A stretch of 27,401 nucleotides of DNA from a virus, in IMG/VR virus record IMGVR_UViG_3300005253_000115, positions 1 through 27,401 of that record; one strand, written 5' to 3'. The notes beneath the pieces are model-generated. The model had not been told where the DNA came from. It worked only from the letters and a program-made list of their open reading frames with translations, and did not search any database. The position numbers were made by a program, and so were the translations under genes. Shown here piece by piece: positions 1 to 27,401 of the stretch. Numbering within the stretch: the first letter of the stretch is position 1; the number at the start of each line of letters is the position of its first letter.

Positions 1-2
1 CC

Positions 3-3000
3 ACCGGGATGTTGGTTCTTAGACGCAAAGGAAGAATATTTATATCTGGCAATTCTGGCAAAACCTCAGCTGCAGCTATGGAAATAGGTCTTTACAAACC
101 TATATTTCTGTTTAAAAAGTATGGTATTAAGGAAACACGCTGGGTAGTTGTAAGAAACTGTTTTGATGATAAAACGGAAATATTAACAGAAAAACGTGGT
201 TGGGTGCTATTTAAAGATCTAAAAAAAGATGATAAAGTTGCTTCTAATGTAAATGGGAAAACAGAATATGTTAATCCAACATATTATTATCAAGCACCTT
301 ATAATGGCGAAATGATAGGGATAAAATCACAGAATATAGATTTATTAGTTACCCCCAACCATCATTTATGGGTTTCAAAAAGAAAAACAAGAAAAAAGAT
401 ATGGAATGATTATGAACAAATAAAAGCAGAAGATATTTATGGAATAGGTGAATTAAACAGAATGAGTTCTATTGGTAAATGGGATGGCGGTAAGAAAACA
501 TTTAAAAAGGCATATTTTGAATTTTTAGGTTTCTGGTTTGCTGAAGGGTATGCCGGAATATATAAGAGAAAAAATTCGAATGGTTATCATTATAGACTTT
601 CTGTTATTCAAAATAAACGAAAAGATATGTATGTAGAGAAGTTATTAGCGAAAAATGGTTTTAAATTCTCAATTTGCAAAAAAGCAAGCACAGGGAATGC
701 ATATAATTATTCTTTTAGTATAGAGAGCAATAGCATTAAAGAATTAATATCCGAATTATCTGGATATGGCAAAGCAAAAACAAAATATTTGCCGCATTAT
801 ATTAAAAATGCACCGGCAACATATTTAAGAGCATTTTTAAAAGGATACCAGGAAGGCGATGGAAGTTTTAAAAATGGACATCCTAATAAATGCGATATTT
901 TATTTACTGCATCAAGACAACTTGCTGATGATTTACAAGAAATAATATTTAAATCTGGCAAATGTTCTGTTATAAACTTATTAAAAACAGGAAATGATAT
1001 TCGCGGTTATACTATTACCATAAGAACAAAACATAGGTCTTATCCAATAATGCTAAAACAGCATTGGTCAAAACAAGATTATAACGGGAAAGTCTATTGT
1101 ATTGAAGTACCTTCTCATGTCATTTATGTTAGAAGAAATGGAACATGTGTATGGTCTATGCAGAGCTATATCGAATTAACTGATACAACTTTGCGTACAG
1201 TCAGGGAATGGTTCCCCGGGGCAGAATATTTTGAGAAATCGAAGTATGGAAGCAAAGTAATGTTTATTGAGCACCCGAAGTATGGCATAAGAACAGAACT
1301 GTTATTCAGATCCTGCGATAATCCAGACGATGTTAAGAAGTTTAAATCATTAGAATTAACAGGTTACTGGATAGATGAGAGTATAGAAGTAGATGAAAAT
1401 ATAAAGAAGATGTTAAAAAACAGATTGGGCAGGTTTCCAAAGAAATGTCCAGTCAGGTTTGGCATTGAAACAACGAATCCCCCAGATGTAGAACACCCTA
1501 CATATTCACAATTCCAATGGAATGTTCCTCCACCCGGGCCTAAACCAAAAATAGAACCGCTGGTCGGGCATTACGGGTTTTGGCAACCACCCTATGAAAA
1601 TGCAGAAAATCTAAGACCCGGTTATTACGATGATTTGAGAAATGACTACAAAGATGACCCAGACTGGGCAGATATGTATATAGATGGAAAACCAGGTATT
1701 ATTATCAAGGGTAAGCTTATTTATAACAATTATAGGAGAGATATACACGAATCAAAAAAATCGTTAGTATGGAAGGGTGGTAGGTTAATAAGGGGATGGG
1801 ATAATTCCGGGAACATACCGGCAGCTGTTGTGTTGCAGACTCCGACAGAAGAAAATCGAACCAGTTATGATTCAGTACAGGTTTTAAGGGAATTCACTAC
1901 AGACAGAGAAAATATAGAAGATTTTGCAAAAAGGGTAGTTATGGTATGTAATAGTTTATACCCAAACGCAAAATATCTTGATTTCGGGGATCCGGCCGGT
2001 GATAATCAATACAGTAAAGGGGGAGGAGGATTTACCAGCAATTCACAAATAATGCTCGAAGGGTGTGGCGTGAATGTATATCCTTCCGAACAAAACTTAA
2101 CAATGAGGATAACTTCTGTTGAAAACTTATTGAAAAGAATAGATGGGCTTTTAATCGACCCTAGTTGCGTAAGGCTATTAAATGGATTTCTCGGAGGTTA
2201 TAATTATCCAAAGATCGGTAGCACAGAATGGTATTCTGATAAACCTGCTAAAAACAGGTTTTCACATTGTCTTGTTGGGGAAACTTTAGTATCTACTCCA
2301 TTCGGCAAAAAAAGAATTGATAAAATAAAAGTAGGGAATATTGTCAATACACATAAAGGACCGAAAATAGTAACAGCAACTATGAATAGTATATCAAATC
2401 AACTGGTAAAAATTAGTATTGATGATGGAAACTCTTTGACTTGTACCAACAATCATCCCATTGCTAAAGATTATAATTGCTTTTCTCGTGCCGATGCATT
2501 ACATTATGGTAATGGCATAATAGGAGAGAAATTCTTATGGGACGACCTGCAAAACACAGAATACAAGAATTCAACGGTATTAAGTTTTATTGGAAACCTA
2601 ATGGATATTACAAAGCAGATTGGAGAAAAGATAAAGGCATTTACATGCATGTTGCTGTTTGGCAATTCTATAAAGGAGAGATTCCAAAAGGTTATCACAT
2701 ACATCACAAAAATCATAACAAGTCAGATAATAGAATTAAAAATCTCGAATTATTATCTATATCAAAACACCAATCCTATCATGGTAAAACAAGAATATTG
2801 TTCTATCCGGATGCTGTCAGAAGACACATGGAAAAAATCAGACCATTGGCAACAGCGTGGCATCGTACAGAAGAAGGACGAATATCAAGCAAGAAAGCAG
2901 CAAAGGCAATGTGGAAAAAAGCAGAGAAGGAAGATAGGAAATGCACTGTCTGCGGTAAACAATACGAAGGTATTAGAAATTTTGGAAGGAAAAATTTCTG

Positions 3001-3347
3001 TTCTTCTTCCTGCCAGCAAAAAAATCGTAGGGATTCTGGTTTGGATAATGAAGAAAGAATATGCATATATTGTAAAAAACCTTTTCAAACTTCAAAATAC
3101 TCCAAAACAACCTCATGTTCAAAATATTGTGCCCAAAAATTCCGATTCAGTAAAAGTATATGATCTAACAGTAGAAGATTCCCATACATTCTATGCAAAT
3201 GGAATATTGGTTGGCAATTGTCACGATGCTTTACAATACGCTATTGTGCGTATATTCCAAAGTATAGATGATAATGATGATGATTGGGATGAAGACGAAT
3301 ATGATATTACGAGAGATACGGGCAGGAGTAAAGTAACCGGTTATTGA
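3..3347 (+). CDS. terL: Terminase large subunit precursor with two inteins (5' partial)
   Basis: This is the ATPase and nuclease that pumps phage DNA into the capsid through the portal. Counting from the ATG at 9, Walker A (G-N-S-G-K-T) is at residues 14-19 and Walker B (W-I-D-E) at about 454-457. RNase H-like nuclease acidic residues lie in L-D-F-G-D-P-A-G at about 657-664, and the last one is in H-C-H-D-A-L-Q-Y near the C terminus. Removing inteins of 335 and 317 residues from 1112 leaves about 460, the usual TerL size, and rebuilds R-N-S-Y-I-E-L and S-H-C-H-D-A-L. The frame is open to the left edge, the ATG at 9 has no Shine-Dalgarno sequence, and Walker A sits unusually close to it, so the true start is probably outside the window. 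The stop is followed after 14 bases by the portal ATG. The identification is very secure. Confidence 0.96.
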   Translation, partial: TGMLVLRRKGRIFISGNSGKTSAAAMEIGLYKPIFLFKKYGIKETRWVVVRNCFDDKTEILTEKRGWVLFKDLKKDDKVASNVNGKTEYVNPTYYYQAPYNGEMIGIKSQNIDLLVTPNHHLWVSKRKTRKKIWNDYEQIKAEDIYGIGELNRMSSIGKWDGGKKTFKKAYFEFLGFWFAEGYAGIYKRKNSNGYHYRLSVIQNKRKDMYVEKLLAKNGFKFSICKKASTGNAYNYSFSIESNSIKELISELSGYGKAKTKYLPHYIKNAPATYLRAFLKGYQEGDGSFKNGHPNKCDILFTASRQLADDLQEIIFKSGKCSVINLLKTGNDIRGYTITIRTKHRSYPIMLKQHWSKQDYNGKVYCIEVPSHVIYVRRNGTCVWSMQSYIELTDTTLRTVREWFPGAEYFEKSKYGSKVMFIEHPKYGIRTELLFRSCDNPDDVKKFKSLELTGYWIDESIEVDENIKKMLKNRLGRFPKKCPVRFGIETTNPPDVEHPTYSQFQWNVPPPGPKPKIEPLVGHYGFWQPPYENAENLRPGYYDDLRNDYKDDPDWADMYIDGKPGIIIKGKLIYNNYRRDIHESKKSLVWKGGRLIRGWDNSGNIPAAVVLQTPTEENRTSYDSVQVLREFTTDRENIEDFAKRVVMVCNSLYPNAKYLDFGDPAGDNQYSKGGGGFTSNSQIMLEGCGVNVYPSEQNLTMRITSVENLLKRIDGLLIDPSCVRLLNGFLGGYNYPKIGSTEWYSDKPAKNRFSHCLVGETLVSTPFGKKRIDKIKVGNIVNTHKGPKIVTATMNSISNQLVKISIDDGNSLTCTNNHPIAKDYNCFSRADALHYGNGIIGEKFLWDDLQNTEYKNSTVLSFIGNLMDITKQIGEKIKAFTCMLLFGNSIKERFQKVITYITKIITSQIIELKISNYYLYQNTNPIMVKQEYCSIRMLSEDTWKKSDHWQQRGIVQKKDEYQARKQQRQCGKKQRRKIGNALSAVNNTKVLEILEGKISVLLPASKKIVGILVWIMKKEYAYIVKNLFKLQNTPKQPHVQNIVPKNSDSVKVYDLTVEDSHTFYANGILVGNCHDALQYAIVRIFQSIDDNDDDWDEDEYDITRDTGRSKVTGY
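159..1163 (+). mobile_element. Intein 1 in TerL with LAGLIDADG endonuclease
   Basis: This is a self-splicing protein element of 335 residues (51-385 of the precursor). It starts with Cys51 in C-F-D-D-K-T-E-I-L. It has a block-B T-P-N-H motif (L-L-V-T-P-N-H-H-L) and ends in the strand V-Y-C-I-E-V-P-S-H-V-I-Y-V-R-R-N-G followed by W-S-M-Q. The +1 residue is Ser386. The middle holds the two helices of a LAGLIDADG homing endonuclease, L-G-F-W-F-A-E-G-Y and F-L-K-G-Y-Q-E-G-D-G-S. The element therefore looks complete for both splicing and homing. It interrupts a conserved terminase motif that becomes V-V-R-N-S-Y-I-E-L-T-D-T-T after splicing. The last residue is Gln rather than the usual Asn, and Met precedes it in place of the common His or Gly. 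Boundaries were chosen from the intein blocks and the rebuilt host motif. Confidence 0.93.
2522..2526 (+). promoter_or_regulatory. Internal ribosome binding site for the nested HNH gene
   Basis: AGGAG lies 10 bases upstream of the ATG at 2537, inside the intein 2 coding sequence. Its presence supports separate translation of the HNH protein from the terminase message rather than a frameshift. Confidence 0.65.
2537..3163 (+). CDS. HNH homing endonuclease nested out of frame in intein 2
   Basis: This 208-residue protein is read in a different frame from the terminase-intein and lies wholly inside it. The N-terminal half is an HNH_3-type nuclease: W-Q-F-Y-K-G-E-I-P-K-G-Y-H-I-H-H-K-N followed by N-R-I-K-N-L-E-L-L. 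That arrangement supplies the paired His and Asn of the beta-beta-alpha-metal site (about residues 54-74). The C-terminal half carries two Cys pairs of zinc-ribbon type, C-T-V-C-G-K...C-S-S-S-C and C-I-Y-C-K-K...C-S-K-Y-C, probably for DNA binding. The ATG has AGGAG upstream. The likely role is to cut intein-free terminase genes and so spread the intein. Coding in two frames over more than 600 bases is unusual. Confidence 0.9.
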   Translation: MGRPAKHRIQEFNGIKFYWKPNGYYKADWRKDKGIYMHVAVWQFYKGEIPKGYHIHHKNHNKSDNRIKNLELLSISKHQSYHGKTRILFYPDAVRRHMEKIRPLATAWHRTEEGRISSKKAAKAMWKKAEKEDRKCTVCGKQYEGIRNFGRKNFCSSSCQQKNRRDSGLDNEERICIYCKKPFQTSKYSKTTSCSKYCAQKFRFSKSI

Positions 3348-3361
3348 TAAAGGGTAAAGAA

Positions 3362-5128
3362 ATGGCTGAAAACGATAAAACAACGCTCGAAAAATATGTG
3401 AATTCACAAAATATAACGGAATTTCTCGATACAACAAAGTTAAACGAAATAAGTCAATGGGTATCGGATGAATATTCAGTTGATTTACAAAGCCGTGAAG
3501 ATTGGGAAAAAGAATATTACAAAGGAAAAAAACTTGCATTAATGGTAGAAGAAGCAAAAACATTTCCATTTGAGGGCGCTTCAAATGTTAAATTTCCTTT
3601 GATAATCCAAGCGGTGTTAAATTTTTCTGCTAGAGCATATCCTAACTTAATAAAAAACAGAGATGTTGTTAAATGTAAAGTTATCGGTGAAGACCCGGAA
3701 GGTGAGAAAAAGGCAAGGGGTATTCGTATAGCAGAACATATGAATTATCAGTTATTCGATCAGATTGATGATTGGGAAGAGAACACTGATAAAGTATTGT
3801 CATGTATAGCGTTGTATGGTGTTTATTTTAAAAAAACGTGGTTTAGTTTTGAGAAAAGAATTAATGTATCAAAAGCTATTGACCCGATAAGAGTTGTTAT
3901 TAATTATCATGCTAAAAGTTTAGAAGATGCACCAAGAATTACTCATGTTTACACACTATTGCCTAATGAAATCGAAGAACGAATAAGAAGTGGCATGTTC
4001 GTTAAATTTGATTATGAGTCGACAAAACAGGAAGTAGATGATGAAGTAAATCTTGATTATCCGAAAGATGATAGAGGGTATAAACGTGCTAATAATCCAA
4101 ACGACCTTGATAGCCCGGTTACTTTTCTTGAACAGCATAGATGGTTGGATTTAGATAATGATGGATATAAAGAACCATATGTTGTTACTATGCATCACGC
4201 AACAAAAGAAATCGTGAGAATAGTTGCGCGATTTGATATTGATGGAATAAAAGTAAATCCAGATACAAATGAGATAATGAAAATTGAACCGGTACAGTAT
4301 TTCACTAGATTTATATTTCTCCAAGCGCTTGATGGCGGTATATATGGGATGGGCTTTAGTAAACTATTATACCACATGAACGAAATAATCAATACATCTG
4401 TCAATCAAATGTTTGACGCTTCAACAGACCAAATAACTGGCGGTGGGTTTATTACGCAAGGAGTTGAAGTTGGCAAAGGACATGAAGGTGGGCGAATTTA
4501 CTTTAAGTTTGGTGAATATAAGATGGTCAAGTCGAAAGGCGATGATTTAAGAAAAAACATACTTCCGAGAGAAACAGCAAAACCTTCGCTTGTTCATATT
4601 AAATTACTCGAATTAATGCTTAAAGCTAGCGAAAAACTAGGATCTAATATTGAGTTGTTAAGCGGAAAACAAACTGGCTCAAATATTCCCGCAGCGACAA
4701 CACTTGCTTTAATCGAGCAAGGGTTACAGATGTTTACTGCAATTTATAAGAGAATATACCGAGGATTTAAGTCCGAATTTAGAAAATTATATAGATTAAA
4801 TAGACTTTATTTGGATGAAACGGAATATTACACCGTATTAGACAATGAAAGAGCAATAGCAAAAGAAGATTATGAAGACAAATCATTGGATGTTGTGCCA
4901 GTAAGTGATCCGAACAATATAACGAATGTCCAGAAAATAATGGTAGCGCAAGAACTTATGCAACTTAAGGGAACAGGTCTTAACGATAAGGAAATCACAA
5001 GAAGGTATCTTGAAGCATTAAATATACCGGATATAGATGATTTGGGTGTTGAAGAAATGAAAATACCCCAAGATCCAGAGGCAGCGTCAGATGTGTATAA
5101 GAGACAGCAATTGAAGAAGCCAAGTTAA
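3362..5128 (+). CDS. Portal protein, N-terminal part (C terminus cut by adapter artefact)
   Basis: This is the dodecameric channel at the capsid vertex through which DNA enters and leaves. The body shows features of P22-like portals: F-E-G-A-S-N-V-K-F-P-L-I, R-A-Y-P-N-L, the W-L-D-L-D-N-D-G-Y-K-E-P-Y-V-V loop, and G-K-Q-T-G-S-N-I-P-A-A-T-T near the crown. The ATG at 3362 was preferred to an in-frame TTG at 3344 because AGGG lies just upstream. The final residues, S-D-V-Y-K-R-Q onward, are translated from a sequencing adapter, so the real coding part ends near 5080. Rejoined to the downstream segment it would be about 693 residues, close to the 725 of P22 gp1. Confidence 0.9.
   Translation: MAENDKTTLEKYVNSQNITEFLDTTKLNEISQWVSDEYSVDLQSREDWEKEYYKGKKLALMVEEAKTFPFEGASNVKFPLIIQAVLNFSARAYPNLIKNRDVVKCKVIGEDPEGEKKARGIRIAEHMNYQLFDQIDDWEENTDKVLSCIALYGVYFKKTWFSFEKRINVSKAIDPIRVVINYHAKSLEDAPRITHVYTLLPNEIEERIRSGMFVKFDYESTKQEVDDEVNLDYPKDDRGYKRANNPNDLDSPVTFLEQHRWLDLDNDGYKEPYVVTMHHATKEIVRIVARFDIDGIKVNPDTNEIMKIEPVQYFTRFIFLQALDGGIYGMGFSKLLYHMNEIINTSVNQMFDASTDQITGGGFITQGVEVGKGHEGGRIYFKFGEYKMVKSKGDDLRKNILPRETAKPSLVHIKLLELMLKASEKLGSNIELLSGKQTGSNIPAATTLALIEQGLQMFTAIYKRIYRGFKSEFRKLYRLNRLYLDETEYYTVLDNERAIAKEDYEDKSLDVVPVSDPNNITNVQKIMVAQELMQLKGTGLNDKEITRRYLEALNIPDIDDLGVEEMKIPQDPEAASDVYKRQQLKKPS
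5080..5107. other. Embedded Nextera/Tn5 adapter sequence (assembly artefact)
   Basis: All 28 bases match the 3' part of the Nextera read 1 adapter, and 5089-5107 is the 19-base Tn5 mosaic end AGATGTGTATAAGAGACAG. Translated, it gives the peptide S-D-V-Y-K-R-Q. It breaks the portal reading frame. Deleting 26 bases (for example 5082-5107) restores one frame, reading P-E-A-I-E-E-A-K across the join. It is not biological DNA. Confidence 0.96.
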
Positions 5129-5469
5129 ACCTTGAAAAAAGAAAGTTGGATATTAACGAGAAAAAACTAAAAATAGATGAACTTCAAACTAAATTTGAGA
5201 TATTAAAAACAAAAGCAGAAACAACAAAAACTAAAGCCGAGGCACTTAAAGCGGTAGCGGAAGCAGAAGCAGAAGAAGCAGGTCCGCAAATGGAAGAATA
5301 TAAAAAAACAATTGCAGAACTAGAAGGGCAAAGAAACGAAATGAATGACCTTCTAAACGAACAGACAGATTTGATAGAAGGCGGAATAAATGAAAAACGT
5401 AGACTCGGGGCATCAAAAGAATTGGCTGGCCCACCCGGTAACGCAGGAATTCCTACTGCAAGCAAATAA
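5107..5469 (+). CDS. Portal protein, C-terminal coiled-coil segment
   Basis: These 120 codons (A-I-E-E-A-K-L-N-L-E-K-R onward) lack any start codon with a ribosome binding site; the first candidate is a bare TTG at 5146. They begin exactly where the adapter ends. The sequence is rich in Lys, Glu and Ala, as expected for a long helix or coiled coil like the C-terminal barrel of P22-type portals, and it ends in a flexible Gly/Pro tail. It is best read as the missing end of the portal gene rather than as a separate gene. Confidence 0.85.
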   Translation, partial: AIEEAKLNLEKRKLDINEKKLKIDELQTKFEILKTKAETTKTKAEALKAVAEAEAEEAGPQMEEYKKTIAELEGQRNEMNDLLNEQTDLIEGGINEKRRLGASKELAGPPGNAGIPTASK

Positions 5470-5635
5470 ATTAATGCAGGATATTAGAAATGAGATAGGA
5501 GAAGGCGTTTGTTTGGATAGAAGTAGCGTTGACAATACAGCTATTAACTATACTTCTGATGTTTCAAGAGCTGAAGGAATAGAAGAATTGATAAAATACG
5601 CAACAAATATTAAAGAAGAAACAGAAGAAAAATAA
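5390..5635 (+). CDS. Small phage protein following the portal
   Basis: This 81-residue soluble protein is unrecognised by name. Its N-terminal pattern W-L-A-H-P-V-T-Q-E-F-L, followed by an amphipathic helix and a C-terminal segment E-G-I-E-E-L-I-K-Y, resembles small proteins often coded directly after phage portals. The ATG at 5390 overlaps the end of the portal by 80 bases in another frame, and AAGGCGG upstream is a reasonable ribosome binding site. Its role is unknown; the position suggests an assembly helper or small virion component. Confidence 0.7.
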   Translation: MKNVDSGHQKNWLAHPVTQEFLLQANKLMQDIRNEIGEGVCLDRSSVDNTAINYTSDVSRAEGIEELIKYATNIKEETEEK

Positions 5636-5641
5636 AAAACA

Positions 5642-5809
5642 ATGGACAAAAACAAAAAAATTGATATATTACATATTGAAACTGAAATAAAGAGATATAT
5701 TAATGAGTGGAAGTTGACAAAAAAAACAGGCTCATTATCGTTTGATATTAATTTTTTATTAGGGGGCATTAGAGATGTCAACGTGAAGTATAATGTAAAA
5801 ATTAAATAA
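5642..5809 (+). CDS. Small hypothetical protein (55 aa)
   Basis: This short reading frame starts six bases after the previous stop and fills the space before the terminator. It encodes a Lys- and Ile-rich peptide with G-S-L-S-F-D-I-N-F-L-L-G-G in the middle. The ribosome binding site is weak (GAAGAAAA). No family was recognised. The tight spacing and full use of the gap favour a real gene, but this is uncertain. Confidence 0.5.
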   Translation: MDKNKKIDILHIETEIKRYINEWKLTKKTGSLSFDINFLLGGIRDVNVKYNVKIK

Positions 5810-5858
5810 ACGATACCTAGGGATACTTTTCACAGAAAAAGAAAAATTGATTCTAAAG

Positions 5859-5899
5859 CTCGTATTTTGCAAATAGTTTGCATTAATACGAGTTTTTTT
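5859..5899 (+). terminator. Intrinsic terminator between the portal block and the head genes
   Basis: The stem CTCGTATT/AATACGAG (5859-5866 with 5885-5892) continues through a second stem TGCAAA/TTTGCA (5868-5873 with 5877-5882) with a three-base loop, and is followed by seven T (5893-5899). It lies just upstream of the co-chaperonin ribosome binding site, so it probably lowers rather than stops transcription of the capsid genes. Confidence 0.8.
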
Positions 5900-5920
5900 A
5901 TTAAACAGAAGGAGATAGGA

Positions 5921-6181
5921 ATGGTAAGGCTAGAGCTTTTAGGATGGAGAATACTTATAGAGCCTGATAAGACACAGGATATGGAACAGATGGCAGTAGT
6001 CAAAGGAAAAGTGGTTTCGATTGGCCCGACAGCATTTGGAAAAGAAAGAGACAAATCAACACTAAAAGAAGGAGATACAGTTCATTTCGCAAAGTATTCT
6101 GGGTCTATTGTCAAATTGAACAATATAGAATACAGAATAGTCAATGACGAAGATTTGCTGGGAATAGAAAGAGAGGAATAA
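5921..6181 (+). CDS. GroES-like co-chaperonin
   Basis: This 86-residue protein has the Cpn10 layout: R-I-L-I-E-P-D-K near the N terminus, then V-V-K-G-K-V-V-S-I-G-P, then K-E-G-D-T-V-H-F-A-K-Y-S-G, and N-I-E-Y-R-I-V-N-D-E-D-L-L-G-I at the end. These correspond to the beta-barrel strands of GroES. The mobile loop that contacts GroEL would be around residues 16-25 (T-Q-D-M-E-Q-M-A), which is shorter and less hydrophobic than in E. coli GroES. The ATG at 5921 was chosen because AAGGAG precedes it; an in-frame ATG at 5867 lies inside the terminator hairpin. Its place before the scaffold and capsid genes suggests a capsid-folding role, as T4 gp31 has. Confidence 0.85.
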   Translation: MVRLELLGWRILIEPDKTQDMEQMAVVKGKVVSIGPTAFGKERDKSTLKEGDTVHFAKYSGSIVKLNNIEYRIVNDEDLLGIEREE

Positions 6182-6182
6182 G

Positions 6183-7118
6183 ATGGGAGATGAAGAGAAA
6201 ACCAGTACCGGTGGGAATAGCATCGAAATGGGTTCAGATTATAATATACCGAGTTCCGATGAGAACGCAACTGGAGAAGTAGAGAACAAAACACCTGAAA
6301 AACAAAGTATAGAAACAATAACGCCAGAGGCAAGAGCGGAGATCGAAACTGCACATACACTAAAAATTGCAAAAACAATGGGGTATAAAACAAAGGAAGA
6401 ACTTGGCACTGATGCAGAAAGCAGGGAATTTCTTGACCCACTTAAATATATAACAAATGCTCAGGAGGTAACGAGAACAAAAGGCGATACAATTATAAAA
6501 CTTGGGACAAAAATAGATAATCTCGAAAATTTAATAACGGAACAAAATAAACATCAGGGCGCAATAGTAAAAGCGCGTGTAGACAGAAGACTTGCTGAAT
6601 TAAAAGAAGACAAGGACAAAGCCATTACAGAAGGTGATACCGCTGGTGTTGCCGCAGTTGAAAAGGAAATGGAGGATATAAGCAAAGAAGTGCTTCCCGA
6701 GAATAAGGAAGAAGAAAAGACAGAAAACAAAGAACAGGAAGCGGCTGAAAATAAAATAATGGCCAATTGGCAAAAAGATAATTCATGGTTTGGGGAAGAT
6801 ACTGAATTAACATCAATGGCTAAAAGCATAGCGCAAGAATTTGCTGATTCTGTGCCACTTGAAAATATACTGGATGTTATAGATGCAAAATTGAATAGGT
6901 TTGTAAGCACTGCCAAAACGACACAAAAAGAATTAGAAACAAAAACAGCTAGATCTTCGTTGGTTGATGATGGGGATTTTTCAGGCAAAAAAACATCTAC
7001 ATTTAATGATTTAACATATGACCAAAAAAAGGTGTATGAAAGTTTTGAAAAAGCTGATCCTCATTTTAATGGAGAAAATTGGATAAAAGAATTAGACGAG
7101 ATTGGAGAATTAGGATAA
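6183..7118 (+). CDS. Probable capsid scaffolding protein
   Basis: This 311-residue, very acidic and highly charged protein has a disordered N terminus and long predicted helices (E-A-R-A-E-I-E-T-A-H-T; the D-R-R-L-A-E-L-K-E-D-K-D-K-A region). A more ordered patch, N-S-W-F-G-E-D-T-E-L-T-S-M-A-K, lies near residue 200. Composition and position between portal and major capsid match scaffolds that line the procapsid and leave before packaging. It starts one base after the co-chaperonin stop. No motif proves the function; the call rests on gene order and composition. Confidence 0.7.
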   Translation: MGDEEKTSTGGNSIEMGSDYNIPSSDENATGEVENKTPEKQSIETITPEARAEIETAHTLKIAKTMGYKTKEELGTDAESREFLDPLKYITNAQEVTRTKGDTIIKLGTKIDNLENLITEQNKHQGAIVKARVDRRLAELKEDKDKAITEGDTAGVAAVEKEMEDISKEVLPENKEEEKTENKEQEAAENKIMANWQKDNSWFGEDTELTSMAKSIAQEFADSVPLENILDVIDAKLNRFVSTAKTTQKELETKTARSSLVDDGDFSGKKTSTFNDLTYDQKKVYESFEKADPHFNGENWIKELDEIGELG

Positions 7119-7720
7119 TGAAAAATAATAAAAATGAATTTGATATAATGGCTGATGATATTTCAGGAAAAACAGAAGAAAATACCAAAGAACAAAAAAC
7201 AAAAAAACTTACTAAACAAAAACCAGAACAAAAAGAAGAAACAAAACCAGAGAAAACAGCGATAAATCCAGAAAAAGAGGAATTGTTGGATGGTAGATAC
7301 AGAACCGATAGTCCAACAAGAAAAGGTAGAAAAGCAATAGGGGGCAGAAATCCCCTACAATTTGAAAAAAGACCGGGCTTTCACCGCAGAGTGTTTAATG
7401 ACACAGAAGACAGAATAGCCCAAGCCGAAGAAAGTGGATACAGAATTGTAACAGAGAAAACTAAAGGTGGCGATGATAGAGCTGGTGCAGATTCACAGCA
7501 AGCGACACCTGTTGTACGGTCTGTTGGCGCTGGAATGAAAGGCGTATTAATGGAAGAACCGGAAGAGTTCTATAACGAAGACCAGAGAAAAAAGCAGGAA
7601 CAAGTTGATATTGGTGAAGCAGATATACTTAGAACAGGAACTACTCCCGGCCTTATGCAGAAAGGCCAACAGGTTATGGGTGATGGGGCATATGGTGATG
7701 GGTTAAAAATTAAACGATAA
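7118..7720 (+). CDS. Hypothetical head-region protein
   Basis: This 200-residue protein overlaps the previous stop by one base (TAATG). The first 60 residues are Lys/Glu/Gln-rich and look disordered. A conserved-looking core, R-P-G-F-H-R-R-V-F-N-D-T-E-D-R-I-A-Q-A-E-E-S-G-Y, follows at about residues 84-107. The Gly-rich tail ends in K-I-K-R. Similar R-P-G-x-H-R-R cores occur in uncharacterised proteins next to capsid genes of other podoviruses. It may be a minor virion protein; no activity can be assigned. Confidence 0.75.
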   Translation: MKNNKNEFDIMADDISGKTEENTKEQKTKKLTKQKPEQKEETKPEKTAINPEKEELLDGRYRTDSPTRKGRKAIGGRNPLQFEKRPGFHRRVFNDTEDRIAQAEESGYRIVTEKTKGGDDRAGADSQQATPVVRSVGAGMKGVLMEEPEEFYNEDQRKKQEQVDIGEADILRTGTTPGLMQKGQQVMGDGAYGDGLKIKR

Positions 7721-7746
7721 TTTATAAATGGCAATAAGGAGTAAAA

Positions 7747-8319
7747 ATGGCTAATAATGATGCTCCTCATGGGTTTACACCCATTAAGCATTTAAGTGGA
7801 GCGCCTTATAGTGGGCAGGCAAATAAATACAATATTGCTTCTGATTATAGCACTGCATTGTATATAGGCGATATTGTTAAACTTGCCGGTTCTGCCGATA
7901 CCAGAGGTGTGCCAACAATCGAAAGAGCAGCTGCAACCGATTTACCAGTAGGTGTTATTACAGCCTTTGAACCGAAACCGGAATCTGGACTTGACCAGAA
8001 GTATAGTCCAGCTGATGAAGTCGGTTATGCTTGGGTTTGCGATGACCCTAATGTAATCATGCGCGCTCAGGAGGATGGTACACTTACCGCAGGTGATATA
8101 GGTTTGAACACCAAACCTACGACAACTGCTGGTAGTATCGTAACCGGTATATCTGGCGAAGAACTTGATTATTCCGAAGCCGGTTCAACGAATACCTTGA
8201 TGTTTAAAATTCTTCGGCTTTATGATGCCGAGGATAATGAAATTGGCGCCGATTCTGAGTGTGAATGTAAGTTCAATGTTCATGCTTATTCAACAGAAAC
8301 TGGCACAACCGCGACCTAA
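7747..8319 (+). CDS. Putative capsid decoration or stabilising protein
   Basis: This 190-residue protein is rich in small, Thr and acidic residues and looks all-beta. The N terminus, M-A-N-N-D-A-P-H-G-F-T-P-I-K-H-L-S-G, and the Y-I-G-D-I-V-K-L-A-G strand are typical of small head proteins coded directly upstream of the capsid gene. D-L-P-V-G-V-I-T-A-F and V-I-M-R-A-Q suggest a barrel. The start has AAGGAG upstream. The role as an outer-surface decoration protein is inferred from position and fold-like pattern. Confidence 0.72.
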   Translation: MANNDAPHGFTPIKHLSGAPYSGQANKYNIASDYSTALYIGDIVKLAGSADTRGVPTIERAAATDLPVGVITAFEPKPESGLDQKYSPADEVGYAWVCDDPNVIMRAQEDGTLTAGDIGLNTKPTTTAGSIVTGISGEELDYSEAGSTNTLMFKILRLYDAEDNEIGADSECECKFNVHAYSTETGTTAT

Positions 8320-8340
8320 TAGCAATGAAAGGAGTTTATA

Positions 8341-9252
8341 ATGGCTCCCATTTCGACTGGTAGTTTTCCTAAATTGCTATGGCCCGGTATCAAGAATATT
8401 TACGGTCTGGCATATAAGGAACATAAGGCAGAATATCCCGATATATATGATTTAACCACATCCGATAAAGCTTTTGAGGAAGTTGTCGGTGTGACAGGTT
8501 TTGGTCTTGCACCTGTGAAAACGCAAGCCGGTGCTGTAGCTTATGACACAGCTACCCAAGGTTATACTAAGCGATACACCAATGTTACATATGGTTTAGG
8601 ATTTATTATAACCATGGAGATGTACGAAGATAATCAGTACGCTCAATTCTCATTGACAAGGGCAACAGCTCTTGCGTTCTCTATGAGACAAACTAAAGAA
8701 ACAGTTTCCGCCAATGTGCTTAATAGAGGTTTTAACGCTAACTATGCACAGCCTGACGGTAAGGCACTTTTAGCGACCGACCATGTTAAAATCACTGGTG
8801 GATCATGGTCAAATGAATTAACTACCCCTGCAGATTTATCCGAAGCAGCTTTGGAACAAGCATGTATTGATATTGGCAAGTTTACAAACGACAGAGGAAT
8901 GAAAATCGCTGTCCGGCCAATGACTTTGATTGTTCCCGTTGATCAGGAATTTAATGCAGAACGAATCCTGCTTACTACTCTTACTCCCGGTAGCGCCAAC
9001 AACGCTATTAATGTGATAAGAGCAAGAAACAAGATTCCTAACGGTGTAAAAGTTAATCATTATCTGACCGATACCGATGCCTGGTTCATCAAAACCAATT
9101 GTCCTATTGGCATGACTTATCAAGAAAGACGAGCAGATAAGTTTGCTATGGACAATGATTTTGACACCGAAAACGGTAAATACAAAGCAACCGCTCGTTA
9201 TGCGGTCGGTTGTTCTGATGAACGTGGAATCTTCGGATCGCCGGGCGCCTAA
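8341..9252 (+). CDS. Major capsid protein (Mu gpT / HK97-fold type)
   Basis: This 303-residue protein forms the shell. Recognisable features are Y-G-L-G-F-I-I-T-M-E-M-Y-E-D-N near residue 85, the helix A-F-S-M-R-Q-T-K-E-T-V-S-A-N-V-L-N-R-G-F, A-L-L-A-T-D-H at about 141, P-M-T-L-I-V-P-V-D-Q-E-F and D-T-D-A-W-F-I-K-T. These match the order seen in Mu gpT-like capsid proteins with the HK97 fold. AAAGGAG gives a strong start, and the codon choice looks more GC-rich than in neighbouring genes, consistent with high expression. No protease gene or delta domain is visible, so the shell probably uses the separate scaffold upstream. Confidence 0.88.
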   Translation: MAPISTGSFPKLLWPGIKNIYGLAYKEHKAEYPDIYDLTTSDKAFEEVVGVTGFGLAPVKTQAGAVAYDTATQGYTKRYTNVTYGLGFIITMEMYEDNQYAQFSLTRATALAFSMRQTKETVSANVLNRGFNANYAQPDGKALLATDHVKITGGSWSNELTTPADLSEAALEQACIDIGKFTNDRGMKIAVRPMTLIVPVDQEFNAERILLTTLTPGSANNAINVIRARNKIPNGVKVNHYLTDTDAWFIKTNCPIGMTYQERRADKFAMDNDFDTENGKYKATARYAVGCSDERGIFGSPGA

Positions 9253-9271
9253 ATTTAATAAAGATGCTGGT

Positions 9272-9293
9272 GGGCGACTTAACCCGGTCGCCT
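9272..9293 (+). terminator. Possible stem-loop terminator or attenuator after the capsid gene
   Basis: The stem GGCGAC/GTCGCC (9273-9278 with 9287-9292) has an eight-base loop and can add a flanking G-T pair. The following sequence, TACTGCTTCTTAT, is only moderately T-rich, so termination would be partial. It lies between the highly expressed capsid gene and the beta-helix gene, where phages often lower expression. Confidence 0.45.
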
Positions 9294-9319
9294 ACTGCTT
9301 CTTATAAAGGAGTGATGAA

Positions 9320-10279
9320 ATGGGTGATCTCACAAGTTTTCCCAACGGTATATTGAGCATGGGCGTTCCTGTTATTAATTCTTTAGGGATAGGCAATGTA
9401 TACCATGTTGTTAAATCAACCGAATCATTTTATGGTGATTTCGACAAAAATAGAAAAACGAGATATTCTGACGGTTCTCAAAATCTTCATACGACTATTC
9501 AAGCTGCGCTTGATGCTACTGTTGAGTGTCGTAATGATTATGTAGTAGTCTACCCAAGTAATTCAGACTATGATATTACCGCAGCTTTAACTATGAGCAA
9601 GAAGTCCGTACATTTGGTTTGTCCGGCAGGATTAGGTTATGAAATAGGAGCGAACAACTCCTGTAGAATCGAACAAACAACTGCTGCCACGGCTATTATT
9701 GCTGTTAGTGATGCCGCGGTTGAAATAGCTGGTTTCTACCTAAAACCCTATATCGGAATCGCACACATTACTTTTGCTGCAACATCATATGCACCCAATG
9801 TACATCATAATTACATACCGTTGAAGTGGACATCTTCAAACGCAGCCGCTTTCGCAGGATCGGGTGATGCCTGTGCATGGGGTAATATTGAGAAAAACTA
9901 CTTCATCTCACAATCCGGTAATAGCCAAACATGCGCAGCTATCATAACTATTGGAGCTAGCGCAACTGGTGCGAATGTAAGTTATAATCAGTTCACGATA
10001 GGTGACGGTAACACTGCAACAATCTGTATTTCAAATGGTGCTGTTAAGGGTAATACAAACTTTAACATTTTTTCAGAGGCAGGCGGTAGCGGTGCAGTCA
10101 ACGGTGGAACAATAACCAAGTGTTACACTATTCATGTTTCGGGATGTGCAATCGGAAATCGTGGTGCTGTTAGCACTGGCAAGATGGGTAGTGGCGGAAC
10201 CACACTTAAATCGTATTCTGAGAACTACGGTGGTTACATAGCTAATACAGGCACTACAAATGGTTCTGTCGAATCATAA
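9320..10279 (+). CDS. Beta-helix virion protein (head or tail fibre-like)
   Basis: This 319-residue protein opens with G-D-L-T-S-F-P-N-G-I-L-S-M-G-V-P-V-I, an N-terminal motif shared by virion proteins of this kind. It continues into T-I-Q-A-A-L-D-A-T and repeating short strands rich in Asn, Gly, Ala and Ser (V-H-L-V-C-P-A-G, V-E-I-A-G-F-Y-L, A-N-V-S-Y-N-Q-F, V-K-G-N-T-N-F-N-I-F). That pattern fits a right-handed parallel beta-helix of the pectate-lyase type, common in phage fibres and spikes. No catalytic residues are evident. Its position after the capsid gene suggests a surface fibre. Confidence 0.72.
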   Translation: MGDLTSFPNGILSMGVPVINSLGIGNVYHVVKSTESFYGDFDKNRKTRYSDGSQNLHTTIQAALDATVECRNDYVVVYPSNSDYDITAALTMSKKSVHLVCPAGLGYEIGANNSCRIEQTTAATAIIAVSDAAVEIAGFYLKPYIGIAHITFAATSYAPNVHHNYIPLKWTSSNAAAFAGSGDACAWGNIEKNYFISQSGNSQTCAAIITIGASATGANVSYNQFTIGDGNTATICISNGAVKGNTNFNIFSEAGGSGAVNGGTITKCYTIHVSGCAIGNRGAVSTGKMGSGGTTLKSYSENYGGYIANTGTTNGSVES

Positions 10280-10294
10280 AGTAGGTTGAATAAA

Positions 10295-10531
10295 ATGCAG
10301 AAATATAGACTCATGGCGGTGTGTATAAAGTGCGGAGGAGATGGAACATATCCACATCGCTATATAGAACTGGACGGGAGCGTGTATTTTGTCGAAGAAC
10401 CATGCGAATCATGCGAAGGCACAGGCAATTTTTATTTTGGCGATGTTGATGGTGCGCAAGAAATAGACTGGATAAAGAGAAAAATCAATAAAATACTCGT
10501 AGAACTGAATATTCCTGATGATGGTGAATAA
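10295..10531 (+). CDS. Small DnaJ-type zinc-finger protein
   Basis: This 78-residue protein has two motifs of the DnaJ cysteine-rich type: C-I-K-C-G-G-D-G at residues 10-17 and C-E-S-C-E-G-T-G at 37-44. Together they could bind one zinc ion. A helical tail follows (K-R-K-I-N-K-I-L-V-E-L). There is no J domain. The ATG at 10295 is preferred over an upstream in-frame TTG. Small proteins of this kind are frequent in phage operons and their function is unknown; a chaperone-like role is only a guess. Confidence 0.75.
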   Translation: MQKYRLMAVCIKCGGDGTYPHRYIELDGSVYFVEEPCESCEGTGNFYFGDVDGAQEIDWIKRKINKILVELNIPDDGE

Positions 10532-10554
10532 TATATTATATTCCCATAATAATG

Positions 10555-10578
10555 AGGGTAGGCCAAAAAACCTACCCT
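10555..10578 (+). terminator. Stem-loop after the zinc-finger gene
   Basis: This perfect eight-base stem AGGGTAGG/CCTACCCT (10555-10562 with 10571-10578) has a CCAAAAAA loop. It is followed by TATAGAAAAG rather than a T-run, so it may be a weak terminator or an RNA-stabilising 3' end. Confidence 0.5.
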
Positions 10579-10595
10579 TATAGAAAAGAACAGAT

Positions 10596-10859
10596 ATGCC
10601 TTTATATTCGTATCATTGTAACGAACATGGTAATGAAGATGTATATCAAGGAATGAACGATATACATAAAGCCAATTGTCCTACTTGCGGTGAAGAAATG
10701 AAGAGAATATTTTATCCTCTTAATCTTAAATGTGATAAAGCATCGATGGGGAATACAAGGGAAGAATTATTTAATAATCTTGCAATGGATGGGTTTGCAC
10801 ATAAAGATTGGAAGGACCATGATTCTTATTACAAAAAAGCAAAAGGAATACTAGATTAA
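10596..10859 (+). CDS. FmdB-like zinc-ribbon protein
   Basis: This 87-residue protein starts M-P-L-Y-S-Y-H-C, like FmdB-family regulators. It has Cys8 and His11 as the first ligand pair and C-P-T-C at 28-31 as the second, then G-E-E-M-K-R-I-F-Y-P, the family's usual ending of the ribbon. In most relatives the first pair is C-x-x-C; here His replaces the second Cys. The rest is helical. The ribosome binding site is weak. Its function in phages is unknown, and a DNA- or protein-binding role is inferred only from the fold. Confidence 0.8.
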   Translation: MPLYSYHCNEHGNEDVYQGMNDIHKANCPTCGEEMKRIFYPLNLKCDKASMGNTREELFNNLAMDGFAHKDWKDHDSYYKKAKGILD

Positions 10860-10874
10860 AGGAGGTTAGTGAAA

Positions 10875-10985
10875 ATGCCAAGCAAAAAAACCGAAAACAA
10901 AAAACCGATCCAAAAGAAAAAAATGACAGAAAAAGAAAAAGCAGAAAAAAGAGCGGTCGATTATTGGAAATATAAGAATATATAA
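10875..10985 (+). CDS. Lysine-rich 36-residue protein
   Basis: This short gene has a very strong ribosome binding site (AAGGAGG, ten bases upstream). The product is mainly Lys and Glu, with K-M-T-E-K-E-K-A-E-K-R in the centre and D-Y-W-K-Y-K-N-I at the C terminus. It is basic, probably a single charged helix, and could bind nucleic acid or another virion protein. No family was recognised. The strong start and close packing with its neighbours argue that it is real. Confidence 0.65.
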   Translation: MPSKKTENKKPIQKKKMTEKEKAEKRAVDYWKYKNI

Positions 10986-11001
10986 TAAGAAAGGTTATCA
11001 A

Positions 11002-11220
11002 ATGGGAGATAATAACAATAGAAGATTGCCATTCCCGGAAGGAAGAGTTATAACCCCTGAACAGATAAGAGCAGAAAGCTGTATAAAAGAAATTGATATT
11101 GTTATGAAAAAGCATAATTGCAGATTGGTTCCACAAGTGACAATGACTGGTGAGGGTGTAGTTTCTGGCACTACTATAATCATACCAAATAAAAAGAAAA
11201 TAATTGCAAATGGAAACTAA
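11002..11220 (+). CDS. Hypothetical protein (72 aa)
   Basis: This small protein has a helix containing I-R-A-E-S-C-I-K-E-I-D-I-V-M-K-K-H followed by strands C-R-L-V-P-Q-V-T-M and G-T-T-I-I-I-P-N-K. An alpha-then-beta layout of this sort occurs in small uncharacterised phage virion-region proteins. AAAGG upstream supports the ATG at 11002. The next gene begins inside its last codons, so the two are probably translationally coupled. Confidence 0.7.
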   Translation: MGDNNNRRLPFPEGRVITPEQIRAESCIKEIDIVMKKHNCRLVPQVTMTGEGVVSGTTIIIPNKKKIIANGN

Positions 11221-11794
11221 CCTTAGAATAGCAATCGGGCTACCAAGTACGGGGAATATACGGATTGAGACAGCAATCTGCATGCAGGCTTTAGTTGCCA
11301 AAACAACTGAATATTTCAAGAATAATATTGACATAGCGTTTGTATATGCTGTGGGAAGTTACATCCACGAAAACAGAAAAATTATAGCAATGTGTGCCCA
11401 GAAGGAAAAGGCATCACATCTTTTGTATGTCGACACAGACATGACCTTTTCTTCTGATGGACTGATACGTTTACTTGAGCGAAATAAACCAATTGTAGGA
11501 ACTATATATAATAGGCGTCAATTACCATTAAGTCCAATTATTAATTGTAATCCTGCAAAGATGAAAAAAGATGAGATTTTTGAATGCGAAGGTTTGGGTT
11601 TTGGGTTTATGTTAATAGAGAGGCAAGTGTTCGATAAAATAGATCAACCCTGGTTCTTTTACGAAGATGGAGGGGAAGGCAAAAAAATGCTCGGAGAAGA
11701 CATGTGGTTTTGCAGACAAGCATTATTAAAAGGCATTAAGGTATGGTGTGATCCAACCCTGAAGTTAAATCATATCGGCACAACGGTATATTAA
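11210..11794 (+). CDS. GT-A type glycosyltransferase
   Basis: This 194-residue enzyme resembles family 2-like GT-A glycosyltransferases, which move a sugar from a nucleotide sugar to an acceptor. The nucleotide-sugar/metal motif is L-L-Y-V-D-T-D-M-T-F, with Asp75 and Asp77. The acceptor-side motif G-E-D-M-W-F-C-R-Q is at 162-170, and His188 in L-N-H-I-G-T is a likely last metal ligand. It is short for the family but contains all the key motifs. It overlaps the previous gene by 11 bases, and the ATG is preferred over a TTG at 11204. Lying among virion genes, it may modify a virion protein or a host surface; the substrate is unknown. Confidence 0.82.
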   Translation: METNLRIAIGLPSTGNIRIETAICMQALVAKTTEYFKNNIDIAFVYAVGSYIHENRKIIAMCAQKEKASHLLYVDTDMTFSSDGLIRLLERNKPIVGTIYNRRQLPLSPIINCNPAKMKKDEIFECEGLGFGFMLIERQVFDKIDQPWFFYEDGGEGKKMLGEDMWFCRQALLKGIKVWCDPTLKLNHIGTTVY

Positions 11795-11795
11795 A

Positions 11796-12545
11796 ATGAA
11801 AGAAGATACAAAAATCTGTAAAAAATGTAAGATTGAAAAACCATTAAGTGAGTTTTATTTTAGAAAAGATAATAATGGTTATAGAAATGAATGTAAAATA
11901 TGTTTTATAAAAATTAGAAAAGAATATAGAGAAAAATACCTTTATAAATCAAAAGAAATAGCACATAAAAGTTATTTAAAAAGATATAAAGAAAATCCTG
12001 AAAAAATAAAAGCAGAAAGATATAATAACCTTAAAAATTGGAGAGAGAATAACCTAGAGAAAGTTCTTGCTCAAGGTAAAAAATGGAGGGAGGAAAATCC
12101 CGAAAAGTCTCGCATTAAATGCCAAAAATGTAGGGAAAAAAATCCTAAAAATTTTAAAATAAGTGCACATAAAAGTTATTTAAAAAATAGATTAAGTTCA
12201 CAATACAGGTTAAATTGTTCAATAGCGCAAGGATTACGACATTCATTAAATAAAAATAGTGGAAGTAAAAACGATAGACACTGGGAAGGTTTGGTTGGCT
12301 TTACAATTAAAGAGTTAAAGAAACACCTTGAAAAACAATTTGCCGAGGGTATGAGTTGGAAGAATTATGGTGATTGGGAAATTGACCATATCATCCCTTT
12401 ATCAGCACATAATTTTAGCGATGTAAACCACATAGATTTTAAGCGAGCTTGGAGTTTAGATAATTTACAACCAATGTGGAAAATAGAAAATTTGCAAAAA
12501 AGTAATAAACTCGAACAATCATTCCAGCCAAGTTTGGCAATATAA
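11796..12545 (+). CDS. Free-standing HNH homing endonuclease
   Basis: This 249-residue protein has an N-terminal zinc knuckle (Cys8, Cys11, Cys33, Cys36), a long Lys/Glu-rich spacer with repeated E-N-P-E-K patterns, and a C-terminal HNH domain. That domain reads W-E-I-D-H-I-I-P-L-S, then N-H-I-D-F-K-R-A-W-S-L-D-N-L-Q-P-M-W, then E-N-L-Q-K-S-N-K-L. It starts one base after the glycosyltransferase stop with little ribosome binding site and is more AT-rich than its neighbours, as expected for a mobile gene dropped between essential genes. Its last codons resemble two remnants elsewhere in the window. Confidence 0.9.
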   Translation: MKEDTKICKKCKIEKPLSEFYFRKDNNGYRNECKICFIKIRKEYREKYLYKSKEIAHKSYLKRYKENPEKIKAERYNNLKNWRENNLEKVLAQGKKWREENPEKSRIKCQKCREKNPKNFKISAHKSYLKNRLSSQYRLNCSIAQGLRHSLNKNSGSKNDRHWEGLVGFTIKELKKHLEKQFAEGMSWKNYGDWEIDHIIPLSAHNFSDVNHIDFKRAWSLDNLQPMWKIENLQKSNKLEQSFQPSLAI

Positions 12546-12557
12546 TAAGGAGGAATT

Positions 12558-13187
12558 ATGACACCTAAAAAAATTACGCTTACTGCCCTTGCCTTAGTCC
12601 GTAATGGAATATCTGTAGCTGAAACAATGTCAGGATCAGGGGATATGGCAATTACAGGTGCGTATGCTACAGATGGAGTTGGGATTTTAGATATTCCTCG
12701 CCATATAGGCATTTATGCTGCTGGCAATGAATCAGGAAAAACATTTACAGTCTATGGAACTGATCGTAACGGTGCAGTAATATCTGAATCAATCACAGGG
12801 CCGAATGCTACGACTGTAAATGGAAGTAAAAATTTTAAAACAGTTACACGGGTAGCTGTAGATGCTGCTACTGCTGGTGATGTAGAAGTAGGTACAACCA
12901 ATCAATTCGATTCCCAGATAGTTCCTGTCGACAGTTATAAGGACAATATAAGTTACAATGTTAGTCTATCATCTGATAAAGATTTAACTTATGAGTTCGA
13001 GTATACATTATCTGATATACTTGCGAGCGGGTTTGTTGAAGCTGATGCAGTATGGTTCTCTGATTTAGGGCCAAAAACTGTTAATTCTGTTTCTGGCTCA
13101 ATAACACCGTTCAGAGCATGTAGATTGGTAATAACTAATTATGTTGCTGGCACGATTACATGGAATATTGTAACGGCTAGGACTTAA
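12558..13187 (+). CDS. Beta-rich phage virion protein
   Basis: This 209-residue protein looks all-beta, rich in Thr, Val, Gly and Ser. The V-Y-G-T-D-R-N-G-A-V-I-S-E-S-I-T-G-P segment and the later F-K-T-V-T-R-V-A-V-D form a module frequently seen in structural proteins between the capsid and neck genes of podoviruses. The ATG has AGGAGG nearby. It may be a minor head or fibre component. No enzymatic motif is present. Confidence 0.7.
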   Translation: MTPKKITLTALALVRNGISVAETMSGSGDMAITGAYATDGVGILDIPRHIGIYAAGNESGKTFTVYGTDRNGAVISESITGPNATTVNGSKNFKTVTRVAVDAATAGDVEVGTTNQFDSQIVPVDSYKDNISYNVSLSSDKDLTYEFEYTLSDILASGFVEADAVWFSDLGPKTVNSVSGSITPFRACRLVITNYVAGTITWNIVTART

Positions 13188-13189
13188 TA

Positions 13190-13219
13190 ATGCCTATTCA
13201 GCCAAGTCTAGCATTATAA
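13190..13219 (+). pseudogene. Probable 3'-end scar of an HNH endonuclease gene
   Basis: The codons I-Q-P-S-L-A-L-stop (13196-13219) match the last codons F-Q-P-S-L-A-I-stop of the HNH gene ending at 12545. At DNA level 21 of 25 aligned positions agree with one gap. Nothing else of the gene remains, and no structural gene is interrupted. The match is short and therefore tentative. Confidence 0.45.
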
Positions 13220-13290
13220 GAATTTAGAGAACTCTCGCAGAACAAGAAAATATCCCCAATACAATATAATAGAGAATACTGAGGTTAATA

Positions 13291-13533
13291 ATGACTACAT
13301 ACATCCCGGGGGAACCTTGGTTTTTATGTGAAATTTGTGGGTTCCGTAGACGAAGAAGCCAAATTAGAAAGAATTGGAAGAATCAGAAAGTATGTGCGGA
13401 TACCTGTTATGAGCCAAAACACCCGCAGCTCTCAATAAGAGCTGTAAAAGAAACTATAGCTGTAAGGGAAGCACGCCCTGAAGGGGAAGATGTTTATCTC
13501 GAACCGGGCGATGTTACGCCAGATAGCCTTTGA
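13291..13533 (+). CDS. Conserved phage CxxC (zinc-finger-like) protein
   Basis: This 80-residue protein has the pattern W-F-L-C-E-I-C-G-F at residues 10-18, then R-K-N-W-K-N-Q-K-V-C-A-D-T-C-Y-E-P-K-H-P-Q. The end is A-R-P-E-G-E-D. This is a widespread small phage protein usually found near neck genes and probably binding zinc through Cys13, Cys16, Cys35 and Cys39. In most relatives the second pair is spaced as C-x-x-C; here there are three residues between the cysteines. Its function is unknown. Confidence 0.8.
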   Translation: MTTYIPGEPWFLCEICGFRRRRSQIRKNWKNQKVCADTCYEPKHPQLSIRAVKETIAVREARPEGEDVYLEPGDVTPDSL

Positions 13534-13578
13534 TGCAGAGAAATTGCCAAGTCTGTCTTTTTAATAAAGGATTATAAT

Positions 13579-14532
13579 ATGACTACTTCAGGCTCATATA
13601 CTTTAACCGCGAACAGGAATTCAATTATTAATGGGGCTTATCGTTTGCTTGGATTTAATGAGAAACATGGAATAATGCCAGCCGACAAAATTATTGATGC
13701 GAGTGAAACGCTTAATATGATGGGAAAAGCATGGCAAGCAGAAGGTATAGGGATGTGGTTGAATAAGGATGCCACTTTGTTCCTTCAAACCGATACAGAG
13801 AGTTTCACTATTGGGCCTACTGGAAGTCATGCGACACTTACACCGTATAGCACAGAGATTGCCGCAGACGCTGATTCCGGTGCTTCTACCATAACGGTTG
13901 ATTCTGACGATGATATTACGAATGGCGATTACATAGGAATTGAGCTTGATGATAACAGTTTTCAATGGACAACAGTAAATGGAACACCTTCAAGTGATGT
14001 TGTAACACTTACTGATGTATTGACTGGCGATACATCCGAAAACAATTATGTAGTTAATTATACGACCAAAATGCAAAGGCCGCTTGAAATAATAGAGGCT
14101 AGAATTCGAAACAGTTCGGATGAAGATGTTGTTTTGGAAATAGTTTCAAGAACTGAATATATGATGTTAACAGATAAGGATTCTGCAGGGATACCAAATA
14201 CAATCTATTATGATCCACAGTTGACGAATGGAGTTATGTATGTTTGGCAGGTAACGAATGATGTTAATAATAGAATAGTGTTTACTGCTAAATATCCGAT
14301 TGAAATATATGATGCTTTTGACGATTCAACACCATTTCCTGATGAATGGTTTCTTACTTTGAAATATAATTTAGCTGTATTGATGATGCCTGAATATATA
14401 ACATCACAAAACCTGTCAATAGCACATATTAATACGCTGACGAATAGAGCTGAAGAGTTAAAGCAAACTGTCCAATCTTTCGATGCTTCTTATACTTCTG
14501 CTCAATTTGTGCCTAATATAAGGGGTTTTTGA
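13579..14532 (+). CDS. P22 gp4-like head-to-tail adaptor
   Basis: This 317-residue protein belongs with the packaged-DNA stabilising and tail accessory factors that dock under the portal. The N-terminal helical part is typical: I-I-N-G-A-Y-R-L-L-G-F and A-S-E-T-L-N-M-M-G-K-A-W-Q-A-E-G-I-G-M-W-L. It is followed by F-T-I-G-P-T-G. A beta domain is inserted at about residues 93-160 (A-S-T-I-T-V-D-S-D-D-D-I-T-N-G-D-Y-I), making it about twice as long as P22 gp4 (166 residues). It continues with E-I-V-S-R-T-E-Y-M-M-L and ends in a helical segment. AAAGGA precedes the ATG. Confidence 0.82.
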   Translation: MTTSGSYTLTANRNSIINGAYRLLGFNEKHGIMPADKIIDASETLNMMGKAWQAEGIGMWLNKDATLFLQTDTESFTIGPTGSHATLTPYSTEIAADADSGASTITVDSDDDITNGDYIGIELDDNSFQWTTVNGTPSSDVVTLTDVLTGDTSENNYVVNYTTKMQRPLEIIEARIRNSSDEDVVLEIVSRTEYMMLTDKDSAGIPNTIYYDPQLTNGVMYVWQVTNDVNNRIVFTAKYPIEIYDAFDDSTPFPDEWFLTLKYNLAVLMMPEYITSQNLSIAHINTLTNRAEELKQTVQSFDASYTSAQFVPNIRGF

Positions 14533-14533
14533 T

Positions 14534-15196
14534 ATGGCCGCTTATTATACGACTGCGAAAATGGTCGATTTAATAGAATTATATGTAAATAAATTCAATG
14601 ATGAACAAAAAGAAGTATTGAATGCCACCAGACCGTTAATAACTGCTTTATTAAATAGAGGGCAACTTGAAGTAGTTGGTTTGATGGATAGGCGTAATGT
14701 TGATATACTTGATGCAAAACAAACAGTAACGGTAGATGGCAGCGGTGCTTATGCTTTAGGGTCTTTGACAAGTGCTGCTTATAATGGAGCTGAGAGTGTA
14801 GATGAAGTATTTATAGTAGCAGGGAAATACTGCATATTTAAAGATTTCGATGAATATAAGGATATGGTTAATGCTGATTATACTTTCTCTGCAAATGAAC
14901 CAGTATGTTATTTCCGGGGCGAAAGTGTTTATGTAGAACCATATGTAGCTTCGACCACACAACTTACTATTTATTACATGAAAACACCGACAACTCATGT
15001 TGATGGTTCCGGTACGCCGACAGCATTTAGTCAGCCTGTATTAGAAATAATAATTGTATATACCGCTCATTTGCTTTTTGATTATTTACAAAATCCAACA
15101 TTATCAGATAAAGTTCTAAACAAAGCATATTCTTTGATGAATGTAATGAATGAAAAACAGATAGTCATAGGTGAAAAAGAGGCAGGACTTGATTAA
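14534..15196 (+). CDS. Neck or adaptor-like protein
   Basis: This 220-residue protein begins one base after the adaptor stop. The N-terminal third is helical (A-T-R-P-L-I-T-A-L-L-N-R-G-Q-L-E-V-V-G-L). A beta section containing V-Y-V-E-P-Y-V and T-I-Y-Y-M-K-T-P-T follows, then a C-terminal helix pair (I-V-Y-T-A-H-L-L-F-D-Y-L). The same layout recurs in the two proteins at 20428 and 21094, suggesting a small family of ring-forming neck proteins. Assignment is by position and architecture. Confidence 0.68.
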   Translation: MAAYYTTAKMVDLIELYVNKFNDEQKEVLNATRPLITALLNRGQLEVVGLMDRRNVDILDAKQTVTVDGSGAYALGSLTSAAYNGAESVDEVFIVAGKYCIFKDFDEYKDMVNADYTFSANEPVCYFRGESVYVEPYVASTTQLTIYYMKTPTTHVDGSGTPTAFSQPVLEIIIVYTAHLLFDYLQNPTLSDKVLNKAYSLMNVMNEKQIVIGEKEAGLD

Positions 15197-17079
15197 TGGC
15201 TAACGAATATATACATGATTTAGACGCAATAGGAGCGGTAGATGATGGTTCTTTGCTTGCAATAGAGGATACAGGCTCTCCGACTGATTTAAAGAAAGTT
15301 ACTGCTGCTACTTTCCAAGCATATTTAACAATTAATGTAGCGAGTCAGGTAACAGGTACTTTAGCAGTCACTAATGGCGGGACAGGCAATGCCACATTAA
15401 CCGCTGATAGGGTGTTATTGTCTAATTTAACTGTTCCGACTGCTGCAATTGCTGTATCAACGATTACAAGAACAGAGCTTGAAACTTTAAATAATATATC
15501 AAGCAATATACAAGACCAAATAGATGGCATACTTGACGGATGTACATTCACAGGCGATGTGGGAATAGGGGTAGCTCCTTCTGTACCTTTACATGTTGGT
15601 TCTGACTCCGATTGTTCTGTTTATTTTGATGAGGCTGTGGACGCTACCGGAGGTGTTGATTTTAGATTACGTAAAGCCAGAAATACAATGGCTAGCCCTA
15701 CTGCAGTTTTAGCAAATGATTTGCTGGGTGGGTTGTCATGGTATGGATACGATGGCAGTAGTTACGATTATGGTGCAGGAATAAGAACATTAGTATCAGC
15801 TATTGCTGCTGGTAATTTAAGTACTTCTCTTGAGTTTCGAACTGTTAGTGCTGGTTCCGCAGCAACGAATATGACACTTAATAAAGATGGTGATTTAACT
15901 ATCTTGGGTGATTTATATATAAACGGTGGCGATATAAGTGCAGGTGTAGATATAACCACGCAAGGTGTTTTGAAACTTTATGGGGATAATGCAGGCGGCG
16001 GCGGTGCTTCTTATTGGTATAACAGTGATAACGATGATGGAACTGTTGAATATTGGAAGATGATACCTACAGGCATTGGGGCTGCAAATGCAATGAATTT
16101 TGGTCCTGATACAGACCTTAATGCATTTATTTTTGGCAATGATGGTGATTTCACAATAGCTGGTGATTTAACTGGAGTGGTAGGTACATTTTCGGGTGCG
16201 GTAAGTGGAGTAGCAGGAACGTTCACAGGTAATCTTATTAGTGGCGTAGATGATACTACTCAAGGTTTACATAGGCTTTATGGTGATAATGGTGCAAATG
16301 GCGGAGCTTCTTATTGGTATAATGGGGTAACAGATCATGGCGTTGTCCAATATTGGAAATTACAACCTACAGGTATAGGCGCTGCAAACGAATTATATCT
16401 TGGTCCTGATACAGATCCCAATGCTTTTGTTTTTTCTGATGATGGGGATTTCACAATAGCTGGTGATTTAACTGCTTCCGGTGGTAATGTATTTGCAGGT
16501 GCAGATGATGTTACACGAGGATCATTATTTGCTTATGGAAACAATTCTACTCTTAATGGCCGTCTTTTTTTATTTAACAGTGCCGACAATGATACCAATG
16601 AAGAATATTACATTTTTTCTGCTGCCGGCGATAACCTCAATATAGGCCCAGAAAATTATCAAAGTGCTCTTGTTCTTAGTAGGTTGGGTGATTTAACTAT
16701 AGCGGGTGATTTTGCCTTATCAGGAACGGTCGATGGAGTTGATATAGCCGCTCGTGACCATGCTGAATCCCACACCCATGATTCGCATACTGGAACTTTA
16801 TCTGTTAATGAGGGCGGAACAGGAGTGACAAGTTTTTCTGCTGATAGAGTTTTGTTATCTAATCTAACAACACCTTCTGGTGATTTGAGAGTATCGCCAA
16901 TCACAGGTGTTGAGCTTAACTATTTAAATAATGTAAACTCTAATATAAGAACGCATATGGATAACTCGTCTGCCCATCATACTAAATATTCACCATCAGG
17001 TTCTACTACAAGTTTTGTCATAGGTATTACACAATATAATTTTACGAATGGTCTTATGACAAGTTTCCATACTGCTTAA
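15196..17079 (+). CDS. Repeat-containing tail fibre protein
   Basis: This 627-residue protein overlaps the previous stop by one base. The N terminus (Y-I-H-D-L-D-A-I-G-A-V-D-D-G-S-L-L-A-I) looks like a virion attachment region. Two exact-period 100-residue repeats begin at residues 250 and 350, each running from T-T-Q-G through Y-G-D-N, G-A-S-Y-W-Y-N, P-T-G-I-G-A-A-N and G-P-D-T-D to D-G-D-F-T-I-A-G-D-L-T. A third, shorter and diverged copy starts near 435. A separate motif, G-G-T-G...A-D-R-V-L-L-S-N-L-T, occurs near both ends. The His-rich stretch D-H-A-E-S-H-T-H-D-S-H may bind metal, as in some trimeric fibres. It is likely involved in host recognition. Confidence 0.8.
   Translation: MANEYIHDLDAIGAVDDGSLLAIEDTGSPTDLKKVTAATFQAYLTINVASQVTGTLAVTNGGTGNATLTADRVLLSNLTVPTAAIAVSTITRTELETLNNISSNIQDQIDGILDGCTFTGDVGIGVAPSVPLHVGSDSDCSVYFDEAVDATGGVDFRLRKARNTMASPTAVLANDLLGGLSWYGYDGSSYDYGAGIRTLVSAIAAGNLSTSLEFRTVSAGSAATNMTLNKDGDLTILGDLYINGGDISAGVDITTQGVLKLYGDNAGGGGASYWYNSDNDDGTVEYWKMIPTGIGAANAMNFGPDTDLNAFIFGNDGDFTIAGDLTGVVGTFSGAVSGVAGTFTGNLISGVDDTTQGLHRLYGDNGANGGASYWYNGVTDHGVVQYWKLQPTGIGAANELYLGPDTDPNAFVFSDDGDFTIAGDLTASGGNVFAGADDVTRGSLFAYGNNSTLNGRLFLFNSADNDTNEEYYIFSAAGDNLNIGPENYQSALVLSRLGDLTIAGDFALSGTVDGVDIAARDHAESHTHDSHTGTLSVNEGGTGVTSFSADRVLLSNLTTPSGDLRVSPITGVELNYLNNVNSNIRTHMDNSSAHHTKYSPSGSTTSFVIGITQYNFTNGLMTSFHTA
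15943..16713 (+). repeat. Tandem repeats inside the fibre gene
   Basis: Copy 1 is 15943-16173 and copy 2 is 16243-16473, exactly 300 bases apart. Both contain GCTTCTTATTGGTATAA and TTCACAATAGCTGGTGATTT. Copy 3, 16498-16713, is diverged and shorter. The period keeps the reading frame. Confidence 0.85.
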
Positions 17080-17095
17080 CTAAAGGAGAGAAGAA

Positions 17096-17317
17096 ATGCA
17101 GAAAGATGTAGAGTTATTAATTATTAGAAAAAGAGCTTTAATGAACGAGAGTTTTTCTAAATCGAATGTATATCAGGCAGAAGGTCAAGAACTTGTTGAA
17201 GAAATTAATAGTTTGGTTGAACTTATTGATAAAAAAAATAAACTTGAAATACAGAATCAAGCATTAATGAAAGAACTTGAATCTCTTAAGGCGAAGATAG
17301 ATAAAAAGAGAAAATAA
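17096..17317 (+). CDS. Small coiled-coil protein
   Basis: This 73-residue protein is strongly charged, with heptad-like Leu/Ile spacing from residue 30 on (E-L-V-E-E-I-N-S-L-V-E-L-I-D-K, then L-M-K-E-L-E-S-L-K-A-K-I-D). It is probably a dimeric or trimeric coiled coil. AAAGGAG precedes the ATG. Lying just after the fibre gene, it could be a fibre chaperone or a needle-like accessory, but no family was recognised. Confidence 0.7.
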   Translation: MQKDVELLIIRKRALMNESFSKSNVYQAEGQELVEEINSLVELIDKKNKLEIQNQALMKELESLKAKIDKKRK

Positions 17318-17511
17318 TGGCAATATTTGGTAATTTAAAAACTAGTCCGACAGATTTACTATTAACAGCACCAGGGACTAATTTGATTACCAATACATTA
17401 CAAGATGATGTAGCTTTTTATTTTGAGCGTATAACTATAACATATGGCAAAGATGGCGATATAGAACATGACAAATTATCTGGACGTAAACAGAATAACT
17501 TTTACGGATAA
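17317..17511 (+). CDS. Hypothetical protein (64 aa)
   Basis: This protein starts on the last base of the previous stop (TAATG). It contains T-D-L-L-L-T-A-P-G-T-N-L-I and I-T-I-T-Y-G-K-D-G-D-I, and looks mainly beta. The downstream gene begins inside its last 44 bases in another frame. It was not recognised. It could be a small structural protein, or the shortened remainder of a longer one. Confidence 0.55.
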   Translation: MAIFGNLKTSPTDLLLTAPGTNLITNTLQDDVAFYFERITITYGKDGDIEHDKLSGRKQNNFYG

Positions 17512-17746
17512 CACGGATATGCCGATTATCGATATTAGAGATTTTTCGGGTGTATATAGTAATGCTGATGTAGAGGACATACCCGAAAATATGCTTACTG
17601 AATTGAAGAATTTACGCCCTTATCATGGTAGATTAATAAAAACACATGGTTTCGGTGTTAAAATATCAGATGCGACATTAAGAATATTGGATAATTTAAT
17701 AACTTATATAAATAGTAATATTGCCAGTGATGGTAATACTGATTAA
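17468..17746 (+). CDS. Large tail protein, N-terminal part (ends at in-frame TAA)
   Basis: These 92 residues (N-R-I-T-F-T-D-N-T-D-M-P-I-I-D-I-R-D-F onward, with L-K-N-L-R-P-Y-H-G and L-I-T-Y-I-N-S-N-I) look like the opening of the 845-residue protein that follows. The TAA at 17744-17746 is in the same frame, and coding continues directly after it as I-Y-L-G-Y-Y-V. It may be a nonsense mutation, an assembly error or a genuine split. The ATG lacks a good ribosome binding site and overlaps the previous gene. Confidence 0.6.
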   Translation: MTNYLDVNRITFTDNTDMPIIDIRDFSGVYSNADVEDIPENMLTELKNLRPYHGRLIKTHGFGVKISDATLRILDNLITYINSNIASDGNTD

Positions 17747-17785
17747 ATTTATCTTGGATATTATGTAACGACCAATACAGCAACT

Positions 17786-20323
17786 ATGACCGAAACAACC
17801 ATAGCTTTCGTTGATTCTGACCCTGACACTATAACCGATAGCGGAAACGCTTTTGTTTCTAATGGGTTTTTGGCCGGCGAAATTATTAATGTATCTGGAA
17901 GTACAAATAATGATGGTGATTACAGAGTGCAAACGGTTGCTGTTGGTACTTTAACACTTGCTGGTGATGATGCTTTAACTACCGAAGGTGCAAGTGCAAG
18001 TGTAACTATTTCGGTTGTGACATATAGCGTTACATTATTTGGATATAAAACAACCGGTTCTGCGTGGGATTTTCTTGGTGATTTAACCGATTTTGTCATT
18101 GATGGCACTTATTATCATAAAAACGCCAAGAATCCGACATTTACATATAATGAATCATTGAGGTTGCTTCCTAGTAATGTAAGTAAAGCTGATGGCACAA
18201 ATGAATCGAAAGGTATATGGGTGGGATATATTAATAGGTCTTTGTTTGACGGTCTCTATACTCCTACTGCAAAATTCTATGATTATGATGTAACTCCAAC
18301 AAAGCCAGTCTTTGAACCATTTACTACGCTTGAATATGCTTATACAGGGAGCGGTAGTGCTGATGCCGATAATTATTGGTATAAATATTCTTATGTTTAT
18401 GATGGGAACCAAGAGAGTTTATTATCGGATACTGTTTACCATTGGGATGTAAGTGGTGTTGATAAATTTCTACAAATAGCATTATTGTTACGATCACCAA
18501 CAATAACACCCAATAGCAGAATTACTGGATTAAAAGTTTATAGAGCAACAGCAATAGGTAGCACATATGAATTATTAACTTTTGTGGATTTATTAAGACC
18601 TGCATCTGCTGTTCCCACTGAAACAACTGGTGTTTACAATGCTGACGATAGAGTATGTATACCCGCATTAACGACTTATAATTTTAACGCTGGTTTTACT
18701 TATAAAATAAGTTTTAATACTGGAGCCAATAAATATGAGATTACCAATCCAGGAGCAGGTACGGGTTCTACAGTTTTCGTATTTACTGCACATACAACAG
18801 CAAGTGATGATTGGGATGTTGATTGGGAATTATATCACAGCGATGATGCGTATGCGGCTTCAGTAGCATCAAGCACGGATGGAGGCTCATACTGGGGAAC
18901 AAATACAATAGTTTCCGATACAGTTCATACTGAGGATTCATTAGTAGGTGGCGTTATTTTCACTTTCGCAGGTCAAAGGGTTATAAAAAATAATATTAAT
19001 AAAGCTATTCGTGTTTATGACGCAGTTGCAGGAGTTAATAATTCGTATTACTCTATAGCAATACCATCGGAAGGATTATATTTATCAAGAGGTGCAACAA
19101 CTACGTATACTTATATTTATGATACTCTGCAAGTAACGCCTTCTGGTGAACATCCTCTGATTGGTGAAGTTTCTATAAAGGTTAATGGAAGATTTGCTGA
19201 AATGATAGGCGGTAGATTGTGGCAAGCAAACATCGTTCTAGACCCTGGCAATAAAGGCGAAATACATGAAGATTGGGCTACTTATTCAGAACTTTACCAG
19301 CCTGACGTCAATCCTGTTGAAAATGCCAAATTTGTACCAGACCGAGAAGGTGGAGAAATAACAGGAATCGCACAAGTGTTTGGGAATCCGGTATTCTTAA
19401 AGAAACAGGCAATTATAAGACTTGATGTTACAATAGCACCCGGAACGCCATCTACTTGGAAAACAATAGAATCGCCTCATAATATAGGTAACATAGCTCC
19501 TAATGGAAGTATAACTGTATTAGGTGATTTATATATTGTTTATTATGATGGAATTTATAGAATTAAACCAAGTAATTATGCAGAATCAGATAATACGCCT
19601 ACTGAAAATTTGAGAATATCTGAGCCTATTACTGATACTTTTGACAATATGACAAATGCCGAAAAAGTATTAGTTAAATGCGAGTATGACCAAAACCTTA
19701 GTGAAATACTTTATATATTTCCGCTATCGGCAGGTGACGAAATGTGGGCATATAATATTAATTCAGAGCAATGGAGAGAGATAGAAACAGGACAAACATT
19801 TAACGAAAATTCGATGTTCGCACTTGACGAAGTTGCTGATGTTATGGCATACGATTCTGCTGACCAGAAAGTTTATTCTCTTGCTGTTGAGGAAGACGTT
19901 GATATAGAATTTCATACGAAAACATTCCCAATATCTTTTAAACGGTCTCAATTAGTTAAATATCTTACAGTACGTTACAAATCAGATGAAACGATAACAT
20001 TAGATGTTTATTCTGATATAGTATTTAGTGAAGGTGATTTGGTAGATGCAAAAACGTATAGAATACATGCTAGTACGGGTGGTCTTGATATGACGAATAT
20101 CGGAGCCGCAAATAATAATGTAGGTACTGATTTTACTTGTGCTGGCGGTGTAACCCCAACATCTTGGGGGACTGGCTCAATAGTTCAAACCAGTCCAATA
20201 GCAACAAAAACTTTACCTGTGCATCATGAAGCGCTGGGTTCGCGAGTTCTATCTGAAATTCTCAACGAGTTGAAAAATGAACAAAATCTGAACATATTGA
20301 TTTTAAGCGTTGTTGGGCGTTAA
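17786..20323 (+). CDS. Large tail protein, main part
   Basis: These 845 residues share the frame of the segment ending at 17746; the ATG at 17786 has no ribosome binding site, so one gene of about 950 residues is more likely. A beta module (T-I-T-D-S-G-N-A-F-V-S-N-G-F, then V-S-G-S-T-N-N-D-G-D-Y-R-V) comes first. A tail-protein core follows: Y-Y-H-K-N-A-K-N-P, R-L-L-P-S-N-V-S-K-A-D-G-T-N, W-V-G-Y-I-N-R, L-K-V-Y-R-A-T, R-L-W-Q-A-N-I-V-L-D-P-G, Y-D-G-I-Y-R-I. This resembles large stabilising or tube-like proteins of podoviruses that sit below the adaptor. The last ten or so codons are read from DNA that encodes part of an HNH gene in another frame, so the native C terminus has probably been replaced. 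Confidence 0.72.
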   Translation: MTETTIAFVDSDPDTITDSGNAFVSNGFLAGEIINVSGSTNNDGDYRVQTVAVGTLTLAGDDALTTEGASASVTISVVTYSVTLFGYKTTGSAWDFLGDLTDFVIDGTYYHKNAKNPTFTYNESLRLLPSNVSKADGTNESKGIWVGYINRSLFDGLYTPTAKFYDYDVTPTKPVFEPFTTLEYAYTGSGSADADNYWYKYSYVYDGNQESLLSDTVYHWDVSGVDKFLQIALLLRSPTITPNSRITGLKVYRATAIGSTYELLTFVDLLRPASAVPTETTGVYNADDRVCIPALTTYNFNAGFTYKISFNTGANKYEITNPGAGTGSTVFVFTAHTTASDDWDVDWELYHSDDAYAASVASSTDGGSYWGTNTIVSDTVHTEDSLVGGVIFTFAGQRVIKNNINKAIRVYDAVAGVNNSYYSIAIPSEGLYLSRGATTTYTYIYDTLQVTPSGEHPLIGEVSIKVNGRFAEMIGGRLWQANIVLDPGNKGEIHEDWATYSELYQPDVNPVENAKFVPDREGGEITGIAQVFGNPVFLKKQAIIRLDVTIAPGTPSTWKTIESPHNIGNIAPNGSITVLGDLYIVYYDGIYRIKPSNYAESDNTPTENLRISEPITDTFDNMTNAEKVLVKCEYDQNLSEILYIFPLSAGDEMWAYNINSEQWREIETGQTFNENSMFALDEVADVMAYDSADQKVYSLAVEEDVDIEFHTKTFPISFKRSQLVKYLTVRYKSDETITLDVYSDIVFSEGDLVDAKTYRIHASTGGLDMTNIGAANNNVGTDFTCAGGVTPTSWGTGSIVQTSPIATKTLPVHHEALGSRVLSEILNELKNEQNLNILILSVVGR

Positions 20324-20409
20324 CCAATTTCCAACCAATGTGGGCTAAAGAAAATATGAAGAAAAGCAACAAATTAATAAATGACTTTCAGTTAAGTGTG
20401 TCAATATAA
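20293..20409 (+). pseudogene. HNH endonuclease gene remnant (3' end)
   Basis: In a frame different from the upstream tail gene, 38 codons plus a stop align without gaps to the C terminus of the HNH endonuclease ending at 12545, with 24 of 38 residues identical. Key motifs are H-I-D-F-K-R-C-W-A-L-T-N-F-Q-P-M-W and E-N-M-K-K-S-N-K-L. Upstream the frame closes at TGA (20278-20280), and the catalytic D-H is missing. The first 31 bases overlap the end of the tail gene. It is a decayed homing endonuclease gene. Confidence 0.88.
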
Positions 20410-20427
20410 AATAGAAGGAGATAAATT

Positions 20428-21081
20428 ATGGCTGCAGGTGACATAAGTGACGGAATGGTTGCGAGATTAGGAATAAGACTTGAAGATGAAGAGGAAAACA
20501 CATATGTAGAAGCAATGAAATTAACAGCTTTGAATTCAGCACAACTATATGTTGCGAGAATAATAAATAAAGCATATATATCAGAACTTGAAGTATTGGA
20601 TACTGCAAGAGCACAAACAGCTAATGCTCTTGCGTATTCAGCACTTGACGGGGGGTCAAGTACATTGCTTGGCAATAGTGATGATTATATTATTTCTGTG
20701 CAGGATAATTCATCTAGCAAATATTTATCAAAAACAACAATTGAAGAATTAAAAGCGTTAGAAAATTCAGACATTGCTGGTGGTGCTACAAATATGTTGT
20801 GGTATGCTTTTGACGAAAAGGTAAACACAATAACTGGTGGTGGAGCAACTGATAGTATTATTGTTGTTTTTTTCGAAACACCGGCTACAATGACAACAAG
20901 CGTTGATCCCGTATTAGGTAAAGGATTGTATGACCTCATTGTAACACTGGCAGAAGCCGAATTATGGACACAGAGCGAAGAATTGCAACGTCATGTTGTA
21001 GCGTGGGAAAGCGCGATGCGCCAGATTAAAATATTGAATAATAAATATACGCCTCCAGTTGAAGTCGGACCAGGCAGATAA
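20428..21081 (+). CDS. Neck/adaptor-like protein, paralogue A
   Basis: This 217-residue protein opens M-A-A-G-D-I-S-D-G-M-V-A-R-L-G-I-R. It has an N-terminal helical part with a variable central beta section, then T-S-V-D-P-V-L-G-K-G-L-Y-D-L-I and A-E-A-E-L-W near the C terminus and I-L-N-N-K-Y at the end. The neighbouring gene repeats this plan. The layout also resembles the protein at 14534. AAGGAG gives a strong start. It may form a neck or tail ring; the exact partner cannot be seen. Confidence 0.7.
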   Translation: MAAGDISDGMVARLGIRLEDEEENTYVEAMKLTALNSAQLYVARIINKAYISELEVLDTARAQTANALAYSALDGGSSTLLGNSDDYIISVQDNSSSKYLSKTTIEELKALENSDIAGGATNMLWYAFDEKVNTITGGGATDSIIVVFFETPATMTTSVDPVLGKGLYDLIVTLAEAELWTQSEELQRHVVAWESAMRQIKILNNKYTPPVEVGPGR

Positions 21082-21093
21082 AGGAGATAAATT

Positions 21094-21744
21094 ATGGCTG
21101 CAGGAGATATTACAGATGCATTGGTAGATAAGTTGCAGATTCGTATGGAAAATCCTGAGGGTGATAAGTTCACCGATACTATGTGCATTAAAGCTTTAGA
21201 TTATTCTCACGTTACCGTGGCTCAATTATTGCGACCGGAATATTTGGCTGAATTTCAGATAGCCGATACAGCGAAAACAATGTCATCGTTCAAATTAACA
21301 ATAGCTACACTTACGAATACGCCCTTTAATTATAATGAGGGTATTATAATGGTAAAAGACGATAATTCTGGAGAGTATTTGCAGCGTGTACATCCCGGAA
21401 GATTGCGTAGATATGAAAATACTTTGCTTGCTGCCGGAGCAACGAATAAAGTTTATTGGATGCTTGCTGGATCGATAAGAGTTTCTGTTGGCGGTAGCGC
21501 AACTGACAATATATCAGTTTATTATATTAGAATACCATCTGAGTTAAGTACTGATGTTGATCCATTGTTAAATTCTTTCTTCCACAATATAATGTTAAAT
21601 TTTGCGGAAGCGCAACTTTGGGCTACAAACAAGAGTTTAGAAAGAAGGAAAGTAAAACTTGAAGAAGCATACGCTCAGATAGAGATATTGAACAGTAAGT
21701 ATACTGTGCCTCTGGGAATTGGCGTAACTGACAGAAATAGGTAG
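21094..21744 (+). CDS. Neck/adaptor-like protein, paralogue B
   Basis: This 216-residue protein is the tandem relative of the preceding one. It starts M-A-A-G-D-I-T-D-A-L-V-D-K-L-Q-I-R, carries A-G-A-T-N-K-V-Y-W-M and I-S-V-Y-Y-I-R-I-P-S-E-L-S-T-D-V-D-P, and ends A-E-A-Q-L-W...I-L-N-S-K-Y. The bases around the start (AAGGAGATAAATTATGGCTG) are identical to those of its neighbour. The pair probably arose by gene duplication and divergence and may build a mixed ring. Confidence 0.7.
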   Translation: MAAGDITDALVDKLQIRMENPEGDKFTDTMCIKALDYSHVTVAQLLRPEYLAEFQIADTAKTMSSFKLTIATLTNTPFNYNEGIIMVKDDNSGEYLQRVHPGRLRRYENTLLAAGATNKVYWMLAGSIRVSVGGSATDNISVYYIRIPSELSTDVDPLLNSFFHNIMLNFAEAQLWATNKSLERRKVKLEEAYAQIEILNSKYTVPLGIGVTDRNR

Positions 21745-21753
21745 GAGGATATT

Positions 21754-22416
21754 ATGGGAGTAATTGGCGATTTACTTGGTTTGTATGGCAAAAAGAAAGC
21801 TAAACCAAAACTTTTTGAGCATACTTATTCCGGAAGGTTTCTCAAAGATATATCAGAAAAAGGCATCTATAGCCCTGAAGTAAAAAGAAAGCTCTTGTCA
21901 GGCATGGGTTCGGAGCTTGGTGGCGTTGCATCACGGCGTAAAGCATCAACAAGAGGATACCTGGCAAGCAGGGGTATGACAAGCGGTATGGGAGGAACAT
22001 CGATAGCTGCAGCTCGCTTGTTAGATAAACCTAGCAGAGAAGTTGGTGAAACACTAGGCAGACAGTCTTTAAGACTAGATACCGAAAACGAAATGTTGAA
22101 ACTGCGTGCGGGAGAGAGCCTTGCGAGTGGTAAGACTAAAAGCAGAGAGAATAAACGTGCATGGCGTGCTGACTTCTGGGGAGGTGTGGGGAAAACAGCA
22201 GATGATGTTGTTGCTACGGGGACACAGGCCTATATGGGTGGCATGGCTGGCGGTCCATCTGCAATATTCCCATCGGCAGTTATGGGTGCAGAAAAATATG
22301 GAGAAATTGACCTTGATAGACAATACCAAGATGCACTTAATAATAATGACAAGGTAACTCAAGAGCAAATATTAATGCTAATGCTGATTCAAGCACAACG
22401 AGGGGGTTTACGATAA
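21754..22416 (+). CDS. Putative internal or ejection protein
   Basis: This 220-residue, basic, Gly/Ala/Ser-rich protein has an N-terminal K-K-K-A-K-P-K, a segment R-G-Y-L-A-S-R-G-M-T-S-G-M-G-G-T-S-I-A and helical stretches around L-G-R-Q-S-L-R-L-D-T-E-N-E-M-L-K-L. Proteins of this type often lie after the neck genes of podoviruses, at the position of DNA-transfer proteins such as P22 gp7. AGGAGG precedes the start. The ejection role is inferred from context and composition. Confidence 0.6.
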   Translation: MGVIGDLLGLYGKKKAKPKLFEHTYSGRFLKDISEKGIYSPEVKRKLLSGMGSELGGVASRRKASTRGYLASRGMTSGMGGTSIAAARLLDKPSREVGETLGRQSLRLDTENEMLKLRAGESLASGKTKSRENKRAWRADFWGGVGKTADDVVATGTQAYMGGMAGGPSAIFPSAVMGAEKYGEIDLDRQYQDALNNNDKVTQEQILMLMLIQAQRGGLR

Positions 22417-23189
22417 TGCCGAGGAGTGTAAGCGGTATAAAAGCAGCCCTTTCTATATTGCGCGGAGAAGATGATACTCCTAAAACTGAAAGGGAAAGGG
22501 TAACAACGCGGTTAAAAACACCAGAAGAAAGTTATGCTGATGACCCAATGCAAGGTTACGCTGATTCATTATATATGAAATTAAGGGGACCCAAATACGT
22601 TGCACCGCCAAAAGGCGTTTCTATTTCTGATTCACTTGAAGTTTATGGGACAAAGGCTAGGGATCTATTGAAAACGCCAGAAGAAAGGGCTACTGCGCAA
22701 ACAAGATATAAAATGTTTAAGGATGTAAGAGACGATATTGACCCATCGGCAGCATCCGCAGATACTATAGGTAGATTAAGGGAAAAGACTTTAAGTGATG
22801 ACCCAAAAGTTGCGGAAGAGGGAGTCACAGGATTACAAAAATTAAAAGCAGCGGAAAGAGCACCGAGAGTGCCTAAAGTACCTGTTGATTTAATAACTGC
22901 ACAGGGAAGATTAAGTTCCGCACTTTCCCGTAAGAATAAAATCAATACTACGAATGTTCTTACAGAAGAATTAATGGCTGAATTGAAAGAAAATCCTGCC
23001 ATGGGGTTATTGCTTGGGAATCTTGGTGTTGGTGACGAAATGGATGAAGCAACCCAACAATTACTTATAGATTCAATAGATGAAGAAGTTAATTATTGGA
23101 CAGATTACATAGAAGACAAGAAATTAAGTGACAAGTATTATATAGATAAAAACACAGGTAAAACGGTTATAAAGGGATTCTTGGAATGA
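22416..23189 (+). CDS. Helical hypothetical protein, possible ejection protein
   Basis: This 257-residue protein overlaps the previous stop by one base and the next ATG by four (ATGA). It is mostly helical and charged (L-K-T-P-E-E-S-Y-A-D-D-P and L-K-T-P-E-E-R-A-T-A-Q-T-R-Y). It ends in a strand-turn that includes D-K-N-T-G-K-T-V-I-K-G-F. A similar T-P-E-E-R-R-A-K-A-Q segment occurs in the next protein (about residues 167-176), hinting at shared origin or partner. No family was recognised. Confidence 0.65.
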   Translation: MPRSVSGIKAALSILRGEDDTPKTERERVTTRLKTPEESYADDPMQGYADSLYMKLRGPKYVAPPKGVSISDSLEVYGTKARDLLKTPEERATAQTRYKMFKDVRDDIDPSAASADTIGRLREKTLSDDPKVAEEGVTGLQKLKAAERAPRVPKVPVDLITAQGRLSSALSRKNKINTTNVLTEELMAELKENPAMGLLLGNLGVGDEMDEATQQLLIDSIDEEVNYWTDYIEDKKLSDKYYIDKNTGKTVIKGFLE

Positions 23190-26100
23190 ACGGTAAAGCC
23201 TTTCCCGAAGCTAAAACTAAGCCGACAAATAAATTAAAACTATTGCATGACGTTGCATCGAAAGACTATGAGCTTGGCGACTTTGAAGAGTTTGCCAAGT
23301 TAATGCAAGACCCTTTTAAAAGGGGTGCTTTTTATTCTGTTGTTAAAAATAAATATGAGCTTGGCGACTTTGGCGACTTTGGAAATATAGTTATAGAATC
23401 TGCTATTCCGGAAAAAACTCCTATTGAAGAATTAAAAGGACCGCTTAAACTAGACCTTGACGCAATATTTGGGAGAAAACCAAAAACAGGATTACAAGAA
23501 TTTGGAATATCAAAGGAAGAACCTGTTGAACCAGAAGAAGAAACACAAATATCGCCCAGTATAGCGGAAGGTGAGGAATTGTCTATTAAAGAAGTACCAA
23601 CGATTAAAGCCGAAAGAAGACCTGAATTATACCAAGCTATTAAAGATATAATTTGGAAGCCATTTATTAAAACCCCAGAAGAAAGAAGGGCAAAAGCACA
23701 AAACATATATAATGTTGCGAAAGAAACTGGACTTGATATTAAAACAGTAGCGGATAGTTACAAAAATTTAACAAAAGAACTTGGTTTAAAGCAAAGACCT
23801 GATACAATGGAACTTCTTGGTGGTTTGATGATAATGCCAATAACAGCACATCTTGCAACCAATCCATTAATCACATTATTAGGTATTGCTGGTTTTGAAG
23901 TATTATCTGAAATTGAAAATGCAATAGTTAGTTTATCGCCTGAAATAAAACATAAATTCCATGCAGGCAAAGGGATTGCCGATTTGTTACCTGAAGAAGT
24001 TAATGAACAAACAAAATCAGTTGTTCAGGTACTTGATTTTATGGGCAAAGGTTTAATACTCGGTGGTATATATAAAAAATCTCCACAAATATCTGCAAAA
24101 TTAACGAAAAATATTATAGAAAATTATAGATTCCCAAAAACAGTGCGCATATCACCAGCAAAAATAAAAAATATGCATGGTGTTCCCGGTGAAAAAATTG
24201 CTGAATACGAGGCAGATCTTGTTAAATCTTTAGGTCTTGATAGCAAACAATATAAAACAGCATCTCAAAAAGGTATTGAAATAGATGTACCAACTGAAAA
24301 GATAATTAAAATTGTTGATAAACCATATTGGGCAAGTATAAAGAAAATCTTTGGAATAGAACCATATGAAAAAATAACTTATGAAAAAGGTGTATTGGGA
24401 TATAAGGAATTACCAAAAGGATTAATTAGCGAAGAAGCAGTACCAACAGCCAAAGGCCCGATGGCTCCTAAAACACCATCTCGGACACCGGAAGAATCTA
24501 TGACGAGGGCAAAAGTTGTTATTGAAAAAGCGAAAGCTGTTAAAGCTGAACCTGTTGTAGAGCCGAAAAAGCCAAAAGTTGAAGTTAAACCAGAGCCTAA
24601 ACCAAAGCCTAAACCGAAAGTTGAATTACCAGAGAAACAACCTTCGATAGTTGGAAAAGTTGGCAAAGGGAAAACCGAAGCTGGTACTGAAATAGAATTT
24701 GAGTATGGTGTTTATGAAGCGAATGAGTTAATAGCATCACACGATATAAGTCTTAGGCCAAACGTGCAATACCCAGAAGAAAAGCAACCGCGCGATAGAG
24801 GTAAAGTTGCTTCTGAACTTCAGATAAATAAAATTGCAACTAAACTTGTACCTGAAAGACTGGGCGAAAATGCATTGATTTCGGAAGGCGCTCCTGTTGT
24901 CGACAAAACCGGAGTGGTCGAATCTGGTAATGCCAGAACTATAGCTCTGCAGAGATTATATGAGGGTAAAGAAGAAAATGCAGAGAAATATAGAAAATAT
25001 CTACTTGATAATGCAGAGAAATTTGGACTTGATCCCGAACAGATAAAAACAATGGAACAACCTATTCTTACAAGGAGACGCACATCAGAGGTTGATGTTG
25101 ACAAGCTTGTAAGAGAAGTTAATATTCCATCTGTTGCGCCTATGCCAGCCACAGAACAAGCATTGTCTGATGCTAAGATGCTTTCTGATGATGCATTGAC
25201 TATATTTGCGCCGAGTGAAACAGGGGAAATAAATACCCCTGCAAACAGGGACTTCATGCGTAAATTCTTCACTGATGTTATTGGCGATACCGAAGTAGGA
25301 AGATATGTAACAGGTGAAGGGAATATATCGCAGGAAGGCGTAAACCGTATAAGGAACGCTATTTATGCAAAAGCATACGGTAATGCCGAAGCTATAGAAA
25401 GATTATCCGAAAGCACTGAAAGTAATATAAAAAATATCACTAATGCTATGGTTTCTGTTGCTCCTCGATTCTCTGTACTTAAAACGCAAATATCAAAAGG
25501 CGAAAGAGCTGATTATGATATAACCGCCGATATAGCAAAAGCATCGGAAAAACTATCATTCCTTCGAGATCAAGGCACAACAGTTCAGGAATATATAGAC
25601 CAAACTTCATTCCTTGATGAAGAATTGACACCTCTGGCTAAGGATATATTAAGAATATTTGAGGTAAATAAACGTTCTACTAAGAAATTAATGGATGTGT
25701 TTAATAACTATATAGATGTTGTTGATGAACTAGGCGATCCAAAACAAGCAAGTATGTTTGGAACCGAAAAGCCCACACATGCAGATATATTACAAGAAGC
25801 ATTAGCAAGAACGGAGGGAGCAGATGTATCCTTACCTGACTTATTCCAAGCCGAATCTGAACGTGGTGAAGCAATTGGAGCAATTAAGGAAACCCAAAAA
25901 GCAGAGCAAATTATCACGCCTGAAGAGCCTGTTGAAAAGAAAGTAAAAATAAAGCACTATACGCTTCCGGAAAATGTCGAATCTATAATATCTGAAGGAT
26001 TTGATGTTAGTAAAGAACCGATATTCGGTGTTGGCGCCAAACAACCTGGCAAAAAAACAGCTAAAGTTGGCGATGTAATAGAAGGTGGTGTCTTGTACTT

Positions 26101-27401
26101 CACTACTGATGCAGACAGATGGAGTACTGCCAATATATATGTAGGTGAAGGCAAAGGTGATACATCCGCAGATGTATATGATTACGCAAAACAAAAATGG
26201 ATAAAAGAAGTCAATGCTTATAAAAAAACTGATTTGGTTCCAATAGAAGCTATGGTAAAAAAAGATGCTAACATATTGGTTATCAATAGTTTCAAAAAGG
26301 CTTCTGATTATCTGAGTGACAGAATAGACAAAAATAATTTTATGTCTGACCTATTAAATAAAGCTAAACAAGATGGTTATGATATAGTAAATGTAGATTA
26401 TGGGGAAATTGCTGATTGGGAACGAACAAAAGATGGGAAAGAATATCTTAATAAATATGGAGAGAAAAATTGGTATCAAATACTTACTGGCAATAGTGGC
26501 AAAGATGATTACTTTGTTTTAAATAAAGACAGTATAGAAATAGCAAAACCGGAACCAAAGGTTGAAACCAAACCCGGTGAAATAACAGAACCGCATCCTA
26601 CTGAAGCTCAAATTGAAGCAGGTAATTATAAGAAACGTAAAATCGCATGGAACGGTCTTACTATATCAATAGAAAACGAAGCCAATACTTTCCGAGAAGG
26701 AACTGACAAGAGCGGAAAACCTTGGAAACAAAAGATACACTATGACTATGGTTATATCAATCGCACGGAAGCAAAGGACGGTGACCAGATAGATATATTC
26801 ATGGGTCCAAACCTTGAAGCGCCGACAGTATTTGTAGTTAATCAAATAGACCAGAAAACTGGTAAATTCGATGAACACAAGGTCATGGCTGGATTCGATA
26901 CAAAAGACGAGGCCATAGCAGGATATTTGAAGAATTATGAAAAAGGTTGGAAAGTTGGTGATGTTGCTGAAATGTCCATTGATGAATTCAAGGATTGGGC
27001 TAAAGTAGGCAAGCAGGTAAAACCAGCGGAGGAACCGGAAGTTCCCGAAACCATAGATATTGAAGTTGTTGATGGCGATATAACCGAAACCAAAGAAGGA
27101 TTTTTGAGTAAAGAAGGTAACGAGTTAGGTAGAGTTGATTTATTTATAACAAGTAAAGGAAATATAGTTAATCAGAAAATGCAGAAGCAAGAGACGGAAG
27201 CAATAAAAGAACCCTGGCAAATGACAAGGGAAGAATTTCGTAATACCATGAGTACAGAAGAACAGCGTGGTTCAAGTAAAGCATCAGACGCAATGGTAAC
27301 TAAAACCACAGGAGCTTCAGACGCACAAGGTGTATTAAACTATTATGCAGAAAAATATCCTTTATTGAAAGACTACAATCTTATTGTAGACCCTAAGGCT
27401 A
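23186..27401 (+). CDS. Giant polyvalent protein: ParB/DdrB-like, putative ART and pyrophosphatase-like domains (3' partial)
   Basis: This frame is open for 1405 codons to the right edge. Residues 28-62 repeat Y-E-L-G-D-F. A hydrophobic, possibly membrane-active stretch is at about 210-240, and a Pro/Lys linker at 450-490. The ParB/DdrB-like domain starts near 498: S-H-D at 518-520, R-P-N-V-Q-Y-P, P-E-R-L-G-E-N, and E-S-G-N-A-R-T at 579-585. A putative ADP-ribosyltransferase fold spans about 922-1122 (K-H-Y-T-L, L-Y-F-T-T-D, D-Y-F-V-L-N). A pyrophosphatase-like module follows at about 1147-1280 (G-Y-I-N-R-T, D-G-D-Q-I-D-I-F-M-G-P-N at 1198-1209, F-D-E-H-K-V). These modules are known from polyvalent proteins that phages and plasmids send into the host with their DNA. 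It is coupled by ATGA to the gene before. Confidence 0.85.
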   Translation, partial: MNGKAFPEAKTKPTNKLKLLHDVASKDYELGDFEEFAKLMQDPFKRGAFYSVVKNKYELGDFGDFGNIVIESAIPEKTPIEELKGPLKLDLDAIFGRKPKTGLQEFGISKEEPVEPEEETQISPSIAEGEELSIKEVPTIKAERRPELYQAIKDIIWKPFIKTPEERRAKAQNIYNVAKETGLDIKTVADSYKNLTKELGLKQRPDTMELLGGLMIMPITAHLATNPLITLLGIAGFEVLSEIENAIVSLSPEIKHKFHAGKGIADLLPEEVNEQTKSVVQVLDFMGKGLILGGIYKKSPQISAKLTKNIIENYRFPKTVRISPAKIKNMHGVPGEKIAEYEADLVKSLGLDSKQYKTASQKGIEIDVPTEKIIKIVDKPYWASIKKIFGIEPYEKITYEKGVLGYKELPKGLISEEAVPTAKGPMAPKTPSRTPEESMTRAKVVIEKAKAVKAEPVVEPKKPKVEVKPEPKPKPKPKVELPEKQPSIVGKVGKGKTEAGTEIEFEYGVYEANELIASHDISLRPNVQYPEEKQPRDRGKVASELQINKIATKLVPERLGENALISEGAPVVDKTGVVESGNARTIALQRLYEGKEENAEKYRKYLLDNAEKFGLDPEQIKTMEQPILTRRRTSEVDVDKLVREVNIPSVAPMPATEQALSDAKMLSDDALTIFAPSETGEINTPANRDFMRKFFTDVIGDTEVGRYVTGEGNISQEGVNRIRNAIYAKAYGNAEAIERLSESTESNIKNITNAMVSVAPRFSVLKTQISKGERADYDITADIAKASEKLSFLRDQGTTVQEYIDQTSFLDEELTPLAKDILRIFEVNKRSTKKLMDVFNNYIDVVDELGDPKQASMFGTEKPTHADILQEALARTEGADVSLPDLFQAESERGEAIGAIKETQKAEQIITPEEPVEKKVKIKHYTLPENVESIISEGFDVSKEPIFGVGAKQPGKKTAKVGDVIEGGVLYFTTDADRWSTANIYVGEGKGDTSADVYDYAKQKWIKEVNAYKKTDLVPIEAMVKKDANILVINSFKKASDYLSDRIDKNNFMSDLLNKAKQDGYDIVNVDYGEIADWERTKDGKEYLNKYGEKNWYQILTGNSGKDDYFVLNKDSIEIAKPEPKVETKPGEITEPHPTEAQIEAGNYKKRKIAWNGLTISIENEANTFREGTDKSGKPWKQKIHYDYGYINRTEAKDGDQIDIFMGPNLEAPTVFVVNQIDQKTGKFDEHKVMAGFDTKDEAIAGYLKNYEKGWKVGDVAEMSIDEFKDWAKVGKQVKPAEEPEVPETIDIEVVDGDITETKEGFLSKEGNELGRVDLFITSKGNIVNQKMQKQETEAIKEPWQMTREEFRNTMSTEEQRGSSKASDAMVTKTTGASDAQGVLNYYAEKYPLLKDYNLIVDPKA
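23267..23381 (+). repeat. Direct repeat encoding Y-E-L-G-D-F
   Basis: TATGAGCTTGGCGACTTTG occurs identically at 23267-23285 and 23354-23372, followed the second time by another GCGACTTTG. It encodes two Y-E-L-G-D-F motifs 29 residues apart at the start of the polyvalent protein. Confidence 0.85.

Follow-up and report, generated by a model that had tools for sequence, protein, structure and literature searches.

The gene for the terminase large subunit (terL) at the start of this viral contig very probably houses a mobile intein of phage type that carries its homing endonuclease as an overprinted gene instead of an in-frame domain; its splicing, the translation and cutting activity of the HNH protein, homing and the direction of later break-up I infer. 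The window, meaning the whole stretch of 27,401 nucleotides that was analysed, carries the following features at this locus.

3..3347, plus strand: terL ORF, host of the element, identified by a phrog_2 match and by homologues; its 5' end is lost at the contig edge.
2268..3218, plus strand: intein 2, in the terL frame, 317 residues from Cys1 to Asn, between the flanks ...KNRFSH and CHDALQY...
2268..2546, plus strand: N-terminal splicing half (HINT) with Cys1 and TxxH (T61 and H64 in the translation of 2265-3221), invariant in 38 relatives; pLDDT >90 over most of it.
3102..3218, plus strand: C-terminal splicing half (VYDLTVEDSHTFYANGILVGN), TIGR01443 at 38.8 bits; the copy in contig L121 is identical.
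3219..3221, plus strand: Cys+1 of the C-extein; Ile stands at the same place in the empty-site relative L281.
2522..2526, plus strand: AGGAG, putative Shine-Dalgarno sequence of the HNH gene, 10 nt before the ATG at 2537.
2537..3163, plus strand: overprinted HNH endonuclease gene, 208 aa, in the -1 frame of terL, supported by its ORF, domain matches, an AlphaFold2 pLDDT of 94.5 and purifying selection.
2642..2773, plus strand: HNH_3 domain, residues 36-79, Pfam PF13392 at E=1.1e-16, with invariant catalytic His and Asn columns.
2942..3013, plus strand: first zinc ribbon (C136, C139, C155, C159), its Cys invariant in 33 relatives.
3062..3130, plus strand: second zinc ribbon (C176, C179, C194, C198), its Cys invariant in 33 relatives.

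An earlier, sequence-only reading of the window had placed the intein at 2268-3218, which is exact, and had rightly seen the 208-residue zinc-ribbon HNH protein and its AGGAG within it. Its interpretation, a mini-intein with an overprinted and separately initiated HNH gene, is supported, and the element is not a one-off.

In the terL frame, which runs without a stop across the whole insert (ORF 3-3347), all of the intein blocks are present: Cys1 (codon 2268-2270), T61 and H64, the final Asn (N318, codon 3216-3218) and Cys+1, each invariant in 38 relatives. The penultimate residue of inteins is usually His; here it is Gly, giving a Gly-Asn terminus that is shared by L121, while Ser is common among the relatives. 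The NCBIfam model of the C-terminal splicing region (TIGR01443) passes its cut-off and that of the N-terminal region (TIGR01445) falls just under (23.0 vs 24.5); Pfam also recognises the splicing regions. AlphaFold2 models the terL-frame product with high confidence at residues 1-93 and 280-319, the two HINT halves, and with low confidence in the linker that separates them; Foldseek matches this model to the gp41-1 intein (6qaz, E=3e-7) as well as to other inteins. Judged by its residues and predicted fold, the insert at 2268-3218 is an intact mini-intein of HINT architecture, and it would be expected to splice. In the overprinted protein the catalytic residues and all eight Cys are invariant in 33 relatives. 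The median distance across relatives is 90 codons from Cys1 to the HNH start and 14 codons from the HNH stop to the final Asn. The best PDB match of the HNH model is the homing endonuclease I-HmuI, a weak one (E 0.064), and a single-protein scan for close relatives of the HNH returned one match, which was irrelevant.

Is the second open frame a product of chance, or of faulty assembly, with just one of the two frames real? The sequence-only reading had put the chance of an open terL frame at about 4 in 100,000, which corresponds to (61/64)^209 = 4.4e-5. This is the wrong null, because once a protein is fixed its -1 frame is no longer random sequence, and it overstates the case for this locus alone about 100-fold. 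Holding the HNH protein and its codon set fixed and shuffling synonymous codons, 3.3 terL-frame stops are expected at the window locus and P(0)=0.005. Under that null a single locus is suggestive, and such a value is not negligible in a large scan; moreover, the window contains a sequencing adapter (5089-5107, downstream of the intein and the HNH gene). Against this, the same shuffle test over 63 homologous loci found 0 terL-frame stops where 137.5 were expected, while the third frame of those loci behaved as expected, with 1261 against 1278. The homologue test is decisive: the open terL frame is real. Stops were also counted for all HNH loci, separately from the shuffle test, and among the loci listed the free-standing and split-locus HNH relatives have about as many in the equivalent frame as expected. 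The independent contig L121, 78% identical in nucleotides over most of terL, keeps both frames intact over 133 differences, among which 6.3 terL-frame nonsense substitutions would be expected; the stop or frameshift that an independent assembly might have revealed is not there. Since L121 and isolate genomes show the same design, assembly error is excluded for the insert, and 100 nonredundant relatives share one relative frame. For overprinted-HNH inteins as a class, the stop test, L121 and the nonsense counts given below refute chance and assembly error, and for the window I give this explanation practically no weight.

The two frames are not under the same kind of selection. Substitutions were classed by their effect in both frames across 12 independent pairs, giving a dNN/dSN of 0.41 (0.37-0.45) for the HNH protein and a dNN/dNS of 1.02 (0.89-1.15) for the terL-frame linker; the window and L121 alone give 0.35 (0.24-0.51) and 0.75 (0.52-1.19), respectively. 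Along the same 12 pairs 61 terL-frame nonsense substitutions were expected and none is present. This pattern indicates that the HNH is a real protein, and that selection on the linker serves chiefly to keep stops out, with hardly any constraint on which amino acids it encodes. Comparing synonymous and non-synonymous change in both frames, as had been proposed, thus finds purifying selection on the HNH and an open terL frame. The earlier suggestion that both frames are under selection holds to that extent, but they are not selected alike, and strong selection on the residues of the linker is unsupported at a dNN/dNS of 1.02.

Relatives were collected by HNH scans of IMG/VR and GTDB genomes, followed by frame analysis and then by intein-block HMMs. 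Of the loci from the HNH scans, 66 hold an unbroken intein overprinted with an HNH gene and about 26 are split, while 13 contain an HNH but no intein blocks; another three, which are partial, may belong to the split group. In this set L078 is the sole unbroken intein with its HNH in the other frame, and opposite-frame cases are few overall (L078, L111, L151 and L199). Counted together, there are 110 HNH_3 elements, or 100 once redundancy is removed at 90%, and in every one the HNH occupies the -1 frame of terL, a frame that the collection rule required. Their hosts are, almost without exception, terminase large subunits. A scan with the mini-intein only, blind to the HNH, mostly recovered the same design: in about 62 of about 82 inteins the endonuclease, of type HNH_3, HNH_2 or DUF559, was out of frame, and in one it was in frame, figures that are approximate because the loci are not independent and were picked for likeness to the window intein. 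No in-frame HNH_3 fusion, which might have exposed the copy in the window as an assembly error, occurs in any locus examined; the one in-frame endonuclease (L182) is of the DUF559 family. The same design is found in isolate genomes, among them those of Acinetobacter phage Highwayman, Tetrasphaera phage TJE1 and a phage of Rhodobacteraceae. The double-coded intein design is widespread in phages.

Many of the inteins that lack an HNH have an unrelated endonuclease, DUF559/MTES_1575 (Vsr-like), in the other frame, which indicates that overprinting arose at least twice. A dedicated scan, for which a narrower alignment was used since the broad one was too diverse, found 84 unbroken inteins with an overprinted DUF559 (55 nonredundant), hosted by P-loop ATPases and helicases. 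Their intein frames contain 0 stops against 638 expected. The DUF559 dNN/dSN is 0.39 (0.36-0.43) and the intein-frame dNN/dNS is 0.69 (0.63-0.75), although the stretch compared may overlap conserved intein sequence. I consider it reasonably probable that phage inteins in general can carry homing endonucleases by overprinting, that at least two unrelated families entered mini-inteins out of frame and in opposite frames, and that the double-coded state is the missing precursor which gave rise, repeatedly, to fractured genes with split inteins.

How might such an element work? The whole insert would be translated in the terL frame, after which the N and C halves would form a HINT domain, excise themselves and join ...RFSH to CHDAL..., the 180-190 residues between them being tolerated as an unstructured linker. 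A second ribosome start on the same mRNA (AGGAG, ATG 2537) would yield a free HNH/zinc-ribbon endonuclease from the -1 frame. This enzyme would cut intein-free terL alleles, and repair would copy the insert in. Selection acts on the HNH protein and, in the terL-frame linker, mainly against stops. If openness were lost while both halves were still made separately, terL would become a fractured gene, its intein would be split and the HNH would stand free between the halves.

The HNH could instead be made as an N-intein-HNH fusion through programmed -1 frameshifting, needing no start of its own, and its constant position in the -1 frame, reachable by just such a shift, fits this idea. However, a start codon lies just ahead of the conserved N terminus in 90/100, and a Shine-Dalgarno core accompanies 35/90 of the HNH-start ATGs against 28/358 same-frame extein ATGs (P=8e-12); that a clear one is found at just 35/90 of the starts, and that 10/100 elements lack any ATG near the HNH N terminus, counts against the own-start model. 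In-phase slippery heptamers occur near the junction in 10/110 elements and none was seen by eye in the window, and the DUF559 family and a few HNHs occupy the other frame. Frameshifting is therefore very doubtful as the source of the protein, and independent initiation appears to be the better reading of these signals. The insert might also be removed as RNA, by a group I or group II intron, in which case an open terL frame would be irrelevant. Phage introns often carry out-of-frame HNH genes, which is what lends this idea its appeal, but it accounts neither for the invariant intein residues and HINT fold in the terL frame nor for the avoidance of stops there. An Rfam search of window positions 1-8000 gave no match and so no group I or II catalytic RNA, and the chance that an intron is responsible seems vanishingly small.

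The remaining alternative concerns what the HNH is for. Terminase-associated HNH proteins are known, and genes of this kind are often found next to terL and assist in packaging, so the protein could be a terminase packaging cofactor rather than a homing enzyme. The idea was raised in a brucellaphage paper (PMC4422536), and the near confinement of HNH_3 elements to terL speaks for it. Yet seven close relatives (L281-L287) have no HNH at the site, intein halves accompany the HNH in both the overprinted and the split classes, and the unrelated DUF559 enzyme sits in the equivalent place in helicase and AAA ATPase genes. A packaging role in place of homing is thus very improbable. A homing endonuclease remains the favoured reading, and the distribution of the element is patchy, as for such enzymes: at a single site it is present in the window and L121 and absent from L281-L287. 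L281, whose TerL protein is 79% identical, preserves the exact empty site, ...KNRFSHIHDALQY..., with Ile in place of the Cys of the occupied allele, and the site is empty in L282-L287 too. In the mini-inteins L134 and L152 a remnant of a zinc-ribbon HNH persists out of frame, the decay expected from the homing cycle once the homing enzyme is no longer needed.

In the roughly 26 split relatives (for example L017, L040 and L108) there are separate ORFs for N-exon plus N-intein, HNH, and C-intein plus C-exon; the C half has a candidate start codon in most and a Shine-Dalgarno sequence in some. In the HNH tree, split loci are scattered among unbroken ones, with at least 11 changes by parsimony and at least 4 to 5 label changes forced by well supported branches, although this is a quick tree with many weak branches and parsimony counts give no direction. 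Passage from unbroken to split is probably the likelier direction, because the reverse would need the loss of several stops. The window element itself is not fractured, its terL frame being unbroken between the intein halves. The proposal that such an element is an intermediate toward fractured genes thus gains from the interspersed split relatives, but the direction it assumes is inferred.

Inteins are usually described with the endonuclease fused in frame, for example PI-SceI of the LAGLIDADG type. These share with the window element the HINT fold, the Cys1, TxxH, Asn and Cys+1 residues, an endonuclease coded between the halves, and an insertion point within a conserved motif of some essential enzyme, but their endonuclease is a fused domain whereas that of the window is a separate protein in another frame. 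To judge from its sequence, the window element would work as homing inteins do, except that its endonuclease comes from an overprinted gene with its own start. Dassa and colleagues reportedly described, in 2009, fractured genes in which split inteins accompany free-standing Vsr-like endonucleases. The split relatives found here share their layout of N-exon plus N-intein, endonuclease gene, and C-intein plus C-exon, whereas the window element, still in one piece and coded in two frames, is a candidate for their precursor, and its HNH_3/zinc-ribbon enzyme differs from the Vsr-like family. A precedent from 2015 consists of one sentence on a brucellaphage TerL with an out-of-frame HNH (PMC4422536); as far as the accessible part of that paper goes, it concerns a single phage group and leaves the splicing domain, frame conservation, selection and generality without analysis. 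The ShiLan domain, reported in 2025, is a hidden out-of-frame HNH in a mycobacteriophage methylase whose frame is kept open (PMC11855218). In this it resembles the window element, but it has no intein domains, its insert is apparently not removed and no ribosome-binding site was found, whereas the window has a splicing domain and a putative Shine-Dalgarno sequence. No paper treating overprinted endonucleases in inteins systematically was found in the open full texts of PMC, a collection outside which subscription papers and most preprints fall.

Where a single DNA segment holds separate genes for the splicing protein and the endonuclease, each can change with little consequence for the other protein. 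This design would also offer a concrete route from mini-intein to split intein, in which a free HNH gene enters out of frame, the host frame stays open and then breaks, and the halves are still made; this makes the origin of split inteins testable by comparison between alleles that are closely related. Overprinted endonucleases escape gene callers that permit a single frame, and the long linker is misread as unknown or terminase sequence. Two PHROG models, 30251 and 35162, align to the intein linker.

The terL gene of the window also carries inteins other than intein 2, which itself encloses the overprinted HNH_3 gene:

window 3-53: third intein, tail only, at the Walker A motif (...GRIFISGN|SGKTS)
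window 159-1163: intein 1, with a LAGLIDADG-like stretch in frame

The third intein is incomplete because the contig begins within it, and an intein is placed identically in L281, the relative whose intein 2 site is empty. Intein 1 ends in Gln rather than Asn, with Ser+1 following.

Overprinted endonucleases were also found in other frames or host genes. An apparent intein at L111:1531-3210 encloses an out-of-frame HNH_3, in the frame opposite to that used in the terL elements, and its host gene was not recognised as a terminase. In two further inteins the overprinted gene encodes an HNH_2-type enzyme, unlike the HNH_3 of the terL elements:

L151:2555-3545: intein with this gene in its +1 frame
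L199:3501-4536: intein with this gene in its +1 frame

On a Methanimicrococcus contig, L094:2896-4272 contains two overlapping frames with one TAG in each. These TAGs reflect either decay or the reading of TAG as an amino acid; the Methanimicrococcus lineage uses pyrrolysine.

In a Rhodobacteraceae genome, an out-of-frame HNH lies inside an N6_N4 methylase gene (L113:2320-4092) in which no intein blocks were found, similar to the ShiLan insertion in a mycobacteriophage methylase (PMC11855218). Free-standing HNH-like ORFs, apparently related to each other, occupy different genomic places: after a glycosyltransferase-like gene in the window (11796-12545) and immediately following terL in L121, the independent contig sharing the double-coded element (L121:4547-5296).

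Finally, the portal gene interruption at window 5089-5107 is an assembly or adapter artefact, since the ORF ends shortly past an exact match to the Nextera mosaic-end adapter at that position whereas the L121 homologue runs on.

Follow-up and report, generated by a model that had tools for sequence, protein, structure and literature searches.

The window analysed here comprises the whole IMG/VR record (27,401 bases). Its portal gene contains a 28-base sequence that is almost certainly Nextera (Tn5 tagmentation) adapter retained in the assembly, and not phage DNA. The adapter in the portal gene is an ordinary artefact rather than biology, and it matters solely for quality control, as it makes one portal look truncated and adds one small gene that does not exist.

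The sequence GGCAGCGTCAGATGTGTATAAGAGACAG at positions 5080-5107 (plus strand) agrees in 28 of 28 bases with the 3' end of the Nextera read 1 or Tn5ME-A oligonucleotide and includes the full Tn5 mosaic end, exactly as a sequence-only reading of this DNA had proposed. As printed, the Tn5ME-A oligonucleotide (Illumina FC-121-1030) terminates in these 28 bases (PMC4248319), and the 19-base mosaic end, identified from the same source and from PMC10037646, is complete and exact at 5089-5107 (plus strand). The full 33-base oligonucleotide was not found in the window; the copy there lacks TCGTC, the first five bases. Given the base composition, the expected number of chance occurrences of the 28-mer on both strands of the window is about 5e-13; the mosaic end has a single match in the window when up to three mismatches are allowed, compared to 0.02 expected from shuffles. 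The G+C content of the 28-mer is 50%, that of the portal gene 35%. The stretch is foreign and synthetic, although its first four to six bases (GGCA or GGCAGC) may equal native phage sequence. The mosaic end stops at 5107 with phage DNA to its right, i.e. the adapter lies outside and the mosaic end touches the insert.

Since transposase can act on a mosaic end, one might think of a true insertion of a Tn5-derived construct, or of a natural IS50 end, in the phage genome, but we regard this as extremely improbable. The mosaic end was engineered to replace the natural transposon ends (PMC4248319), the transposon body is absent, GGCAGCGTC is part of the sequencing oligonucleotide, and the mosaic end was found in the portal locus of none of the 87 relatives with a closed portal ORF described below. 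A search for a 9-base target duplication immediately adjoining the adapter gave none; TTGAAGAA, an 8-base match, is present on both sides of the adapter, but it lies 23 bases to the left of it and is not flush. Even smaller is the probability that the 28 bases truly occur in the virus population, for example through a released Tn5-engineered construct, and that the portal is made as two chains.

The portal reading frame in the window and in related phages

The window contains a tailed-phage head module with genes for the terminase large subunit, the portal, a GroES-like co-chaperonin and the major capsid protein, and the gene holding the adapter is a Caudoviricetes portal gene. Its left part matches the profile of phrog_1216 (E 1.9e-14) and scores 22.8 bits against Pfam SU10_portal, which is under the 30-bit cut-off. 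From the ATG at 3362 the frame is native up to the codon 5081-5083 (3362-5083, plus strand, 574 amino acids). The upstream ORF then reads ASDVYKRQQLKKPS (5084-5128, plus strand), which derives from adapter bases followed by native sequence in the wrong frame, and meets a stop at 5128, 14 codons past 5083. The native C-terminal part of 119 amino acids (5110-5469, plus strand) is coiled-coil-like, rich in alanine, glutamate and lysine, and stands in a different frame; the ORF caller lists it from 5146 on, wrongly, as a gene of its own. Left and right parts together comprise 693 residues (574 and 119). The sequence-only reading had stated that deletion of 26 bases restores a portal of this length: such a deletion does re-open the frame, but the figure of 26 is too definite, as removal of 23 bases would have the same effect.

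Both nearest relatives possess an uninterrupted portal. In L002 (IMGVR_UViG_3300035698_006264) it is a single ORF of 694 amino acids, to which the left part of the window's portal aligns down to its final residue, followed directly by the right part in the same L002 frame, with 71% identity left of the join and 46% in the tail to the right of it. In L139 the portal is likewise one continuous ORF, and the more distant phages MW202796, OK172329 and MW202785 each have single portal genes of 680-722 amino acids. A wider comparison covered 92 loci, among which the contig of L002 appears a second time; the portal ORF is closed in 87 of them. In each of these 87 relatives it extends 67 residues or more beyond the junction, with a median of 115 compared to the 119 residues of the window's tail, and in none does it end near the join; the split is not conserved. 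The continuity in related phages that the sequence-only reading had named as a check is thus present throughout, and its view that the portal only looks truncated, with a C-terminal coiled coil that only looks like a separate gene, is borne out. Its warning that an analysis of 'gene splitting' would go wrong here was likewise justified, because the split is an artefact that no relative shares.

These comparisons also bear on the idea of a truly split portal gene, or of one with a programmed frameshift, that merely happens to contain the adapter sequence. Two ORFs in different frames do flank the join, as such a gene would have them. However, the ORF is continuous in every one of the closed relatives, and the frame breaks precisely where a perfect copy of a synthetic adapter lies, so that we consider this reading exceedingly improbable, on a par with a true Tn5 insertion.

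The DNA on the two sides of the adapter belongs together, given that a single collinear match to L002, in one piece, spans 3467-9143. Identity to L002 in 300-base bins is also similar to the left and to the right of the join, so the record does not combine two different viruses. A second assembly of this virus was sought in viral_contigs by an exact two-sided search (AAAATACCCCAAGATCCAGA, a gap of 0-30, TTGAAGAAGCCAAGTTAAACC), with no match.

Adapter copies in IMG/VR and the route of the join

A location at the contig end is typical of Nextera adapter contamination, though not required. Our scan of IMG/VR for the 28-mer found at least 120 other stretches. Of the 121 copies among the matches listed, 117 are found no more than 100 bases from a contig end; these all face inward, and 108 of the 121 are preceded by TCGTC, the rest of the oligonucleotide. 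The other four are located away from the end that they face away from; one of them, in L005, adjoins Ns, a sign of a scaffold gap. A scan for further truncated copies, restricted to those with a base other than C in front of the 28-mer, gave a single one besides that of the window, at a contig end. A mosaic end preceded by A or T was observed in 12 stretches, many of them with back-to-back mosaic ends; such palindromic arrangements, some of them internal, occur in the IMG/VR records L127, L129, L131, L133, L134, L135 and L137.

The copy in the window has the same orientation as the 117 contig-end copies. It is unlike most of them in being internal (the left end of the 27.4-kb record is 5.1 kb away), in having no TCGTC and in directly abutting the correct neighbouring sequence to the left and to the right, and for this reason the route of the join can only be inferred. 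The simplest route, we infer, is a join of two pieces at a short overlap, during scaffolding or gap closing. A library fragment would have started at about 5108 (CAATTG...), and reads through a short fragment would carry the adapter on the outer side. If left untrimmed, the adapter would have formed the start of the piece on the right, as at many other contig ends. An assembler or scaffolder would then have linked this adapter end to the sequence that truly precedes it, most likely through a few bases common to phage and adapter: GGCA, or GGCAGC if the phage of the window shared the GCAGC that both close relatives have here. The portal gene would thereby have become 23 or 26 bases longer and acquired a false frameshift.

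Alternatively, the join might be a real chimeric library molecule, in which an adapter-ended fragment was fused to its neighbour by template switching at GGCA or GGCAGC during tagmentation or PCR. The exactness of the join, with the adapter cut where its bases coincide with those of the phage, speaks for this possibility, as does the fact that a de Bruijn assembler normally needs reads over the join. On the other hand, such a molecule should be rare compared to native reads and would not normally dominate the consensus, and inward-facing adapters at contig ends are the usual form. We regard a chimeric molecule as the less likely origin, though as the chief alternative. If it were the origin, single reads would contain the junction, and the 28 bases would still be an artefact, although one of library preparation and not of the assembler.

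The number of extra bases depends on how much of the adapter coincides with native sequence: phage and adapter have GGCA in common if 26 bases are extra, and GGCAGC if 23 are. Both nearest relatives possess GCAGC at this place and have one residue more than the 26-base reading yields, and the pairwise DNA alignment with L002 shows a 23-base gap at the adapter. We therefore consider 23 extra bases at least as likely as 26.

Terminase inteins and putative mobile endonucleases

The terminase inteins near the portal merit more attention than the adapter. The second intein of the terminase large subunit occupies 2268-3221 of the window and contains a nested HNH_3 endonuclease ORF (2537-3163, plus strand, 208 amino acids, E 1.1e-16) that is out of frame with the terminase/intein frame, which is itself open throughout. 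Identity to L002 is 74% in the HNH frame and 59% in the intein frame, with 46/26/63 substitutions per HNH codon position. The splicing blocks share 91-95% DNA identity with L002 compared to 74% for the terminase extein, and L139 has an empty site for this intein. The higher identity of the splicing blocks, the empty site and the conservation of the HNH frame together suggest that the second intein may be mobile and dual-coded.

The first terminase intein lies at about 160-1180, just after the Walker A region, with Hint at amino acids 49-141 and LAGLIDADG at 272-312 of the ORF from base 9. It apparently ends in Asn-Thr in L002 and in Gln-Ser in the window, where the C-terminal residue would accordingly be non-standard. 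Between terminase and portal, L002 carries a free-standing gene at 3235-3939 that is HNH-like by eye, with no Pfam match, and has DNA matches at 12182-12544 and 20290-20408 of the window. These similarities suggest a mobile endonuclease family that would be scattered in these phages.

Comparison with known portals and contaminated records

The left part of the portal in the window matches the family of phrog_1216 or SU10-like portals, from which it differs only by the false frame break, and MW202796 and OK172329 share the gene order of the window (terminase, portal, GroES, capsid).

The identical adapter is present not only in the 120 or more viral stretches of IMG/VR but also in 22 GenBank phage records, in some cases with split annotated genes. 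Given this spread in public records, a simple mosaic-end scan would clean such data sets. In Acinetobacter phage TAC1 (L231, MK170160.1 21207-24234) the adapter, at 1501-1528 of the locus with primer sequence on its left, sits between two genes that are both annotated as tail fibre protein and are perhaps one split gene. In Escherichia phage vB_EcoM_WFK (L230, MK373775.1 147249-152276) it lies around 2501-2528 of the locus, in a block of Nextera adapter and index-primer sequence that splits the annotated gene of the long tail fibre, proximal subunit. The sister phage WFL6982 (MK373774.1) does not have this block and matches with 100% identity in two pieces flanking it; about 77% of the 1,101-base WFK query was matched in sister phages, WFL6982 included. 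The case of WFK resembles that of the window in that an identical 28-mer inside a gene has split the annotation and is absent from a sister phage, but its block is longer, with index-primer sequence upstream, whereas the window holds only the 28 bases.

A literature search on the translation DVYKRQ/MCIRDS returned nothing useful about contamination. Adapter contamination of microbial genome databases, mostly at contig ends, has been described (Moeller et al. 2024, PMC11536531). Both there and in the window an untrimmed Illumina adapter lies within assembled contigs and degrades the accuracy of the assembly. However, their case concerns the TruSeq universal adapter at contig ends, in contrast to the Nextera Tn5ME-A end of the window, which is internal and would therefore be missed by trimming of contig ends.

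Follow-up and report, generated by a model that had tools for sequence, protein, structure and literature searches.

We call the whole stretch of DNA that was analysed, a virus record of 27,401 bases, the window. Between its tail gene and the following adaptor-like gene we find the remains of an HNH gene, into which a tail reading frame runs. Going by the sequences compared here, it is likely that a free-standing HNH gene has decayed at this place beside a tail gene that was separately and recently broken, belongs to a minor variant or is partly mis-assembled, and that no new C terminus has evolved. We describe the tail allele in these three ways because an early nonsense codon joins the late frameshift. 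The overall picture looks like ordinary gene decay and not like an invented new protein end. The tail, HNH and adaptor-like features located below all lie on the + strand.

The HNH remnant

The intact HNH gene of the window, an endonuclease-VII-like gene at 11796-12545, starts 1 base past the upstream stop codon, and its product matches the PHROG family phrog_1035 over residues 5-244 (E 3.5e-20). A second stretch at 20293-20409, which translates as HIDFKRCWALTNFQPMWAKENMKKSNKLINDFQLSVSI*, pairs gap-free with the final 38 codons and the stop codon of this reading frame. The match, first noted in a preliminary description of this DNA, was reproduced exactly, with 24 of 38 residues identical (25 of 39 including the stop) and 82 of 117 bases. 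When 11796-12545 was masked and 82 HNH-family proteins from IMG/VR were compared with the window by tblastn, the top matches fell on 20293-20409 (best E 4e-13), while the first row elsewhere among the matches listed had an E-value of 4e-4. One of the 82 queries, taken from the start of L007, carried a translation in the wrong frame and contributes nothing. The chance that this resemblance is accidental is practically nil; it is refuted both by the gap-free identity ending in the same stop codon and by the E-value against the masked window, and we found no point in its favour. The tblastn homology extends about one codon upstream of 20293, and the 3' end of the lost gene accordingly covers 20290-20409 (39 codons and the stop).

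Directly upstream, and in a different frame, the 3' end is joined at 20290 to a 14-base piece, ATGAACAAAATCTG (20277-20290), which is preceded by AAA and begins 3 bases past the old stop codon of the tail gene. Read as ATG AAC AAA ATC TG, it gives an M-N-K-I-C start that fits the start pattern of the HNH family, M...K-[IVL]-C. This pattern is seen in 33 of 76 HNH relatives that start with ATG, compared with 7 of the 1024 ATGs of the window, a count that includes the HNH starts themselves. Judging from this motif over 14 bases, the piece probably represents the first codons of the lost HNH gene. The remnant would then be two-ended, with a demonstrated 3' end and a presumed 5' end.

The 3' piece is homologous to the HNH family and collinear with it to the stop codon. 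The catalytic core D-H-I-I-P, which is present in the full-length copies P0001 and P0004, is absent from 20277-20409; of the family phrog_1035 (Endonuclease VII / HNH), the remnant retains just what follows D-H-I-I-P, with no catalytic motif. We read it as a remnant of an HNH gene that would encode no working nuclease. A free-standing HNH gene would once have occupied this place, its ATG three bases past the tail stop and the adaptor-like gene behind it. A single internal deletion, perhaps via the short word TCTG, would have taken nearly the whole of it, leaving about 14 bases of the 5' end joined to the last 39 codons.

The junction in related viruses

Several IMG/VR sequences can be compared with the window at this place. 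A near-identical contig of 14,327 bases (L001) reaches window position 20231. Two others, L003 and L008, show 62-75% identity to the window in the tail and adaptor-like proteins, and five loci (L092-L096) stand at about 40% identity; these five represent three distinct sequences, with the same tail protein end in L093, L094 and L095. The site is empty in L003 and L008, where the ribosome site and then the adaptor-like gene come directly after the tail gene. In the window, the ribosome-binding-site region of the adaptor-like gene (20415-20427) is like that of both relatives and is repeated before 21094.

None of seven related loci (five distinct sequences, with the L003 contig entered as L091) has HNH DNA at the tail/adaptor junction. 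An otherwise conserved junction is empty in the relatives and carries the remnant in the window, and since none of the seven loci has HNH DNA there, it is most simply explained as an insertion in the lineage of the window. The history proposed earlier, an insertion followed by an internal deletion, is supported, the insertion by the absence of HNH DNA from this junction in all five distinct relatives. A search for relatives with an intact HNH gene at this junction, which had been suggested along with it, turned up none, and because of this we only infer that the gene was formerly of full length.

We also looked for relatives of the tail protein more widely. When the tail proteins encoded by the window and by L003 were compared by tblastn with 50,697 phage records, no match appeared; two scans of genome contigs found no relative, and an exact 23-base search of viral contigs for the old tail end gave no match.

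The end of the tail protein

The tail protein of L003 ends in LPVHDEAHNETIYIGRWVKEFKLRFSTS and that of L008 in LPVHPEAYNETVYIGRWVKEFYLQFTTT. The window agrees with these two relatives through LPVHHEA and thereafter reads LGSRVLSEILNELKNEQNLNILILSVVGR, which amounts to 29 new conceptual C-terminal codons (20234-20320) with a stop at 20321-20323. At the point of divergence (20233/20234), 26 bases that are present in L003 and L008 are missing between GAAGCG and CTGGGTT, and the reading frame is shifted; in L008, about 2 shared bases (CG) lie at both ends of the missing stretch. MAFFT alignments of the DNA placed this gap poorly, and its position was settled by a reading-frame test. The reliable alignment of the C terminus comprises the two relatives L003 and L008.

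The old tail end is still there. In frame +1, the bases 20235-20273 read WVREFYLKFSTS*, the former C terminus with its stop codon. Against the end of the L008 protein this reading has a BLOSUM62 score of 53, against 11 and 8 for the remaining frames; none of 20,000 shuffles reached 53 (maximum 35), and the next-best place in the window scores 29. Had the 26 bases been kept, the tail protein would finish at the stop codon 20271-20273, ahead of any HNH residue. Because the 26 bases of tail DNA are lost before the HNH DNA begins, we attribute the frame shift to a deletion of tail-gene bases that lies upstream of the HNH DNA and is separate from the HNH event. A ribosome would pass the former stop codon, translate the former tail end in the wrong frame and halt at a chance TAA in the HNH remnant, the 3' HNH DNA contributing just the last ten codons. 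We infer the order of these events and their biological consequence.

The preliminary description had made the HNH insertion and deletion itself the cause of the rewritten tail protein end. If the new C terminus belonged to a working tail protein, selfish-gene DNA would have become part of a virion protein, which is rare. It is true that the reading frame 17786-20323 overlaps the HNH match in another frame and ends in NILILSVVGR, that these ten conceptual codons lie in HNH DNA, and that the 816 residues upstream of the new end include the conserved body of the protein. Furthermore, the last ten residues are shared with none of the tail relatives, a comparison that had been set beforehand as a possible refutation. 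On the other hand, it is the separate tail deletion that brings these codons into the reading frame. The frame has already shifted where the HNH DNA starts, and the old end and its stop survive upstream in another frame. Moreover, 19 of the 29 new residues fall outside the 3' HNH match (about four of the 29 lie in the probable 5' piece), the lost end is identical between L003 and L008 at 15 of 21 positions, and the same gene carries a nonsense codon. We consider a rewriting by the HNH event improbable. A functional HNH-made C terminus is unlikely in itself, and the second lesion, the TAA described below, makes it less likely still.

Potentially, the tail gene could be rescued by a programmed +1 frameshift near 20234 or by an intron around the HNH DNA, and HNH genes are generally known to reside often in introns. 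However, no X-XXY-YYZ heptamer was seen by eye around 20219-20240, nothing in the window attains the gathering score of an Rfam family, and coding sequence has been lost (26 bases are absent) and not interrupted. Such a rescue is very improbable. A group I or group II intron carrying the HNH gene was rejected, with no Rfam match at the gathering threshold in the window.

Condition of the tail gene

Compared with L003 (3384-5984) and L008 (1065-3686), the tail gene of the window would extend from 17468 to 20273; both relatives start the gene at the position corresponding to 17468. The window gene is disrupted twice, by an in-frame TAA at 17744-17746, which is a serine codon in L001, and by the frame shift at 20233/20234. 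The 845-codon reading frame that had been described as the tail gene (17786-20323) begins at the first ATG downstream of this TAA, and 17786 is probably not the true start. In L001 the tail frame is open from the start to 20231. The window gene also carries an inserted domain of about 76 residues that is missing in L003 and L008.

The comparison with L003 gives dN 0.19 and dS 1.57, and that with L008 dN 0.29 and dS 2.54 (saturated); these values indicate that the gene was under purifying selection. The 845-codon protein received no family assignment beyond a weak match to a PHROG head protein (phrog_1236, E 4e-4). Structure predictions were unusable, with a mean pLDDT of 30.2 for the L003 tail protein and 29.6 for the window reading frame, and neither the tail profile nor the adaptor profile retrieved anything meaningful from the PDB. 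A nozzle or another tail part is an unproven candidate role.

The window is the one contig that shows the 26-base deletion and the TAA. Since L001 stops at 20231, three bases short of the deletion junction, no second sequence spans it. Maybe the two lesions are errors of assembly or consensus, in which case the tail gene of the actual phage would be whole, with the HNH remnant behind it. Only 15 of 12,436 positions distinguish L001 from the window: ten fall in one stretch of a repeat and one in the second copy of that repeat, and the others are an N, the TAA and two neighbouring bases of the HNH gene. The differences outside the repeat include stops in each contig's own genes, L001 ends 3 bases from the junction, and it looks mixed between repeat units at 16099-16138. 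All this would fit such errors. Against them, clean deletions like this one of 26 bases, with short shared ends, are frequent among natural mutations, and stop-making substitutions also occur in real decaying populations. We regard assembly error as rather unlikely.

The end of L001 near the junction may also reflect a variable site, or it may be chance. The C terminus of the tail protein could vary in the phage population, with a short deletion switching between the ancestral end and the 29-residue, partly HNH-derived end and both alleles persisting; the place where L001 ends would then mark the branch between alleles. We give this only a slim chance.

Comparison with known systems

The decay of an HNH gene as we reconstruct it has parallels. 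In the Xanthomonas phages Xop411, Xp10 and OP1, free-standing HNH endonuclease genes decay after spreading (PMC2248197). As far as the part of that paper available to us goes, the two cases are alike in having several free-standing copies per phage at sites that differ among relatives, in the reduction of some copies to small C-terminal pieces, and in decay by insertions, point deletions and frameshifts (PMC2248197). They differ in the decaying family, which is HNN-AP2 in the Xanthomonas phages and the endonuclease-VII-like phrog_1035, with no AP2 match, here. A neighbouring gene that reads into a remnant is found here, whereas none is described for the Xanthomonas phages in the same part of the paper (PMC2248197).

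In ICP1 and other systems, homing endonuclease genes lie beside essential phage genes (PMC10448857). According to the available part of this source, HNH genes there, as here, adjoin structural genes and vary between relatives, and one copy is inactivated by a frameshift, which we count as a further likeness (PMC10448857). In contrast to those systems, ours holds an HNH fragment, the change in the neighbouring gene is a separate deletion, and homing is putative. By analogy with these sources, the gain and decay of the HNH gene in the window appear to follow the pattern seen in the Xanthomonas phages and in HNH genes beside essential genes. A literature search found no paper on the present case, which does not prove that there is none.

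The case offers a worked example of HNH loss, with an insertion just past a stop codon, a collapse to two ends and, elsewhere, a trace of 30 bases (13190-13219). It also illustrates that a fused-looking C terminus is easily mistaken for an innovation when the neighbouring gene is merely frameshifted.

Other HNH copies and further features of the window

The very short second trace at 13190-13219 consists of ATGCCTATT and CAGCCAAGTCTAGCATTATAA and reads M-P-I-Q-P-S-L-A-L-stop, so that the family's final codons, QPSLAL-stop, come nearly straight after an ATG. It begins 2 bases past the stop of 12558-13187. The three HNH starts or traces of the window sit 1, 2 and 3 bases past the preceding stop codon. 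A pattern for the HNH end matches twice in the window against 0.03 matches expected; as it was built from the two places matched and a copy in L007, this is a check of rarity and no independent discovery.

At other gene junctions, the related contig L007 (3300035698_010148) carries three HNH copies, and one of these is truncated at its 5' end. Together with the trace at 13190-13219, this copy illustrates HNH decay in graded steps and speaks for our main reading. The copy at 1-634 lacks about the first 80 residues, and an upstream frame ending in ...KKKHEFML-stop enters it in another frame; the contig starts there. This is possibly a second case of a neighbouring frame reading into an HNH remnant. 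Two adjacent base differences in the L001 copy of 11796-12545 (window 11894-11895) create two stops at HNH codons 33-34, and the HNH copy of L011 also contains stops, which make the L011 sequence short.

The gene after the remnant (20428-21081) belongs to an SU10-adaptor-like family. It lies next to its paralogue at 21094-21744, and the start regions of the two are near-identical; the distant relatives L093-L095 seem to have further adaptor-like copies. An SU10-like podophage tail module is a tentative candidate here: four of six adaptor-like proteins match SU10_adaptor (best E 1.2e-5), and there is a match to SU10_portal (E 3.7e-5) that is below the curated cut-off.

At the beginning of the window, the reading frame 9-3347 encodes a terminase large subunit of 1112 codons. 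Residues 49-342 match Hint/LAGLIDADG and residues 754-1070 match intein-splicing/Hint, and the reading frame seems to carry two inteins. Finally, a repeat with a spacing of 300 bases (15943-16174 and 16243-16474) lies within the reading frame 15196-17079. Over 16099-16138 the first copy in L001 resembles the second copy, which suggests an exchange of units or mixing during assembly.
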